Source: Aquabacterium sp.
Lineage (GTDB): Bacteria; Pseudomonadota; Gammaproteobacteria; Burkholderiales; Burkholderiaceae_C
Direction: 5' to 3'
NCBI GenBank assembly: GCA_030654395.1
Contig: JAURXM010000095.1
Coordinates: 62,001-126,000, forward strand
Length of the DNA stretch: 64,000 nucleotides
Position 1 is the first letter of the stretch; the number at the start of each line of letters is the position of its first letter. Both the position numbers and the translations under genes were made by a program. Under the pieces are notes generated by a model that was not told where the DNA came from, did no database searches, and was given only the letters and a program-made list of their open reading frames with translations. Positions 1-64,000 of this stretch are shown piece after piece.

Positions 1-386
1 TGGGCCATCAGTGCTGGCAACCCGCCGCCCAGTCCGGTTCGGTCATACCAAGGGTAGCCAAACTCCAACTGATGCGTTACCCCATTGATCACCACCCTCG
101 GCGAGTTACCACCGTGGTAGCCCCAGTTTTGATCGCATGTGTTGGTCGACACAAGGCACTTCTGGTAGACCAAGTTAAGGGTGCTGCTCATGGCGGCTTG
201 CATGCCATACACCGCGGCAATATTGGCATCCGCGTGCAGTAAAACGAACTTGGGCAGAGCCGTCGCGGCCAATACTCCCAGAATCACGATGACACAGATC
301 AACTCGATCATGGTAAAGCCGCACTCGTATCCGGCTAGAGCTTGGATATGGGGGCGACGCCGTAAGACAAAGACGCGAGGATTCAT
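1..386 (-). CDS. Type IV prepilin-like protein (3' end beyond window)
   Basis: Read from an ATG at 386 on the minus strand, the frame stays open to the window edge (128 codons). It begins with a 23-residue basic leader, then the prepilin peptidase motif GFTMIEL: cleavage after Gly23 gives mature Phe1 and the conserved Glu5, followed by the hydrophobic assembly helix (ICVIVILGVLAATALP). The rest has two Cys (KCLV...NTCDQ) and Tyr/Gly-rich stretches, as in minor pilins, MSHA-type pilins or pseudopilins. It should be an inner-membrane protein processed by PilD and assembled into a pilus or pseudopilus. No other pilus gene is visible; any partners would lie to the left. The exact pilin class cannot be decided. 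Confidence 0.8.
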   Translation of the reverse strand, partial: MNPRVFVLRRRPHIQALAGYECGFTMIELICVIVILGVLAATALPKFVLLHADANIAAVYGMQAAMSSTLNLVYQKCLVSTNTCDQNWGYHGGNSPRVVINGVTHQLEFGYPWYDRTGLGGGLPALMA

Positions 387-691
387 AACTAAATTTTAGA
401 CACGACCAAGCACGGTATAAATTGAAAAAGCACTCATCCCCAGCGCCAGTTTTTTATAGCATGAACTGAAGTAGATTTGCATCGTGGTTGCGTCAAGCGC
501 AGGAGCGATGACCGTTTGATGATCTCGCACACGATGCATAGGTGCCGTATGTTTGCACCCACGCATTCCTTCGTGTGAGCAATGGCCTTGGGCATCACCG
601 TGGTGTCCTACGGATCAATGGATGCTCTGGTCTCATTTCAGCCGAAATCGCGTTGCAAGCATGCAAAATAAAAGCATGGCCATGCCCCACT
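387..691. other. Intergenic region upstream of the pilin-like gene
   Basis: 305 bases between the pilin start (386) and the stop of the last gene of the CsgG-like operon (692). I see no gene. The part nearest the pilin (about 387-470) is AT-rich and should hold its promoter, but no convincing -35/-10 pair can be assigned. A 12-base perfect palindrome (674-685, GCATGGCCATGC) followed on the minus strand by a T-rich stretch lies just after the operon; it is too short-stemmed to call a terminator. Confidence 0.5.
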
Positions 692-1105
692 TTATTGCCC
701 GCCGATGGAGATGCCGTTGACGTTGACCTGACCGCCAATGGACAGCAGCAGATCTGCGTCGTTGTTGAGTACGTTCAATTTGCCCACAGTCAGGCTGCCA
801 CGCAACTTGACACTGTTGACGTTGAGCGTAGCGTCAGGCGTGGTCACATTGCGCAGGTCGATCAGGCTGTCTTTCGACAGGTCTTGCCCTTTTTTGATGG
901 CATTGCAGACCTTGCCTTGACATGGCAATTTGTCCAACGGTAAGCCATCGACGCCAGCCGCACCCTGGCCCGTCGTTCCCTTGACGGCGACGACGGCCGC
1001 AACGGCTGAGTGGTTATCAGACACCGTGACTGGCCCATACACGGCTGGCGCAGCAAAGGCCCAAACTGGCAGCGCAAGCGCAAGCGCGACGCACCTGTTT
1101 TTCAT
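692..1105 (-). CDS. Small secreted N-x-N-S-V motif protein (paralogue 4)
   Basis: 137 residues from the ATG at 1105; an ATG at 1129 would add eight residues ahead of the signal peptide and is less likely. The N-terminus is a signal peptide (MKNRC...VWAFA) cut before APAVYG. The mature chain opens with the family signature AP-x-V-x-G-x-V-T-V-x-D-N, has a Cys pair C-x4-C (62 and 67), then NVNSV at 95-99 and NVNGI at 128-132, 33 residues apart. It is the last gene of a six-gene minus-strand operon with a CsgG-like lipoprotein. No named family is recognised. The short beta-strand-like, Asn/Gly/Val-rich repeats suggest a substrate of the CsgG-like pore, possibly amyloid-forming; that is inference. 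Confidence 0.75.
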   Translation of the reverse strand: MKNRCVALALALPVWAFAAPAVYGPVTVSDNHSAVAAVVAVKGTTGQGAAGVDGLPLDKLPCQGKVCNAIKKGQDLSKDSLIDLRNVTTPDATLNVNSVKLRGSLTVGKLNVLNNDADLLLSIGGQVNVNGISIGGQ

Positions 1106-1134
1106 CGACACACAAGCATGTTTTGCCATGGCTG

Positions 1135-1506
1135 CTACTTTGCCCAGACGGAGTTGATGTTACTGCCACTGCTGACCACAACCAGACTGGGCGTGCTGCC
1201 TGAGATCAGCACATTGCCCATGACACGCCCGTTCCCCGTGATCAGAACCGAATTGATGTTCACTGGCGGCAGAAGGTTCGGCACATCAATGCCTACACTG
1301 ACGGGAAGGCAAATGCCTAACAAGCATGGCTTGACTTTCACGCCGAGCTTGAACCCATCGGGCATCACCACCACCTGCCCAGCATGGCTGTTGGCAATGA
1401 TCACATCGCCATCGATCTGAGGTGCTGCCGTGGCTGCAGCAGGCACGATCAAGGTCAGCCAAGAAAGTGACACTGAGGCTGCAAGCGAAACGCGGTGAGA
1501 CAACAT
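1135..1506 (-). CDS. Small secreted N-x-N-S-V motif protein (paralogue 3)
   Basis: 123 residues from the ATG at 1506, 15 bases after the CsgG-like gene. A signal peptide ending AAATA is followed by APQIDGDVIIANS, the shared mature N-terminus of this set. A C-x4-C pair (61, 66) sits at almost the same place as in paralogue 4. NINSV occurs at 83-87 and 116-120, 33 residues apart, and the protein ends only three residues after the second copy. It has no transmembrane segment after the signal peptide. Function unknown; probably exported to the periplasm and then to the surface with the neighbouring CsgG-like protein. Confidence 0.75.
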   Translation of the reverse strand: MLSHRVSLAASVSLSWLTLIVPAAATAAPQIDGDVIIANSHAGQVVVMPDGFKLGVKVKPCLLGICLPVSVGIDVPNLLPPVNINSVLITGNGRVMGNVLISGSTPSLVVVSSGSNINSVWAK

Positions 1507-1521
1507 ATGCGACCGCCCCGG

Positions 1522-2664
1522 TTAAGTTTTCTTGAAGACCGTCAACCTGGATGGCAACGGCACATTGATGAACAAAGACACGAACACATCGGCGCTCACA
1601 ATCTTCGTTGGTTCCGGCAAGTCCAGCCGACTGAACACATCCAGCACCGCGCGCGCCGTTGCTGTATCCATTTGACCGGATTCCTCGACGTGTTCGCCAA
1701 AGTCCTTCACGGTGTTCTGAATCCAGGCGACCTGATCGCGCGGTGTTTGCTCGGAAAACGCGCGGCGTAGTCGATCTAGCACCACCTCATCTACTTCGGT
1801 GTCAGGCAGGATGCGCCAGTAAGGCAGGGATGTGTAGCGACCAATGAGTTGGATCACGCTGATCTCGACCAAGGAGCGCACCGCTTGATGGCGTCCTTGC
1901 ATCTGCCTGGCGCTGGACGACATACCAATGCCGTTGCCGATGATGGAGAAGTCAATGGCACCCTCGGTGCTTTCGTTGATCACACTCATCAGGTTCACAG
2001 CCTGAACACGCGGGATCATGGTTTGCGTCTTGAAGTCCACCACATTGAAGTCCAGCCCCAGCTTAGAGATGGTGGATGACGACTTCTGCGTGCCGGTTCC
2101 TGTGGTCTCGCCGCGCCCCGCACCGAACAAAAAACCCACGTCACGCGACTTGCCTGCCGACACGACACTGCGATCGAACTGGGTGATGGCCCCGGTCACC
2201 AGAATGTCTGGCACCGTCACGTTCATGTTGACGCCTTGCTGCGCATGCGCCACCACATACTCAGGATGAAAAGGTGTGTAAACGACGAGAGACCCAATGT
2301 TGTTGATGGCGCTGCGCACCATCTCTGTGATGTCACCTGGTAGTTCGGCGCCAATCAGGGGAGCGGACAAGCCGGTCGCGTCACCCACAGATTTTGTTTG
2401 CACGTAGATCGGCTTGCTTTTGACGCCTTTGTAGATCTCCATCAGGGAGCCTAGGCGCACCAAAGCCGATGTGTATTGGTCCGAGTGTGGTTTGGGCTCT
2501 GAGATGGCACTGCTCAGCTTGAGATCCAGGCGCCGCACGTCATCTGCGCTGCTCATGTTGAGCATCTTCGGTGTGGTGCAGCCTGTGCTGAGCAGCAGCG
2601 GCAAACAAAGCAACAGGGCACGCCCAATGGGTGGGGCTAACGGTGAGATCAAGCGGTACTTCAT
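1522..2664 (-). CDS. CsgG/HfaB-like outer-membrane secretion lipoprotein
   Basis: 380 residues with a lipoprotein signal peptide: hydrophobic run at 16-25, then STG-Cys29. The central part follows the CsgG order: a segment with LPGDITEMVRSAINN (about 108-122), VTGAITQFDRSV (156-167, compare the VEGSI-type strand of CsgG), a Gly/Thr-rich low-complexity stretch (about 178-200), a long strand LGLDFNVVDFKTQTMI (202-217), then a helical segment ending RYTSLPYWRI. CsgG forms the outer-membrane pore for curli subunits, and HfaB anchors and exports the Caulobacter holdfast anchor proteins. It is longer than E. coli CsgG (about 277), with an added C-terminal part from about residue 290. It lies inside an operon of five small secreted proteins, the expected substrates. 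The CsgG link is by motif order only. Confidence 0.65.
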   Translation of the reverse strand: MKYRLISPLAPPIGRALLLCLPLLLSTGCTTPKMLNMSSADDVRRLDLKLSSAISEPKPHSDQYTSALVRLGSLMEIYKGVKSKPIYVQTKSVGDATGLSAPLIGAELPGDITEMVRSAINNIGSLVVYTPFHPEYVVAHAQQGVNMNVTVPDILVTGAITQFDRSVVSAGKSRDVGFLFGAGRGETTGTGTQKSSSTISKLGLDFNVVDFKTQTMIPRVQAVNLMSVINESTEGAIDFSIIGNGIGMSSSARQMQGRHQAVRSLVEISVIQLIGRYTSLPYWRILPDTEVDEVVLDRLRRAFSEQTPRDQVAWIQNTVKDFGEHVEESGQMDTATARAVLDVFSRLDLPEPTKIVSADVFVSLFINVPLPSRLTVFKKT

Positions 2665-2672
2665 GGTTGGTC

Positions 2673-3107
2673 TCAGTTGGGCGATATCGCCGTGATATTG
2701 CCTTTGATTGCCCCCTTTTGAACCACAACAGTCACGTTCCCGCGGACAGTCCCCGTGATGATCGGGCTTGCAATGCTCAGACCACCATTGGTGGCAGCGA
2801 CACCGTTCACGTCAACAGCGCCGTCCCTGATGACCGACGTCACACCGCTGCCTGTGTTCTGCCCGATGCTGTTTAGTCCTTTGCCGGTCATTGTTTTGGC
2901 TTGGGATATAGCAAGGTTGGTCACAAAGCCCGAATTGAATGGGGCATTGTCTACAGGCCTGCTATCGGCGCGGTAGGCCGCGATGTTGTCTTGGAACGTA
3001 CTCCCGCCGGCCCACGCGGGCGCCCCGATGAACGCCAGAATGACGCCCCCGATGGCTGAGGCTCTGGTTGCCGTACTGAGGCCATGGAGGCTGACTAAGC
3101 TTGTCAT
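2673..3107 (-). CDS. Small secreted protein of the CsgG-like operon (divergent member)
   Basis: 144 residues, starting eight bases upstream of the CsgG-like gene's ATG side of the operon, so probably co-translated. A long signal peptide ends at APAWA, followed by GGSTFQDNIAAYR. It lacks the strict N-x-N-S-V pair but has looser equivalents, DVNGV at 99-103 and KGNITAI at 135-141, and the same Gly/Asn/Val/Thr-rich C-terminal half. The N-terminal half differs from its neighbours and contains FNSGFVTNLAISQ. It may be a chaperone, nucleator or adaptor like CsgE/F or HfaD rather than a bulk subunit. I recognise no family. Confidence 0.65.
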   Translation of the reverse strand: MTSLVSLHGLSTATRASAIGGVILAFIGAPAWAGGSTFQDNIAAYRADSRPVDNAPFNSGFVTNLAISQAKTMTGKGLNSIGQNTGSGVTSVIRDGAVDVNGVAATNGGLSIASPIITGTVRGNVTVVVQKGAIKGNITAISPN

Positions 3108-3152
3108 ACAGGAGGACCTTCTGTGAAATGGACGGGCGCAGCTCAGGATCAG

Positions 3153-3515
3153 CTACTGGCCAATGGCCACCGAGTTGATATTGAGGGCAGCACCCAACAC
3201 AATGACGTTGTCGACGGTATTGCCCGTGACCGAGACGCGACCGCCTATGCTGACGTCACCATTGATCGCCACTGAATTGATGTTGACCTTGGCGCCGTTG
3301 TTCGAAAAGCTGCCACTTAGACTCAGGCCAAGCGACTTCAGAAAACCGCCTGCTGACAAACTGGCGCCGCCAGAACCACCGAGAACGATCACAGTTTCTG
3401 CGCGGTTGTTGGCTACTGTGATGTCGCCGCTGATCGACGGAGTTGCCCACGCAGAACCCGACAGCAGTGGCCACAACATCAGGCCTAATTTAATTTTGGC
3501 GTAATACATGCGCAT
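3153..3515 (-). CDS. Small secreted N-x-N-S-V motif protein (paralogue 2)
   Basis: 120 residues from the ATG at 3515, chosen because a GGGG-rich ribosome site lies six bases upstream and the signal peptide then has normal length (MRMYYAKIKLG...SAWA); a start at 3563 would add 16 residues. The mature protein begins TPSISGDITVANNR, the family signature, followed by a Gly/Ser-rich stretch, NINSV at 78-82 and NINSV at 112-116, 34 residues apart, and ends four residues later in AIGQ. Between the copies it alternates hydrophobic and polar residues (AINGDVSIGGRVSV), typical of a stacked beta structure. Second gene of the operon; function unknown. Confidence 0.75.
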   Translation of the reverse strand: MRMYYAKIKLGLMLWPLLSGSAWATPSISGDITVANNRAETVIVLGGSGGASLSAGGFLKSLGLSLSGSFSNNGAKVNINSVAINGDVSIGGRVSVTGNTVDNVIVLGAALNINSVAIGQ

Positions 3516-3566
3516 ACAAGACCCCTGTTTGCTGCCGACCGAGCTGACCGGCAGCAATGACATAGA

Positions 3567-3905
3567 TCAGTGAACGTCGATGTCAACTGAGTTGACATTG
3601 CCCGTGCCGCCGATGGCTGCGCTGATACCGGAGTGGTTGCCCTTCATGATCATGTCGCCAGTCACTGGGCCGCCGCGAACCTTGATGCTGTTGGCATTGA
3701 TGCTGGCACCGGGGGTTTCAATGTTGCCACCTAGGCTGGCACCAGGCAGCAGGCTGCCCAGCGACACATTCCCAGAGCCTTTGACAGCGGCAGCGGCAGT
3801 CAGCGTGGCCTTGTTGTCCTGCACTGTGACGGAGCTGGCAACAGCGGGGGCAGCCATAGCCAGAACAGGGGAAACGAGAAGGGCGGCAATAATAAGATTT
3901 TTCAT
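3567..3905 (-). CDS. Small secreted N-x-N-S-V motif protein (paralogue 1, first gene of operon)
   Basis: 112 residues: signal peptide MKNLIIAALLVSPVLAMA, then APAVASSVTVQDNKATL. NANSI at 70-74 and NVNSV at 103-107 are again 33 residues apart, and the protein ends VDIDVH. It is the most compact member of the set and lacks the Cys pair. It is the promoter-proximal gene, so probably the most expressed, as the major subunit is in several fibre operons; that is inference. Stop-to-start distance to paralogue 2 is about 50 bases. Confidence 0.75.
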   Translation of the reverse strand: MKNLIIAALLVSPVLAMAAPAVASSVTVQDNKATLTAAAAVKGSGNVSLGSLLPGASLGGNIETPGASINANSIKVRGGPVTGDMIMKGNHSGISAAIGGTGNVNSVDIDVH

Positions 3906-4226
3906 ATAAACACCTAAAAGTTATTTAACGGGACTTGTGTTGATATTCTGAAAATTGCTCTTCAATCAATCCACAACGCCAGTTTGTCAGCTTCGGAGTT
4001 TAATTCGATCAGGGTTTTCATCTACCGCGGGTATTATATTCAGTGAGTGTGAATATTCCACGATCATATTAATTAATATAATATATGCCAAATGTACTAT
4101 ATCAATAAAAGAAAATCAAATGACGCCAAAAAAGATCATCTTTAGCCATTGGCGTGGCGCCGCGAAAAATTCACGCACTGCAGAAAGGAAGAATAGGTGA
4201 GGGTTGCGGCGGATTGGTTCATCGCG
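3906..4226. promoter_or_regulatory. AT-rich upstream region of the CsgG-like operon
   Basis: 321 bases with no convincing gene between the operon's first ATG (3905) and the stop of the flavin oxidoreductase (4227). It is far richer in AT than its surroundings, especially 4025-4130. It must carry the minus-strand promoter of the operon and possibly the oxidoreductase terminator. Two palindromes are listed separately. Confidence 0.55.
4036..4079. promoter_or_regulatory. Two operator-like palindromes upstream of the CsgG-like operon
   Basis: ATATTCA (4036-4042) and TGAATAT (4050-4056) form a 7-base inverted repeat with a 7-base spacer. Ten bases further, 4066-4079 is the perfect 14-base palindrome ATATTAATTAATAT. 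They lie 130-175 bases before the first ATG of the operon. Geometry suits a dimeric regulator, but the AT-rich background raises the chance of accidental palindromes. Confidence 0.35.
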
Positions 4227-5486
4227 TCAGCGACGTCGACGACGCAATACGCGCAAAAAATCATGCCAAAAGTGCCCCAAAAGCGCCGATAAGGGGCTGA
4301 GGTTTGGATTCGGGGCGTCGCCAGCTGCCATGCGCTCTATTTGGCTGTAATACCAGCCGGCCTGACTGAAGTTGTTGAGGCCACGCATTGTCTCTGACTT
4401 GCTGTTGGGCCCCCAGTAGCCCGATCCAAGCACCAAACGGCTTTCCGGTACAGGCAAGGTATCCACCAAGCCGGCCATCATGCGTGATGGGAAGCTCGGA
4501 TCTAGGCAGAAGGGGCGCGCCACGCCGATCATGTCTGTGTGGCCTGCCTTCAACGCGTCATCCATGCCGGTCTTGGTCCGAAAGCCGCCCGTAACCATGA
4601 TCGGCATGGCAGCCACTGCCTTGATCGATTGGGCATACTCTAGGAACATCGCTTCACGGTGGCGGGTGCTGTCGCGCACCTGATCCTGTGGTGTGTGCTG
4701 GAAGAATGCCAGCTGCTCGTAAGTGCCGCCTGACACCTCCAACAAGTCCACGCCAGCCTCATTGAGCCAAGTCACCACCTGCACGCACTCATCCAGCGTG
4801 AAGCCGCCGTTGACAAAGTCCGAAGAGTTCAGCTTGACTGATATGGGGAATGAGGCGCCCACACGTTCCCGCACAGCACGCACGACGCTCAGCAACAAAC
4901 TTGCCCGGTTGATCAGACTACCTCCCCACTGGTCGTTGCGCTGATTTGTGCGTGGCGACAGGAACTGCGACAACAAATAGCCGTGTGCCGCATGGATCTG
5001 CACACCATCGAAGCCCGCGTCTTTCAAGATGCCCGCCGTGTTGGCAAAGCGCCTGATGATGTCTTGGATGTCGGAATCGGTCGCGGCCCGGGGTTTGCCA
5101 AAGTTGCCAGCCAGTTGCAACTGCACCTCAGATGGCGCCAAGGGGTGTGCATTGACCAGACGCGGGCATTGCCGACCAGGGTGGCTGATTTGCGCCCACA
5201 ACTGGCTGCCGCCCTCATGCACGGCACGCGCCCAGTTGATCAAGGCATACAGCCCAGTGTCGTCCTCGACCACCACGTTCCCTGCACGCTCCAGATAGCG
5301 ACGGTCAATCATGATGTTGCCAGTCACCAGCGCTGCCGCACCGCCTTGGGCCCAGGTTCGATATAGCTGCAAATGCGATGCTGTCGCGTGATCATGCGCA
5401 TTGGCGAGACCTTCTGTCATCGCTGTTTTGATGATGCGGTTGGGCAGCAGATGGCCGCAGGGCAGCACGAGGGATTGTTCAATCAT
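4227..5486 (-). CDS. NADH:flavin oxidoreductase, old yellow enzyme family
   Basis: 419 residues from ATG 5486 (a TTG at 5498 is the alternative). A TIM-barrel FMN enzyme of the OYE/2,4-dienoyl-CoA reductase type: the N-terminal PNRIIKTAMTEGLA strand, AQISHPGRQ, the signature HAAHGYLLSQFLSP, then RNDQWGGS and the phosphate-binding end MVTGGFR...IGVARPF. The last residues are a basic tail (RVLRRRRR). Single-domain length, so without the Fe-S/FAD half of dienoyl-CoA reductases. Such enzymes reduce activated C=C bonds of enones, nitro compounds or enoyl substrates with NAD(P)H; the substrate here is unknown. It lies 75 bases downstream of an AraC-type regulator on the same strand, which probably controls it. 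Confidence 0.85.
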   Translation of the reverse strand: MIEQSLVLPCGHLLPNRIIKTAMTEGLANAHDHATASHLQLYRTWAQGGAAALVTGNIMIDRRYLERAGNVVVEDDTGLYALINWARAVHEGGSQLWAQISHPGRQCPRLVNAHPLAPSEVQLQLAGNFGKPRAATDSDIQDIIRRFANTAGILKDAGFDGVQIHAAHGYLLSQFLSPRTNQRNDQWGGSLINRASLLLSVVRAVRERVGASFPISVKLNSSDFVNGGFTLDECVQVVTWLNEAGVDLLEVSGGTYEQLAFFQHTPQDQVRDSTRHREAMFLEYAQSIKAVAAMPIMVTGGFRTKTGMDDALKAGHTDMIGVARPFCLDPSFPSRMMAGLVDTLPVPESRLVLGSGYWGPNSKSETMRGLNNFSQAGWYYSQIERMAAGDAPNPNLSPLSALLGHFWHDFLRVLRRRRR

Positions 5487-5561
5487 TTTCAATTCCAATT
5501 AGTCAATTTGAGTTTAGGCAATGTGATCCCGGTCCTGAGCAGAGCCGCAGTCAACCGAGCC

Positions 5562-6578
5562 TCAGCGGTCACGACGCTCTCTTGGGGTGCAGCCAAAAAA
5601 GCGCTTGAACGCCCGGGAGAAATTGCTCATTTCGGTGAAGCCACAGAGCCGAGCGATATCCATCACCGGCAGAGTTGTCGTCAAAAGCAAGGTTTCGGCG
5701 AATGACATGCGAACCTCGGTCATCAGGCTGGCCAAGGTCGAGCCCTCATCCTCCAGTCGCCGATTCAACGTGCGCCGAGACAGGGCTACCTGATCTGCCA
5801 CAACATCGCCGTGTAACACCTTGCCAGCTACCAACAGATCTCGGATCACACGTCTGACTTGCTGGCTGCAGGGGCGAGCCAATTCATCTCGCTTAAGCAA
5901 TTCGCCCAGCGAGCGTTCTGCCTCCTTGCGCATGACTCGGCTTTTGGTCACCAAACTGATGGCCATCAGGCGCTTGGGATAGGCCACCATATCAACCCGT
6001 GCACCGTAGTGCACCTTGCGAATCAGGTCGCCTAGCAGAATCAGAGGATGGGCCCCCTTGTCATGACGGAAGTGATATTCGACGCCATCCAGTGGCTCAG
6101 CTAGGAACGAATGGAATTTGGAGAACAAACCAAGCACGATCTCGGTCAGCAGGTCGTCAACCTCACCAAAATCAGACAACCTTGATACCACGATGCGTAC
6201 TTCATCTTGAGTTTCTTCTCTGCTCATGCTGTAGGCTGGAAACAGCACTGAACAATACTGCTCCACAGCTTCGAGTGCCTCGCCTAGGTTGGCGCAAGCC
6301 ATGAGCAACGAGGCCAACGGCCCGATGATGGTCAGCGGCACGTGAGTCAGATACTGCTCCGCCACAGACTGCCCTGGCAGGCAGTAAGGCAGCGCTGCCA
6401 CCAAGGCCCGTTGGTACTGCTCGCCATCGATCGTTTGGCTTGGGTCGTGTAATTGCGCCTCCGTCAAGCGCAAGGCGTTTAAGAGCACGGAAAGCGGCGC
6501 ATGTCGTTCCTGAAGAAGACCTTCTATCACCTCCATGAACCGCACGGAGAAGGTCAATTCTTTCAGGGGGATGATCAT
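5562..6578 (-). CDS. AraC family transcriptional regulator (OruR-like)
   Basis: 338 residues. The N-terminal two thirds match the arabinose-binding-like domain of the OruR/MmsR-type branch (PLTIIGPLASLLMACANLGEALE; VEYHFRHD). The C-terminal AraC double helix-turn-helix is clear: DQVALSRRTLNRRLEDEGST for the first helix pair and DIARLCGFTEMSNFSRAFKRFFGCTPRERR for the second. It is a cytoplasmic DNA-binding protein, probably an activator responding to a small organic effector. The adjacent flavin oxidoreductase on the same strand is the most likely target. Confidence 0.87.
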   Translation of the reverse strand: MIIPLKELTFSVRFMEVIEGLLQERHAPLSVLLNALRLTEAQLHDPSQTIDGEQYQRALVAALPYCLPGQSVAEQYLTHVPLTIIGPLASLLMACANLGEALEAVEQYCSVLFPAYSMSREETQDEVRIVVSRLSDFGEVDDLLTEIVLGLFSKFHSFLAEPLDGVEYHFRHDKGAHPLILLGDLIRKVHYGARVDMVAYPKRLMAISLVTKSRVMRKEAERSLGELLKRDELARPCSQQVRRVIRDLLVAGKVLHGDVVADQVALSRRTLNRRLEDEGSTLASLMTEVRMSFAETLLLTTTLPVMDIARLCGFTEMSNFSRAFKRFFGCTPRERRDR

Positions 6579-6803
6579 GATCTTCTTGGTTCCAACGCCG
6601 GGCTATTGATGCGCGGTAACGATTGCAACAGGAAACCGCACTGACCGGCAGCCAATGTTGATCATATCGCGCCAGTTTGACGCCTGACCCGCAGTCATGG
6701 GGGTCAGGCGTCAATGCAAGAAATAGTGCACAAATGAAAAGGCTGAGGGTTATTTGCTGCCTTACGTGGCGCTGCATTACCCCCCTTTAGTCTTTTGCCA
6801 GAG

Positions 6804-7067
6804 TCAGCCCGCATCATCTTGTGTGAAGCGGGCCGTCGGCACGCCATCCACGTCGACTTGGCCGGTAAACATATCCCATGGCCGCACCCAAAGGGCTTGT
6901 TCGCCATAGAGCGGTTGGTACAGTACAAGCGCCTCTAGCGTTTCGCTGTGCCTGACGACGCCTAGAACGTGATAATGCGCACCCTTGTAGTGTCGATAGC
7001 GCCCTGGTTCGATCAGGGGTAATGGGGGTAACAGGGACGGTGGGGAAAGTGGGGTTGGATCAGTCAT
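6804..7067 (-). CDS. DUF1653 domain protein
   Basis: 87 residues from ATG 7067, where a proline-rich N-terminus (MTDPTPLSPPSLL) leads into the DUF1653 core GRYRHYKGAHYHVLGVVRH, SETLEALVLYQPLYGE and LWVRPWDMF. The family is a small cytoplasmic beta-rich domain of unknown function, sometimes attached to tRNA or nucleotide enzymes. It is divergent from the glycosyltransferase operon starting at 7172, leaving about 100 bases for both promoters. Longer upstream starts would run into that shared region and lack similarity. Confidence 0.8.
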   Translation of the reverse strand: MTDPTPLSPPSLLPPLPLIEPGRYRHYKGAHYHVLGVVRHSETLEALVLYQPLYGEQALWVRPWDMFTGQVDVDGVPTARFTQDDAG

Positions 7068-7171
7068 GGCTTGATTGTCAGCCCAAGCTATGGACACACT
7101 TCGCGCAAAAAGAAGCTGCCTAGAGGACGCCATCCCCAGCAAGCTGCTAGCGCAGCCGCGATAATCCCGGC

Positions 7172-8176
7172 ATGATTGTTTCCGCCATTCCAACTCCCCT
7201 CAGCGCCCGCGCCGGGCTTCCCCGGCTGAGTTGCGTGATCCCTTGCTACAACGAGGCGGCCAATCTGCGCTTGTTGTTGCCCATTTTGGGTGCGCACTTG
7301 GCAGCTTGCGCGATCGAGTGGGAAGTCATCCTAGTCAACGATGGCAGCCGGGATGACACCACGGCCGTGTTTGACGAGTGGACTCAGGCTCCGGGCATCC
7401 GTTCGATTGAATTTTCGCGCAATTTTGGCAAAGAAGCGGCCTTGACTGCGGGCATGGAGGCAGCCAACGGCGACGTGGTTGTCCTGATGGACGCGGACAT
7501 GCAGCACCCGCCCAAGTTGGTGGCCGACATGGTCAAGCAATGGCAGGGTGGGGTGGATGTGGTCTACGCCTTGCGCGCCAACCGCGATGACGAAAGCTTC
7601 CTCAAACAACTGGGGACCCGTGCGTTTTACCGGCTCATCAATGCCAAAGCGCGCTTTCAAGTGCCACCAGATGCTGGCGATTTCCGTTTGATGGATCGCT
7701 CTGTAGTCGATGCGATTTTGGCCCTGCCTGAGCGCAATCGCTTCATGAAGGGCTTGTATGCTTGGGTGGGATTCAAGTCCGTCGCTATCCCTTATGAGCC
7801 TGCCGCACGCGCCGTAGGCACGACCAACTACAGCTTACTCAAACTGATCGCCTTCTCCATAGATGGGCTGACCGCCTTCACCACCTGGCCTCTGCGCGTG
7901 GCCAGCATCGCAGGCATGGTCATGGCCTTGATGTCATTTGTCTACGGCCTGTTTGTGGTGGTCGAGTACCTGATCTACGGCAATGCCGTCTCTGGCTGGA
8001 CAACCATCATCGTCTTGCTGCTGTTTTTCGTGGGTATCCAGCTGATCTCCTTGGGCATCTTGGGCGAGTACATTGCCCGCATCTTCGAGGAGGTCAAAAA
8101 CAGACCCCTGTACGTGGTGCGGCGCTCTTTGGGGCGTGGGCTGGATATGTCTGACGTGGGCCACACGGGTGATTGA
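7172..8176 (+). CDS. Polyprenyl-phosphate glycosyltransferase, GT2 (ArnC/FlmF2/GtrB-like)
   Basis: 334 residues. GT-A fold: LSCVIPCYNEAANL at the N-terminus, VILVNDGSRDDT, the DxD-type motif LMDADMQHPP, then DAGDFRLMDR and RNRFMKGLYAWVG, as in dolichyl/undecaprenyl-phosphate sugar transferases. Two C-terminal transmembrane helices (about 248-272 and 282-306) are followed by EYIARIFEEVKNRPLY, the standard end of ArnC/GtrB proteins. It should load a sugar from a UDP-sugar onto undecaprenyl phosphate at the inner membrane. The next two genes are a YdjC-type deacetylase and an ArnT-like transferase, the order found in FlmF2-NaxD-FlmK of Francisella and the lgm genes of Bordetella. The sugar (GalNAc or GlcNAc) is inferred. 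Confidence 0.85.
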   Translation: MIVSAIPTPLSARAGLPRLSCVIPCYNEAANLRLLLPILGAHLAACAIEWEVILVNDGSRDDTTAVFDEWTQAPGIRSIEFSRNFGKEAALTAGMEAANGDVVVLMDADMQHPPKLVADMVKQWQGGVDVVYALRANRDDESFLKQLGTRAFYRLINAKARFQVPPDAGDFRLMDRSVVDAILALPERNRFMKGLYAWVGFKSVAIPYEPAARAVGTTNYSLLKLIAFSIDGLTAFTTWPLRVASIAGMVMALMSFVYGLFVVVEYLIYGNAVSGWTTIIVLLLFFVGIQLISLGILGEYIARIFEEVKNRPLYVVRRSLGRGLDMSDVGHTGD

Positions 8177-9092
8177 GCCGGTGGCTGTGCGCAAGCCAGC
8201 CGCACGGCAGCTGACCGTGTGCGTCGATGACTTCGGTTTGCATGACGGCGTCAATCAGGCCGTGGTCGAGCTGCTCGCCTTGGGGCGTATTTCGGCGGTC
8301 AGCTGTCTGGTCGACGGCCCCGCTTGGGTGAGTGGCTCAGCCGCCTTAAAACAAGCCGTGGGGACGATTGATCAGGCGTCGGCGGACGTGGGTTTACACC
8401 TCAATTTCACGGAGACGCTGGATGTGGTGGCCCAGTCCGCTCATCTGACGATGCCCATTGGGGCCTTGATCAAGGCTTGTTACCTGCGTCAATTGGCCGT
8501 GCCCGATCTGATTCGTGACATCGACCGTCAATGGGATGCTTTTGAGGCGGTTTGGGGTCGTGCGCCGGACTTCGTTGATGGCCATCAGCATGCACACCAG
8601 CTGCCGCAGATTCGCGATGCCTTGGCGCAGGTTCTCGCGAGACGCTACCCCATTCACGCGAACATGGCACACACGCAGCGGCCGTGGCTGCGTCAGTGCC
8701 GTGCGGCCACCTGGCACGGCCTGATGGCAGGGATCGGCGTTGGCGATACCGTCAAGGCCGCTGTCATCGGGGCCTTGGGGGCGCATGCGCTGGGCCGTTT
8801 GGCCTCCCAGCAGGGCTTGCAATGCACACAGCGTCTATTGGGCGTTTACCCCTTTGATGCCGATGGCAAGGGCTATTTGCAGCGCTGGCAGACTTGGTTG
8901 AAGCTGGTGAAGCCGCAAGGTGACTTGCTGATGTGCCATCCCGCCGCACCCATGGCCCAGCCGCCTCCTTGGCCTGATGGCATCGCTGCGTCACGCCAGA
9001 TGGAGCATGCCGTACTCACCAGTGACGCCTTTGCGAGCATGGTGCAGGCCTGCGGTGTGCATATCGGGCGTTTTGGCCGTTTTGAGCGCTGA
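8169..9092 (+). CDS. YdjC/ChbG-family carbohydrate deacetylase, NaxD-like
   Basis: About 307 residues from GTG 8169, which overlaps the stop of the previous gene; GTG 8181 is an equally possible start. Family motifs: LTVCVDDFGLHDGVNQA (metal Asp-Asp at the first strand), DVGLHLNFTET (metal His), and VDGHQHAHQLPQIRDAL (His-x-His with catalytic Asp). Near the C-terminus is LLMCHPA. YdjC enzymes remove N-acetyl groups; the NaxD branch acts on undecaprenyl-phosphate N-acetylhexosamine before transfer to lipid A. Position between a GT2 gene and an ArnT-like gene supports this role over chitooligosaccharide use. Translational coupling with the upstream gene is likely. Confidence 0.8.
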   Translation: MIEPVAVRKPAARQLTVCVDDFGLHDGVNQAVVELLALGRISAVSCLVDGPAWVSGSAALKQAVGTIDQASADVGLHLNFTETLDVVAQSAHLTMPIGALIKACYLRQLAVPDLIRDIDRQWDAFEAVWGRAPDFVDGHQHAHQLPQIRDALAQVLARRYPIHANMAHTQRPWLRQCRAATWHGLMAGIGVGDTVKAAVIGALGAHALGRLASQQGLQCTQRLLGVYPFDADGKGYLQRWQTWLKLVKPQGDLLMCHPAAPMAQPPPWPDGIAASRQMEHAVLTSDAFASMVQACGVHIGRFGRFER

Positions 9093-9140
9093 AATACCCG
9101 CTTCGCTACACTGTGCCCTTTTTGGCAAGCGAAACCACTT

Positions 9141-10724
9141 GTGAAGCCCGTCACTTCTACCCTCGATAAATCAAGCTGGCCAACATGGTGCGTGGCTTTG
9201 GCTGTTTTGATATGGTTGTCCTGCACCGCTTGGTGGCGGCCATTGGCTGTGCCCGATGAGGGGCGCTACGCTGGCGTGGCATGGGAAATGATCCGCAGCG
9301 GCGACTGGTTAACGCCCACGCTCAATGGCCTGCCGTTCTTTCACAAACCGCCCTTGTTTTACTGGCTGACAGCCGTGTCACTTCAGACATTTGGGTTGAC
9401 CGTCTGGGCTGCACGCATGGCCTCAGTGCTAGGCGCTTTGCTGGGCGCGATGGCCCTGTATGGCTTGGTGCGTCGCTGGAGTGGCCCTCGCTTGGCCAGT
9501 TGGTCACTGCTTGCTTTGGTGACGCAGCCGTTTTATTTTGGCGGCGCCCAATACGCCAATCTGGACATGTTGGTCGCGGGGTGCATCTCTGCGGCTGTGG
9601 CTTTGGCCGCGCATGCGGTGCTGTCACGCGAGGCGGGGCTGCCATACCGGTTGACGCTCTGGGGCGCCTACGGTTTGGCCGGTTTGGGCCTGTTGTCCAA
9701 GGGGTTGATTGGTTTGGTGCTGCCCGGCGCCATCATCGTCTTGTGGATGATCATGAGCGGCCGCTGGCGTGCCATTTTGGGGCTGCTGTCCTTGCCGGGT
9801 TTGTTGGTTCTGACGGTCGTGGCTGCGCCTTGGTTTGTGGCCATGCAGCACCTGTACCCTGATTTTTTCCATTATTTTTTTGTTTACCAGCATTTCCAGC
9901 GGTTCACGCAAACCGGCTTTAACAACGTCCACGCTTGGTGGTATTACCTGCCATTGATGGCCGCGCTGAGCATGCCTTGGGTGCCTGCGTGGTTGGTTGC
10001 CGTGTGGTGGCCTCGCGCTGTGTCAACGTCCACGCCAGCGTCAACCAAGCACAGCGCCACGCCTGATTTACGTGGGTTGATGTGGTCGTGGTTGGTCGTG
10101 GTCGTGGTGTTTTTCTCGATCCCTGCATCCAAGCTGCCCGGTTACGTTCTGCCTGCGCTGCCGCCATTGGGTTTCTTGATTGCCGATGCCTTGATGCGTC
10201 GCTGGCCAACGGTCGGCGCTTGGACCACTCGTTTGTGCGCTGGTGTGGCTGGGGTGTTGTGCGTGACCTTGATCGGCGTCACGGTGAAATACGACGATCA
10301 ATCCTCACGTCCTGTTTTGGCTGTTATTCAGCCCTTGCTCAAGCAAGGCGTGCCACTCGTCTATGTCGATGAATTTGTCTATGACTTGCCTTTTTATCTG
10401 GCACGCCAAGAGCCCGTGCCCGTGATCAGTGATTGGACTGACCCTGAGCTGCCCAAGCATGATAATGACCGCAAGGAGCTATTTGATGCGGGCGTCTTCA
10501 GGCCGCAAGCGGCAAGCCGTTTCTTGGTCGACAAGGCGGATTGGCCCAGGTGGCTGTGCACCCACCCACGCCTTGCCGTGATGGCGCCACATGATGCGAT
10601 CCACAAATACCCCGCGCTGGCATCGCAGTTGCCTGTGATGCGTCTGAAATTGTGGTCGTTGTGGGTGCTAGACCGTGATGATCTGGTCGCCAAGGGTCTG
10701 CATTGCCCTTTGTTTCCAAGTTGA
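9141..10724 (+). CDS. ArnT-like lipid A aminosugar transferase (GT83)
   Basis: 527 residues, GTG start. A multi-spanning inner-membrane GT-C enzyme: after the first helix comes the conserved periplasmic loop VPDEGRYAGVAWEM...GDWLTPTLNG...FFHKPPLFYWL with the catalytic acidic residues of the ArnT/PMT family. About ten further hydrophobic helices follow, then a soluble periplasmic C-terminal domain from about residue 400. ArnT moves an amino sugar from undecaprenyl phosphate to lipid A phosphates, lowering negative charge and reducing binding of polymyxin and cationic peptides. Third gene of the GT2-deacetylase-ArnT set; the sugar is more likely a hexosamine than aminoarabinose because no arnA/B/D genes are here. 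Confidence 0.83.
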   Translation: MKPVTSTLDKSSWPTWCVALAVLIWLSCTAWWRPLAVPDEGRYAGVAWEMIRSGDWLTPTLNGLPFFHKPPLFYWLTAVSLQTFGLTVWAARMASVLGALLGAMALYGLVRRWSGPRLASWSLLALVTQPFYFGGAQYANLDMLVAGCISAAVALAAHAVLSREAGLPYRLTLWGAYGLAGLGLLSKGLIGLVLPGAIIVLWMIMSGRWRAILGLLSLPGLLVLTVVAAPWFVAMQHLYPDFFHYFFVYQHFQRFTQTGFNNVHAWWYYLPLMAALSMPWVPAWLVAVWWPRAVSTSTPASTKHSATPDLRGLMWSWLVVVVVFFSIPASKLPGYVLPALPPLGFLIADALMRRWPTVGAWTTRLCAGVAGVLCVTLIGVTVKYDDQSSRPVLAVIQPLLKQGVPLVYVDEFVYDLPFYLARQEPVPVISDWTDPELPKHDNDRKELFDAGVFRPQAASRFLVDKADWPRWLCTHPRLAVMAPHDAIHKYPALASQLPVMRLKLWSLWVLDRDDLVAKGLHCPLFPS

Positions 10725-10833
10725 TGTGCAGTAACGCTGACTGAGTTGTGAACGGATCCTTGTCCTCCTGACGGCTACTTCGCCATCGATCCAATCGATT
10801 CAAGCCCCTCGCCACTATCTTTTTGCCTCTGCC

Positions 10834-12696
10834 ATGCTCTGGACTCCTTTGAACCGTTTGCTCGATCAGATTCGCCCACGTCGGCAGGCGGTGGTTTTGA
10901 TGGTGGACGCCATCCTGATTTTGCTGGCGTGGCACACCACATACCTGTTCCGCATGGGTGTCGAGCGCTGGCTCTATGAGCGCCCGACCTATGACAGCGC
11001 TGTCTTGTTGGGCGTGATTTTGGTTTACAGCGCGGTGTCTTGGGCCTTGGGTGTGCCAAGGGCGGCGTGGCGGTACACCAGCTTCCATGAAATCACCCGT
11101 TTGGCGTGGGTGTGCCTAGGCGCTGGCTTGGCCAGTGCGGTCGTGGTGTTGATGGCGCACTTGGCGGAGGTCCCTCGCGCCGTGCTCGCCCTGCACCCCG
11201 TGTTCACCTTGATCATGATGGCCTTGGCACGCATGCTGGTGCGCATGGGCAGCGAGTCGTCTCGTGCACGCAGGGCAGGGCGCCAGCCAACCGGACAGCG
11301 GGCCGTGGTGCTGGGCGCTGGCGCGGCGGCTAAACTGTTGATTGCGGGCATCCAACATCGAGGCTGGACGGTCGTCGGTTTACTGGACGATGAAGTGCGC
11401 AAGCACGGCTCTCGGATCTCTGGTGTGCCTGTTTGGGGTGGTTTGAGCATGCTGCGAGACAGCAGTACCTTGGATGATGTCACCCATTTGATTTTGGCCA
11501 TGCCTTCTGCGTCCAAGGCTCAGCGCAAACGGGCGTTAGAGCTGGCCGGTGAAACGGGCCTGCCTGTCGTCACCGTGCCCTCTGCTGACGAGCTGCGCGA
11601 AGGCCGATCGCGTATCGACCGCGTACGTGACATTGAGCCTGAGGATGTGTTGGGACGCGAGCCGGTCAAGCTCGACGAGAGCGCGGTGTCCGACCTCATC
11701 AGCGGGCAAACGGTCATGCTCACCGGGGCAGGCGGCTCGATCGGCTCGGAACTGTGTCGGCAAATTGCCCGCTTTGGCCCAAGCCGGCTGGTGCTGTTTG
11801 AGTTGAGCGAGTTCGCGCTGTACCAAATTGAGCAAGATCTGGGCGAGCGCTTCCCCCATCTGCCTTTGGTGCGCTTGGTTGGTGATGTCAAGGACCTTGG
11901 CGCCTTGCGCCGCGCCATGTTGGCCCATCAACCTGATTTGGTCTTTCATGCTGCGGCCTACAAGCACGTACCCTTGATGGAAGACGACAACGCTTGGGTA
12001 GCGCTGCGCAATAACACGCTGGGCACCTACCTGACGGCGCAGGCCGCGGCTGAACATGGGGTCAAACGCTTCGTCTTGATCTCGACCGACAAGGCCGTCA
12101 ACCCCACCAACGTGATGGGCGCCACCAAGCGCGCAGCCGAGATGGTCGTCTCACATTGGGCCGGCAAGGCCAGCCAGACCCGATTCATGGCGGTGCGCTT
12201 TGGCAACGTATTGGGCTCCAGTGGCAGTGTGATCCCGAAGTTCAAAGAACAAATCGCCAAGGGCGGGCCTGTGACGGTCACCCACCCTGAGATCACCCGC
12301 TACTTCATGACCATTCCCGAGGCCGCTCAATTGGTGCTGCAGGCCGCCGCCTTGGCCGAGACAGGGCAAGTCTTCGTGATGGACATGGGTGAATCCGTGA
12401 AGATCGCCGACCTGGCACGCGAGCTGATCCTTCTCAGTGGCCACACCGAGGCCGAGATACCCATCGTGTTCAGCGGCCTGCGCCCAGGTGAGAAGCTCTA
12501 CGAAGAGCTGCTGGCCGATGCCGATACAACCCTGCCAACGCCACATCCTCGCTTGCGACTGGCTCAGCTGAGGTGTGAGCTGCCCGTCGACTGGCTTGAC
12601 CGCTTGATGGCTCTGGCCGCAGATGACACTGCCAGCACCCCGGCCACATTGCGAGCGCGTTTACATGAGCTGGTGCCCGAGTACGCTCCGCGCTGA
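10834..12696 (+). CDS. Nucleoside-diphosphate-sugar 4,6-dehydratase, CapD/WbpM/PglF type
   Basis: 620 residues. Four N-terminal membrane helices (about 20-40, 50-72, 88-110, 115-135), a CoA-binding-like Rossmann domain (VVLGAGAAAKLLIAGIQ, GLLDDE), then the extended-SDR catalytic domain beginning MLTGAGGSIGSELCRQI. Further motifs: HAAAYKHVPLMEDD, the Ser-x-Thr-DKAVNPTNVMGATKR segment containing the catalytic Met/Lys pair, FGNVLGSSGSVIP and GLRPGEKLYEELL. Enzymes of this type convert UDP-GlcNAc to the 4-keto-6-deoxy sugar, the first step to bacillosamine, fucosamine or quinovosamine in surface glycans. It follows the lipid A cassette by 109 bases on the same strand and may share its glycan theme. 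Confidence 0.88.
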   Translation: MLWTPLNRLLDQIRPRRQAVVLMVDAILILLAWHTTYLFRMGVERWLYERPTYDSAVLLGVILVYSAVSWALGVPRAAWRYTSFHEITRLAWVCLGAGLASAVVVLMAHLAEVPRAVLALHPVFTLIMMALARMLVRMGSESSRARRAGRQPTGQRAVVLGAGAAAKLLIAGIQHRGWTVVGLLDDEVRKHGSRISGVPVWGGLSMLRDSSTLDDVTHLILAMPSASKAQRKRALELAGETGLPVVTVPSADELREGRSRIDRVRDIEPEDVLGREPVKLDESAVSDLISGQTVMLTGAGGSIGSELCRQIARFGPSRLVLFELSEFALYQIEQDLGERFPHLPLVRLVGDVKDLGALRRAMLAHQPDLVFHAAAYKHVPLMEDDNAWVALRNNTLGTYLTAQAAAEHGVKRFVLISTDKAVNPTNVMGATKRAAEMVVSHWAGKASQTRFMAVRFGNVLGSSGSVIPKFKEQIAKGGPVTVTHPEITRYFMTIPEAAQLVLQAAALAETGQVFVMDMGESVKIADLARELILLSGHTEAEIPIVFSGLRPGEKLYEELLADADTTLPTPHPRLRLAQLRCELPVDWLDRLMALAADDTASTPATLRARLHELVPEYAPR

Positions 12697-15432
12697 TCAG
12701 GCCGGCAGCAGATCGTCGACCTGCCTCAGTAGCTCAGACAACTGCACCGGTTTGGTCAAGTAGCAATATGCGCCAGCAGACAAGGCCGCATCGATTTGCT
12801 CTGGCATCGCATCGGCTGAAATCATGATCACCGGGATGCTTGCCGTATCAGGATTGGCCTTGATCAGTTTGAGCAACTCCTGACCAGATACATCAGGCAG
12901 GTGCACGTCCAGCAGAATCAGGTCAGGCTTGGTGCCGCGCAGCCGGTTGTGCAGCACCACCAGTCCTTCTTCTGTTGTGGGTGCGACCGTGACCGTCACC
13001 CAAGGTCTGGCACTCAATGCGGCTCGGATCACCTCACTATTGGCCAAGTTGTCCTCGACATACAGGACATGGCGAGGGCGGGGCGTGATGGACGCTGGCT
13101 GATGCGCGGGTGAGGGGGCTGGGGCCGACGTGCGAGGGTGTACCAAATCGATCGCAGGCAGGCGCAGCGTGAAGGTTGAGCCCTGATGCGCTTGACGCTG
13201 CACATCAAGCTTGCCGCCCATCAATTCAGCCAAGTGACGGCTCACGACAAAGCTGATGGCCGCACCATCATCAACGCAATCGTGCTCGCTGCTCGTGCTC
13301 GTGCTCATGCCTGTGTTCTGCACTGCCACGCCAATGCTGATGGTGCCACCCTCATTTTTACTCTCAGACACTGTGACGTTGACTTCACCACCTTTTCTGT
13401 TGACCTTGATGGCTTGGCCGATCAGGCTGCTGAGGATTTGACGCAAGCGGGTGGCGTCTGCGTTGACACCCCATGTATCAGGCACATCCTGCTGCAAACG
13501 CAACTGCACACCTTGTTCCTTGGCCTGGGCCATCAACGGTTCGATGGCCATGGTTAATTGCTGTTGGATGCTCAGTGGCTCTGTGCTCAGTCGCAGCGTG
13601 CCACGGTCAATGTGGGCGATATCAAGTACATCGTCGATCAAGTCGAGTAAGTGCCATCCAGCCTGCTGTATTTGCTCGACCCGGTGACGCTGCGTGGCCG
13701 GCAAGGGCTCACGGTGGTCTAGCTCCATCACCTGCGCGAAGCCCAATACAGCATTCAAGGGTGTGCGCAACTCATGGCTCATGCGCGATAAAAACTCGCT
13801 TTTAGCGTTGTTGGCTTGTTCTGCAGCCTCACGCTGTTGATGGGCCTCTTTCATGGCGCCCTCAAGTCGGCGTGTGTGACCCGTCATCACCAGCAGCAAA
13901 CTGCCCAGCGCTGCAATGAAGGCGACACCACTGATTGCCAGCATCCACGAGGTCGCACTGAGCCCCGCGACAGGCAGCGCAGCCTCACTCCACACCAGCA
14001 ACTGCCACTGCCGGCCTGCGAAGTCGATCGGGATGACTGCGTGGTGCAGCGCGCTCTGCCTCATATCGCCCCGATAGCAGCTTGGTGATCCAGCCAACAA
14101 GGGCAAGCCCGCCTCGCTGGCATCTAGTAAGCAAGCGTCCAAGTAGGCAGGCAAACCCGTGAGCATCGCCTTCAGTGCATCGTCCATGCGCAGGGCCAAA
14201 AATACGGCACCCATACTGGCTTGTGCCCGCGCCTGCGGTGTGAAAGGCTGGCCTTTGTAAACCGGACGGTACACCACCACACCCTTTTGTTGACCTGACT
14301 CCTGCTGCAGCTTGAAGCTTGACGTGGCGACCACTTGCCCCTGCAGTCGCGCTTGGTCATAGGCTTTGCGGCTGATTGGGGATGACAACACGTTGTAGCC
14401 CAAGGCCATCTCGTTGCCTTCTCGGGGTTCAATATAGCGAACGGCAACCACATCAGGGCCATGCGTTTGGGGCTGGCCGGGTGCATCAAACACCCTGTAG
14501 GTGCTCAAACCCTCTAGCCGTTGTTGGCGCTCGAACGCGTCCAAATCTTTCGCGCTCAATCGCTCGTCCCAGCCTACAGCCTGGATGCCCTTGAGTGTGC
14601 CCACCCAGTACTGGCTAGCCCTTGTGAACTCACCTCGATCTACCACTGTGGATGCGTCAAACACCCCGTTGAGGGCAGCCAACGCATCCAGATAGGATGC
14701 CAACCTTTGGTTGACAGCATGGGTGGCTGTGGTGATGTTTTGGTTGAATACCGCGACCTCACGGTCTATTTGCCAAAGCCGCACTTGCCTCACAGCCATG
14801 GACAGCAGCAAGGTCATGGCAAGCAAAGGCAAGGCCACGCGCATGCGCCGCGTACGCCATAAAGTGGCCGGACGCCCTACCATCGGCAGCATGATCAGGG
14901 CCCCTGCTAGCACCCCCAAGCTGTCCCCCGCCCACCAACCTAGCGCAGCCCTTAGCCCCTCTGACGGAGGTAGCAGGCCAAGCAGCATCATGGCCGAGCT
15001 GGACAGGGTGGCATTGACGACGCACGCCACAGGTCCGGCTAGAAACAAAAAACGCACAATGGACCGTGGTGTTTCTAGGGTCAGGGGGCCCTGCGCGTTG
15101 CGCTGCACCAGTTGTGTGCCCAACCACGCTTGCAGACACGCACCCACGGCGCTGGTGACAGACATGGCGAACACCTCAGGGGGTGCTGCGGTATGCCAAC
15201 TCGGGTTCAGCGTTAAAAATGAAACCGTGGCGGCACCCAGCGCAACCGCCGCCAACATCCATCTTCCCCAGCCCAAGACGCAGGCCAAACCCAATCCAGC
15301 GGGCAAGTACAGCGGGGATGCGACTTCATGCGCGGCGGTTAACGATACAGCCAGCAAGCCCGACAGCGCACAGGTCAACCACGTGATGACGCCTTGGATC
15401 CACAGCGACGTGAAAGGGGCGTTCAGGCGCAT
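12697..15432 (-). CDS. MASE1-CHASE hybrid histidine kinase/response regulator with eroded ATPase domain
   Basis: 911 residues from ATG 15432; an upstream TTG lacks similarity. Order: MASE1-type block of hydrophobic helices (about 10-210), a CHASE extracellular sensor (about 240-480; GIQAVGWDERL, ...VVVYRPVYKG), one more helix, a short coiled linker, a HisKA domain with intact H-box FLSRMSHELRTPLN, an HATPase-like region, and a C-terminal receiver with intact phospho-Asp (LILLDVHLPDVSG) and Lys (YLTKP). In the HATPase region the N-box Asn is Gln (LIGQAIKVN), the G1 DxGxG is NTGMS and the G2 GxGL is replaced (GAAISF). ATP binding is therefore doubtful. It may act as a phosphatase, a phosphorelay scaffold or be phosphorylated by another kinase. 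Confidence 0.87.
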   Translation of the reverse strand: MRLNAPFTSLWIQGVITWLTCALSGLLAVSLTAAHEVASPLYLPAGLGLACVLGWGRWMLAAVALGAATVSFLTLNPSWHTAAPPEVFAMSVTSAVGACLQAWLGTQLVQRNAQGPLTLETPRSIVRFLFLAGPVACVVNATLSSSAMMLLGLLPPSEGLRAALGWWAGDSLGVLAGALIMLPMVGRPATLWRTRRMRVALPLLAMTLLLSMAVRQVRLWQIDREVAVFNQNITTATHAVNQRLASYLDALAALNGVFDASTVVDRGEFTRASQYWVGTLKGIQAVGWDERLSAKDLDAFERQQRLEGLSTYRVFDAPGQPQTHGPDVVAVRYIEPREGNEMALGYNVLSSPISRKAYDQARLQGQVVATSSFKLQQESGQQKGVVVYRPVYKGQPFTPQARAQASMGAVFLALRMDDALKAMLTGLPAYLDACLLDASEAGLPLLAGSPSCYRGDMRQSALHHAVIPIDFAGRQWQLLVWSEAALPVAGLSATSWMLAISGVAFIAALGSLLLVMTGHTRRLEGAMKEAHQQREAAEQANNAKSEFLSRMSHELRTPLNAVLGFAQVMELDHREPLPATQRHRVEQIQQAGWHLLDLIDDVLDIAHIDRGTLRLSTEPLSIQQQLTMAIEPLMAQAKEQGVQLRLQQDVPDTWGVNADATRLRQILSSLIGQAIKVNRKGGEVNVTVSESKNEGGTISIGVAVQNTGMSTSTSSEHDCVDDGAAISFVVSRHLAELMGGKLDVQRQAHQGSTFTLRLPAIDLVHPRTSAPAPSPAHQPASITPRPRHVLYVEDNLANSEVIRAALSARPWVTVTVAPTTEEGLVVLHNRLRGTKPDLILLDVHLPDVSGQELLKLIKANPDTASIPVIMISADAMPEQIDAALSAGAYCYLTKPVQLSELLRQVDDLLPA

Positions 15433-15720
15433 GGATCGGGCCTTTCTAAAAATGGCTTTTCTCAAGCAGCGTTCATTTGTAACATATCTGAGCCAGCATG
15501 CATGGCCCCTGGCCTGTCGTGATCTTTGCGCGACATCCGATACTTGGATAGGACCCAAAGGGTTCAAAAGCGGCCTGAAACCGAGGTAAACGAGTCAACA
15601 AAAGGCAAGTTGGCCCCTTATTGACCTGAAGGCACAGCCTGCCACACCTATACTGGCTGCTCCTCTGGCAGATTGATTTGTGCGATCTGCGTCGCTGGTT
15701 CTAAAAGGCAAATATAGGCC

Positions 15721-17166
15721 ATGACTTCCAAATTGAAGATTGCAGGCTGGGTCGCGCTGGGTGCGCTGGCCGGCGGATTGACCACCACACAATTTGGTGC
15801 CACAGCGCGCAACTCGGTGGCGCCCTTGCCGCTAGAGGAAATGCAGCAGTTGGCGGCTGTTTTTGGGATGATCAAGACAGACTACGTCGAGTCCGTAGAT
15901 GAGAAAAAGCTCATCAGCGATGCAATCGGCGGCATGGTCTCGGGTCTGGACCCACACTCGGTTTACTTCGATAAAACCACTTTCAAGGAATTCCGTGAGG
16001 GCACGACTGGCAAATTCGTCGGCGTGGGCATCGAAATCGGCATGGAAGACGGTCTGGTCAAGGTTGTCTCGCCGATTGAAGGCTCCCCCGCATTCCGCGC
16101 TGGCCTCAAGACAGGCGATCTGATCACCAAAATTGACGACACCTTCGTCAAAGGTTTGAGCATGGATCAGGCTGTCAAGCGCATGCGAGGCGAGCCTAAT
16201 ACCAAGGTTCTTTTGAACATATTCCGAAAGTCCGAGGGACGCAGCTTCCCTGTCACGATCGTTCGCGAAGAAATCCGCGTTCAGAGTGTGCGCGGCAAAA
16301 TCATCGAGCCGGGATATGGCTGGATTCGCATCACCCAGTTCCAAGACCGTACCGTCGAAGATTTTGCGGCCAAGGTGGCGGCGCTCTACAAAGAAGACCC
16401 CAAGCTCAAGGGCTTGGTGCTCGACCTGCGCAACGATCCGGGTGGCTTGCTTGAAGGTGCGATTGCCGTATCTGCCGCTTTCTTGCCTAAGGACGTGCCC
16501 GTTGTATCGACCAATGGCCAGTTACCTGAATCCAAATCCGTGTTCAAAGCACGCGCCGAGGACTACTCACGCCGGTTCGGCTCTGACCCTTTGGCCAAAC
16601 TGCCTGCCGCCCTGAAGACCGTGCCCTTGCTCGTGTTGGTCAATGAAGGCTCAGCCTCGGCCAGTGAGATCGTGGCAGGTGCTTTGCAGGATCACAAGCG
16701 TGCGCTTATTTTGGGTGGCCAGACATTCGGCAAGGGGTCGGTTCAGACTGTGCGGCAACTGACTGCGGACACGGCATTGAAAATCACCACAGCGCGTTAC
16801 TACACGCCAAGTGGCCGCTCTATTCAGGCCAGGGGCATCGTGCCTGATGTGATGATTGATGAAAGCGCCGAAGGTAATGTGTACTCCGCCCTGCGTGTGC
16901 GCGAGGCTGACCTCGAGAAGCACATCGCAAGCGGTCAAGGCGCAGAGGTCAAAGACCCCGCACGCGAAAAGGCGCGCGACGAAGCCATCAAGAAGCTTGA
17001 AGAGGCCAACAACAAGAAAAACGAGCCAGCCAAGCCTTTGCCAGAATTCGGTAGCGCCGAAGACTTCCCACTTCAGCAAGCACTTAACCAGCTTCAAGGT
17101 AAGCCTGTTGTGGTCTCCAAGACCATGACTGAGCGCAAACCTGAGGACAGCAAAGCAGCCCCTTAA
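15721..17166 (+). CDS. ctpA: C-terminal processing peptidase, S41 family
   Basis: 481 residues. An N-terminal signal-like helix (WVALGALAGGLTTTQFG), a helical region with the DPHSVYFDKTTFKEF segment, a PDZ domain (about 100-180: GVGIEIGMEDG...AGLKTGDLITKIDD) and the S41 protease domain. The catalytic Ser lies in GSASASEIVAGAL (about residue 313) and the Lys is Lys338 in FGKGSVQT. The C-terminal 70 residues are Lys/Glu-rich and probably flexible. A periplasmic enzyme that trims C-termini of exported proteins such as murein hydrolases. In many Burkholderiales it precedes a MoeB/ThiF gene, as here. Confidence 0.92.
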   Translation: MTSKLKIAGWVALGALAGGLTTTQFGATARNSVAPLPLEEMQQLAAVFGMIKTDYVESVDEKKLISDAIGGMVSGLDPHSVYFDKTTFKEFREGTTGKFVGVGIEIGMEDGLVKVVSPIEGSPAFRAGLKTGDLITKIDDTFVKGLSMDQAVKRMRGEPNTKVLLNIFRKSEGRSFPVTIVREEIRVQSVRGKIIEPGYGWIRITQFQDRTVEDFAAKVAALYKEDPKLKGLVLDLRNDPGGLLEGAIAVSAAFLPKDVPVVSTNGQLPESKSVFKARAEDYSRRFGSDPLAKLPAALKTVPLLVLVNEGSASASEIVAGALQDHKRALILGGQTFGKGSVQTVRQLTADTALKITTARYYTPSGRSIQARGIVPDVMIDESAEGNVYSALRVREADLEKHIASGQGAEVKDPAREKARDEAIKKLEEANNKKNEPAKPLPEFGSAEDFPLQQALNQLQGKPVVVSKTMTERKPEDSKAAP

Positions 17167-17180
17167 TCCGGACGTTTGCC

Positions 17181-17963
17181 TTGGACGACGATCAGCGCCT
17201 GCGCTACAGCCGCCACCTCCTTCTGGATGAATGGTCGGAGTCGGCGCAGGACCGGCTGATTGGTGCACATGCACTGGTTATTGGCGCAGGCGGCTTGGGC
17301 TCGCCTGCGCTCATGTACCTGGCTGCAGCTGGCGTGGGCCGTATCACGGTGCTTGACCCAGATACCGTTGATGTCACCAACTTGCAAAGACAAATCGCCC
17401 ACACCACCGAGCGCATTGGTCAGGCCAAGGTCTTGTCGGCCGAGTTAACCATCGCGCACCTTAACCCTGGTGTCCAAGTGACCGCACTGGCGCAGGCTGC
17501 TGATGAGTCACTGCTACGCGAGTGGGTGCCCCAAGCGCAGGTGGTGCTCGACTGCACAGACCACTTCGCCATCCGCCAACTGATTAACCGCATCTGCCAT
17601 CGGTCCGGCGTGCCTTTGGTGTCGGCATCCGCTGTGCGTTTTGATGGGCAAATCAGCGTGTTTGACCCTAGGTTGGCGACCAGCCCCTGCTACGGATGCT
17701 TGTTCCCGCCCGATGCGCCGCCCGAAGAAACCCGCTGTGCCTTGCTGGGCGTCTTTGCGCCGGTGGTGGGGATGATGGGTGTGATGCAGGCAGGTGAGGC
17801 CATCAAAGTCTTGCTTCAAGGTGACCCTGCTGACCCTTGGCCGGGGCACGACAGCTTGGCTGGACGCTTGCTCATGCTCGATGGCAGGTCTTGGACTTGG
17901 GCGGAGATGAAGGCCAAGCGCAACCCTGATTGCCTCGTGTGCGGCGCCACTGCAGTGCAGTGA
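17181..17963 (+). CDS. moeB: HesA/MoeB/ThiF-family adenylyltransferase
   Basis: 260 residues from TTG 17181, the only start that keeps the usual N-terminus DDQRLRYSRHLLLDE. ATP-binding Rossmann segment VIGAGGLGSPALMYLAAAGVG, then VDVTNLQRQIAHT (Arg finger region), DCTDHFAIRQLINR, and two Zn-binding Cys pairs (CYGCLFP and CLVCG). The enzyme adenylates the C-terminal Gly-Gly of a small sulfur carrier: MoaD in molybdopterin synthesis or ThiS in thiamin synthesis. No rhodanese domain is fused. The gene follows the Ctp protease by 14 bases; the partner carrier is not in this window, so the MoeB/ThiF choice is open. Confidence 0.85.
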   Translation: MDDDQRLRYSRHLLLDEWSESAQDRLIGAHALVIGAGGLGSPALMYLAAAGVGRITVLDPDTVDVTNLQRQIAHTTERIGQAKVLSAELTIAHLNPGVQVTALAQAADESLLREWVPQAQVVLDCTDHFAIRQLINRICHRSGVPLVSASAVRFDGQISVFDPRLATSPCYGCLFPPDAPPEETRCALLGVFAPVVGMMGVMQAGEAIKVLLQGDPADPWPGHDSLAGRLLMLDGRSWTWAEMKAKRNPDCLVCGATAVQ

Positions 17964-18075
17964 ATTTGCAACTCCGTCGCATACATGGGCTTATTGCTGC
18001 GCTTGGTCAATAGGGCATGGCGGCATACTCAGATATAGGCACTGCTTGTCGTTGGTGCAGATGAGGATGTCCGAC

Positions 18076-18981
18076 ATGAATAAATCCAAAGCGCTTCGTG
18101 AACGTAACTTCCCGACCGCCGGTCAGGATGTGCATAACGCCAGTAAACCTTCCCTGTATGCAGGCCCGGACAGCAGCTACGACTTGGCCTTTGCTGATCC
18201 GGATTTTTTGTTGCACCCCGATTTGCGTGCGGTGCGCATGCAGCTTGAGTTGCTCAAGCCAGAGATGATTCAGCGGGAAGAGGGCATCGAGTCCACGATT
18301 GTGGTTTTTGGCAGCGCCCGCATCCACCCGGTTGAGGCGTCGCAGGCCAATTTGCTGGCGGCGCAAAATTTACCGGAAGGGGCGCAGCGCGACCAAGCTG
18401 TGCGGGCTGCACAAAGCCAAGTCGGCATGTCCCGGTATTACGAAGAAGCACGTGCTTTTTCCAGTTTGGTCACAGAGGCCTCAGCCAATTTGCAGACACC
18501 CATCTACGTCGTCACTGGCGGCGGGCCGGGCGTCATGGAGGCGGGCAACCGTGGCGCCTTTGATGTGGGGGGCAAAAGCCTAGGTCTCAACATTGTGCTA
18601 CCCCACGAACAAGAGCCCAACCCCTACATCACACCCAAGTTGTGTTTCCAGTTTCACTACTTTGCCCTGCGCAAAATGCATTTCTTGATGCGTTCTGTGG
18701 CCTTGGTTTGTTTCCCTGGTGGTTTTGGCACCCTCGACGAGTTATTTGAAACCCTCACCTTGATGCAGACAGGTAAGTGCCGCAAGCGCCCCGTTTTGCT
18801 GTTCGGACGTGATTTCTGGACCAAGTTGATCAACTTCGATCACCTGGTAGACACCGGCATGATCAGCGCAGACGACGTGAACCTGTTTCGTTTTGTTGAG
18901 ACAGCAGATGAAGCGTGGGCGATGCTGCAAGAGGTTTATGGCTTGGGCAAGCCTGATGTTGAATCGGCCTCAGGCTGGTAA
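18076..18981 (+). CDS. LOG-family Rossmann protein (lysine decarboxylase-like fold)
   Basis: About 301 residues from ATG 18076, which has AGGA eight bases upstream; ATGs at 18061 and 18067 are alternatives. The core carries VVFGSARIHP, the nucleotide phosphate loop GGGPGVMEAGNRGA and the signature PGGFGTLDELFETLTLMQTGK. LOG proteins hydrolyse nucleoside 5'-monophosphates to base and ribose phosphate; the cytokinin link comes from plants. This longer form has an N-terminal extension of roughly 90 residues before the fold. It ends nine bases before the arginase gene, so the two are probably co-transcribed. Confidence 0.82.
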   Translation: MNKSKALRERNFPTAGQDVHNASKPSLYAGPDSSYDLAFADPDFLLHPDLRAVRMQLELLKPEMIQREEGIESTIVVFGSARIHPVEASQANLLAAQNLPEGAQRDQAVRAAQSQVGMSRYYEEARAFSSLVTEASANLQTPIYVVTGGGPGVMEAGNRGAFDVGGKSLGLNIVLPHEQEPNPYITPKLCFQFHYFALRKMHFLMRSVALVCFPGGFGTLDELFETLTLMQTGKCRKRPVLLFGRDFWTKLINFDHLVDTGMISADDVNLFRFVETADEAWAMLQEVYGLGKPDVESASGW

Positions 18982-18989
18982 GGCTGACG

Positions 18990-19952
18990 ATGCGCACGTT
19001 GACTCACAGCCCAGCGATTCATTTGCGCTTGATCGGTGCACCGACCGACATCGGGGCCAGCATGCGCGGGGCATCCTTGGGCCCGGAGGCTTTGCGTGTC
19101 GCTGGATTGCCTGAGGCACTCACGAGGCAAGGCCTACATGTACACGATGCTGGGAACCTACAAGGGCCGCCAAACCCCTGCTTGGCACCTGTGGATGGCT
19201 ACAGGCATTTGCCGGAGGTCTTGATTTGGAATGCGGCTGTTTTCGATGCGGTTTCAGATGCCCTGCAGGCAGGTGACTTGCCCATGCTGCTAGGGGGTGA
19301 TCATTGCCTTGCAATCGGATCAATCGGCGCCGTCGCTGCCCACTGCCGTGCCCGACAGAAGAAATTGAGGGTCATTTGGCTCGACGCCCATGCAGACGCC
19401 AACACCTCCAGCATCACGCCCAGCGGCAACATCCATGGCATGCCTGTCGCGGTGCTGTGCGGTCACGGCCCACAGTCTCTCTTGCGTTTGGCTGGCGGCT
19501 GGGGTGAGGCGGACAGTGGCGCCCCGGCGCTGACGCCTGATCAAATTCGCCTGATTGGCGTGCGCAGTGTCGACCCCTTGGAGCGCCACTTTGTGCATGC
19601 CGAGGGGCTTGAAGTCTTTGATATGCGCCACTTGGACGAGCATGGCATGCTGGCTGCCATGAGGCAGGCGCTGACGGGCGTGGATGAGCACACACACCTT
19701 CACCTCAGTTTTGATGTCGACTTTCTGGATCCTGATATTGCCCCTGGCGTTGGGACGGCTGTCAGAGGTGGGCCCTCATACAGAGAGGCACAGTTGTGCA
19801 TGGAAATGCTGGCCGACACCGGGCGATTGGGTTCGGTCGATGTGATGGAGCTCAACCCTGCTCGAGACAGTCAGAACCGCACAGCCGAGCTGGTTGTGGA
19901 TTTGGTGGAAAGTCTGTTTGGTAAATCGACCTTGATGCGCCTGCGTCCCTGA
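18990..19952 (+). CDS. rocF: Arginase (ureohydrolase family)
   Basis: 320 residues. The dinuclear Mn-binding motifs are present: GGDHCLAIGS, WLDAHADANT and SFDVDFLDPDIAPGVGT. The substrate-loop NIHGMP and the C-terminal ELNPARDSQNRTAELVVDLVESLFGK favour arginase over agmatinase. It hydrolyses L-arginine to ornithine and urea in the cytoplasm. There is no ornithine aminotransferase or arginine regulator beside it; its neighbours are the LOG-family gene upstream and a patatin gene downstream. Confidence 0.88.
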   Translation: MRTLTHSPAIHLRLIGAPTDIGASMRGASLGPEALRVAGLPEALTRQGLHVHDAGNLQGPPNPCLAPVDGYRHLPEVLIWNAAVFDAVSDALQAGDLPMLLGGDHCLAIGSIGAVAAHCRARQKKLRVIWLDAHADANTSSITPSGNIHGMPVAVLCGHGPQSLLRLAGGWGEADSGAPALTPDQIRLIGVRSVDPLERHFVHAEGLEVFDMRHLDEHGMLAAMRQALTGVDEHTHLHLSFDVDFLDPDIAPGVGTAVRGGPSYREAQLCMEMLADTGRLGSVDVMELNPARDSQNRTAELVVDLVESLFGKSTLMRLRP

Positions 19953-20024
19953 TTGCTTGAGCACGAGGTGGCAGCCGCCAACGAAAGGATTTAATTTCCA
20001 AGTGCAACCTGTCGATACCCACTC

Positions 20025-21323
20025 ATGAGCCTACCTGGAAAAACAGCATTGATACTGACGGGCGGTGGTGCGCGTGCAGCATACCAAGTCGGGGTCCTTC
20101 AAGCCATACAGCTGATTCGCCGTGAGTGCGGAGAAGGTCGGCGGGGCAACCCTTTTCAGATCATCAGCGGCACATCAGCCGGGGCACTGAATGGTTTGGC
20201 GCTGGCTTGCCAAGCGGACCACTTTGACTTGGCTGTGCGTTCCATGGTCGAGGTCTGGCGTGACTTTAGCTCCGAGCAGGTCTACCGATCAGACTCATTT
20301 GGTGTGATCCGCACTGGTGCGCAATGGTTGACTTTGTTCTCTCTGGGCTGGGCATTTGCACGTTGGCGTCGAGCGCGCCCCAGATCATTGCTGGACAACG
20401 ACCCCTTGCGCCATCTGTTGCCATCGCTTTTCAACGTCGACCGATTGCCCCAAATCATGGCCGAGGGGCATTTGGATGCGGTTGCCATCTCAGCATCCAG
20501 CTACACCTCTGGTGAGCACGTCACCTTCTATGACAGCGTGCATCCTGTTGCGCCGTGGGCGAGGTCGCAGCGCATCAGCGTCAAAGACAAGCTGACCGTA
20601 GAGCACCTCATGGCCTCATCGGCGATCCCTTTCGTGTTCCCTGCCGTTAAGCTCGATATCAACGGCCAGTCGCACTACCTTGGTGACGGCTCTATGCGGC
20701 AAGCAGCGCCCATATCGCCCGCTATTCACCTTGGCGCTGACCGCATATTGGTGATTGGTGCAGGCCGATTGCAAGAGCCTACAGCCCCGCGCGAAACCGT
20801 TGCCGAGTACCCTAATTTGGCGCAAATTGCCGGCCATGCCATGTCCAGTATCTTCTTGGATGCATTGGCTGTGGACATTGAGCGCATGCAGCGCATCAAC
20901 AAGACCCTTGAGTTGCTGCCTGCTGATACCCGGGCCGAGACGCCGCTGCGGCTGGTCGATGTGCTGGTGATTGCGCCCAGCCAACGTATCGACGATATCG
21001 CAGCCCGACACTTGTGGGCACTGCCCCCCGCCGTACGCGCCATGCTGGGCGCAGTGGGTGTGTACGGGCGAGGCAAGACCGCACGTGGGTCGGTGTTGGC
21101 GAGTTACCTGCTCTTTGAGTCCTCGTTCACGCGGGAGTTAATCCAATTGGGCTTCACCGATGCCATGGCCAAGCGAGAGGACGTTCTGCGCTTTTTTGGC
21201 TGGGGTCGTGGCGTTGATGGCGCACCTGGCGCGGCATCAACGCAGGGCGTCGAATTGGTCGACCCGTCGCGGCCCTTTACATCGCAGCAAGACCGTGCTA
21301 AAGTAGAGAGCTTCGCTTTGTAA
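20025..21323 (+). CDS. Patatin-like phospholipase
   Basis: 432 residues. Oxyanion-hole motif [18 protein letters not shown], nucleophile elbow GTSAGALNG, and the catalytic Asp in [16 protein letters not shown], the Ser-Asp dyad of patatins. No signal peptide or clear transmembrane helix. The family cleaves acyl esters of phospholipids. The C-terminal 120 residues are helical and of unknown role. Its stop lies 35 bases before rplU, so the rplU promoter may fall inside its 3' end. Confidence 0.85.
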
Positions 21324-21357
21324 AAGGCGGAGGAAAATCTACTTGAAAGGTCTCAAC

Positions 21358-21669
21358 ATGTACGCGGTCATAAAAACCGGTGGCAAACAATATAAAGTTG
21401 CTGCAGGCGAAAAGATCAAAATAGAACAGATACCTGCGGACGTTGGCCAAGAGATCGTGATCGACCAGATTCTGGCAGTCGGCAGCGGCGCAGAAATCAC
21501 GGTAGGCACTCCCTTGGTTGCGGGCGCAACTGTTGTAGCGATTGTCTTGTCGCAAGGTCGTCACGACAAGATTCGCATCTTCAAGATGCGTCGTCGTAAG
21601 CACTACCAAAAGCGTCAAGGTCACCGTCAGAACTACACCGAGCTGCAAATTAGCTCTGTGAACGCCTGA
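21358..21669 (+). CDS. rplU: 50S ribosomal protein L21
   Basis: 103 residues from ATG 21358; a TTG five codons upstream is not needed. The start [14 protein letters not shown] and the end [14 protein letters not shown] are typical of L21, as is the [14 protein letters not shown] basic segment that binds 23S rRNA. First gene of the conserved rplU-rpmA-obgE block. In this lineage the pair is usually transcribed from a promoter just upstream of rplU. Confidence 0.97.
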
Positions 21670-21712
21670 TAGCGGCGAATCGTCTAACCTCTAGCCCCCA
21701 AGGAGTAACTCC

Positions 21713-21970
21713 ATGGCACAGAAAAAAGGCGGCGGTTCCACGCGGAACGGCCGTGACTCACAACCAAAGATGTTGGGCGTGAAAATCTACGGTGGCCAAG
21801 TGCTCACCGCAGGTTCAATCATCGTCCGTCAACGTGGCACCCGCTTCCATGCTGGTTCCAACGTGGGCATGGGCCGCGACCACACGCTTTTTGCGTTGGT
21901 TGATGGCACAGTGTCCTTCGCTGTCAAGGGTTCAATGAACCGCAAGACAGTGGTTGTGACGCCGATCTGA
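21713..21970 (+). CDS. rpmA: 50S ribosomal protein L27
   Basis: 85 residues beginning [16 protein letters not shown], with the characteristic [19 protein letters not shown] and [18 protein letters not shown] segments. The N-terminal tail reaches toward the peptidyl-transferase centre. A good AAGGAG ribosome-binding site lies upstream. It is followed by a strong double hairpin before obgE. Confidence 0.97.
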
Positions 21971-21989
21971 TCGACTCAAGCCGATCTCC

Positions 21990-22060
21990 AGCGGGCACTC
22001 AGCCTTGGTTGAGAGCCCGCTGAAAAAAAGCCTCGGCGTGCCGGGGCTTTTGTGTTTTTT
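21990..22060 (+). terminator. Tandem hairpin terminator between rpmA and obgE
   Basis: Hairpin one pairs AGCGGGC (from 21990) with GCCCGCT (to 22021), with an inner CTCA/TGAG extension. Hairpin two pairs GCCTCGGC with GCCGGGGC (22030-22048), preceded by seven A and followed by TTTTGTGTTTTTT, so it can act as a rho-independent terminator. It would uncouple the ribosomal genes from obgE. Confidence 0.75.
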
Positions 22061-22111
22061 CCGCGCGACCAGATAATCGCGCTCTGGCCATATCCTTAGG
22101 ACACCCGTCTC

Positions 22112-23758
22112 ATGAAATTCTTCGATGAAGCCACCATAGATGTGGCCGCCGGTGAAGGTGGCAGCGGCTCAAGCAGCTTCCGTCGCGAGAAGTTCATCCC
22201 CTTCGGTGGCCCCAATGGCGGCGATGGCGGCCGAGGCGGGCACATCTATGTGGTGGCTGACCGCAACATCAACACCTTGATCGATTACCGCTACGCACGC
22301 CGACACATTGCACGCAATGGTGAGCAAGGGCGCGGCGCCGATCAATTTGGCCATGCTGGCCCGGATATCACCTTGCGCATGCCCGTGGGTACGATCATCA
22401 GCGACTTCGAAACCGGCGTCGTCATGATGGAGCTGCTCGAGCACGGCGAAACGATCCTGCTGGCTAAGGGCGGTGACGGCGGCTTCGGCAACATGCACTA
22501 CAAAACAGCCACCAACCGTGCGCCTAAAAAGAAGACGCCGGGCTGGCCCGGCCAGGCGTTTAAACTCAAATTGGAATTGCGCGTACTGGCTGACGTGGGT
22601 CTGCTCGGCATGCCCAATGCGGGCAAGTCCACGCTGATCGCGGCGATTTCGAACGCACGCCCCAAGATCGCTGACTACCCGTTCACCACCTTGCACCCTA
22701 ATCTGGGCGTGGTGCGTGTGGGCCCTGAAAAAAGCTTCGTGGTTGCCGACATTCCAGGGTTGATTGAGGGTGCCTCTGAGGGCGCTGGTTTAGGGCATTA
22801 CTTCCTGCGTCACCTGCAGCGCACCCGCGTGCTATTGCACGTGATCGACTTGGCTCCGTTTGATGACACCGATCCGGTGGCCCAAGCACGCGCCATTGTC
22901 AACGAGCTCAAGATTTATGACCAAGCCTTGTTTGACAAGCCGCGTTGGTTGGTGCTCAACAAGCTGGACATGATCCAGCCTGAAGACCGTGTCACGCGCG
23001 TGCTGGAGTTCGTTCGCCGTTACGGTTGGAAGGGCCCTGTCTTCCAGATATCTGCCTTGACGAGGCAAGGGTGTGAGCAGCTGGTTCACATCATTTACCA
23101 ACACGTGGCCTCGATGCAAGAGCACCACGTCGAAGCGGACATCCGCTTTGACGTGCAAGCTAGCTTGCCTATGGCCAGTGACATGATGGCCAAGGCTGGC
23201 ATCGATTACGAGCCAGACTTGGAAGTCCTGGTTAAACCCCAAAAGACGGCAGGCCAAAAAGCTGCTGCGAAGAAAGTACCCATGAAGAAGGTTCCCATGA
23301 AGAAAACTGCCGTTGTGAAGAAGGCTGCACCGGCCAAAGCGCCAGCTCAGAAAGTCGTCGCTAAAAAGGTCGCCGTGAAAGCTACCCCAAAAGCCGCACC
23401 AAAAACGGCAGCTAAAACAGCGATCAAACCAGCTGCGAAGCCTGTGATCAAGCCTGTTGCCGCGAAGAAGGTCGTTGCGAAGAAAGCAGTTGCCAAAAAG
23501 GTGATCGCTAAAAAGGCTGCGCCAGCTAAGAAAATCGTCGCACAAAAGGTCGCCAGCAAAAAAGCGGTGACGACCAAAGTGGTGACCAAGAAGGTTGTTG
23601 CGAAAAAAGTCGCGGTCAAAAAGGTCGCAGCAAAGAAGGTGACGTCCAAGGTCGCTACCAAAAAAGCAGTAGCAGTTAAAAAAGCAGTAGCAGTTAAAAA
23701 ACTGGTCGCCAAAAAAGCGCCTGCAAAAAAAGTCGCGGCCAAGAAAGCAGCCCGCTGA
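22112..23758 (+). CDS. obgE: GTPase ObgE with a long histone H1-like C-terminal tail
   Basis: 548 residues, against about 340-390 for most Obg proteins. The Obg domain ([11 protein letters not shown], Gly-rich loops, to about 158) is followed by the G domain: G1 [11 protein letters not shown]3 [10 protein letters not shown]4 LNKLD, G5 in QISAL. After [11 protein letters not shown] the chain continues from residue 377 with about 172 residues made almost only of Lys, Ala, Val, Pro and Thr ([13 protein letters not shown] repeats), like eukaryotic H1 tails and the Bordetella BpH1 proteins. Obg acts in 50S assembly and stress control. The tail should bind nucleic acid. The reading frame is continuous through it, so the fusion is real unless assembly of the repeat is wrong. 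Confidence 0.95.
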
Positions 23759-23796
23759 CCTGAACTTGAACCCTGATTGATCGCCTGAGCCCACCC

Positions 23797-24918
23797 ATGA
23801 ACAGTGTGTTGAAAAACGCCCGCCGCATTGTTGTCAAGGTGGGCTCTAGTTTGGTGACAAACGAAGGCAAGGGCGTGGATGCTGATGCCATTGGGACTTG
23901 GTGTCGCCAGATCGCGGCTTTGGCCGCAGATGGCCGCGAGGTGATCATGGTGTCCAGTGGGGCCATCGCTGAGGGCATGAAGCGTTTAGGTTGGGTCACG
24001 CGACCGCACGAAATCCACGAACTCCAAGCCGCAGCAGCCGTAGGCCAAATGGGCTTGGTGCAGATGTACGAGACCAAGTTGCGTGAGCACGGCATGGGCA
24101 GTGCCCAAGTGCTCCTGACGCATGCCGATCTCGCTGACCGTGAGCGATATTTGAATGCCCGATCGACTTTGTTGACTTTGTTGTCACACAAGGTGGTGCC
24201 AGTCATCAATGAGAACGACACGGTGGTCACCGACGAAATCAAGTTTGGTGACAACGACACCCTGGGTGCGCTTGTGGCCAATTTGGTTGAGGCCGACGCC
24301 TTGGTTATTCTGACCGACCAAAAAGGCCTCTACAGTGCCGACCCACGTCGAGACCCAGCCGCTCGCTTCATTGACGTGTGCACAGCAGGTGACCCAGCGC
24401 TTGAGCAAATGGCCGGTGGTGCTGGATCCCGTGTGGGCACAGGTGGCATGATCACCAAAGTGCTGGCTGCCAAGCGGGCTGCCGGTAGCGGAGCCAGTAC
24501 GGTGATCGCGTGGGGGCGTGAGCCCGATGTCTTGATTCGCATCACCCAAGGCGAAGCCATCGGCTCCTTGTTTGTGGCAGCGACAGCCAAGCTGACCGCA
24601 CGCAAACAGTGGATGGCCGATCACCTGCAATTGCGTGGTGCTGTGGTGATTGACGAAGGTGCCGTAGGTAAATTGCGCGACGAGGGCAAGAGTTTGTTGC
24701 CCATTGGGGTGCTGGATGTGGTGGGCGACTTCCACCGTGGTGACGTCATCGCCGTTCGCAATGCAGAAGGGGTCGAGATTGCACGGGGCTTGGCCAATTA
24801 CGCCAGTGGCGAGGCACGCTTGATTGCGCGTCGGCCGTCGTGTGAGATTGAGTCCGTATTGGGCTTCACCAGCGAGGCCGAGATGATCCACCGAGATAAT
24901 TTGGTGCTGCTGGCTTGA
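23797..24918 (+). CDS. proB: Glutamate 5-kinase with PUA domain
   Basis: 373 residues. Amino-acid kinase fold: [46 protein letters not shown] and [14 protein letters not shown], followed by a C-terminal PUA domain (about 275-373; [10 protein letters not shown]...GEARLIARR). It makes glutamyl 5-phosphate, the first step of proline synthesis, and is usually feedback-inhibited by proline. It follows obgE by 38 bases in the usual Burkholderiales order. Confidence 0.95.
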
Positions 24919-25049
24919 GCCTGATTTGGGCAGCTCAGAACACCCTCTAAAGAGGTAACTAAGGGTTCATACCGTCCCTGTGCGGGGGGCCTTTTGCGTT
25001 AGAAACGAGACTCCTGTTTCGTTTCCTGATCCCTTAGTGGAGACCTTTG

Positions 25050-26120
25050 ATGACGCTGATGAAAAACACCCTTGCCCGCACCCCATTTTCGACTCTGACT
25101 GCTGTCGCTACAGTAGTGGCCAGCCTCTGCATAACAACCTCCGTCCAAGCTAAATCGTTGGTGTGCGTATGGGATGTGGCCGGCAAAACAGGCGATGTGT
25201 TTGCCACGGCCACAGATTTTGCGTTGGCCATGCAGAAGAACAATACCGAGATTGAACTCAAGAGCTACGTGGATGAACGTGTCGCCATAGAGGACTTCCG
25301 CTCAGGTCAATGTGATGGTGTGATCGCCACAGGGTTCCGCACGCGGCCGTTTAATAGCGTGGCAGGTTCGCTGGACAGCATCGGCGCCACCACCGTGGTC
25401 AGGGGCGGCAAGGTGGACATTGATGCCAGCTACGAGGTGGTGCGCAAGGTCATCCAAGTGTTCTCCTCACCGCAAGCGGCCAAATTGATGGTCGAAGGCA
25501 ACTACGAGGTGGGCGGTATTTTCCCCTTGGGCGCGGCTTATCCTATCGTGCGTGACCGCAAGATCAATTCGGTTGAGGCCTTGTCCGGCAAGAAAATCGC
25601 GGCTTTTGATTACGACAAAGCGCAAGGCGTGATGATTCAGCGTATTGGTGCGCAACCGGTGTCCGTTGACGTGACCAATGTGGGTCCCAAGTTCAACAAT
25701 GGCTTTGTTGACATGGTCACCTTGCCTGCTGTGGCGTTCAAGCCTTTTGAACTCTACAAAGGCATTGGCAAAACAGGTGGTGTTGGGCGTTTCCCGGTTT
25801 TGATCCCTACAGTGCAGATCATCCTCAACAAGACCAAGTTCCCAGAAGGGTTTGGTGAAAAGTCGCGTCAATACTGGCTTTCGCAGTTTGATCGTGCTCT
25901 GGGCATCATTCAAACAGCCGAGAAGGGCATCCCTGCGGCCATGTGGGATGAATTGCCTGCTGAGAACGTGCCGAAGTACGTGCTGATGTTCCGCGAGTCA
26001 CGCATTGAGATTGCCAAGCAAGGCATCTACAACAAGACGGGCTTGAACATCATCAAGCGTGCACGTTGCAACATCAACCCGTCGGACGCAGAATGCGCGA
26101 CCAAGACAGAAATTGATTGA
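25050..26120 (+). CDS. Periplasmic solute-binding-like protein, partner transporter not adjacent
   Basis: 356 residues from ATG 25050, with GGAG seven bases upstream. A signal peptide ends at SVQA, before KSLVCVWDVAGKTGD. The mature chain has the alternating strand-helix pattern of a type II/TRAP-like binding protein (YVDERVAIEDFRSGQCDGVIATGFRT in short pieces, GKKIAAFDYDKAQG, GFVDMVTLPAVAFKP), and Cys residues that could form a C-terminal disulfide. It resembles proteins annotated as putative solute-binding protein; the ligand is unknown. No permease or ATPase lies beside it: proB is upstream and rppH is convergent. Confidence 0.6.
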   Translation: MTLMKNTLARTPFSTLTAVATVVASLCITTSVQAKSLVCVWDVAGKTGDVFATATDFALAMQKNNTEIELKSYVDERVAIEDFRSGQCDGVIATGFRTRPFNSVAGSLDSIGATTVVRGGKVDIDASYEVVRKVIQVFSSPQAAKLMVEGNYEVGGIFPLGAAYPIVRDRKINSVEALSGKKIAAFDYDKAQGVMIQRIGAQPVSVDVTNVGPKFNNGFVDMVTLPAVAFKPFELYKGIGKTGGVGRFPVLIPTVQIILNKTKFPEGFGEKSRQYWLSQFDRALGIIQTAEKGIPAAMWDELPAENVPKYVLMFRESRIEIAKQGIYNKTGLNIIKRARCNINPSDAECATKTEID

Positions 26121-26132
26121 TTTGTTGTGCTG

Positions 26133-26155
26133 GCCCCAGCCTGAGTGCTGGGGGC
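26133..26155. terminator. Possible bidirectional hairpin between convergent genes
   Basis: GCCCCAGC (26133-26140) pairs with GCTGGGGGC (26147-26155) around a six-base loop, with one extra G. It sits in the 50-base space between the stops of the solute-binding gene and rppH. There is no T tract on either side, so termination is only plausible. Confidence 0.35.
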
Positions 26156-26170
26156 TAGCTGGCGAAGGAC

Positions 26171-26749
26171 TCAGTCGCTTTTGACGGGATCTGAATACAC
26201 AGCTACGTCGGCCAAACTACCTGTGCCATCCGCAGGTGTGTCATTGGTGCGCACGTCTCTGCCGGGGTGGCTCTGTGGCGAGGGTAAAAAGCGAGACAAC
26301 TCTGAGAGGGCGGTTTCATATACGCCGCGCTTGAAGTCGATGACGGCCTCTAGCGGTATCCAGTAGTCGTGCCAGCGCCAAGCGTCAAACTCTGGGTGGC
26401 TTGTGGCGCGCAAATTCATATCGCAATCGCGGCCGGTCAACTGAAGCAGGAACCAGATTTGCTTTTGACCTTTGTAATGCCCCCGGGCATCTTTGCGGAT
26501 AAAGTGCTGCGGCACCTCGTACCTCAGCCAATCACGTGTGCGCGCCACGATGCGGACGTGTTCAGGCAGCAAGCCCACTTCTTCGTGAAGCTCGCGAAAC
26601 ATCGCCTGCTCAGGCGTTTCACCGTACTTGATGCCGCCCTGTGGGAACTGCCAAGAATGGGTGCGAATGCGCTTGCCCCAAAAAACTTGGTTCCGATGAT
26701 TGAGCAGGATGACGCCGACGTTGGGCCGAAAGCCTTCCCTGTCGAGCAT
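26171..26749 (-). CDS. rppH: RNA pyrophosphohydrolase
   Basis: 192 residues from ATG 26749, preferred over 26779 because CGGAG lies six bases upstream and RppH proteins start [12 protein letters not shown]. The Nudix box is complete: [23 protein letters not shown]. Also typical are [16 protein letters not shown] and RDWLRYEVP. It removes pyrophosphate from the 5' end of mRNAs to start decay. The C-terminal 35 residues are polar and variable. The gene is divergent from proS with about 100 bases between starts. Confidence 0.93.
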
Positions 26750-26853
26750 AATCAACTCCGAATTTTCAACTGGTTTCATTATTGCACCGCTTTGGCCAAA
26801 CCACCAGTCAGTTTGTCAAGGCCCCATTCAGGCGGTGCATTTTTCTCATACCC

Positions 26854-28617
26854 ATGAAAGCCTCCCAGTTCTTTATCTCTACCCTCAAAGAAGCCCCTGC
26901 AGACGCTGAAATCGTCAGTCACAAACTGATGATGCGTGCGGGCTTGATCAAAAAGCTGGGCTCAGGCTTGTATAACTACATGCCGATGGGCTTGCGCACC
27001 ATTCGCAAAGTCGAAGCCATCATTCGCGATGAGCTGAACAAAGCAGGTGCCATTGAGTTGTCCATGCCTGTCGTGCAGCCTGCTGAGTTGTGGCAAGAAA
27101 CGGACCGTTTCAGCAAGATGGGCGACGAGCTGTTGCGTTTCAAAGATCGCCATGGGCGCGATTTTGTGATCCAGCCCACGGCTGAAGAGGTGATCACAGA
27201 CATCGCTCGCCAGGAACTGCGAAGCTATCGCCAGCTGCCCAAGAATTTTTATCAGATTCAGACCAAGTTTCGTGACGAGCGCCGTCCGCGTTTTGGCATC
27301 ATGCGTGGCCGCGAGTTCACGATGAAAGACGCGTATTCATTTGACCGTGATGTGGCCTCCGCTGGCCAAAGCTACGACAACATGTTCGCAGCCTATGGCC
27401 GTATCTTCGATCGACTGGGTTTGCAGTACCGCGCCGTGGCAGCCGACACCGGCGCCATCGGGGGCGATCGCTCACATGAGTTCCAGGTGATCGCTGACAC
27501 AGGCGAGGATGCCATCGTCTATTGCCCAAGCAGCGACTACGCAGCGAACATTGAATTGGCCGAAGGCGTGCCGCTTATCGCAACACGAGCTGCTGCCTCA
27601 ATGGGTTTTGAGAAGGTGGCCACCCCCGGTAAAAGCACGTGCCAGGACGTAGCTGAGTTGCTGGGCTTGCCACTGAGTCAAACGGTCAAATCTTTGGTAT
27701 TGGCGACCGATGAGACCAATGAGAAGGGTGAAATCACCCAGTCCACGGTCTGGCTCTTGCTGGTTCGTGGCGACCATGAGCTTAACGAAGTCAAAGCCGG
27801 CAAGCTTGAGTTGGCTGACGGCAGCGGTTTGAAATCAGGGTTCCGTTTCGCGACTGAAAACGAGATCGTCACGCACTTTGGCTGCAAACCTGGTTACCTC
27901 GGGCCTGCCAAGATGCTCAAGAGCGTCAAAGTGATCGCTGACCGCACGGTGGCCAATATGGCTGATTTTGTGTGCGGTGCCAACGAAGAAGGTTTTCACA
28001 TCCAAGGTGTGAATTGGGTGCGTGACTTGCCTGAGCCAGATTTGATTGCTGACATCCGCAATGTGGTTGAGGGTGATCCGTCACCTGATGGCAAGGGCGT
28101 GTTGGCGATTCAGCGTGGCATTGAAGTCGGCCATGTGTTTTATCTGGGGACCAAGTATGCCAAGGCCATGAACGCCACCTTCTTGGATGTGGATGGCAAG
28201 CCCAAGCACTTCGAGATGGGTTGCTTTGGCATTGGTGTGACGCGTATCTTGGGCGCCGCCATTGAGCAACAGCACGATGAGCGCGGCATCATTTGGCCCG
28301 ACGCTATTGCGCCGTTCACCGTGGTGATCTGCCCTGTGGGCTATGACCGCTCTGAGGACGTCAAGGCGGCGGCTGACCAACTCTACGGTGCGCTGCTGGC
28401 CAAGGGCGTGGATGTGATCTTGGATGACCGTGGCGAACGCCCTGGCGCCATGTTTGCGGATTGGGAGCTGATTGGCGCACCTCACCGGGTGGTGATGGGT
28501 GACAAGGGGCTCAAAGAAGGTTTGGCTGAGTACCAAGGGCGCCGGGATGCTGCGGCCACCAAGGTGCCCGTGGGCGACGTGTTGAACCACGTCTTGTCTG
28601 CCCTGCAAATCAGCTGA
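26854..28617 (+). CDS. proS: Prolyl-tRNA synthetase (bacterial type)
   Basis: 587 residues from ATG 26854 ([19 protein letters not shown]). Class II motifs: motif 2 region [20 protein letters not shown] in part, motif 3 [14 protein letters not shown]. The insertion domain with editing activity is present between about 220 and 380 ([13 protein letters not shown]...). A C-terminal anticodon-binding domain follows ([21 protein letters not shown]). Charges tRNA-Pro in the cytoplasm. A TTG-started longer reading would overlap the rppH promoter and lacks family similarity. Confidence 0.96.
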
Positions 28618-28652
28618 TTGCAGTGCATCTAGGCGGTTTAAGCTTGAAGGCC

Positions 28653-29276
28653 ATGTTGTTATCTGCCTTTCATGTTTGGCGCGGCGCCCTAGCGGGGGTC
28701 GTATTGACTGCCGCCAGTGCGCAGTGGATGCCCGCTTGTGCCGGGCGGCAGCTTGAGGAGCCCTTGGCCGATTCAGTGCGCACGGCATTGTCTGCTGCCG
28801 TGGGCAAGGCGACGCCCCCGGAGCCTGTGTTTGCCGATGACGGACAGCGTCAGGTGTTTGACCGCTGGGTGCTGGCCTCTGACGGCAGGCTCATCAAGAA
28901 AAAGCCCGAGTCTCTGGTGCGGCGCGAGTTTCTCAATACCGTGTGGTACGAGGCCAAGCGGGCAGGTTTGGACCCCGGTTTGGTCATGGGCCTGATCGAG
29001 GTGGAGAGTGGATTTCGCAAGTACGCCATTTCGTCAGTGGGCGCACGCGGCTACATGCAGATCATGCCTTTTTGGTCACGCAGCATTGGCGATGGCGATA
29101 CAAGCAGTTTGTTTGAGATGCGCACCAATCTGCGTTTTGGCTGCGTGATCTTGCGTCATTACTTGGATACGGAGAAGGGCAACCTTTTCTTGGCGCTGGG
29201 TCGCTACAACGGCAGTCGAGGTAAGGCGGAGTACCCTAATGCGGTGACTGCTGCCTGGCGTCGCTGGAAGTTATAG
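28653..29276 (+). CDS. Lytic murein transglycosylase, SLT family
   Basis: 207 residues from ATG 28653; a GTG at 28623 is possible. N-terminal signal-like helix (FHVWRGALAGVVLTAASA), then the SLT domain: GLDPGLVMGLIEVESGFRKYA with the catalytic Glu, SSVGARGYMQIMPFW, NLRFGCVILRHYLD and LGRYNGSRG. It cleaves the MurNAc-GlcNAc bond of peptidoglycan in the periplasm. It follows proS by about 35 bases, a common arrangement in Burkholderiales. Its stop overlaps the convergent ubiX stop by six bases. Confidence 0.87.
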   Translation: MLLSAFHVWRGALAGVVLTAASAQWMPACAGRQLEEPLADSVRTALSAAVGKATPPEPVFADDGQRQVFDRWVLASDGRLIKKKPESLVRREFLNTVWYEAKRAGLDPGLVMGLIEVESGFRKYAISSVGARGYMQIMPFWSRSIGDGDTSSLFEMRTNLRFGCVILRHYLDTEKGNLFLALGRYNGSRGKAEYPNAVTAAWRRWKL

Positions 29277-29849
29277 ACCGAGCCACTGACGAGGATCGGC
29301 ACGGTCAATCTGCAGGACAGATAGCACGCGCTCGACGGTGTCATTGACCAGCTCGTCTATGCTTTGGGGGCGGTGGTAGAAGGCTGGCAAGGGCGGGAAG
29401 ATGATGCCGCCCATTTCGGTGACGGCTGTCATGTTGCGCAAGTGGGCCAAATTGAAAGGCGTCTCGCGCACCATCAATACCAGTCGGCGTCGCTCTTTGA
29501 GCGTGACATCGGCGGCGCGGGTGAGCAAATTGTCGCCCATGCCGTGAGCCACGGCTGCCAAGGTCTTCATGGTGCAGGGGGCGATCACCATCGCGTCGGT
29601 GGCAAAGCTGCCGCTGGCGATGCAGGCGCCGACCTCGGCCGGTGCGTATGCTTTTGTGGCGAGTGCCTCAAGTTGCTTGCGATCTAGCCCCAGCTCGTGG
29701 TGCACATTGAGTATGCCCGCTGGGGTGGCGACCAAATGGGTCTCGACACCCAGCGTGCGCGCACGCTCTAACAGGCGCACACCATAGACGGCGCCACTGG
29801 CACCCGTGATGCCGACGATCAGGCGTCGTGCGGGCAGGGCGCCTGACAT
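29271..29849 (-). CDS. ubiX: Flavin prenyltransferase UbiX
   Basis: 192 residues from ATG 29849. FMN-binding signature RLIVGITGASGAVYGVRLLE, SFATDAMVIAPCTMKTLAAVAHG, RRLVLMVRETPF and the C-terminal GGIIFPPLPAFYHRP. It makes prenylated FMN used by the UbiD decarboxylase in ubiquinone synthesis. UbiD is not in the window. It starts seven bases after grxD and ends the hemA-side gene string. Confidence 0.94.
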   Translation of the reverse strand: MSGALPARRLIVGITGASGAVYGVRLLERARTLGVETHLVATPAGILNVHHELGLDRKQLEALATKAYAPAEVGACIASGSFATDAMVIAPCTMKTLAAVAHGMGDNLLTRAADVTLKERRRLVLMVRETPFNLAHLRNMTAVTEMGGIIFPPLPAFYHRPQSIDELVNDTVERVLSVLQIDRADPRQWLGL

Positions 29850-29856
29850 GGCTAAA

Positions 29857-30174
29857 TTACTGACCACCGCCCAAGGTCTGCTGCAACTCACCTGCTTGGT
29901 ACATCTCCATCATGATGTCCGAACCACCGATGAACTCGCCACCGATGTAGAGCTGGGGGATGGTGGGCCAGTTGGCGTAGTCTTTGATGCCTTGACGGAT
30001 GCCGTCATCCTCTAGCACGTTGACCGTTTTGAGGTCGGTCACGCCGCAGGACTTGAGGATCTGGATAGCGCGGCCAGAGAATCCGCATTGTGGGAATTGT
30101 GGGTTGCCCTTCATGAAAAGCACCACGTGGTTGCCCTTCACCAGATCATCGATGCGTTTTTGAACGTCGCTCAT
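29857..30174 (-). CDS. grxD: Monothiol glutaredoxin, Grx4 type
   Basis: 105 residues from ATG 30174 (MSDVQKRIDDLV). Active-site motif CGFS within FPQCGFSGRAIQILK, then WPTIPQLYIGGEFIGGSDIMMEMY for glutathione binding. CGFS glutaredoxins carry [2Fe-2S] clusters bridged with glutathione and pass them to acceptor proteins. In this order it usually follows prmC directly; here an outer-membrane-like gene lies between. Confidence 0.95.
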   Translation of the reverse strand: MSDVQKRIDDLVKGNHVVLFMKGNPQFPQCGFSGRAIQILKSCGVTDLKTVNVLEDDGIRQGIKDYANWPTIPQLYIGGEFIGGSDIMMEMYQAGELQQTLGGGQ

Positions 30175-30241
30175 ATCCAAACCATGTCAAAAAAAGAAAA
30201 CAGGGCTTGGTTATATCAGGACTGAGGTGGATCTGCGCGAT

Positions 30242-30934
30242 TCAGAAGGAATAGCCTACAGAGACTTTGACGATAGGGCGCAGGCGCAGTTCGTGGACGA
30301 GTTCATCTAGGCTCTTTTCGCCTTGGAAGACCTGGCGGAGGCGGCTGATGTTGTTGGTGTTGATGGTGATCAAGCCCAAGTCGGCGTTGAAGCGCCAAGG
30401 GCTGGGTGAGCCTTTGACACTGAGTCGGCTGCTGTACCCAGCGCCTACATAAGGCATGGTTTGTTGTGCCGTTGAGCTGACCAATCCCATGCGGTCAAGC
30501 CGTTGTAGGCTGAGGCTCAAGCCCCCCCCAGTGTCACTGCTGGCCCACGAGGTTTGTCCGGTTTCCCCACGCAACAGGCCCGCTGTGGCGTGGAAGCCGC
30601 CTTCTATGTAGTAGTCAGAGAGTACATGCAGGCTGTGTACCTGAAGGCCGCCTTGCGCCGACTGTGTGGGCGCAATGATGCCTTTGATGGGGTTGCTCGG
30701 TTTGTCAACGACCAAGCTAATGCGGCCCGACCAGTGGGGCCAAAAACCTTGGCCGTGTAGGTTCAGGCCATGACCACGTGCATCGACGGCATGGTCAGCA
30801 TCGGACTCGGCTTGTGCTTGTGCGTCATTCAGCAGGCCAACCATCGCCAAACAACTGATCAGGGCTGCCGACAGGATGCCCGTCCCACTGGTGCGTGGCA
30901 TCGCGTGCGAGCTGGCTGAGGTGAGCTGGGTCAT
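30242..30934 (-). CDS. Predicted small outer-membrane beta-barrel protein
   Basis: 230 residues with AGGAG seven bases before the ATG. A long N-region leads to a signal peptide ending AQAQ. The mature chain alternates hydrophobic and polar residues (SLHVLSDYYIEGGFHATAGLLRG, short strands RLSVKGSPSPWRFNADLGLI) and ends with aromatic Phe in VKVSVGYSF, the usual signal for BAM insertion. An eight-strand barrel is plausible. No known family recognised. It lies within the otherwise conserved hemA-prfA-prmC-grxD-ubiX order. Confidence 0.65.
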   Translation of the reverse strand: MTQLTSASSHAMPRTSGTGILSAALISCLAMVGLLNDAQAQAESDADHAVDARGHGLNLHGQGFWPHWSGRISLVVDKPSNPIKGIIAPTQSAQGGLQVHSLHVLSDYYIEGGFHATAGLLRGETGQTSWASSDTGGGLSLSLQRLDRMGLVSSTAQQTMPYVGAGYSSRLSVKGSPSPWRFNADLGLITINTNNISRLRQVFQGEKSLDELVHELRLRPIVKVSVGYSF

Positions 30935-31026
30935 GGCAATCTCCTGACGAACAATTTCATGCTACGCCATTGATATCGGCTTGCGGAGCAAAGTTGTGAG
31001 CGTTCGTGAGCAGGGTTTTTGAGATG

Positions 31027-31863
31027 TCAGATCAGGATTTGCCCGCCGGTGCAGCGCGGCTGGCCGCCCAAATCGAAGCGTGTACTCACATGGCTGAATC
31101 CTTGGCTCGCCAACAGTTGCGTGACGGCGACAGCTTGGTCGTATCCGTGTTCCAGCAACAACCAGCCTCCGGTTTGCAGGTGGGCGGGGGCTTGCATCAC
31201 GATATGGCGGATGTCGTCCAAGCCGTCGGCGCCCGATGTCAGCGCTTGCCGTGGCTCGTGCCTCAACGCGGCGAGGTGAGGGTCGTGTTCTGCGATGTAG
31301 GGTGGGTTGCTGACGATCAAATCAAAGCGTTGGCCTGCTACGGGCGTGAGCCAGTCGCCCAGAACAAACCTCACGTCGAGGTGATGACGGTGGGCGTTGG
31401 CTTGGGCGGTGGCGAGTGCGGGCGCACTGGCGTCAACGGCTGTCACCTTGACTTGGGGGCACTGGTGCTGGATGGCCAAGGCAATGGCGCCACTGCCCGT
31501 TCCCAGATCCAGCACCTGTTTGGACGCTGGTGTGAGCAGTTCAATGGCCCATTCGACCAAGGTTTCTGTGTCGGGCCGGGGAATGAGGACGTCGGGTGAT
31601 ACAGCCAAGGTCAGACCAAAAAATTCTTTGTCACCCACGATGTAGGCCACCGGCTCGCCTTGGGCTCGGCGCTGCAGCCAGGTCAGATAGTGAGCTTGCT
31701 CTTTGGCGGCAAGCCTGTCTTGATCGTGACCTAGCAGCCAGCTGTGCCCTTGCTGGAGCACCGTGCTGAGCAACATTTGGGCGTCCAGCCTGTCAACGCC
31801 TTGCGCTCTGGCGTGCTGGAGTGCCTGCGCGATGGTCAACAAGGTTGCGGGCGTATCAGACAC
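31027..31863 (-). CDS. prmC: Release factor glutamine methyltransferase
   Basis: 278 residues from GTG 31863, which overlaps the prfA stop, so translation is coupled. N-terminal helical domain ([19 protein letters not shown]), then the SAM fold: [47 protein letters not shown] and the catalytic NPPY ([12 protein letters not shown]). It methylates the Gln of the GGQ motif in release factors RF1 and RF2. Its substrate gene prfA is immediately upstream. Confidence 0.95.
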
Positions 31864-32968
31864 CGGTGGCCGCTTCCAGTTCTGCCAGTTGATCGGCGGC
31901 TTGGGCTGACAGCAGTGCAGCAATGACGTCGTCCAACTCGCCTTCCATGATGGTCAGCAGTTTGTAGAGCGTGAGGTTGATGCGGTGGTCGGTCAGGCGG
32001 CCTTGTGGGAAGTTGTAGGTTCGAATGCGGTCTGAGCGGTCGCCTGTGCCGACGAGGCTTTTGCGGTGGGCGGCTTCTTTGGCTTGTTGCGCGATGCGCT
32101 CTCTGTCGCGGATGCGCGCGCCCAGCACGGCCAGTGCCTTGGCCTTGTTGCGGTGCTGGCTGCGGTCGTCTTGGCACTCGGCGACGATACCGGTGGGGAT
32201 GTGCGTGACCCGTACCGCAGAGTCGGTTTTGTTGATGTGCTGGCCGCCCGCGCCGCTGGCTCGGTAGGTGTCAATCCGCAGGTCGGCTGGGTTGATTTGG
32301 ATCTCTTCAGCTTCGTCGGGTTCTGGCAGTACGGCTACCGTGCAGGCGCTGGTGTGGATGCGCCCCTGCGTCTCGGTGACCGGTACACGTTGGACGCGGT
32401 GGCCGCCTGACTCAAATTTGAGTTGGCCGTAGACGCCAGTGCCATCGAATCGGATGACGATTTCTTTGTAGCCGCCTAAGTCGGAGTCGCTGGCCGACAT
32501 GATCTCGCTGCGCCAGCCCATGCGCTCGGCGTGGCGCGTGTACATGCGGGCCAAGTCGCCTGCAAACAGGGCGGATTCGTCGCCGCCTGTGCCAGCGCGT
32601 ATTTCTACAAACGCGTTGCGTGCATCGTCTGGGTCTTTGGGCAGCAGGCGCGTTTGCAGTTGGGATTCGAGTTGGATCAGATCCGCTTCGGCTTGGGCCA
32701 CTTCGTCTTGGGCCATGGCACGCATTTCAGGGTCGTCACCAGCATCTTCAAAAAGGCTTTTTGCGCCGTCTAGATCGTGTTGGCGGCGGGTGTGGCGCTG
32801 TGCCAAATCGCACACCTCACTGACTTCAGCGTGTTCGCGAGACAGGTCACGAAAACGCTTGTTGTCTGAGGCGATACGGGGGTCTGACAAGGCGGCATCG
32901 AGCTCTTCAAGACGGCGTGCCAGCCGTTCGAGAGAGGAGGCGAGGGAAGGCGCCAGACCGGCGCTCAC
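31856..32968 (-). CDS. prfA: Peptide chain release factor 1
   Basis: 370 residues from GTG 32968, whose GTGA overlaps the hemA stop. GGQ motif in [21 protein letters not shown]; codon-recognition segment near the P-A-T-like position in domain 2 ([19 protein letters not shown]); domain 1 coiled helices at the N-terminus. Terminates translation at UAA and UAG. Middle gene of the hemA-prfA-prmC set. Confidence 0.95.
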
Positions 32969-34332
32969 GCTTGGCCCTCGCTCAGATCGGTCGATGTCGG
33001 CAAGGGGCTATGAGGGTCTGAAGGGCGGATGGTGTGGGCGCGAGTGGGTGATAACTCGCCTCGTAAAAAGAGCCGCGACAAGGATGCTGCCACCTGGGGT
33101 CTTTGGTGTGCGTCCGCGCTGTGCAGTTCAGCCAGTGCGCCATGCAGCATTTTTTGCGTCAAACCGCGTGACAGGGCCTCCAGCACGGCTTCGATGTCTT
33201 CGCCCTTGGCCAGCAGTTTGCGGGCGCGGGCCATTTCAGTCGCACGCCAGACATCGGCTTGGCTGTTCAGGGCTTGGATCAGGGGGACGGTGCTGCGCTG
33301 GTCCATCCAGTGCACAAAACCTTGCACACCGGTTTCGATGATGGCCTCGGCTTGTGCAACCGCCGCTTGGCGTTTCTCGCCTGCAGTTTGAACTTGTGCA
33401 GACAGGTCATCGACGGTGTAGAGGTAGACGTCGTCAAGGCGGGCTACTTCTGGCTCGATGTCGCGTGGGACAGCCAAGTCGACCATGAAAATGGGGCGAC
33501 GGCGGCGTGCTTTGAGGGCCCGCTCGACCGCGCCCAGGCCGATGATGGGCAAGGTACTGGCTGTACAGGACACAACCACGTCGAACTCATGCAGGCGATC
33601 TGGCAAGTCGGCCAAACGCATGGCTTGGCCACCGAGGTGGTTGGCGAGCTTTTCACCGCGCTCTAGTGTGCGGTTGGCCACCACCATGGCGAGCGGGTTG
33701 CGCGCGGCAAAGTGGGTCGCGGTGAGCTCAATCATCTCGCCAGCGCCCACAAACAACACGCGCGTTTGACCTAAATCTTCAAACAATTGCCCGGCCAGGC
33801 GCACAGCTGCCGCAGCCATGCTGATCGAGTGGGCGCCAATTTCGGTCGAGGTGCGCACTTCTTTGGCCACGGCAAAACTGCGCTGAAAGAGTTGATGCAG
33901 GGTGGTGCCCAGGGTGCCAGCGGTGTCGGCTTCACGCACGGCTTGCTTCATTTGGCCGAGGATTTGGGGTTCACCCAGCACCATGGAGTCCAGGCCGCTG
34001 GCAACGCGGAAGGCATGGCGCGCTGCTTGGCCGCCCTCTAGGACATAGGTGTGGCGCATTAATTCTTCGCGTGAGACACCGCCTACACCAGACAGCCAGT
34101 CGGCCGCAGCGTACTGAAGTTTGCGTGCGGGCAGGGCCAAATCCCCAGCTGCGCAGTACAGTTCGGTGCGGTTGCAGGTCGACAGCAAGGCCACCTCAGC
34201 GTGCTGCGAGGTGGTTAAACGCTGGTGCAGGGTCTTGAGTGTGGGGGCGAGTTGGTCCACCGCAAACGCGAATTTGCCGCGCAGATCAACAGCGGCGGTG
34301 GTGTGGTTCAAACCCAATGTCAAGACAGTCAT
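32965..34332 (-). CDS. hemA: Glutamyl-tRNA reductase
   Basis: 455 residues. N-terminal catalytic domain with [12 protein letters not shown] (active-site Cys), [17 protein letters not shown], then the NADPH domain [18 protein letters not shown] and a C-terminal dimerisation helix. The C-terminus ends in a proline/serine-rich tail. Makes glutamate-1-semialdehyde for tetrapyrrole synthesis. First gene of the minus-strand operon; about 120 bases separate it from the divergent queE-side operon. Confidence 0.95.
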
Positions 34333-34449
34333 TGCGGGGGATTATAAAATCCCCGTTTTGTTTTGTTCGCTCGGATCGGACGACTTTGATCAATCATTTT
34401 GATTTGCAGTCGCACCCATGGTTGCCCCGCGTTTGTATAAGGAAGCAAA

Positions 34450-34719
34450 ATGGGTCTGTTTGATGCCATTAATCACTTGTTGAATTTTTTGCTGCCCGCC
34501 TTGGGCATGGCTTTGTTGGTGCCCAGTTTGGCCCGGCTGGTTTGGTGGAAGGCGCTGCGCAGTGCAGGTTGGTGGCAGCAGGTGAGATGGGCTGCGGCTT
34601 TGAACGCTTTGATTTTGTTGGCTGGTTTGCTGATCACGGGTCGTGACGGTGCCATGCTGACTTATGCCGGCCTTGTGCTGGCTTCGGCCTTGACGGTCTG
34701 GTGGACGGGATTACGTTGA
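34450..34719 (+). CDS. Small three-helix membrane protein
   Basis: 89 residues preceded by AAGGAAG. Three hydrophobic segments: about 8-28 (LLNFLLPALGMALLVPSLA), 47-62 (AAALNALILLAGLLI) and 69-86 (MLTYAGLVLASALTVWW), with Trp/Arg-rich loops. No family recognised. Its stop is one base before the queE ATG, so it heads a probable operon with queE, queD, bioA and bioD. A transport or scaffold role with queuosine synthesis would be speculation. Confidence 0.75.
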   Translation: MGLFDAINHLLNFLLPALGMALLVPSLARLVWWKALRSAGWWQQVRWAAALNALILLAGLLITGRDGAMLTYAGLVLASALTVWWTGLR

Positions 34720-34720
34720 C

Positions 34721-35383
34721 ATGACCTATAGCGTCAAAGAGATTTTTTATACCTTGCAAGGCGAGGGCACCCACGCTGGGCGCCCGGCGGTGTTTTGTCG
34801 TTTTGCAGGCTGCAATTTGTGGACGGGCCGTGAGGCCGACCGGGCGACGGCTGTTTGCCAGTTTTGCGATACCGACTTTGTGGGCACGGATGGTCTGGGC
34901 GGCGGCAAGTTCGATACGGCTGAGACCTTGGCCCATCGCATCACTTCGTTTTGGCCAGACACGCCTGATGGCACCAAAGGCAGTCGTTTTGTGGTGATGA
35001 CGGGGGGCGAACCCTTGCTGCAAGTCGACCGTGATCTGATCGATGCCCTGCATGCACAAGGGTTCGAGATCGCCGTTGAAACCAATGGAACGCAGGCTGC
35101 GCCGGATGGCTTGGACTGGATTTGCGTGAGCCCTAAGGCTGGCGCACCGTTGGTGCAGACATCAGGCCACGAGTTGAAAGTGGTGGTGCCGCAGGCCGGC
35201 TTTGATGAGGCCGATTTGTTGGCGTTTGAGAAACTGGACTTCAAGCAGTTGCGCGTGCAGGCCATGGACAGCGCTTTGCCCGGTTCGCGGCAAAAAGCCA
35301 TGGAATGGGCCATTCAATGGTGTTTAGATCATCCGCGCTGGTTGCTCAGCGTGCAAACCCATAAGACACTGGGCATTCGCTGA
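34721..35383 (+). CDS. queE: 7-carboxy-7-deazaguanine synthase
   Basis: 220 residues. Radical-SAM enzyme of the variant type: Cys residues in CRFAGCNLW and, after a long insert typical of proteobacterial QueE, CQFCDTDF. SAM-binding VVMTGGEPLLQVD, and FEIAVETNGTQAAP. Converts 6-carboxytetrahydropterin to CDG in the path to preQ0 and queuosine. queD, which makes its substrate, follows by 12 bases. Confidence 0.94.
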   Translation: MTYSVKEIFYTLQGEGTHAGRPAVFCRFAGCNLWTGREADRATAVCQFCDTDFVGTDGLGGGKFDTAETLAHRITSFWPDTPDGTKGSRFVVMTGGEPLLQVDRDLIDALHAQGFEIAVETNGTQAAPDGLDWICVSPKAGAPLVQTSGHELKVVVPQAGFDEADLLAFEKLDFKQLRVQAMDSALPGSRQKAMEWAIQWCLDHPRWLLSVQTHKTLGIR

Positions 35384-35395
35384 GGAAACAACAAG

Positions 35396-35767
35396 ATGTT
35401 CGAGCTGAGTCAGACCTTTTCATTCGATGCCGCCCATACGCTCAAGCGCAAGGTGTCCGCCGAGGAAGCCGCGGGCAGCCGCCGTATCCATGGCCATACC
35501 TACACCGCCGAGGTGATGGTGCGCGGTGAGCGCCAACCTGAATCGGGCATGGTGGTGGACTTGGCCGTGCTGCGCGAGGTCATCGCGGGCATCCGCAGCC
35601 AGTTGGATCACCATTTTTTGGACGAAGTGAGTGGTTTGGGTGCCCCCACGCTGGAGAACCTGTGCGTGTTTATCTACGGCCATGTCAAGCAGCACATCGC
35701 GCTGGTCTCGGGTGTGGCCGTGTCCCGTGCGTCGGGTGACCGCTGCGTCTACAGGCCCACAGTTTGA
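35396..35767 (+). CDS. queD: 6-carboxytetrahydropterin synthase-like protein with altered catalytic residues
   Basis: 123 residues. Zn ligands are kept: His14 (FDAAHTL), His32 and His34 (RIHGHTY). The Asp-His pair is present in LDHHFLDE (71-73). Compared with E. coli QueD as I recall it, the catalytic Cys four residues before HGH is Ser28, and the late Glu is replaced in VSRASGD (Arg111). It adjoins queE, which supports a queuosine role. I believe this sequence type is usual in Comamonadaceae, so it may be an active subfamily using other residues. Confidence 0.85.
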   Translation: MFELSQTFSFDAAHTLKRKVSAEEAAGSRRIHGHTYTAEVMVRGERQPESGMVVDLAVLREVIAGIRSQLDHHFLDEVSGLGAPTLENLCVFIYGHVKQHIALVSGVAVSRASGDRCVYRPTV

Positions 35768-35775
35768 CTGACACC

Positions 35776-37152
35776 ATGGGCGTTGACACAGCTGCCGGGC
35801 ACAGTTGGGCTGAGCGCAGTCGCCAAGCCGTTTGGCACCCTTGCACGCAGATGAAGGTGCACACGCAGTTCCCGCCGCGCGCCATCGTGTCGGCGCAAGG
35901 GCCGTGGCTGATTGACGACCAAGGCCACCGAATCTTGGATGCGGTGAGTTCATGGTGGGTCAACCTGTTTGGCCACAACTTCGGGCCGATCCGCGAGGCC
36001 ATCGTCGATCAATTGGGCAAGCTGGATCACATCATGCTGGCCGGTTTGACCCACCCGCCGGTGGTGGAGTTGTCCGAGCGTTTGTCGGCGTTGACCGGCT
36101 TGGGCCACGCTTTTTATGCCAGCGACGGTGCCAGCGCCACCGAGATCGCGCTGAAGATGAGTGCGCACAGTTGGCGCAATCGGGGGCGGCCTCAAAAGAA
36201 CCAATTCATCGGTTTGCAAGGGGGCTATCACGGCGAAACGGCGGGTGCCTTGTCGGTGACTGACATCCCGCTGTTCCGCGAGGCCTACGCGCCCTTGCTG
36301 CGTTTGAGCGCCACCTTACCTTCTCCAGCCTTCGTTGACACACCCGTGGCGATTGATGCCTTGGGCGCTTACTTGGCAGCGCACCATGAGCACACCGCTG
36401 CCTTGATCCTAGAGCCCTTGGTGCAGGGCGCGGCGGGCATGGCGATGTACTCGCCTGACTACTTGTTGGCCGTGCGCCGCTTGTGCGACCAATATGAAGT
36501 GCATTGGATCGCCGATGAAATCGCCGTTGGTTTTGGCCGCACGGGCACGATGTTCGCGCATCAGCAGGCTGTGGCGCCCAGCGGTGCCGCTGTTAAACCC
36601 GACTTCATCTGCCTGAGCAAGGGCCTGACGGGCGGTGTGATGGCTTTGTCGGCCGTATTGACCACCGATGCGGTGTACGCCGCATTTTGGGATGACCGCA
36701 CCACGCACGGCTTCTTGCATTCACATTCATACACGGGCAACCCTTTGGCCTGTTGTGCGGCCTTGGCTGTGCTGGACACCTTTGCACAGCGCGATGCCGA
36801 TGGTCAAGACGTACTCGCACGCAACGCCGTCGCCGCCCAGCGCTTGACTGAACTGACCGCACCTTTGAGCCGTCATCCGCGCATTAAAGCTGCACGCCAT
36901 ATCGGCATGATCTGGGCATGGGACGTGGACACCAGCGAGCCCACCTTTGCAGCGCGTTACCACCGCGCGGCCTTGGACGCTGGCTTGCTGCTGCGCCCCA
37001 TTGGATCGACGCTGTACATGATGCCGCCATACGTGCTGACTGAGGATGAACAGCGCTTTTTGGCGGACGGTGCGCTGCAGGTTCTGGATCAAGTTTTGGC
37101 TGAGGTGGACCAATTGCCCGATGCACAAGGCCCCATCGTCCCGGTACCCTGA
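35776..37152 (+). CDS. bioA: Adenosylmethionine-8-amino-7-oxononanoate transaminase
   Basis: 458 residues from ATG 35776; a TTG at 35764 overlapping the queD stop would add four. Fold-type I class III transaminase: VWHPCTQMK, SSWWVNLFGH, FYASDGASATEIALKM, LQGGYHGETAGALS, EPLVQGAAGM, IADEIAVGFGRTG and PLP-Lys in ICLSKGLTGG. It makes 7,8-diaminononanoate for biotin synthesis. bioD follows after three bases. Confidence 0.94.
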   Translation: MGVDTAAGHSWAERSRQAVWHPCTQMKVHTQFPPRAIVSAQGPWLIDDQGHRILDAVSSWWVNLFGHNFGPIREAIVDQLGKLDHIMLAGLTHPPVVELSERLSALTGLGHAFYASDGASATEIALKMSAHSWRNRGRPQKNQFIGLQGGYHGETAGALSVTDIPLFREAYAPLLRLSATLPSPAFVDTPVAIDALGAYLAAHHEHTAALILEPLVQGAAGMAMYSPDYLLAVRRLCDQYEVHWIADEIAVGFGRTGTMFAHQQAVAPSGAAVKPDFICLSKGLTGGVMALSAVLTTDAVYAAFWDDRTTHGFLHSHSYTGNPLACCAALAVLDTFAQRDADGQDVLARNAVAAQRLTELTAPLSRHPRIKAARHIGMIWAWDVDTSEPTFAARYHRAALDAGLLLRPIGSTLYMMPPYVLTEDEQRFLADGALQVLDQVLAEVDQLPDAQGPIVPVP

Positions 37153-37155
37153 AAC

Positions 37156-37854
37156 ATGACTGCTTATTTCATTACCGGCACCGATACGGGGGTGGGCAAG
37201 ACACGCACCAGTTGTGCCCTGATCCACGCCTTGCGCCAAGCGGGACATGCACGCGTAGTGGGCATGAAGCCCGTTGCGGCAGGTTGCGATTGGGTTGAAG
37301 GCCAAGACGGACATCCGGGCCAATGGCTCAATGAGGACGTGGTGCAACTGCGTGCCTCGTCCAGTCTGCATGTGCCGCCCGTGTTCGACAACCCGTATGC
37401 CTTGCCCGATGCGGTATCGCCCCATATCGCGGCGCAACGGGCCAATGAAATCATCGACTTGGCGCACATCGAGGCTAGCTTCCACGCGCTCAAGCAACAT
37501 GCCGATGCCGTGGTGGTGGAGGGCGCGGGTGGCTTCATCGTGCCGCTGTGCGAGATGCCGGGCGAATGGTCTACCAGTGCTGATCTGGCCCAGCGACTCG
37601 CCCTGCCGGTCATCATGGTGGTGGGGATGCGCTTGGGCTGCATCAACCACGCTTTGCTGACGCAAGAGGCGATCTTGAATCGAGGCTTGACGCTGGCCGG
37701 TTGGGTGGCCAACGTGGTGGACCCTGACATGGCGGCGCAAGAGGCCAATCTGGACACCCTGCGTGCCCGCATCCAAGCGCCCCTGCTGGCCTATTGGGCT
37801 TGGGCGCCGCAGGTTGATGCGGCACAGCTGGCTGGCAGCCTGCGCTTGCCGTGA
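37156..37854 (+). CDS. bioD: Dethiobiotin synthetase
   Basis: 232 residues. P-loop FITGTDTGVGKTRTSCAL, the Lys of VGMKPVAAGC, VEGAGGFIVPL and the nucleotide-binding WVANVVDPDM. It closes the ureido ring of dethiobiotin with CO2 and ATP. bioA lies just upstream; bioF is 4 kb downstream and bioB is not in the window. Confidence 0.93.
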   Translation: MTAYFITGTDTGVGKTRTSCALIHALRQAGHARVVGMKPVAAGCDWVEGQDGHPGQWLNEDVVQLRASSSLHVPPVFDNPYALPDAVSPHIAAQRANEIIDLAHIEASFHALKQHADAVVVEGAGGFIVPLCEMPGEWSTSADLAQRLALPVIMVVGMRLGCINHALLTQEAILNRGLTLAGWVANVVDPDMAAQEANLDTLRARIQAPLLAYWAWAPQVDAAQLAGSLRLP

Positions 37855-38013
37855 TTGAGATACAGCGTTTACGTCGTTTTGCTACGTCAATTGGCTTTTT
37901 GCGACAGCGCGGCTGAAGTCGGTGGTGTTTCACCACGCCGCTCAGACGATGTACCCTTTAATGAGCACATCGCCTTCGCGGCGCTGAAAGACGCATCAGC
38001 CTGAGGGCAACCT

Positions 38014-38445
38014 TCACTCGGATCGACGGCGACGTGCCGCAGTGAGGAACGCCACACCTGCCCCAGCCAAGACCAATGCTGCCGCAGTGGGTTCTGGTAC
38101 AGGACTCACTTCATAGCTGCCTACAAAACTGCCTCCGTAGGACTTGCCTGTGATGGAAATGATGTGCAGCCCACTGAGCACAGGTGCCGAGAAGTAATAG
38201 TAGTCATCTTTGCCCAGAAGCAGATCGGCGACACCCAAGCCATCTAGTGTGACGGTAAAGATGTCGTAGCCCGACTTGCCATTGAAAGAGGACATCACCG
38301 AACCGGTCAACAACCCAGCGTCCGAACTGAAGCCCGTCAGGTATGTCCCCGATGATGAACTAAAGCTCCCCGATACATCGGCAGCCACGGCACAGGTGGC
38401 CGACGCAGACAGCGCTAAACCCAACAATACGTTTACTCGTTTCAT
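38014..38445 (-). CDS. PEP-CTERM sorting-signal protein
   Basis: 143 residues from ATG 38445, with GGAG seven bases upstream. Signal peptide MKRVNVLLGLALSASATCAVA; a beta-rich middle with YDIFTVTL, DDYYYFSAPV and SYGGSFVGSYEV; and a C-terminal sorting tail VPEPTAAALVLAG...RRRR. PEP-CTERM proteins are cut by exosortase and handed to the envelope or exopolysaccharide matrix. No exosortase gene is present here. The domain between signals resembles the small FxD-type PEP-CTERM proteins but I do not recognise a function. Confidence 0.82.
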   Translation of the reverse strand: MKRVNVLLGLALSASATCAVAADVSGSFSSSSGTYLTGFSSDAGLLTGSVMSSFNGKSGYDIFTVTLDGLGVADLLLGKDDYYYFSAPVLSGLHIISITGKSYGGSFVGSYEVSPVPEPTAAALVLAGAGVAFLTAARRRRSE

Positions 38446-38549
38446 GAGATTCTCCGTAACAACAAGACACAGGCCATAGCACAAGCATATTTTGTGCCTG
38501 TTTTTTTGGCGCCTTTTGCCTATTTATGAAACGTGGTGGCAAGAAATGC

Positions 38550-39164
38550 TCAGGGGCTACTTTGTAACCAATCTGACAAGTAGTCTGGCAGAGCCACATC
38601 CATGTCAGCTTCGGGTTGGGGTGCCAGTCGCTGTTGTGTGATGGGCAGCACACCAGCCCAGACGGGCAGGTTCATGTCATCGGCTTTGTCCTTGACGCCA
38701 CAGTTGCGGATTTTGGCTGCGGCCTCTTTGAGTGAGATGCGCAGCACGGTGGTGGCTTTGAGCTCGTTTTGATCTGCCGCACGGGCATCGCTGCCACGTC
38801 CCTTTGCAATGTGCTCGGTCAAGGCCATGAGCGCGGCGGGTTTGCCAGCCTCTGGCACCACCTCAAATGAACCGTGGATGACCACTGAGCGGTAGTTCAT
38901 CGAGTGTGAAAACGCCGACCGTGCCATGACCAAGCCGTCAAGGTGCGTGATGGTGACGCAAGTGGGCGCCCCGCCCCCGAGGTGCTTCATCATGCGACTG
39001 CCGTTTGAGCCGTGGATGTACAGCATGTCGCCGATCCGCCAGCACACAGTGGGCATACACAGTACATCCGGGCAGGCAAAGGCGACATGGCAGAGCCACG
39101 CGTCATCGACGATGGCGTGGATGGTCGCCGTGTCGTCGGCTTGTATGGGCATCGTGGGGTTCAT
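38550..39164 (-). CDS. Pyridoxamine 5'-phosphate oxidase-like flavin protein
   Basis: 204 residues. Split-barrel FMN fold: HAIVDDAWLCHVAFA, MLYIHGSNGSRMMKHL, TCVTITHLDGLVMARSAF, NYRSVVIHGSFEVV and a C-terminal VWAGVLPITQQR motif, as in Nim-like/PNPOx-like proteins. It may bind FMN or F420-like cofactors and reduce small molecules, or oxidise B6 vitamers. It is divergent from a MocR regulator with about 110 bases between starts, which probably controls it. Confidence 0.82.
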   Translation of the reverse strand: MNPTMPIQADDTATIHAIVDDAWLCHVAFACPDVLCMPTVCWRIGDMLYIHGSNGSRMMKHLGGGAPTCVTITHLDGLVMARSAFSHSMNYRSVVIHGSFEVVPEAGKPAALMALTEHIAKGRGSDARAADQNELKATTVLRISLKEAAAKIRNCGVKDKADDMNLPVWAGVLPITQQRLAPQPEADMDVALPDYLSDWLQSSP

Positions 39165-39273
39165 GCGGCGTGCCCTAGCTGGGCCCCTGTTTGTTTGGAT
39201 AGCCGTACGATAGGTAATTTATGGCACCATGGTAAGAGCCACATTGGCATGAACACATAGAACCACGATTGGC

Positions 39274-40776
39274 ATGGTTGATCTCAATTTGTTGCTGAAC
39301 AAGGCCGCCTTGAAGGCGCAGGCTGGACAGCGCCGTTTGCCCACGCAACGTGTTTTGTATGAATTACTGCAAGCGGCGATTGCACAAGGACGCTTGCAAG
39401 CTGGAGCCGCTTTGCCCGCCAGTCGCGAGTTGGCGCACGATCTGGGCGTGGCCCGCAACAGCGTCATCTATGCCTACGAGCAACTCGCTGCTGAGGGCTA
39501 TGTGCAATCTAGTCGACAAGGCACGTTTGTGGCTGCCGTGAGGCCGGGGCATCTGGATCAACATGAGCGCGATAGCGTCGTGTTGGACTCACGTGCGCTG
39601 TTGTCCGCGCGTGTGCGAACTTGCGACAGACGGCGAACGCCGCAGGATGATTTGCGCCCCTTCATGCCCGGTATACCTGCGCTGGATGCCTTCCCCATGA
39701 AGGTCTGGCAGCGTTTGTCTGATCGTGCAGCACGGCAGGGCGAGTCATCTGAGTTGGGCTATCGCTGGTCGACGGGCGAGCCTGAGTTGAGACAGGTCAT
39801 CGCCACGTACCTGCGAGCCGCGCGTGGCGTGCGTTGTCACCCCGATCAGGTGATGGTGACCGACGGCACCCAGCACAGCTTGGCCTTGTGCGCGCAGATG
39901 CTGGCTGATGTGGGTGACACGGTTTGGATCGAACACCCGGGGTATGGCGGCGCGCGGTCTGCTTTCTCGCAAGCAGGGCTCAGGCAAGTGCCTGTGACAG
40001 TGGATGCGGGCGGCATTGCGCCACCGCCTATGCTTTGGCAAACCGACACACCCCGCTTGATCTACACCACGCCATCTCACCAGTATCCACTGGGCTCTGT
40101 GCTGACATTGCCCAGACGCTTGAGCCTCATTGAGCAAGCCAGGCAAGCTGGGGCCTGGATACTAGAGGATGACTACGACAGTGAATTTCGCCATGACGGC
40201 CCGCCCTTGGCGGCCATGCAAGGGCAAGTCAGTGATGCACCTGTGGTGTATCTGGGCACCTTCAGTAAATCGATGTTCCCGGCCTTGCGCTTGGGCTTCA
40301 TCGTTTGGCCGTCAGCACTGGCTGACCGTGCAGCGGGCGTGGCGGGTGAGTTGATCCGGGGCGGGCGAACCATCGAGCAGCGCGCGCTGGCCGCCTTCAT
40401 TGATGAGGGCCACTTCACCAGACATTTGCGCAAAATGCGCAAGCTCTATGCCGAGCGTCAGGCCAGCTTGCGTGATGCCTTGATGCGCCAGTGGCCTTTG
40501 CCGGGTGTGGTGCTGGGAGGTCAAGCGGGCTTGCATTTGGTATTGAGTTTGCCCCCTGATGCGTCAGGCATGGTTTCGGATCAGGCCGTGGCGAGGGCCG
40601 CTTACGCGCAAGGCCTGAGCCCGCGCCCTTTGAGCATGTACAGCACGGGTGGCATCGATGGCTTCAATGGCTTGGTGATGGGCTACGCCAATACGCCGGG
40701 TCACATGATGCAGGCGCATGTTCAAACCTTGGTGGCGGCCCTAGGCGAAGTCGTGGGTGATAGAGTCGCGTCATGA
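39274..40776 (+). CDS. MocR/PdxR-family transcriptional regulator
   Basis: 500 residues. An N-terminal GntR winged helix (LPTQRVLYELLQAAIAQG, LPASRELAHDLGVARNSVIYAYEQL) is joined by a linker to a fold-type I aminotransferase domain: VMVTDGTQHSL, the PLP Asp/Tyr region YTTPSHQYPLG, ILEDDYDSEF and the Lys of LGTFSKSMFPALRLG. MocR proteins sense PLP or amino compounds through the aminotransferase-like domain. The divergent PNPOx-like gene is the likely target, as in PdxR circuits. The stop overlaps the ATG of the next gene (ATGA). Confidence 0.88.
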   Translation: MVDLNLLLNKAALKAQAGQRRLPTQRVLYELLQAAIAQGRLQAGAALPASRELAHDLGVARNSVIYAYEQLAAEGYVQSSRQGTFVAAVRPGHLDQHERDSVVLDSRALLSARVRTCDRRRTPQDDLRPFMPGIPALDAFPMKVWQRLSDRAARQGESSELGYRWSTGEPELRQVIATYLRAARGVRCHPDQVMVTDGTQHSLALCAQMLADVGDTVWIEHPGYGGARSAFSQAGLRQVPVTVDAGGIAPPPMLWQTDTPRLIYTTPSHQYPLGSVLTLPRRLSLIEQARQAGAWILEDDYDSEFRHDGPPLAAMQGQVSDAPVVYLGTFSKSMFPALRLGFIVWPSALADRAAGVAGELIRGGRTIEQRALAAFIDEGHFTRHLRKMRKLYAERQASLRDALMRQWPLPGVVLGGQAGLHLVLSLPPDASGMVSDQAVARAAYAQGLSPRPLSMYSTGGIDGFNGLVMGYANTPGHMMQAHVQTLVAALGEVVGDRVAS

Positions 40777-41810
40777 AGACACGACTCACCGAGATGCTTG
40801 GCATCCAGTACCCCATTGTGTTGCCAGGCATGACCTACATCGCCGAGCCCACCTTGGTCGCAGCGGTCAGCCAAGCCGGTGGGCTCGGTATCCTTGCCTC
40901 TGGCGCCTTGTCACCCGAGGCCTGTCGTGATGCGATCCGCCAGATTCGCAGCCTGACGGACAAACCTTTTGGCGTCGGTTGCAGCTTGATGTTGCCGGGT
41001 GCAGCGGACTGCGCACGCGTGGCACTTGAAGAAAAAGTGCCTGTCATCAATATATCGATGGGCAAAGGCGATTGGGTGATTGAGGCTGCGCACGCCTATG
41101 GCGGCAAGGTCATCGCCACCATATCCAACGAGAAGCACGCCCTGTCGGCCATCGAGTCGGGTGTGGATGGCTTGATCGTCACGGGGCACGAGGCTGCGGC
41201 CCATGGTGGTGCCGTGACATCCATGGTGCTGATCCCGGCTGTGCGCGACATGACAGATTTGCCCATCATCGCGGCAGGTGGCTTTGCCGATGGACGCGGG
41301 CTGATCGCCGCTTTGGCACTGGGCGCCGATGCTGTGGCCATGGGGACGCGTTTTGCAACATCGACTGAAAGCCCCATGCACCGTGATACCAAACAATTGG
41401 TGCTGGACAAAGAGGCCGAAGAGACGATTTACTCCCGCAACTTTGACACCTTCCCATGCCGTGTCATGCGCACCCCCGGTGGACGGCGTTTCACGGCACG
41501 CAAGCTGAGCCCGCCTGTGGCCATCACAAGGTCATTGATGGCCGCACGTGAACTCGACACACCCATGATCTCCTTAGCCAAAGACGCGATGGGACAAGGC
41601 TTGGTCGGGGCCGTGAAGGTGGCTTATTTTGGCGCGGCCACGCTGGCCATGCGCAAAGCCATCCATGAGGCCAACCATGTAGAGGGCGTGCAGTTGATTG
41701 GTCAGTCTCAGGGGCTGGTGCATGACGTGGCCAGTGTGGCGGACATTGTGGAGCGTGTCATGGCACAGGCGCGGGATGTGGCTTCTCGCATCGCGGCGTT
41801 GGCCTGTTAA
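40773..41810 (+). CDS. Nitronate monooxygenase-type FMN enzyme
   Basis: 345 residues, overlapping the MocR stop by four bases. TIM-barrel NMO motifs: MLGIQYPIVLPGM, AAVSQAGGLGILASG, PFGVGCSLMLP, GVDGLIVTGHEAAAHGG, PIIAAGGFADGRGL and MGTRFATSTES. Oxidises alkyl nitronates with FMN and O2; some relatives are enoyl reductases. Co-translation with the MocR regulator suggests both belong to one response. bioF follows nine bases later on the same strand. Confidence 0.85.
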   Translation: MKTRLTEMLGIQYPIVLPGMTYIAEPTLVAAVSQAGGLGILASGALSPEACRDAIRQIRSLTDKPFGVGCSLMLPGAADCARVALEEKVPVINISMGKGDWVIEAAHAYGGKVIATISNEKHALSAIESGVDGLIVTGHEAAAHGGAVTSMVLIPAVRDMTDLPIIAAGGFADGRGLIAALALGADAVAMGTRFATSTESPMHRDTKQLVLDKEAEETIYSRNFDTFPCRVMRTPGGRRFTARKLSPPVAITRSLMAARELDTPMISLAKDAMGQGLVGAVKVAYFGAATLAMRKAIHEANHVEGVQLIGQSQGLVHDVASVADIVERVMAQARDVASRIAALAC

Positions 41811-41819
41811 CCTTGGCAG

Positions 41820-43052
41820 ATGAGTGGATTATTTGATCAAGAGTTAGCGCTATTGCGTCAGGCCAATCTGGCGCGTCAACGCCGTCAGGTGGCGCCCCTG
41901 ATAGCGCCTGCCGATTTGAGCCTGACTGATGAGGCGTTGCGCGGCACCACCTACCTGATTAATGGGCAACCTAGGCTGTCCTTCGGCAGCAATGACTACC
42001 TAGGCTTGTCGCAGCACCCCGCTTTGATTCAGGCGGCTCAGCAAGCTGCGGCCCGCTATGGCGTGGGCGCCACGGCATCGCCATTGGTCTGCGGTCACAG
42101 CCCTGAGCACGAAGCGTTAGAGCATGAACTCGCGGCCATGGTCGGCTTACCCCGCGCACTGTATTTCTACGCAGGCTACGCGGCCAACGTGGGCATCATC
42201 CCTGCCTTGGTTGGCAAAGGTGATGCGGTGTTCTCTGACGCACTCAACCACGCGTGCTTGATCGATGGCATCCGGCTGTCTAGGGCTGAGTCACATGTGC
42301 TGCCCCATGCTGATCTGGCCGCTTTAGAGTCGGCACTGAAGGCCAGCACCGCCCGCCGCAAGCTGGTGGTCACCGATGCGGTGTTCAGCATGGATGGCAA
42401 CGTGGTTGATGCGCCTGCTTTGTTGACACTGTGCGAACGCCATGACGCATGGTTGATGCTCGATGATGCGCATGGCTTTGGTGTGCTGGGCGCACACGGC
42501 GAGGGCACCTTGTCGTACCACGGCATGGCCGGTATCGATGGCGTGGCTGGCGCATGGCAAGGGCGACTGGACAGGGTGATCTACATGGCCACCTTGGGCA
42601 AGGCCGCTGGCGTCGCGGGGGCCTTTGTAGCGGGTGAGGCCAGCATGGTCGAGTGGGTGCTGCAAAAAGCCCGCACCTACATGTTTGCCACCGCGGCGCC
42701 AGCCATGATAGCGGCACCATTGCGTGTCAGTGTGGGCCTGATGCGTGATGATGCGTGGCGACGCACGCACCTGCGTGCATTGCAAGATCGTTTGCGCGAT
42801 GGCGTTCGTCAAGCCAAGTTGCCTTGGGCCTTGTTGCCTTCGGATACGGCTATTCAACCCTTGATCATTGGCAGCAACGAGGATGCCTTGGCTGTCATGG
42901 CACGTTTGGATGAGCAAGGCGTCTGGGTGCCTGCGATTCGTCCGCCCACTGTGCCAGTGGGGACGGCGCGTTTGCGCATCTCACTGTCTGCGGCGCACAC
43001 CATGGCCCACGTGGATCAGCTTTGCGCAGCCTTGGCTCAGGCTGCAGCGTAG
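41820..43052 (+). CDS. bioF: 8-amino-7-oxononanoate synthase
   Basis: 410 residues. Alpha-oxoamine synthase motifs: [67 protein letters not shown] and PLP-Lys in [13 protein letters not shown]. Condenses pimeloyl-ACP/CoA with alanine in biotin synthesis. It is separated from bioA-bioD by the PEP-CTERM and MocR genes. It may be read through from the NMO gene. Confidence 0.94.
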
Positions 43053-43147
43053 CCAGCCAAACGGCTTTTGCCGGTCAATGCTCAGCAGCAGGTTGGCTCG
43101 CGGTACGGCCGACACCACTTTGAACGCCGACTTGGATGACTGCCCAA

Positions 43148-44542
43148 CTACTCGATTTCAGCTCGTAAAGAATGCGGGAAGGCCTCTGTGATCGTCACGT
43201 CGATCAGTTGACCGATCAGGCGATCAGGCGTGGGGCCACCCGGGAAATTCACAATGCGGTTGCACTCGGTACGGCCCATCAGTTCGCTGGCGTCTTTGCG
43301 ACTAGGGCCTTCAACCAAGATGCGCTGTGTTGTGCCCAGCATGGCTTCGCTGTAGCGCACCACGTTGGCCTCCAAAGCTGCTTGCAATGTTTGCAGGCGC
43401 TTGAGCTTGACTTCATGGGGCGTGGTGTCCTCTAAGGCCGCAGCAGGCGTGCCCGGACGTGCACTGAAAATGAAGCTGAAGGACGCATCAAATTCGAGCT
43501 CATGCACCAGCTTCATCAGCTTGTCGAAGTCCTCATCCGTCTCGCCCGGGAAGCCGACGATGAAGTCAGACGACAGCTTGATGTCAGGCCGGACAGCGCG
43601 CAGCTTGCGGATGGTGCTCTTGAACTCCAGCGCAGTGTAGCCACGCTTCATGGCCATCAAGATGCGGTCTGAACCATGCTGCACTGGCAAGTGCACGTGG
43701 TTGACCAGCTTGTTTGTCTTGGCAAAGACATCAATCAGGCGCTGGTTGAACTCATTGGGGTGGCTGGTCGTGAAGCGGATGCGCTCAATGCCTGGGATCT
43801 CGGCCACGTACTCCAGCAGTGTGGCGAAGTCTGCGATTTCGGCGGTGGCGTCACCCACGGGTTTGTCACCCATGCGGCCACGGTAGCCGTTGACGTTTTG
43901 GCCAAGCAGGTTGACTTCTTTGACACCTTGGTCGGCCAAGTCAGCGACCTCGGTCAGCACATCGTCAAAGGGGCGCGAGACCTCTTCGCCGCGTGTGTAG
44001 GGCACCACGCAGTAGCTGCAGTACTTGGAGCAGCCTTCCATGATGGACACAAACGCCGATGCGCCATCTTTGCGCGGTGGCGGCAGGTGGTCGAATTTTT
44101 CGATCTCAGGGAAGCTGATGTCCACCTGTGGGCGATTGGATTTGATGCGTTTGTCCAGCATCGCGGGCAGGCGGTGCAAAGTTTGCGGCCCAAAGACCAC
44201 ATCCACATAGGGCGCACGCGCGATGATGGCGGCCCCTTCTTGGCTGGCCACACAGCCACCCACGCCAATCAACACACCCTTGTCTTTGAGGTGCTTGACA
44301 CGGCCCAAGTCGCTGAATACCTTCTCTTGCGCTTTTTCACGGATGGAGCAGGTATTGAACAAGATCAGGTCAGCTTGTTCAGGATCATTGGTGGGCTCGT
44401 AGCCCTTCGCGGCATTCATGACGTCGGACATTTTGTCCGAGTCGTATTCGTTCATCTGGCAGCCGTAGGTCTTAATGTAGACCTTCTTGGTGGGGGCTGT
44501 GGCGGCGGTGCTTGTGGCGTTTGACGGTGCTTCGGTGCTCAT
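43148..44542 (-). CDS. miaB: tRNA-2-methylthio-N6-dimethylallyladenosine synthase
   Basis: 464 residues. An Ala/Thr-rich N-terminal extension of about 18 residues, the UPF0004 cluster domain ([42 protein letters not shown]), the radical-SAM motif [15 protein letters not shown], and a C-terminal TRAM domain. Methylthiolates ms2i6A37 in tRNAs reading UNN codons. Convergent with bioF, 95 bases apart; the hypothetical secreted gene upstream is on the same strand. Confidence 0.95.
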
Positions 44543-44566
44543 GGCAGGTATGGCTTGTGGCTTGAA

Positions 44567-44950
44567 TCAGGGCTTGATCCAGAATTGATTGACGGGGTCA
44601 TAGACCCAAGTGGCGGCTTCTTGGGTGGTTTGGGGCCATGGTTTGGCCAATTCCCCACTGTTGAGCAACCAGACATCCATCAACAGGCCGTATGTGTCGA
44701 CCGTGTAATTGGCCACCAGCTTTCGCCCCACCAGTGCACCAGACAGCACCAACATGTTGTTGGCGTCTTTGATGCGTGCTCCCGGGGCCAAGCGCACAGG
44801 CAGGCCATTGAGCAAAACATCAGGTGGCAGACCAAAAACCAAGTCACCCCGAAGGGACTTGAGGGGGATAGGGCGTACCACTTGCGCGCAAAGCAGCGCA
44901 GGCATTGCCAAGGCCAAGGCGGCCGTGACCGTGAATAGACAGCGGGGCAT
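44567..44950 (-). CDS. Conserved-looking small exported protein of unknown function
   Basis: 127 residues. Signal peptide MPRCLFTVTAALALAMPALLCA, then VVRPIPLKSLRGDLVFGLPP, a region DVLLNGLPVRLAPGARIKD, and a C-terminal VYDPVNQFWIKP. No Cys after the signal peptide and no transmembrane segment. I do not recognise the family. It precedes miaB on the same strand with 24 bases between, so they may share a transcript. Confidence 0.7.
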   Translation of the reverse strand: MPRCLFTVTAALALAMPALLCAQVVRPIPLKSLRGDLVFGLPPDVLLNGLPVRLAPGARIKDANNMLVLSGALVGRKLVANYTVDTYGLLMDVWLLNSGELAKPWPQTTQEAATWVYDPVNQFWIKP

Positions 44951-44992
44951 GGTGTAGATCCAGGGGCTGTTAACGGAAGGGGGGATTCTAAA

Positions 44993-45709
44993 TCAAGGGG
45001 CGTTCAACTGTGCCAATCTCTCTGGCGTGCCGACATCCACCCAGGGGCCCGTGTAAACCTGAGCCGTCAGCCGGCCCGCATCAATGGCGCGATCAAGGCA
45101 GGGGCGCAGGGCCGCTTTGTCGCCTACGCGGATGCCATCGACCATGGCTGCACGGTACAAGCCAATGGTCGAGTAGGTGAATGTCTCGGTGTGGAGCAGT
45201 GACGCTGGCTTGCGCTGCACATGGCCCGTATCAGCTAAGGCGAAGTCGCCCTGAGGGACGTGGGCCGGATTGCTGACCAGCCAGAGATGCGCCAAGGCGG
45301 TGCTGTTGGCAAAGCCGTCAGCGGTCAGTGGATCAAAGTGAAACCCGGGCACGAACACATCGCCTGCCAACACCCAAAAGGCGTCGCCCAGCAGGGGCAG
45401 TGCTTTGGCGATGCCGCCAGCGGTTTCAAGCGCACCGCCGTGGTCGCGTGTTTCCATCGAGTAGTCAATGTGCAGGCCCCAGCGTGCGCCATCACCCAGC
45501 AAGGCCGGGAACTGGTCCTCAAGGTAGGCCGTGTTGATCACCACATGGCGCACGCCATCACGGGCCAGTGCTTCTAGGTGCCATTCGATTAAGGGCTTGC
45601 CTTTGACCTTGAGCAAGGGCTTGGGTGTGGTGTCAGTCAAAGGCCGCATGCGTTCGCCGCGGCCAGCAGCCAAGATCAGGGCGGGTAGTTGGTGTTGAAC
45701 CAAGTTCAT
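44993..45709 (-). CDS. murU: N-acetylmuramate 1-phosphate uridylyltransferase-like nucleotidyltransferase
   Basis: 238 residues. NTP-transferase signature ALILAAGRGERMRPLTDTTPKPLLKVKGKPLIEWHL (in parts), VINTAYLEDQFPALLG, WVLAGDVFVPG and GPWVDVGTPERLAQLN. MurU works in the peptidoglycan recycling shortcut that bypasses de novo UDP-MurNAc synthesis. Its usual partner kinase AmgK is not beside it. It overlaps the end of the upstream iron-transport ATPase gene by four bases. Confidence 0.82.
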   Translation of the reverse strand: MNLVQHQLPALILAAGRGERMRPLTDTTPKPLLKVKGKPLIEWHLEALARDGVRHVVINTAYLEDQFPALLGDGARWGLHIDYSMETRDHGGALETAGGIAKALPLLGDAFWVLAGDVFVPGFHFDPLTADGFANSTALAHLWLVSNPAHVPQGDFALADTGHVQRKPASLLHTETFTYSTIGLYRAAMVDGIRVGDKAALRPCLDRAIDAGRLTAQVYTGPWVDVGTPERLAQLNAP

Positions 45710-46821
45710 GCTGCGACTTCCTGCTCAAACACCACCACATGGCTCATGTCGAGTTTGATACCGATGTATTCACCAATGGCATGATCGTGGTGCGATGGCA
45801 CCGTGGACAACACATGCTGGCCGGATGCCAGTGCCAGCTTGTAGAGGAAATCTGCACCACGAAAGGTCTTTTGTATGACCTTTGCCTTGATCGGACTGTC
45901 GTCGTCATGCACCACGTCGTCCGGGCGCAGCAAGACATCTACTGCAGCGCCCTTTGCAAACGGTATGGCCGCTTCGGTGTTAAACGTATTGGCTGCTTCC
46001 CCATCTTGTCCTATGCACAGACTCAACTGGTGTGGGTGCACCACCGTAGCGGGGATGAATGTGCCTTGCCCAACAAAGTTGGCCACGCGTCTGTTTGCTG
46101 GCCGGTGGTAGAGGCTGTAAGCCGAGTCCCACTGCTGAAGTTGCCCATCGGCCAAGACACCGATCACGTCAGCCATGGCGAAGGCCTCATTCTGGTCGTG
46201 CGTGACCAGTACAGCTGTGGTCCCTGTGCGCTTGAGGATGTCACGCACCTCGCCTGCTAAGCGTTCGCGCAAAGCCACGTCCAGGTTGGAGAAAGGCTCA
46301 TCCAGTAGCAGGATGCTAGGCTGGGGCGCCAGCGCACGAGCCAGTGCCACCCGTTGCTGCTGTCCACCAGACAGCTCATGTGGGAAGCGCTTGCCAGATT
46401 GGCTCAAACCGACGAGGTCCAGCACCTCTGCCACACGCTGAGTGGCATTGGTCTGGCCTTTGAGCCCAAAGCCCACGTTGTCGGCCACACTCAGGTGGGG
46501 GAACAGGGCGTAATCCTGAAACACCATACCGATGCGGCGTTTCTCAGGTGGTGTGATGCGGCCAGGCATGCTGAGCACCCGTCCGGCCAGTCGGATTTGG
46601 CCCGACGTGAGAGGCTCGAATCCGGCAATGGCCCGCAGCGCCGAGGTTTTGCCGCAGCCAGAGGGACCAAGCAGGCAGGCGATCGTGCCTTTTGGCAGCT
46701 CGAAACTGAGGTGTTTGACGATGGTGCGGTGCCCGTACTGCAGGGCTATGTTGTCGACCACCAGCCAAGGCTCTGTGTCATGCGGCAAGGTGATGGGATG
46801 GGCGGCGACTGGCTCAGTCAT
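45706..46821 (-). CDS. Ferric iron ABC transporter ATP-binding protein (FbpC-like)
   Basis: 371 residues from ATG 46821. Walker A LLGPSGCGKTSALRAIAG, Q-loop FQDYALFPHLS, signature LSGGQQQRVALARAL, Walker B ILLLDEPFSNLD and the H-loop VTHDQNEAF. The C-terminal 130 residues form a TOBE-type regulatory domain. The conserved permease gene is divergent and the binding-protein gene is 1.8 kb further on, so the three iron genes are on mixed strands. Substrate assigned from the FbpA-like neighbour. Confidence 0.85.
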   Translation of the reverse strand: MTEPVAAHPITLPHDTEPWLVVDNIALQYGHRTIVKHLSFELPKGTIACLLGPSGCGKTSALRAIAGFEPLTSGQIRLAGRVLSMPGRITPPEKRRIGMVFQDYALFPHLSVADNVGFGLKGQTNATQRVAEVLDLVGLSQSGKRFPHELSGGQQQRVALARALAPQPSILLLDEPFSNLDVALRERLAGEVRDILKRTGTTAVLVTHDQNEAFAMADVIGVLADGQLQQWDSAYSLYHRPANRRVANFVGQGTFIPATVVHPHQLSLCIGQDGEAANTFNTEAAIPFAKGAAVDVLLRPDDVVHDDDSPIKAKVIQKTFRGADFLYKLALASGQHVLSTVPSHHDHAIGEYIGIKLDMSHVVVFEQEVAA

Positions 46822-46871
46822 GGGGCATTTCAATCAACAGGCGATCGAACGATCATAATTCCGTATTGATC

Positions 46872-48560
46872 ATGAAACTGGTTACCCATTCTTTGTCCCA
46901 TCCTGCACGCAAATTAAAGACCCTTTGGCTGGGTGGTATGGCTTGGTTGGTCGGCCTGTTGGTGGCCTTGCCGGTGCTCTCTGTTGTCAGCAACGTGCTG
47001 TCGACGGGGAGCAGCGACACTTGGGCACACTTGGCGTCAACGGTCCTGCCGGACTACCTTTGGTCGACCCTGTGGTTGTGTCTCGGAGTCGGGTGTGGCA
47101 CAGCCAGCATGGGGGTGGGCGCAGCTTGGCTGGTCACCCGCTACGACTTCCCGCTGCGTAGCACGATGGAGTGGGCTCTGGTGCTGCCATTGGCTGTGCC
47201 TGGTTATGTGATGGCCTATACCTACACCGATCTGCTGCAATACGTGGGGCCGGTGCAAACGGCCTTGCGCGAAGCCTTTGGCTGGAGTCGGGCCGATTAC
47301 TGGTTCCCTGATGTGCGCTCATTGAGTGGGGCGGTCTTGCTGTTCTCACTGGTGCTCTACCCTTATGTCTACATGCTGGCGCGCACGGCTTTCATGGAGC
47401 GCGCGGGCGGCATGTTGGAAGTAGGCCGATCTATGGGGCTGGGCCCTTGGCGCAGTTTCTGGCGTGTCTCGCTGCCGCTGGCTCGGCCTGCCATCGCTGC
47501 TGGGGTGTCGCTGGCGTTGATGGAGACCTTGGCCGACTTCGGTGCGGTGTCCTATTTTGGTGTGCAGACCTTCACCACAGGTATTTACCGCGCTTGGTTC
47601 TCTCTAGGCGACCGTGTGGCAGCAGCCCAGTTGGCAACGGCCTTGCTGAGTTTTGTGATTTTGGTGCTCGCCTTTGAGCGCATCTCGCGTGGGCGCGCTC
47701 GTTTCCATGACACCACGTTGCGGCATGCGCGTTTCATGGCACACCGTCTGCGGGGCTGGCGGGCCACACTGGCCGTGCTGGCCTGTCTGATCCCCTTGGT
47801 GGCCGGCTTCATGTTGCCAGCCGGCATTTTGATGCACATGGCGGTGACAGATGGTGACGCACAGTTCGGTGAGCGCTTCATTGAACTGACCCGCAACAGC
47901 GTTACCGTGTCGGCCCTGACTGCGGCCTTGGCGGTCGCGCTTGCATTGTTCATGGGCTATGCCGCGCGCATCCATTCGTCTTCGTGGCTTGTACGCAGCG
48001 TGCACCGCGTCGCCGGGCTGGGTTATGCGCTGCCAGGCACGGTGATCGCTGTCGGGGTACTGATCCCGCTTGCACGGATCGACAACATCCTCACCGATTG
48101 GTTGGTTCGTCACGTCGATTGGCAGTCCGGTCTGCTGATGACAGGAGGCATCGCAGGTCTGGTCTATGCCTGTGTGGTGCGCTTTTTGACGCCGGCTGTG
48201 CAGTCGGTTGACGCTGGCCTGCAAAAGATCACGCCCAGCATGGACAACGCCGCACGCAGCTTGGGCTTAACGCCCGGAGCCACCTTGCGGCGTGTGCACT
48301 TTCCGTTGTTGCGAGGCAGCCTGCTGACTGCGGTGTTGCTGGTCTTCATCGATGTGATGAAGGAGCTGCCCGCGACCTTGGTGCTGCGCCCCTTCAACTT
48401 CGATACCTTAGCGACGCAAGCCTACACCTTGGCCTCTGATGAGCGTCTGGCAGAGGCATCTACTGCAGCCTTGGCCATTGTCGTGGTGGGGCTCTTACCC
48501 TTGATCGTACTCAGCCGCGAGATTGCAAAAGGTCGACAGGGTCAGGCATCAAAGCACTGA
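46872..48560 (+). CDS. Ferric iron ABC transporter permease (FbpB-like, fused)
   Basis: 562 residues from ATG 46872; the TTG two codons earlier is a weaker start. About twelve membrane helices in two homologous halves, each with an EAA-type loop: EVGRSMGLGPWRSFWRVSLPLARPAI (in the first half) and NAARSLGLTPGATLRRVHFPLLRGS (second half). The protein is the two-domain permease typical of FbpB. Divergent from the ATPase gene with a 50-base gap and convergent with the binding-protein gene. Confidence 0.88.
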   Translation: MKLVTHSLSHPARKLKTLWLGGMAWLVGLLVALPVLSVVSNVLSTGSSDTWAHLASTVLPDYLWSTLWLCLGVGCGTASMGVGAAWLVTRYDFPLRSTMEWALVLPLAVPGYVMAYTYTDLLQYVGPVQTALREAFGWSRADYWFPDVRSLSGAVLLFSLVLYPYVYMLARTAFMERAGGMLEVGRSMGLGPWRSFWRVSLPLARPAIAAGVSLALMETLADFGAVSYFGVQTFTTGIYRAWFSLGDRVAAAQLATALLSFVILVLAFERISRGRARFHDTTLRHARFMAHRLRGWRATLAVLACLIPLVAGFMLPAGILMHMAVTDGDAQFGERFIELTRNSVTVSALTAALAVALALFMGYAARIHSSSWLVRSVHRVAGLGYALPGTVIAVGVLIPLARIDNILTDWLVRHVDWQSGLLMTGGIAGLVYACVVRFLTPAVQSVDAGLQKITPSMDNAARSLGLTPGATLRRVHFPLLRGSLLTAVLLVFIDVMKELPATLVLRPFNFDTLATQAYTLASDERLAEASTAALAIVVVGLLPLIVLSREIAKGRQGQASKH

Positions 48561-48581
48561 TGGCGGCAATCGCAGTCAGGC

Positions 48582-49607
48582 TCAGCGCCAGCCAGCGCGG
48601 TCGAAGACCTTCTGCGCCTTGCTGGCATTGTTGGCCAAGGCATCCACAGACAACGTGTCGGGTTTGAACGTGCCGAGCGCTTTCAGTGCCGGGTTATTGA
48701 TTTTCACCGAGGCCACTGCGGGCCACTCGTTGTTGCCGTCTGCGAAGTAGTTTTGGGCTTTATCGCTGCTCAGGTACTCCATGAACTTGATGGCTGCCTC
48801 ACGGTGCGGTGCTGTTTTGATCACGCCTGCGCCAGATACATTGATGTGGGTGCCCCAAGTCGCTTGGTTTGGCCAGACGACGCCCAGCGCGGCTACCACT
48901 TTGAGATCCTCAGGCTTGGTCGATCGCATCAGGCGAGCCAAGTAGTAAGTGTTGGATATGGTGACGCCGCACTCGCCGGCCGCCACTGCGCGCAATTGGT
49001 CGGTGTCGCCACCTTTGGGCGCACGTGCAAAATTCTGAACCATGCCACGTGACCAAGCTTCGGTTTGCGCTTCGCCATCATGAGCGATCATCGCCGCGCC
49101 CAGTGACAGGTTGTAGGGGTGTGAGCCAGAGCGCACGCACACTTGGTTCTTCAAACGAGGGTGAGCCAAGTCGCCATAGGTCTGAACCGAGGCCGCTTTC
49201 ACGTTGGCCTTGTTGTACACGATGACACGGGCGCGGGTTGAAAACGCGATCCAATTGGGTGCGCGCAACTGAGCTGGGATGCGTGCCTGCAAAACTTTGG
49301 ATGTGATGGGCTGGAACAGTCCGGCCTTGTCAGCGATGTCCAAGCGGGCCGCATCAACCGTGATCAGGATGTCCGCAGGCGACTGCTTGCCCTCGTTTTT
49401 GATGCGCTCAAGCAACTCGTCTTCTTTGCCGTCCAGTCGATTGACCTTGATCCCTGTCTGCTTGGTGAAATCGGCGTACAGCGCTTCATCGGTCTGGTAG
49501 TGCCGAGCTGAGTAGATATTCAGCTCAGCATCAGCTGCCAAGACAGGGTTTTGGCAGGCCAGTGCGACCAAGGTGAGGCCAAAGGCGCGGTGCAGTCGTG
49601 TGCTCAT
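48582..49607 (-). CDS. Ferric iron ABC transporter periplasmic binding protein (FbpA/FutA-like)
   Basis: 341 residues. Signal peptide ends VLAA before DAELNIYSARHYQTDEALY. Iron-binding Tyr pair in SNTYYLARLM and typical segments GIKVNRLDGKEDELLERIK, SPADILITVDAARLD and AAIKFMEYLSSDKAQ. Type-II fold ferric-binding protein. A Fur-like box lies 36-54 bases before its ATG, so iron repression is expected. Convergent with the permease gene. Confidence 0.9.
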   Translation of the reverse strand: MSTRLHRAFGLTLVALACQNPVLAADAELNIYSARHYQTDEALYADFTKQTGIKVNRLDGKEDELLERIKNEGKQSPADILITVDAARLDIADKAGLFQPITSKVLQARIPAQLRAPNWIAFSTRARVIVYNKANVKAASVQTYGDLAHPRLKNQVCVRSGSHPYNLSLGAAMIAHDGEAQTEAWSRGMVQNFARAPKGGDTDQLRAVAAGECGVTISNTYYLARLMRSTKPEDLKVVAALGVVWPNQATWGTHINVSGAGVIKTAPHREAAIKFMEYLSSDKAQNYFADGNNEWPAVASVKINNPALKALGTFKPDTLSVDALANNASKAQKVFDRAGWR

Positions 49608-49642
49608 GTGAAATATTCCTGTTGCTGTTTTTATATCTTATC

Positions 49643-49661
49643 AGGAATGATTCTCATTTGC
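49643..49661 (-). promoter_or_regulatory. Fur box upstream of the FbpA-like gene
   Basis: On the minus strand GCAAATGAGAATCATTCCT matches 13 of 19 positions of the Fur consensus GATAATGATAATCATTATC, including all of the inner ATGA-AATCATT core except one base. An AT-rich -10-like run (GATATAAAAA) follows, so a bound Fur would cover the promoter. The match lies in the 64 bases between the desaturase stop and the FbpA start. Confidence 0.7.
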
Positions 49662-49671
49662 ATAAGGAATT

Positions 49672-50757
49672 TCAGGTTGCACGCATGGGCTGCAGATTGA
49701 AACGATTAGCTCGCCTGAAGGTACCAAAGTCGTTGAAGCGCACACCCATCTGGCGCATCACCTTGTGGGCGATGTCGGCATTCCATTGGCGCACGTAAAA
49801 CGGCTCTTTCACGGCAAAGTGGTGGATGGCGTGCGTGCTGCCAAAGTTAAAGCAAAACAGCTGCAAGGGCATCAACCACACGGGGTTGAGTACCTGGCAT
49901 TGCTGCATGGCGTTGCGCGCCTCCACATCACCGTAGTAGTGCATGTTCGAACTGATGAACTGGATTGAAAACGTGCGCAGCAAGCTCGGCAGCATGTACA
50001 CCACGGCAAACGTGTCCAGATAAGGTGTGAGCGAGCTCAACCACACAGGCGCATTCAAGGTCAGGCCCATCAGAGGTGCAGCCCAGCTCACGGCATGCCA
50101 GATAACCCAAGTGTGGAACAGCAAGTAGTAGACGTTGCCCAGTGGCACAAAGGCCATGGTTTGCTCCAAGGCCAACTTGGCAAACTCTTGTTTACTGGTC
50201 GGTTTTTGCGCCTTGATGTACAAGCGTGCCGCTCTGCGCATGGCCATGGGCCGCAGCACCACAGCCAAGATGTTGTCCCCCGTCATCAACAAGCGGCGCA
50301 GACCCCAAGGCTCGCCATTGGTGATGCCGCGCTCTTCAAGGTCAGACTCGGTGCCTGACACCTTGTGGTGATGCAAATGCAGTCTGCGGCGTATAAACGG
50401 GTTCACCGTGCTCGCTCTGGCCACCCAGCCCAGCCCCAGCATCAGGCTATTGGCCCAAGGCGTGGCACGGAAGTACATCTGGTGGATCAAGTCATGTTCC
50501 AACTCGTGGATGAACGAGGCAAAAATCGCGGTCACCGGTACGCACAACCACCACGGTATGGCGCCTTCGATGTACAACCAACCACTGGCGATCATGCCCA
50601 GCAGGGACACCGCCATGATGCTGGCGCCGATCGCATCTTGGTGCTTGAGCCATGGGTGGCGTGCCCGCAGATCGTCCCCAGCTTTGAGCACCACAGTGCG
50701 GATGTGATCCGCCTTTTGCGCGTCGCTCATTTTGTTCGGGTTGATGGCTTTGCTCAT
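49672..50757 (-). CDS. Membrane fatty acid desaturase
   Basis: 361 residues; GAGGAG lies before the ATG. Three His boxes: HELEHD (HExxHD), HLHHH and HAIHH, which hold the di-iron centre. About four to five membrane helices (e.g. 45-62, 72-90, and two pairs after 190). Inserts double bonds into acyl chains, possibly adjusting membrane fluidity. An AraC regulator gene lies upstream on the same strand, about 85 bases away, and probably controls it. Confidence 0.88.
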   Translation of the reverse strand: MSKAINPNKMSDAQKADHIRTVVLKAGDDLRARHPWLKHQDAIGASIMAVSLLGMIASGWLYIEGAIPWWLCVPVTAIFASFIHELEHDLIHQMYFRATPWANSLMLGLGWVARASTVNPFIRRRLHLHHHKVSGTESDLEERGITNGEPWGLRRLLMTGDNILAVVLRPMAMRRAARLYIKAQKPTSKQEFAKLALEQTMAFVPLGNVYYLLFHTWVIWHAVSWAAPLMGLTLNAPVWLSSLTPYLDTFAVVYMLPSLLRTFSIQFISSNMHYYGDVEARNAMQQCQVLNPVWLMPLQLFCFNFGSTHAIHHFAVKEPFYVRQWNADIAHKVMRQMGVRFNDFGTFRRANRFNLQPMRAT

Positions 50758-50842
50758 GGTCTCCTCGTTAAACGCATTTCAGTGGCGCCAGCGTAACGAG
50801 GATGGTCTGGTCACCGTGAGGGGTGATCAGGCCTAAAACATG

Positions 50843-51898
50843 TCAAATTGGGCCATCTGCATCTTGCTGTTGTCGCCATGCGCGTGGTGACGACCCTGAC
50901 CATTTGCTGAAAGCACGAGCGAAATTGGCAGGGTCTTCATACCCCACGGCTTGCGCCACCTGCTTGATCGCCAAGGACCGATTGGCCAGCAAACGCATGC
51001 TGTCTTGGTAGCGCGCCTTGTCCAGCAGGGTTTGAAAGCCTGTGCCTTCATCTTGTAGCCTGCGCTTGAGCGTGCGCTCCGAGAGCAACAAGGCCTGCGC
51101 CATCGCCGCGATATCCGGGTATCGACCATCGCGGCACTGCATGCGCGCCGTGACTTGGCTCGCCGTGGTTTGATCGACGACTTGCTTGGCGATTTGATTG
51201 GCGATGTCTTGCTCGCAGCGGTCGATCGCCAGCTGCATGCTCACCGTGTCTGCCGTGGCAATCGGCTCATCTAGCATCCGAGCCGGAATGCGAATTTGCT
51301 CCGCGGCTTGGTTGAAGCGGAAGAGGGGCAGTTTGTCCTTAAAGCGGGCGTAGGCAGCAGGCTCAGGATAGGTGACCCAGATCTCGCTGGTCCAACCAGA
51401 TACGCCCGGCTCCAGCCCCAGCACACGGGCAAACAGGCTGCATAGCTCTACCAGCACCATGTCCATCACCAATGAGCGCTGTGCGCCCATGGGCACGGTT
51501 TCACGCAAACTGATGATGGCTTGATCACCGACCACAGACACCTCACTGGTGAAGGTGGACACGCGCGTCTTGAAGTAGCGCTCGCTGAACTCAATGGCCT
51601 CACGCAAGGTGCCACAACTGATCAGGCCAAAGCCCACAAACCCATGTTTGGTCACTTGGCTGCGTAAACCCAATTCGTAGGCCAAGCCCGCATCGCCATC
51701 CAAGCGAAGGGCGTTGCCCAAGGCCACAGCGTACTGCCAGCCCTCAATTTGACCGCGCGGTGCTTGCAATTGAACGGCCGTGAGTTGGGTGCCCGCCAGC
51801 ACATCGGCCTCTTGATGGCCACGCTCGCGCATCAAGGTCAACAGAGATTGCCCATACGAGGTCGGGATGGTGAGGCTCTGGGGTGCAATTTGAGACAT
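50843..51898 (-). CDS. AraC family transcriptional regulator with arabinose-binding-like domain
   Basis: 351 residues from ATG 51898. The N-terminal part has the family pattern (VAGTQLT...QYAVALGNALRL; GLRSQVTKHGFVGFGLISCGTL). The C-terminal HTH pair is SERTLKRRLQDEGTGFQTLL and QVAQAVGYEDPANFARAFSKWSGSSPRAWR. Same architecture as the regulator at 5562, but only distantly similar. The downstream desaturase gene is the likely target. Confidence 0.87.
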   Translation of the reverse strand: MSQIAPQSLTIPTSYGQSLLTLMRERGHQEADVLAGTQLTAVQLQAPRGQIEGWQYAVALGNALRLDGDAGLAYELGLRSQVTKHGFVGFGLISCGTLREAIEFSERYFKTRVSTFTSEVSVVGDQAIISLRETVPMGAQRSLVMDMVLVELCSLFARVLGLEPGVSGWTSEIWVTYPEPAAYARFKDKLPLFRFNQAAEQIRIPARMLDEPIATADTVSMQLAIDRCEQDIANQIAKQVVDQTTASQVTARMQCRDGRYPDIAAMAQALLLSERTLKRRLQDEGTGFQTLLDKARYQDSMRLLANRSLAIKQVAQAVGYEDPANFARAFSKWSGSSPRAWRQQQDADGPI

Positions 51899-52062
51899 GG
51901 CAAGCAGGCCTGTGGACGATGTCACGGATTGTGGGCCCGCTCTGCTCGCTAAGGCACAACATTTCCTGCGTTAACGCTTCAAGTCTGCCCCTCAGATGCC
52001 GAAAGAATGGACTGTGAAAGCGCAATGTCATTTGCGCGCCCCTTGTCTGAGGACTCTGAACC

Positions 52063-53337
52063 ATGAAACTCACATCGCAAGTGAAGCTGTTGACCGCCGG
52101 GATGATTGCCGGTTTGATTGCCGTAAGCGCCTTGGCGCTGTCGCAAGCGCCATCTTCAGGAGCGGGCGACGCATCCAGTTGGTTGATCGCATTGAGCGCG
52201 GCGGTCTGTTTGGGGGGATCGGTCAGCGGCTGGTGGCTGTCACGCAACCTCGCTGCGCGCTTGGCTTTTGCCAAGGATCAGGCCGATGAGGTGGCATCGT
52301 TGAACCTCGTGTCCTCGCACAACGACCATGGTGACGACGAGGTCAGTGAGCTGGTTGCCGCACTCGACAGCATGCGCAAGGAGCTGTCCAGTGTGGTGTC
52401 AACCGTGCGACAGAATTCAGACAGCGTGGCCACAGCCAGCGCCGAGATCGCGATGGGTAACCAAGATCTATCCGGGCGGACTGAGCAACAAGCATCGTCC
52501 TTGCAAGAGACCGCTGCATCCATGGATCAGCTCGGATCGACTGTCAAACAAAACGCCGATAACGCCAAACAAGCCAATCAACTGGCACAAGGTGCGTCAA
52601 CCGTGGCGGCCCGTGGCGGTGATGTGGTGGCCCAAGTTGTGGACACCATGAAGGGCATCAACGACAGCTCTAAAAAGATATCTGACATCATCAGCGTGAT
52701 CGATGGCATCGCGTTTCAGACCAACATCTTGGCCTTGAACGCGGCTGTCGAAGCGGCCCGAGCCGGTGAGCAAGGCCGTGGCTTTGCTGTGGTGGCGGGT
52801 GAGGTGCGCAACTTGGCACAACGCAGCGCCGAAGCTGCCAAAGAGATCAAAAGCCTCATCAACACCAGTGTTGAGCGAGTGGAGCAAGGCTCTGGTTTGG
52901 TAGACCAAGCGGGCTCCACCATGCAAGAGATCGTCACCTCGATCAAACGCGTGTCCGACATCATTGGTGAGATCAGCGCAGCCAGCACCGAGCAAAGCAG
53001 CGGAGTAGCGCAAGTCGGCAGAGCGGTCAGTCAAATGGACCAAGCCACACAACAAAACGCGGCCTTGGTTGAAGAAAGCGCCGCTGCGGCTGAAAGCCTC
53101 AAGCACCAAGCGCAGCAACTGGTGCAAGCCGTGTCGGTCTTCAAGATCAGTGCAGGATCAACCCATAAGACGCCATCATCTGCATCAGCTGTCAAACACA
53201 GTCGGCCTGTGCAATTGTCAAAGCCTAAAACAGCCAGCCCAGCACGGGCCTTGCCTGCCATGGCTGCACCGGCTGCGGCATCTAAGCCGGCCGCCGCAGC
53301 CGCATCAACCGGTACAGATGACTGGGAAAGCTTTTAA
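52063..53337 (+). CDS. Methyl-accepting chemotaxis protein with a minimal periplasmic part
   Basis: 424 residues. Two close hydrophobic helices (about 9-28 and 40-60) leave only about ten periplasmic residues, so no sensor domain outside. A HAMP-like linker and the signalling hairpin follow, with the conserved tip [45 protein letters not shown] (in parts). The C-terminus is Ala/Pro/Lys-rich and ends DDWESF, similar to the CheR/CheB tethering pentapeptide. It probably senses internal or membrane state. No che genes adjoin. Confidence 0.92.
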
Positions 53338-53368
53338 GTTGAAATACCGCGCTCGGCCCCTCGATGTA

Positions 53369-53467
53369 GTGACACATGCCGATGCGTTAGCTATGCCGGG
53401 TATGGCCGACATCGAGTTTGAGCCGCCGCGAGTGACCATCGAAACTCGAACGGCTGATTTTTCATGA
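53369..53467 (+). pseudogene. Remnant of a VapB-type antitoxin (3' end only)
   Basis: The frame ending at the TGA at 53465-53467 reads ADALAMPGMADIEFEP, then RVTIETRTADFS, which looks like the C-terminal toxin-binding part of a VapB/FitA-type antitoxin. The DNA-binding half is missing: the sequence upstream is the chemoreceptor's end. Its stop overlaps the ATG of the toxin gene (ATGA), the usual vapBC coupling. Clearly a decayed gene; the 5' boundary is approximate. Confidence 0.6.
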
Positions 53468-53736
53468 AGTTTGTTCTCGATACCGATGTGGTATCTGAAC
53501 TGCGCAAGGTAAGACTTGGTAAGTCTGATATGAACTTGGCGGCATGGGCGCAAAGCGTTGATGCCGCCGACCTCTTTGTGTCGGCCATCACCATCATGGA
53601 ACTGGAGCTTGGCGTTCTGTCGATTGAGCGAAAGCACGCCACCCAAGGGGCCATGTTGCGCTCTTGGCTAGAGCAGCACGTCTTGCCTGAGTTCTCCGGG
53701 CGCACGCTGCCTGTGCCCGACAAGCACGGCGAGTGT
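53464..53736 (+). pseudogene. Truncated VapC/FitB-type PIN toxin
   Basis: Reads MKFVLDTDVVSELRK (first catalytic Asp), then LFVSAITIMELELGV (catalytic Glu) and LPEFSGRTLPVPD, matching the N-terminal half of FitB-like PIN RNases. After about residue 90 similarity stops; the frame stays open to 54000 with unrelated sequence. The two C-terminal acidic residues needed for metal binding are absent, so it should be inactive. Confidence 0.65.
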
Positions 53737-53745
53737 CGCCCAAGC

Positions 53746-53979
53746 TTATCGCAGACTAGGGCACTCACAGTGGTTAACGATGGAAAACTTGTCATAGTGC
53801 CCCACAGTGATTCTCACAGGCGTGCCAGGTTGCAGTGCGTCAAACCCAGCGCCCGTGACTTGACGGCTAATGGCCCAAGTTCGGCTGTTTTCATCGACAA
53901 GATAGGCCAGTCCCATCTTGGGAAGTACCTCACTGGTGGTCGCGTTTACCGTGCTTTGTCTAAGTTGCGTGAGTGTCAT
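53746..53979 (-). CDS. Small hypothetical protein antisense to the vapC remnant's run-off
   Basis: 77 residues from ATG 53979, with GGAG nine bases upstream (an ATG six bases earlier is too close to that site). Begins MTLTQLRQSTVNATTSEVLPK and has a beta-rich middle (GLAYLVDENSRTWAISRQ, TPVRITVGHYDKF) with three Cys/His near the end. No family recognised. It may be the insert that cut vapC. Coding status uncertain. Confidence 0.45.
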   Translation of the reverse strand: MTLTQLRQSTVNATTSEVLPKMGLAYLVDENSRTWAISRQVTGAGFDALQPGTPVRITVGHYDKFSIVNHCECPSLR

Positions 53980-54067
53980 GATCATTCGCTCCAGCAGTAG
54001 TTACCCCAATGTAACGAACAAATGCCGACTTGTCCGCCAATGCGATCAGAACAGAAGGTCTTTCGCT

Positions 54068-54101
54068 CCACCCCCCCCTTTTTTGAATAGGGGGGGTCTC
54101 C
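54068..54101 (-). repeat. C/G-run hairpin repeat, copy 1
   Basis: On the minus strand it reads GGAGACCCCCCC, TATTCAAAAAA, GGGGGGGGTGG: a stem of seven C with seven or more G. The same order (GGA-A-ACCCC-TATTCA-GGGGGGTGG) recurs in the opposite orientation at 54339, 240 bases away. Function unknown; a REP-like or miniature element end is possible. Confidence 0.55.
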
Positions 54102-54146
54102 AATGCCATTGGACATGATCCCTGATGTGGCGCAACGCCGGGGCAA

Positions 54147-54255
54147 TCACAGCTTGAATGACCGCACAGTCTCACTCATTTGTTCGGCCTCGTGCTTGAC
54201 CGCTTCAGATGCCCTTGCCCATTCATTGGCAGCGTTGTTCGCTCTGATTTGGTAA
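54147..54255 (-). pseudogene. Possible chemoreceptor C-terminal remnant
   Basis: Read from about 54255 to a TGA at 54147-54149 the frame gives ANNAANEWARASEAVKHEAE, then QMSETVRSFKL. This resembles the end of the methyl-accepting domain (compare [12 protein letters not shown] in the intact receptor at 52063). No start codon or upstream domain remains. Confidence 0.35.
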
Positions 54256-54287
54256 ACGCCAAATCATCGGCAAAGCGCGCGCTTTGC
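54245..54287. repeat. Two adjacent palindromes
   Basis: TGATTTGG (54245-54252) pairs with CCAAATCA (54259-54266) around a six-base loop. Four bases later 54270-54287 is an 18-base perfect palindrome, GCAAAGCGCGCGCTTTGC. They lie between the two copies of the C/G-run repeat. Confidence 0.6.
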
Positions 54288-54338
54288 TCACTCGTTGTGA
54301 TGTGACGCTGATGACTTTTGTGCCTCTTTTCGCAGCAC

Positions 54339-54362
54339 GGAAACCCCTATTCAGGGGGGTGG
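54339..54362 (+). repeat. C/G-run hairpin repeat, copy 2
   Basis: GGAAACCCC, TATTCA, GGGGGGTGG on the plus strand, so inverted relative to copy 1. The shared loop TATTCA and flanks GGA and TGG make accidental similarity unlikely, though homopolymer runs inflate it. Sequence outside the shared core is not alike. Confidence 0.55.
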
Positions 54363-54528
54363 CGTGTTTTCCAATGGATATGCACAGAGTTACCCACAGA
54401 TTGCGGGGATAACTTTGTCTGCAGGCCATCCATTTCATCAACTTTGAATGGCCTAAAGCACTATGCATATAGTCCGTTTGACTCATTGTTGTGATCTGTT
54501 GATTCGATTGAGAATCGCGCATCACGCA

Positions 54529-56133
54529 TCACGCGTTACTCAGTCGCGCCAATCTGGTCAACAGTTCGATCGGTTCATCAGCGACTGTTTTGGCCGCGCC
54601 TAGATAGATCTCGCCTTCATTGCCATCCAGTGTGATCGTGTCGCCTTCGTGCAGTGTCACCCCACCAAGCGTCAGGCTGCGTACGGATTCATCCAATGTC
54701 ATGGCACTGCACCCCACCAAGCAGACCTTGCCCAATTGGCGTGCGACAACGGCAGCGTGTGATGTTCGGGCTCCTCGCTGCGTGAGCAGACCCACGGCGG
54801 ATTCCAGTGCCGCCATATCACTGGTTTCTGCATCGCGTCGCACCAAGATGACGGGGGCTCCTGCCGCGAGCCGAGCATGCGCTCGGGCCTCATCAAATGC
54901 GATTTCACCGATGGACACACCCGTACAAGCCGAGGCCGCATGTCCGATTGGCTTCAAGGGCTGGCCGTCGGCCGACACAACACGTTGACATATGAGTGCC
55001 TCCGGCGTCAATGACGCAGTGCGTGCTCTGGCTGTGTCCGTGCTGATCAAACCTTCATCCAGCATGTCCAGTGCGATGCGTGCAGCGGCCTGCGGAGTGC
55101 GCTTTCCAGTGCGGGTCTGCAGCATGTAGAGGCGCCCGTCCTGCACAGTGAACTCGAAATCCTGCATGTCGCCAAAGTGACGTTCAAGCAATGCTGCGGC
55201 ATTTTGCAAGGCCAGCCATGCGACAGGCAGCGCGTCGGCCATCTCGGCATGCCCATGAGCGCTGCGCCGACCAGACACAACGTCTTCTCCCTGGGCATTG
55301 AACAAGAAATCAACCCACAACTGAGGTTCGCCCGTAGCGGGGTCTCGTGTGAAACCCACGCCTGCGCCAGACTGCCCGCCCGCATTGCCAAAAACCATGG
55401 TTTGCACCGTCACAGCTGTACCCAGATCGTCGGGTAATTCGTTGACGCGACGGTATTCACACGCCTTGGCTGATTGCCACGACTGCAGCACAGCCGAGAT
55501 GGCCTGTGCCAACTGCGTTTGCGGGTCTTGCGGAAAGGGGTGCCCGTTCATCCTTGTGTAGGTGCTCAGGCAAGCGCGAGTGACTGTGCGCAGTTCGGAA
55601 AAATCTAAGTCGCGTTCGTCCCGGCCACCGGTGACTTTGTCCATTTCAGCTTCAAAAATGGCTGGGTTCAGGCCAGCCACAACCTCGCCAAAAGTCATGA
55701 CCAGCCTGCGATAGGCATCCCACACAAGGCGTGGATTGCCAGTTTGTCGAATCATGCCGGACACGGTGGCATCACATAAGCCAACGTTGAGCAATGTCTC
55801 CATCATGCCGGGCATGGACACGGGCGCGCCAGATCGCACAGACAGCAATAGCGGACGACGTGGGTCACCCAGCAACTGCCCGCAGGTGTCTTGCAAGGCT
55901 TTTAAGCCGGGCACCCAAGTTTGAGGATCAGATGCGCTCGCTCGTGTTTGCTCATCCCGGCAATAGTGCGTGCTTAATACAAAAGCGGGTGGCACTGGCA
56001 AATGGATTTGATCCATCCGCAGCAGGTTGTAGGCCTTGAAGCCCATCGTCTTCGCTGTTGCCGTGCCTTGCTGGTTAAGCCTTTGTGCTGCGCTGCCGCA
56101 GCCGACTAGATACAGATCGGATTCGGTGCTCAT
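54529..56133 (-). CDS. Pyruvate phosphate dikinase-like protein lacking the PEP domain
   Basis: 534 residues against about 880 for PPDK. The ATP-grasp part is clearly PPDK: LLLSVRSGAPVSMPGMMET (96-112), GTAVTVQTMVFGN, SGAGVGFTRDPATGE, FNAQGEDVVSG, FEFTVQDGRLYMLQTRTGKRT. The phosphohistidine domain has RTSHAAVVARQLGK with His459 and ends GDTITLDGNEGEIYLG. The chain stops about 20 residues later, so the PEP/pyruvate barrel is absent. It may autophosphorylate on His from ATP but needs another acceptor. The ATG overlaps the stop of the DUF47-like gene (ATGA), so the products are probably made together and interact. Confidence 0.85.
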   Translation of the reverse strand: MSTESDLYLVGCGSAAQRLNQQGTATAKTMGFKAYNLLRMDQIHLPVPPAFVLSTHYCRDEQTRASASDPQTWVPGLKALQDTCGQLLGDPRRPLLLSVRSGAPVSMPGMMETLLNVGLCDATVSGMIRQTGNPRLVWDAYRRLVMTFGEVVAGLNPAIFEAEMDKVTGGRDERDLDFSELRTVTRACLSTYTRMNGHPFPQDPQTQLAQAISAVLQSWQSAKACEYRRVNELPDDLGTAVTVQTMVFGNAGGQSGAGVGFTRDPATGEPQLWVDFLFNAQGEDVVSGRRSAHGHAEMADALPVAWLALQNAAALLERHFGDMQDFEFTVQDGRLYMLQTRTGKRTPQAAARIALDMLDEGLISTDTARARTASLTPEALICQRVVSADGQPLKPIGHAASACTGVSIGEIAFDEARAHARLAAGAPVILVRRDAETSDMAALESAVGLLTQRGARTSHAAVVARQLGKVCLVGCSAMTLDESVRSLTLGGVTLHEGDTITLDGNEGEIYLGAAKTVADEPIELLTRLARLSNA

Positions 56134-58076
56134 GCCATGGCTCCAGCCTTGTCAAAAACCACGTCCCGCAAGGCATAACCAGCTGAAAGCAGGCGATCCG
56201 AAGCCAACTCCAAGGTCATTGCCAGGTCATTGGCCAGCATCAGAGAGGGGGCATCGTCGAGTGTATGCAGGATGGTGCGCCTTGCATGTCGCAGCAACTC
56301 ATCGCACTGGCGCTCAGCTCTCAACACGCTCCAGGTGGCAGCTAAGAATGCGTCGCTGTCTGCAGCGTCGCTTTGACTGCTGAGTGTGCGGGCAATGGTC
56401 AGCGCCTTGATGTGGTCCTGTGTCGCCAGCAATACGGTTTGAGCCAGCTTGGCCAATGCTTGGCGCACATCGCCGTTCCAGCCCTTCTGATGGTGATCGG
56501 CGATCAGGCTCATCATGAAGGCAGCTTCTTCCAGCGCATCTGCGACATCATCCGATAAGGCCAGCAAGCGAGCGATGGGCAGCCATCGTGGTTGCCGTTC
56601 AGCTTCTTGCCGGGCCTGCATCACCAGATGGTCAGCACGGCGCTCCCAGGCCTTGGCCTTTGCCGCCAGATCCTGTGCGCACTCTCGCAGGCCATCATGG
56701 CCATGAGCCAGGGCATCGCTGATCGCTTGCGCCAAGGCTTGGCAATACGCAGCATGGTCATCAAGCAGATCGAATTCTGTCGTTCGTTTTTGCACTTGGC
56801 GCGAAAGCAGGAGACGCGTCTCGTCGGCTACCAACGCCACTGGTTGACCACGTAACAGTGCCTCACTGGCAAGGCGCATCACGTCAAGCAGGAAGTTTTT
56901 TGCTTGTGCTTCGCCGAGCACCTCATCAAGACGATCGCCAATGCGAAATGCGCCGGCTCCAGCTGCCTGCATGGCATCGAAGACCAGATGCTCACCACCG
57001 GCTTTCAACCAGGCCATGTGCCCGACCTCGGCCTGAGCGGCCCCCGTCAATACGGCGATGGCTGCCTCCTTATCCACGAAGGGCAATAGCTTTTTGCGTG
57101 CCCGGTTCCAGTCGATGAGAAACACAATGCTGGCGCCTAGGCCTTCAAGCGTTTTTTCCAGATGGGCTTCGTCCTTGCAGTCAAACCGGGCGGTCCCGAC
57201 ATTGAAGGCTTCGCCCTGATTGAGATCGGCGCAAACGCGAGACTCGGTGTCTGACCACGATGCACCAAGAGGTACCAGCATGCTTTGAAAGAAGGCGAAT
57301 CGGCTTCGGTGCAAGTCGGAATACGTCAAGGAAATACTCAGCTTCTGGACATGCATGACCAGCACATGAGCATCATTGGTGCCGATATCGTTTTGCAGTA
57401 ACAGCTGATCGCCGTCGCGCGTGGCCGCGGTGTCCAGACCCGGGTGGTCCAGTCTCAATGGTGCAGTGCGATTGAGCCCTCGCATGAAGGCGCTGATCAA
57501 GGTGCGGTCTGCATCATCTATTTGCCACACGTGTGCACCGTCAATCACCTCGCTGGCCAGCGAGGCTGCCAGATGATTGATCTGTTTGTGCAGATCCATG
57601 ATCAGCAAGTGCACGCTGTCGTCGGCACCCCGCTTGCCATGTGTCAAGCTGTGCAACTGGGCCTTGTCCAAGTGCTCGCCATGCAGTTCGTCGAGCCAGT
57701 CTTGCCAGTGGTGAACGCGCATGTGAGGTTCCGCGTCCACAGTGCTTGCTTCCAGAACTGGTCTGGCCATGGTGCTCAGATCGTCTGTGATGCTGCTGAT
57801 CAGTCGATCCAACTCAGGTACGACGAGCGTGCCGTCAATGCGACTGGCGCCAGCGGGCAATTCATGTAGCCAAGAGGTGGCACCCAGCCCCGCGGCCTCC
57901 AATTCATGCGTGAGGTTCAAAGCCTCATGATCGGGGTGATCTGCGTGCGCAGCCGCTGCCTGCAAGACCGTAAGGTATAGCTTGAGCCTGTCGTTGGCTG
58001 CCAGCGCCGCTTTTACCCATACAGGCATCAACAGGCCTCTTTGACCAAGTGACGCCAATGCTTGACTCTTGAGCAT
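56130..58076 (-). CDS. Long DUF47/PhoU-like protein
   Basis: 648 residues, about three times the usual DUF47 length. The C-terminal third (about 430-640) has the PhoU/DUF47 helical bundle pattern: AKAWERRADHLVMQARQEAER, LLALSDDVADALEEAAFMMS and DELLRHARRTILHTLDD. The N-terminal 400 residues are soluble, helix-rich and unrecognised, with VLVMHVQKLSISLTYSD and a SIVFLIDWNRARKKLLPF segment. No membrane helices. PhoU-like domains bind metal clusters and act in phosphate control. Middle gene of the operon with a CHAD protein and a truncated dikinase. Confidence 0.75.
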   Translation of the reverse strand: MLKSQALASLGQRGLLMPVWVKAALAANDRLKLYLTVLQAAAAHADHPDHEALNLTHELEAAGLGATSWLHELPAGASRIDGTLVVPELDRLISSITDDLSTMARPVLEASTVDAEPHMRVHHWQDWLDELHGEHLDKAQLHSLTHGKRGADDSVHLLIMDLHKQINHLAASLASEVIDGAHVWQIDDADRTLISAFMRGLNRTAPLRLDHPGLDTAATRDGDQLLLQNDIGTNDAHVLVMHVQKLSISLTYSDLHRSRFAFFQSMLVPLGASWSDTESRVCADLNQGEAFNVGTARFDCKDEAHLEKTLEGLGASIVFLIDWNRARKKLLPFVDKEAAIAVLTGAAQAEVGHMAWLKAGGEHLVFDAMQAAGAGAFRIGDRLDEVLGEAQAKNFLLDVMRLASEALLRGQPVALVADETRLLLSRQVQKRTTEFDLLDDHAAYCQALAQAISDALAHGHDGLRECAQDLAAKAKAWERRADHLVMQARQEAERQPRWLPIARLLALSDDVADALEEAAFMMSLIADHHQKGWNGDVRQALAKLAQTVLLATQDHIKALTIARTLSSQSDAADSDAFLAATWSVLRAERQCDELLRHARRTILHTLDDAPSLMLANDLAMTLELASDRLLSAGYALRDVVFDKAGAMA

Positions 58077-58209
58077 GTGTACCCCCTAAAACGTAGAGTG
58101 AGTCTGGGGTTCACATGTGACAAAACGGTGGCAGGCGGAACAAATCAGCGAGGAGTCTCGATCTGAATTGATCGCGATCAAACTAGCGCTGTGGACTACT
58201 GCAAGATAT

Positions 58210-59697
58210 TCAAGCCCAGAACCTTTCGGCGTCTTTGACCTTCTTGAGGGCTTTGAGGCAAACTTCTGCCGTTCGAATCTGGTTGGAGGAAAGCCAACCC
58301 ATCGCAAACCACCCAGCAGCCTCGACAGGAGGATGGCGTCGCCACATTTCCAGCGCCACAGCATCGTCGTTGTGCGTGCCCAAGGCGCCCTGAGCGGGTC
58401 TCAAAGAGTCAAGGTAGCGCTCAACTTTGCCGGGCTTGAACAAGGGCTTGGCGAACTCACAAAGGTAGCGCAATTTTTTCAATCGCTTGCGGACTTGGTG
58501 CTGCTGATCAACGGGAAGCTTGGTGAAACGGCTACCATCGGCCACAACTTGGCTGTGTAGCCTATCCAGCTTTTTGGCAAGTGCCTTGCGGAACCTGCTG
58601 GCGCCATCCAATTGCTGGTCATCGGGTTGAAAGGTGAACGCCAGCACGCTCAGCAGCGTAGATTGAAAGCCGGTATCGCGAACGGTGAGTCGGGGAGCAT
58701 GCGCCGCCTGAATCGACGGCGGCCATGACGTGATGGGCTGCCCACCTGCGGCGAGCAACCGTGGCTGCAGATTTTTGGCCATGGACTCATGGTCTCGGTA
58801 GACACCAAGCTGGCGAAAAGCACTTGCCAGCATATCCTCCCATGCCTGATCTACCCCGTTGACCAACGGCTGCGCTTCTTTCAGGATCGTGCGCAGGCGA
58901 CGCAGGCCAACGCGCAGCTGATGAATGTGCTCCGAATTCTCACTGCCAGCTGCTACCTGACTGGCATTGGGTAATACTTGCCTCAAACAATTCCTGACCA
59001 TGGCGCGCAGCTTCTGGCCATCGCTCACGCTAGGATCGAAATCGACTTCTTGCGCCTTCACGACCAGTGCATGCGCTTGGTCAGATAGAAGTGCGTTGCC
59101 CCTGGTCGACCGTGACTCGGTGCTCAGCCATAGATGGTGCTCATGAACCAGTTTCTTGGCCAAGGCGAACATGTGCGTGTAGCTCCCATCTGATTTGAGT
59201 TCAATGTTCAACTCACAGACGGGGCGCCTTTCTCCGTGAGCCTCGATGTGTCCGACATCGAAAGCAAGTCCCAGCTTCTCGCCATCTTTGTCAATATCTC
59301 GGGCGCGGCGTGAAACCTTCACCTCAAAGCGCTTGATCAAAGGCTGCCATGCTTTTGAAGACTGAGCGCCGAGCGCTTTCTCAAGCGCTTGCCGTGCGAC
59401 GTCCGTGCTGTGCCTTTCGAGGTCGATGGATGGGTTCCGTCCTTTGGGCGCGCGCACAACGATACTGTCTTCAAGGCAACGCACCGAACTGACATCATCA
59501 GCCTTCAAGGTTTGTACCCATCGTCTGCCTTCACGTTGCAGCCGCAACGACAGGCCCTTGGCTGCCATTCGGCCATCCTGCGTATCAAAGTAACAAGAAA
59601 ATTGGCTCGTGTTGGGTGCGCCAGTCAAGCACAAAGCTTCGAGAACCTCGGCCTTTCGAGCCGCAGGCACGGCAAGTGTCAGTTTCAACCTCATCAT
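58210..59697 (-). CDS. CYTH-CHAD domain protein with degenerate CYTH signature
   Basis: 495 residues from ATG 59697 (ATG 59694 is equally possible). The N-terminal CYTH domain keeps SCYFDTQDGRMAAKGLSLRLQ (in parts), WVQTLKA and VCELNIELKSDG, but the opening E-x-E-x-K signature of triphosphatases is replaced by RLKLTLAV. The C-terminal CHAD domain (about 220-490) has HIHQLRVGLRRLRTILKEA and HQVRKRLKKLRYLCEFAKPLF, the Arg/Lys/His-rich helices that bind polyphosphate. First gene of the operon, 133 bases before the DUF47-like gene. Likely a polyphosphate-binding protein; triphosphatase activity is doubtful. Confidence 0.87.
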   Translation of the reverse strand: MMRLKLTLAVPAARKAEVLEALCLTGAPNTSQFSCYFDTQDGRMAAKGLSLRLQREGRRWVQTLKADDVSSVRCLEDSIVVRAPKGRNPSIDLERHSTDVARQALEKALGAQSSKAWQPLIKRFEVKVSRRARDIDKDGEKLGLAFDVGHIEAHGERRPVCELNIELKSDGSYTHMFALAKKLVHEHHLWLSTESRSTRGNALLSDQAHALVVKAQEVDFDPSVSDGQKLRAMVRNCLRQVLPNASQVAAGSENSEHIHQLRVGLRRLRTILKEAQPLVNGVDQAWEDMLASAFRQLGVYRDHESMAKNLQPRLLAAGGQPITSWPPSIQAAHAPRLTVRDTGFQSTLLSVLAFTFQPDDQQLDGASRFRKALAKKLDRLHSQVVADGSRFTKLPVDQQHQVRKRLKKLRYLCEFAKPLFKPGKVERYLDSLRPAQGALGTHNDDAVALEMWRRHPPVEAAGWFAMGWLSSNQIRTAEVCLKALKKVKDAERFWA

Positions 59698-60084
59698 GTC
59701 TTCATACTGACACAAGGGTGGTCAATGGATGTTGTATCCAATAAAAATCCATCGAGGATTCAGAGAATTCGCGTTCAATTAACACATCCACGGCTGTCAT
59801 CTGTTACTGCTTTTTTGCACCCAGCTAGGTTGACTGTGCTTGAAAGACTCTCGCCAAGTTCAACAAGTGCGCGTGACGCAGTGATGGCCGTCGAGGGATC
59901 AGATGGACTACTGGCCTCGACTGGAAAGCATTGCCAATCAAAGTAAAGCGACCACTAGCAGGATCGGGTGCGCCAAAGTAACCAAAGGGGTCGTCACAGT
60001 TACAGCGTCAAGAGCTTCCCACACTGGCGTTGCGGCCAGGTCATCGTCTTGTCCGTGCCTACCCACTCGCCAAGAGGAACGCAT
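59698..60084. other. Intergenic region between divergent CYTH-CHAD and GDPD genes
   Basis: 387 bases with no convincing gene. It must hold divergent promoters. Adjacent 7-mers CTGTCAT and CTGTTAC (59794-59807) recall half of a Pho box but lack the 11-base period. Immediately before the GDPD start is AGAGGA, a good ribosome-binding site. Confidence 0.5.
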
Positions 60085-61359
60085 ATGAAAACTCGCTTCA
60101 CCAGCTTTTTCACCTCACTGCTGTTTACTGCAGCAGCAGCCTTCACCGTCAGCGCCTGCGCCGGAGAGCGCCGCGAAGGCCGCGCCAATGATGACGACCA
60201 CGGCCATAAAGAAAGCTTCAATGTGCAGGTCGGCCAGCGCCCCTTCTATCTGGTCGAAGGCATGGACCCGAGTCCGCTGAAGACTAAGCTGCAGCAATGC
60301 GAGTCGAGGCCCTTCTATCGCAGCAAATTCTCAGTCAGCCACCGCGGTGCACCGCTTGAATTCCCCGAGCATTCTCGCGAGTCCTACGAAGCCGCCCATC
60401 GCATGGGGGCTGGCATCATCGAATGCGATGTCACCTTCACGAAAGACGGTCAGCTGGTGTGCCGCCACTCTGAGTGCGACCTGCACACGACCACCAACAT
60501 CGTCAACACGCCTTTGAACCAGTCCTGCACCGTGCCCTGGACTGCGGGAGGGCCAGCTCCCAAGTGCTGCGCAAGTGACCTGACGCTCACCGAGTTCAAG
60601 AGCTTGAAGGCAAAGATGGATGCCAGCAACCCGAGCGCCACCACGTCGGCAGGCTTCCTAGGCGGCACCCCCGACTGGCGCACCGACCTGTACACCGGAC
60701 GCCCTGCTGGCAATGTGGTGACGCTCAAAGAGCACATCGCTTTAATGAAGCAATGGGGCGTGTCGCAAACGCCTGAACTCAAGGGCGGAGATGCAGCGCG
60801 CATTCAAGCCATCTTCGGTGGCCAAGTGCAATACGCGCAGAAGATGATCGATACCTACAAGGAAGCTGGCATCGACCCCAAGAAGGTCTACGCACAGTCC
60901 TTCAACATTGATGACGTGCTTTACTGGATCAAGAATGAACCGGCGTTCGGCAAGCACGCCTTGTATCTCGATTCCATCGACCCGTCGATCAACATCCCGC
61001 GCCTCAGCAACGCTCGTCTGGCAGAGCTGAAGGCAGCAGGTGTGCAATACATCTCACCGCCGATGTACGCGCTGCTGGACGTCAACGCTGACAATGAGAT
61101 CGTGCCCTCGCAGTATGCGCGCGACATCAAGGCAGCCGGTTTCAAGATCATCGCCTGGTCCTTTGAACGTGTGGACCTGACCAAGGGGGCAGCAGGCAAG
61201 GGCAGCTACTACATGTTCGACCCTCAGGGCAAGGCCATTAAGAAGGACAGCGACATGCTCAAGGCACTTGACGTATTGGCCCGCCAAGTGGGCGTCGATG
61301 GCATGTTCTCGGATTGGCCTGGCACCGTCACCTACTACGCAAACTGCATGGGCCTGTGA
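60085..61359 (+). CDS. Glycerophosphodiester phosphodiesterase lipoprotein
   Basis: 424 residues from ATG 60085, ten bases after AGAGGA. The signal peptide ends in the lipobox VSAC (Cys25). GDPD motifs: SVSHRGAPLEFPEHSRESYEAA (His86, Arg87 in HRG; in parts), GIIECDVTFTKDGQLVCRHS with the metal Glu/Asp and second His, later TPELKGG and a C-terminal VDGMFSDWPG. Extended Cys-containing insert at about 140-160. It splits glycerophosphodiesters to glycerol 3-phosphate and alcohol in the periplasm, a way to obtain phosphate. Next to the polyphosphate-type operon, which may be meaningful. Confidence 0.88.
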   Translation: MKTRFTSFFTSLLFTAAAAFTVSACAGERREGRANDDDHGHKESFNVQVGQRPFYLVEGMDPSPLKTKLQQCESRPFYRSKFSVSHRGAPLEFPEHSRESYEAAHRMGAGIIECDVTFTKDGQLVCRHSECDLHTTTNIVNTPLNQSCTVPWTAGGPAPKCCASDLTLTEFKSLKAKMDASNPSATTSAGFLGGTPDWRTDLYTGRPAGNVVTLKEHIALMKQWGVSQTPELKGGDAARIQAIFGGQVQYAQKMIDTYKEAGIDPKKVYAQSFNIDDVLYWIKNEPAFGKHALYLDSIDPSINIPRLSNARLAELKAAGVQYISPPMYALLDVNADNEIVPSQYARDIKAAGFKIIAWSFERVDLTKGAAGKGSYYMFDPQGKAIKKDSDMLKALDVLARQVGVDGMFSDWPGTVTYYANCMGL

Positions 61360-61614
61360 ATCTGCGCCACTTAAGCGCTCCAACGCTGTCCTCTTTGGAG
61401 GCAGCGAAGGGGGCAATGATGGCCATGGCCGCTTTGACGCATCGAATGGATGCCCCAAACTCGTGCCATGCTTAACCTTGTGTGGTTGAATTTCCTATCC
61501 GTATCCGGTTTGTCCGATTTCCCCGCATTAAACCGGATCATTGGGCGCCACAACAGTTCGTCAAGGACGATCCCTACAGTCTGAAGCGTCTTCTTCAACT
61601 TGCTTGGGTTCCTC

Positions 61615-62706
61615 ATGTCCATTTCAAAAGTTCTATTCGCTTCGGCTTTGGCCGCGCTGTCTGCGCAGGCTTTTGCTGCCCCCTTTGCCGTCAATGATCT
61701 GGTCGTGTACCGGGTTGGCACTGGCTCAGGTGCCTTGGGTAGTACGTCCACGGCGGTCTTCCTGGATGAGTTCACCAAGACAGGTGCTTTGGTGCAAAGC
61801 ATCGCCCTGCCCACGGTGGCCTCTGGTGTATTGAGCCCTGTCACAGCAAGTGGCTCGGCCACGTCTGAAGGCCAGATCAACCGCAGCGTGGACGGCAAGT
61901 CCCTGGTGTTGACCGGCTATGGCACCACAACGGGTACTGCCTCGGTGGCCGGCTCGACCGCGGCGGCTGTGCCCCGTCAAGTCGTCACTGTGGCTGCTGA
62001 CGGTTCGCTGACCACCAAGGCCGTTGGCACCCTCTTGGGCGGCAACAACGTTCGCACGGCTGCAACTGTTGACGGCACGGGTACCTATGCCGCCGGCGGT
62101 GCTGGTGTGGCTTATGTGAATGGCTCTGGCGTGGCCACTCAACTGAGCACGACCAACACCCGTGACCTGGTCATCGCTGACAACCAGCTGTTCTACAGCA
62201 CAGGCTCCGGCACCACTGGCATTTACTCGCTGGGTACAGGCCTCCCCAATTCAGGATCCTTTACTGGCACCTTGCTCGCTGCCTCTGCCAGCCCCTTCGG
62301 CTTCCTGTTTGCAGACCTGAGCAACAGCGTTACCGGCGTGGACACGCTGTATGTCGCCGATGACAACGCCACCACTGGCGGCATCCGCAAGTTCAGCAAG
62401 TCTGTCGCTGGCGTCTGGTCACTGAACAACACCATCGTTGTCAGTGGTGTGCGTGGTCTGACTGGTGTGGTCAATGGTGGTCAAGTCCAGTTGTTCGCAA
62501 CCAGCGCGACCAACCTGTACGGCCTGACGGACTCGACCGGCTACAACGCCAACTTGTCTGCCGCGGTCACCACATTGGCCACTGCTGCCGCCAACACGGC
62601 CTTCCGCGGTTTGGCCCTGACTCCTGCCGTTCCTGAACCAGCCACTTATGGCTTGGCCTTGGTCAGCCTAGCCCTGTTCGGCGCGATGCGCCGCCTTCGC
62701 GGCTGA
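61615..62706 (+). CDS. PEP-CTERM protein with beta-propeller-like repeats
   Basis: 363 residues from ATG 61615 (a TTG five codons earlier is rejected). Signal peptide MSISKVLFASALAALSAQAFA; long Ser/Thr/Gly/Ala-rich body with repeated short strands (VNGSGVATQLSTTNTRDLVIADNQLFYSTG in parts, TLYVADDNATTGGIRKFS), typical of a surface beta-propeller; and a sorting tail VPEPATYGLALVSLALFG...RRLRG. An exosortase, not in this window, should process it. A strong terminator follows. Function unknown. Confidence 0.87.
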   Translation: MSISKVLFASALAALSAQAFAAPFAVNDLVVYRVGTGSGALGSTSTAVFLDEFTKTGALVQSIALPTVASGVLSPVTASGSATSEGQINRSVDGKSLVLTGYGTTTGTASVAGSTAAAVPRQVVTVAADGSLTTKAVGTLLGGNNVRTAATVDGTGTYAAGGAGVAYVNGSGVATQLSTTNTRDLVIADNQLFYSTGSGTTGIYSLGTGLPNSGSFTGTLLAASASPFGFLFADLSNSVTGVDTLYVADDNATTGGIRKFSKSVAGVWSLNNTIVVSGVRGLTGVVNGGQVQLFATSATNLYGLTDSTGYNANLSAAVTTLATAAANTAFRGLALTPAVPEPATYGLALVSLALFGAMRRLRG

Positions 62707-62725
62707 TCAGCCGGGAGCCCTTCTT

Positions 62726-62763
62726 AAACAACCGCAGGTGTATCGCCTGCGGTTGTTTTTTTT
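62726..62763 (+). terminator. Rho-independent terminator after the PEP-CTERM gene
   Basis: A 13-base perfect stem, AAACAACCGCAGG (62726-62738) with CCTGCGGTTGTTT (62746-62758), around the loop TGTATCG, followed by eight T in total. It lies 20 bases after the stop codon. Confidence 0.93.
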
Positions 62764-63115
62764 GGGCCTTACTGGGTAGACAAGCTCAGGTCCGCCTGCT
62801 CCCGCAATCGGTGTCAACACGACAGGCTGGGACGATGCGGGGCAACCGGCCCCGGACTTTGAGGTCGTCAGCGCGTCAACTGGTGAGCCAACTGGCGACT
62901 AACTGAAACAGCGATTTCTGTGCGCTGCGGGGAGGTGCTGCGTGCGTGACAGACCCAAATCCATCTTGCATCAAAAGGTTTCGCCAGCAAGCCGCTGCGA
63001 GCGCGCAAAGTGCTTCGGTCAAACGTGTTTAGCCGTGTTTCGTAGCCTCAAACCCGTGACATACTTTGCTTCATGCTGTTGAATTTCCTATCCTTTTATT
63101 CATGGGGGCGTCGGC
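62764..63115. other. Intergenic region with a possible gene-end fragment
   Basis: 352 bases. A stopless frame from about 62779 to the TAA at 62900-62902 reads PAPAIGVNTTGWDDAGQPAP, then DFEVVSASTGEPTGD, which has coding-like composition but no start or ribosome site, so it may be a gene remnant. The promoter of the PAS-like gene should lie in the last 100 bases. A 16-base string at 63078-63093 is shared with 61485-61500. Confidence 0.4.
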
Positions 63116-63631
63116 ATGCACTACGTCGTAGACCAGACCAACCGCATCATCGCCGTCGACGACGGTTGGGATGACGCTGCAGCGTTGGCTCAGGGTGGCT
63201 TGGGCTCAATGCGCGCCAGTGTCATGGGCCGCCAATTGGAAGACTGTATGGTCGGCGACGCCACCAAGATGTTCGTCCGCACCGCACTGGATGCAGCCCG
63301 GCTGCTGCAGCAGACACGGGTTTTGCCCTACCGTTGCGACGCCCCAGATGCACGCCGTCGGTTCGACATGATCATCAGCCCCATCGGCGGCGGTCAGGTC
63401 AAAGTGGAACACCGGCTGGTGGAGGCCTATCCGGCAGCGGTTCGCAACAAAAGGCCCCGGCGCCAAGGGCTTGCCGGCTGGCGTTGCAGCCAGTGTTTGC
63501 ATGTCCGGCTAGGTGGCAGCGATGAATGGACAGATATCGACATCGAGCCTCAGACGATATTGGCCCAAGACGTCTGCCCCAGTTGTGCCAGCAACCTCTT
63601 TAGCTCCGCAACCAGCGGCCCCCACCCATGA
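63116..63631 (+). CDS. PAS-like protein with C-terminal zinc ribbon
   Basis: 171 residues. The first 110 follow a PAS pattern: MHYVVDQTNRIIAVDDGWDD (opening strand), GRQLEDCMVGDATKMFVRTAL, a linker, and RRFDMIISPIGGGQVKVEHRL (closing strands). A basic stretch (RNKRPRRQG) precedes a zinc-ribbon-like pair WRCSQCLHV and DVCPSCASNL. No membrane segment. Its stop overlaps the start of a CheB-type gene by ATGA, so it probably works as a separate sensory input to that protein. Confidence 0.7.
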   Translation: MHYVVDQTNRIIAVDDGWDDAAALAQGGLGSMRASVMGRQLEDCMVGDATKMFVRTALDAARLLQQTRVLPYRCDAPDARRRFDMIISPIGGGQVKVEHRLVEAYPAAVRNKRPRRQGLAGWRCSQCLHVRLGGSDEWTDIDIEPQTILAQDVCPSCASNLFSSATSGPHP

Positions 63632-64000
63632 GCATGCCAAAGATACCTGAACTCGCATCCGCTCCTGCGGACCCCAGCGAGTCGATCACGCCCGAGGCGT
63701 CCACTGCACGCCGGTTTTTCGTTGGCATCGGGTCGTCGGCCGGCGGGCTAGAAGCCCTGACGGCCCTGCTGCCAGGTTTGCCTACGGGGCTGGGGCTGAC
63801 CTTCGTGGTTGTGCAGCACATGTCGCCCACGCACCGCAGCTTGATGGCCCAGTTGCTGGGCCGCGCCACCACCATCCCGGTACTGGAGGTCACCGACGGT
63901 TGTGTCCCGCAGGTCGATACCATCTATGTCACCCCTCCCAATAGCAACGTGGTCATCCATGAAGACGGTACGCTGCACTTGCTGGAACCGCCGAACGAAA
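63628..64000 (+). CDS. CheB-type methylesterase domain protein (partial, 3' end beyond window)
   Basis: 124 codons are visible. After a polar N-terminus comes FFVGIGSSAGGLEALTALL with the CheB catalytic Ser, VVVQHMSPTHRSLMAQLLGR with the catalytic His, then VTDGCVPQVDTIYVTPPN. There is no N-terminal receiver domain, so this is the form found at the start of CheB-CheR-PAS(-kinase) fusions. The rest is not in the window. Cytoplasmic; overlaps the PAS-like gene. Confidence 0.85.
   Translation, partial: MSMPKIPELASAPADPSESITPEASTARRFFVGIGSSAGGLEALTALLPGLPTGLGLTFVVVQHMSPTHRSLMAQLLGRATTIPVLEVTDGCVPQVDTIYVTPPNSNVVIHEDGTLHLLEPPNE

Follow-up and report, generated by a model that had tools for sequence, protein, structure and literature searches.

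In Caulobacter, HfaA and HfaD reach the outer membrane only with HfaB (PMC6707917). Curli, the other CsgG-type system close to the locus described here, has CsgA as a subunit, homologues of which can reach 529 residues and 22 repeats (PMC3521004). We analysed a window of 64,000 nucleotides (the whole stretch of DNA, from Aquabacterium sp.) and compared with these systems an operon combining a CsgG/HfaB-like lipoprotein gene with genes for small secreted repeat proteins.

The operon occupies positions 692-3905 of the minus strand and is compact, with six ORFs lying 3 to 45 bases apart (Table 1). Four of them carry paired N-x-N-[SG]-[VI] motifs at a spacing of 33 or 34 residues and are here called NSV proteins. 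The sequence-only reading had described four small secreted proteins with such spaced pairs, and this is borne out; none of the other window ORFs of at least 60 amino acids (340 in all) has the pair, and shuffled proteins (each from residue 26 on) gave 0 to 2 chance pairs in 20,000. The mature starts, inspected by eye, are AP, AP, TP and AP, in keeping with the AP/TP pattern that had been claimed. The region 350-4300 contains four promoter-like sites against a shuffle mean of 2.1 (sd 1.8), which is not significant, a terminator scan was not above chance and an Rfam search of positions 1-6000 gave no match.

Table 1. Features of the NSV operon and its upstream region
Feature	Position	Strand	Length	Remarks
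NSV subunit A2	692..1129	minus	145 aa as called	NSV motifs at residues 103 and 136 (spacing 33); signal peptide
NSV subunit B2	1135..1506	minus	123 aa	NSV motifs at residues 83 and 116 (spacing 33); signal peptide
CsgG/HfaB-like lipoprotein	1522..2664	minus	380 aa	lipobox LSTGC; CsgG-fold domain ~85-281; C-terminal helical part ~290-366
'div' protein	2673..3107	minus	144 aa	signal peptide, without NSV motif; immediately upstream of the CsgG-like gene
NSV subunit B1	3153..3563	minus	136 aa as called	NSV motifs at residues 94 and 128 (spacing 34); signal peptide
NSV subunit A1	3567..3905	minus	112 aa	NSV motifs at residues 70 and 103 (spacing 33); signal peptide
A+T-rich region, presumed promoter	3906..4226			upstream of the operon; two overlapping sigma-70-like matches, minus strand, 4063-4105

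In the module tree A2 groups with A1 (99/86) and B2 with B1 (99/85), the latter on a long branch. A small-subunit HMM matches A1 over positions 12-86 (E 6e-6), B1 over positions 13-85 (E 5e-6), A2 in the second coil only (E 3e-8) and B2 weakly (E 0.1). An alternative Met at residue 17 of B1 may be its true start. The sequence-only reading knew of no described fibre with this signature, and for the NSV proteins we found no Pfam or NCBIfam match over curated cut-off and no PHROGs match at E<=0.01, while the NSV profile retrieved only matches judged unrelated among PDB sequences. PraA/PraB of NCBIfam, considered as a family name, reached E 0.017 and 0.17 for 3567-3905 and was rejected as below cut-off.

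Motif-bearing ORFs lie beside a CsgG-like gene in all 32 related loci, and 30 of these encode a fused giant of the small subunit, 1046-1285 aa long and made up of eight or nine two-coil copies together with about ten single coils. Loci with both a giant and a small subunit are mostly from Comamonadaceae, and OmpA-domain genes, presumed peptidoglycan tethers, follow downstream in 27 of the 32. We found no giant in the window's genome, an absence that is uncertain because the genome is a draft of 95.6% completeness and 8.3% contamination. Profile A3 (lipoprotein) holds the window and 25 of the 32 loci, with L026, L029, L037, L040, L041, L047 and L052 dropped as near-duplicate or short; alignment A4 holds the window, L022, L013 and 22 of the other 31 loci; A5 (NSV) holds the four window proteins, those of L022 and 13 upstream and six downstream small proteins; and A6 holds 23 of the 30 giants. 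An AlphaFold2 model of one giant is a continuous beta-helix with one coil per motif, as the sequence-only reading had supposed of a solenoid. The modelled coil measures about 28-34 residues and resembles the three-sided beta-helices of polysaccharide lyases and tailspikes, and the motif Asn-Ser is predicted to sit in a two-residue turn. Foldseek returned nothing for this model at E<=0.001 (best Ag43, 4.5e-3), and its neighbours in VIA-align include polysaccharide lyases, epimerases and tailspikes.

The lipobox Cys of the 380-aa protein is present, and its Gly-Cys is invariant in all 26 aligned lipoproteins. The predicted structure has the CsgG fold, including two long beta-hairpins (154-180/186-210 and 215-242/247-255) which we take to correspond to the transmembrane hairpins of CsgG; pLDDT block means in this region range from 46 to 82. 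Each of the 25 Foldseek matches (E<=0.001) is a chain of CsgG or of a CsgG complex, and in VIA-align same-core non-CsgG proteins stand near the CsgG rows (LptE-like 3bf2 11.5, FlgT 11.2, PelC 10.9, TolB 8-9). The closest named family is HfaB (NF037935), with an hhalign score of 97.2% and E 2.9e-11 over 252 columns, using an HfaB alignment of 33 rows that includes one genome twice. The CsgG-like assignment is thus upheld by predicted fold and profile comparison; in the profile check that had been suggested with PF03783, the protein itself scored 17.6 bits (18.6 in the genome search), below the Pfam gathering score of 20.8, and 2 of the 26 aligned lipoproteins match PF03783 at E<=0.1. Against the NCBIfam HfaB equivalog cut-off of 300 bits the window protein reaches 17 and that of L051 19.1, and PDB sequence searches listed no CsgG among their matches. 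DUF6491 matches 17 of the 26 lipoproteins with a best value of 0.0059, below cut-off, and was rejected as a family name. The C-terminal part resembles PG_binding_1, at sub-threshold level and in relatives only.

Homologues of div lie directly upstream of the CsgG-like gene in all 32 related loci. The window protein matches its L022 homologue clearly (E 1.8e-12) and those of other loci weakly (best 4e-6). It had been read as a fifth, divergent member of the paralogues; we dropped this assignment, as div has no motif and no relation to the NSV profile is detectable (hhalign 1.2%). Judged by sequence, div is a separate conserved family. The G8 domain was rejected as its name (0.0027 for one div relative, below cut-off), and against PDB sequences the div profile gave only matches judged unrelated, such as a synthetic PPR protein at 2e-4.

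Within 399 genomes of the order the NSV profile matches only the four that contain a close CsgG-like gene, and neither these nor 350 genomes of the class contain NSV proteins without one; the linkage that had been proposed between motif-pair proteins and CsgG-like genes therefore held with a profile built from CsgG-linked sequences. This comparison is not blind, as A5 contains rows from the window, L022, L038 and L043, the very genomes that it finds, and because of this only the absence of NSV proteins from the other genomes is informative. A result that counts against our reading is that four genomes of the class sample contain relatives of A3 with E values of 1e-52 to 1e-79, and two others relatives near 1e-20, all without an NSV match at E<=0.001. 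In L161, one of these genomes, the small-subunit HMM picks up two small two-repeat proteins (5e-5 and 0.0012, among ORFs of nine loci), and L162, another, has a four-repeat protein of different sequence.

Among nine distant CsgG-like loci, five (L015, L018, L120, L161, L162) have a secreted protein with tandem repeats of 37-40 residues within 3 kb. Autocorrelation found no such cargo in L014, L016, L017 and L159; a repeat protein of L014 (autocorrelation 5.3) was discounted as Sel1-type by eye. This measure is blunt: it gives the subunits of the window itself no more than 3.1 and 1.4, and the order of its output may have been upset by undefined values. The lipoprotein had no confirmed match in viral contigs, only remote Azospirillum matches (26-28% identity) on plasmids and none in 41 same-genus genomes at E<=1e-5; its closest relative (47%) comes from a different family within the order, and the system may therefore have been transferred horizontally. 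We did not retain the idea of an insertion whose empty site survives in congeners: the flavin oxidoreductase that flanks the operon is represented there by paralogues alone (about 43-49% identity), which left no empty site to be read.

These data suggest CsgG/HfaB-type export of unannotated beta-helix cargo and an undescribed surface filament or anchor of stacked subunits. NSV subunits would be made with signal peptides, as read from sequence, and the lipoprotein, if its predicted fold is a guide, would oligomerise into an outer-membrane pore passing them out unfolded, in the way that CsgG exports CsgA. Outside, each subunit would form two parallel beta-helix coils, one per motif, as predicted for the giant homologue, whose open ends would allow subunits to stack head to tail, giving a thin filament or an anchor at the surface. 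We favour stacking because the two-coil unit recurs eight or nine times per chain in most related loci and one such chain was modelled as a continuous helix. The four paralogues of the window would fill the role of the giant as separate pieces, and div, to guess from its position, probably serves the pore as adaptor or nucleator. We put the chances that the operon is such a one-pore surface-assembly system of CsgG/HfaB type, with NSV subunits stacked into a thin filament or anchor, at barely better than even.

The same exported proteins might be separate beta-helix adhesins or polysaccharide anchors that do not polymerise, in the manner of a holdfast anchor. HfaB being the nearest named family speaks for this, as do the lyase, epimerase and tailspike neighbours of the giant, the OmpA-domain genes downstream and the HfaB loci of another family, which likewise pair a small secreted protein directly upstream with a longer repeat-rich one downstream, presumably (by position) HfaA and HfaD. 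Yet no detectable profile relation links div to HfaA or NSV to HfaD, and several two-coil paralogues of one unit would suit stacking better than separate adhesins, so that we regard this reading as unlikely, if a serious contender. The giant could itself be one long monomeric adhesin.

Two further readings seem less probable. Were the lipoprotein a periplasmic scaffold and not a pore, with NSV proteins as periplasmic or cell-envelope structural components, one would understand why TolB, PelC, LptE and FlgT score close behind CsgG and why the tail might contact peptidoglycan; the two hairpins of the model, at the positions of the transmembrane hairpins in CsgG, oppose this, a beta-helix chain of more than 1000 aa would be hard to fit into the periplasm, and we consider it quite improbable. 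A curli-like functional amyloid, with NSV cross-beta fibres nucleated at the pore, would accord with the CsgG-type pore, the short repeats with conserved Asn and the long CsgA homologues cited above. The window's genome, however, has no match at E<=1 to the curlin repeat (PF07012) or to CsgF (PF10614), and curlin spacings are rare among 24 small NSV proteins (Q-x10-Q in one, the window's 692-1129, twice; Q-x-G-x-x-N in two). With a predicted coil of about 28-34 residues and a three-sided match, unlike the curlin solenoid, the earlier suggestion of an amyloid unit finds no support, and we consider this alternative very improbable.

More tentatively, and with some doubt, we propose that stacked NSV subunits represent a distinct class of CsgG-type filament, a non-amyloid counterpart of curli whose open-ended two-coil three-sided beta-helix block occurs loose, as in the window, where the subunits would have to polymerise, or as an eight- or nine-fold concatemer beside the same small subunit. 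The system would then be one branch of a wider set of CsgG-like exporters that differ in the tandem-repeat protein they carry. If so, CsgG-type pores would not be bound to curlin amyloids and would export other solenoid folds, including chains of more than 1000 residues. The loose and fused forms of one module would be a natural test of secreted beta-helix polymerisation and possibly a minimal self-assembling fibre for materials work, and a conserved Comamonadaceae gene cluster, whose repeat proteins reach the cut-off of no family in Pfam, NCBIfam or PHROGs, would gain function hypotheses.

With Caulobacter HfaA-HfaB-HfaD the locus shares a CsgG-like lipoprotein and two kinds of partner, one small, secreted and encoded upstream, the other longer and rich in repeats. 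HfaA and HfaD align with each other at an hhalign score of 78.6%, whereas div against HfaA reaches 21% over 23 columns, NSV against HfaD 1.4% and the giant against HfaD 0.8%. Unlike Hfa, it has a two-coil NSV module, its eight- or nine-fold concatemer in relatives and several small paralogues in the window; no holdfast is known from these bacteria. The likeness to curli (CsgA/B, CsgE, CsgF, CsgG) lies in the CsgG-fold exporter, the small repeat-bearing secreted subunits and the beta-solenoid principle, whereas the predicted three-sided coil is larger and the exporter has an extra C-terminal part. The distant CsgG-like loci differ in repeat sequences unlike NSV and exporters often of at least 500 aa, that of L161 carrying DUF4384. 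Three-sided beta-helix proteins (RbmB, PfbA, phage tailspikes, mannuronan epimerases) share about 10% identity with a Foldseek match that is not significant; unlike them, the NSV proteins have no Pfam domain, are linked to a CsgG-like exporter and are organised as tandem two-coil modules.

The operon that the sequence-only reading placed at positions 692-3905 of the window is present on the minus strand, where six ORFs are separated by intergenic gaps of 3 to 45 bases. Four of these, the NSV proteins, contain the proposed pair of N-x-N-[SG]-[VI] motifs at spacings of 33, 33, 34 and 33 residues, and in all four a signal peptide and a mature start AP or TP were read by eye. Among the 340 window ORFs of 60 aa or more the motif is confined to these four, and shuffling each protein from residue 26 on produced a pair at that spacing in 0 to 2 of 20,000 shuffles. 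The 144-aa product, taken to be a fifth member, lacks the motif and profile comparison gave no relation to the four NSV proteins. Next to the operon on its downstream side, ~300 bases away and in the same orientation, is a type IV pilin-like gene (N-terminus GFTMIELICVIVILGVLAATALPKF). Elsewhere the window encodes a 548-aa Obg-like GTPase (named by eye) with a Lys-, Ala- and Val-rich C-terminal tail of ~170 residues, and a protein with a C-terminal PEP-CTERM sorting motif (PF07589, 26.3 bits, above the cut-off of 20.7).

Features of the window and of other loci
Feature	Position	Strand	Remark
Type IV pilin-like gene	window 3-386; whole gene L019:6845-7387	-	N-terminus read by eye
NSV proteins	window 692-1129, 1135-1506, 3153-3563, 3567-3905	-	
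CsgG/HfaB-like lipoprotein	window 1522-2664	-	380 aa
144-aa protein	window 2673-3107	-	
Obg-like GTPase	window 22112-23758		
PEP-CTERM protein	window 61600-62706		
Repeat proteins	L161:6468-7399; L162:2468-2998		neither L161:7103-7399 nor L162:2468-2998 matches a Pfam family at E<=0.01
Further CsgG-family gene	L020:6113-7863		contig 122
Secreted repeat protein	L116:3970-6978		

At E<=1e-5 the lipoprotein was found in seven of 100 sampled genomes (the window's own, two others with 47% and 41% identity, and four with 26-30%), and none of the 41 same-genus genomes in this sample carried a match. Scanning one genome per species yielded 32 related loci, one from a MAG (RBC049, 47% identity) and the remainder mostly from Comamonadaceae, including Acidovorax, Xenophilus, Pseudacidovorax, Variovorax, Xylophilus, Ottowia and Diaphorobacter. 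Because lipoprotein patterns alone served as the query, the neighbouring genes are an independent observation. An ORF with at least two NSV-type motifs occurs in all 32 loci. Profile searches recovered the 144-aa protein at all 32 as well, a small NSV gene upstream at 31 and a giant fused NSV gene at 30; Sel1-type genes were recovered at 29 loci, and NSV and OmpA-domain genes downstream at 27 each. Five loci have gaps in this gene set, of which L029, L031, L036 and L047 are short or end nearby; L029 starts within what looks like the end of a giant. The fifth, the MAG locus L022, has neither giant nor Sel1-type gene within its 17 kb and its OmpA gene sits upstream.

Among 399 genomes of the order, the window's own among them, every NSV match fell within ~5 kb of the lipoprotein gene. 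Matches occurred in four genomes (G000, G075, G230 and G263), exactly those with a close lipoprotein (E<1e-170), while 11 others with a weaker lipoprotein match (1e-15 to 1e-26) had no NSV match; the NSV and lipoprotein samples were taken as one draw, their handles and totals agreeing. As the NSV profile includes rows from all four matching genomes, the informative part is the lack of matches in the other 395. In a class sample of 350 genomes NSV matches were found only in the window's genome.

At L161 and L162, CsgG-like genes are preceded by genes for small secreted proteins that carry two or four ~37-residue repeats. The window genome has a further CsgG-family gene (91 bits), followed by two small lipoprotein-like genes in a different, apparently ordinary lipoprotein trio. 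At L116 an HfaB-like gene scoring 214 bits, under the cut-off, adjoins the gene for a secreted protein of 1002 aa whose repeats are rich in Ser, Asn and Ala; this protein is possibly an HfaD counterpart.

At the level of sequence the giant is a concatemer of the small NSV subunit. An HMM built from the last 86 residues of 13 upstream small proteins matched in tandem in the 23 giants tested, eight times in those of L025, L027 and L031 and nine times in the others, the copies being full or nearly full length with a period near 86, sometimes individually weak (E up to 0.1), and followed by a few partial matches. In the L051 giant the autocorrelation maximum is 85 for the N part and 28 for the C part, where some ten single coils, each of 28-32 residues, follow. 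In a tree of modules from three giants, eight of nine module positions cluster by position across genera, the fourth loosely. The window's four proteins group by themselves (98/78), pairing as 3153/1135 (99/85) and 3567/692 (99/86), and the RBC049 protein joins them (99/95); the forks are uncertain because of few columns and the long branch of 1135. These patterns suggest an old fused form, with the window paralogues having expanded separately and locally.

Sequence analysis shows the signal peptides, lipobox, operon, linkage and concatemer, and modelling predicts a CsgG fold for the lipoprotein and beta-helix coils for a giant homologue of the NSV proteins. The lipoprotein would form a pore that NSV chains may cross unfolded, folding outside the cell and stacking end to end, with the 144-aa protein presumably having a role in the system. 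For curli, PMC10192328 states that curlin subunits have to stay unfolded for passage through CsgG and that open-ended beta-solenoids polymerise via matching ends. In the predicted model of the giant the coils continue unbroken through successive modules; this is the strongest argument, though no proof, that subunits made as separate chains could stack in the same way.

The NSV family is not described among the matches listed from the open-access literature, and the excerpt of a functional-amyloid review (PMC12520557) includes no holdfast and no Burkholderiales system; the system's novelty is provisional because the search was confined to open-access papers. Membership in curli fails, as neither curlin repeats nor CsgF was found in the window genome and the predicted coil differs. 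The holdfast anchor is the closest functional model for this operon: according to PMC6707917, HfaA and HfaD rely on HfaB to get to the outer membrane and HfaA is characterised as CsgA-like and amyloid-like. The cargo of the operon has no detectable relation to HfaA or HfaD.
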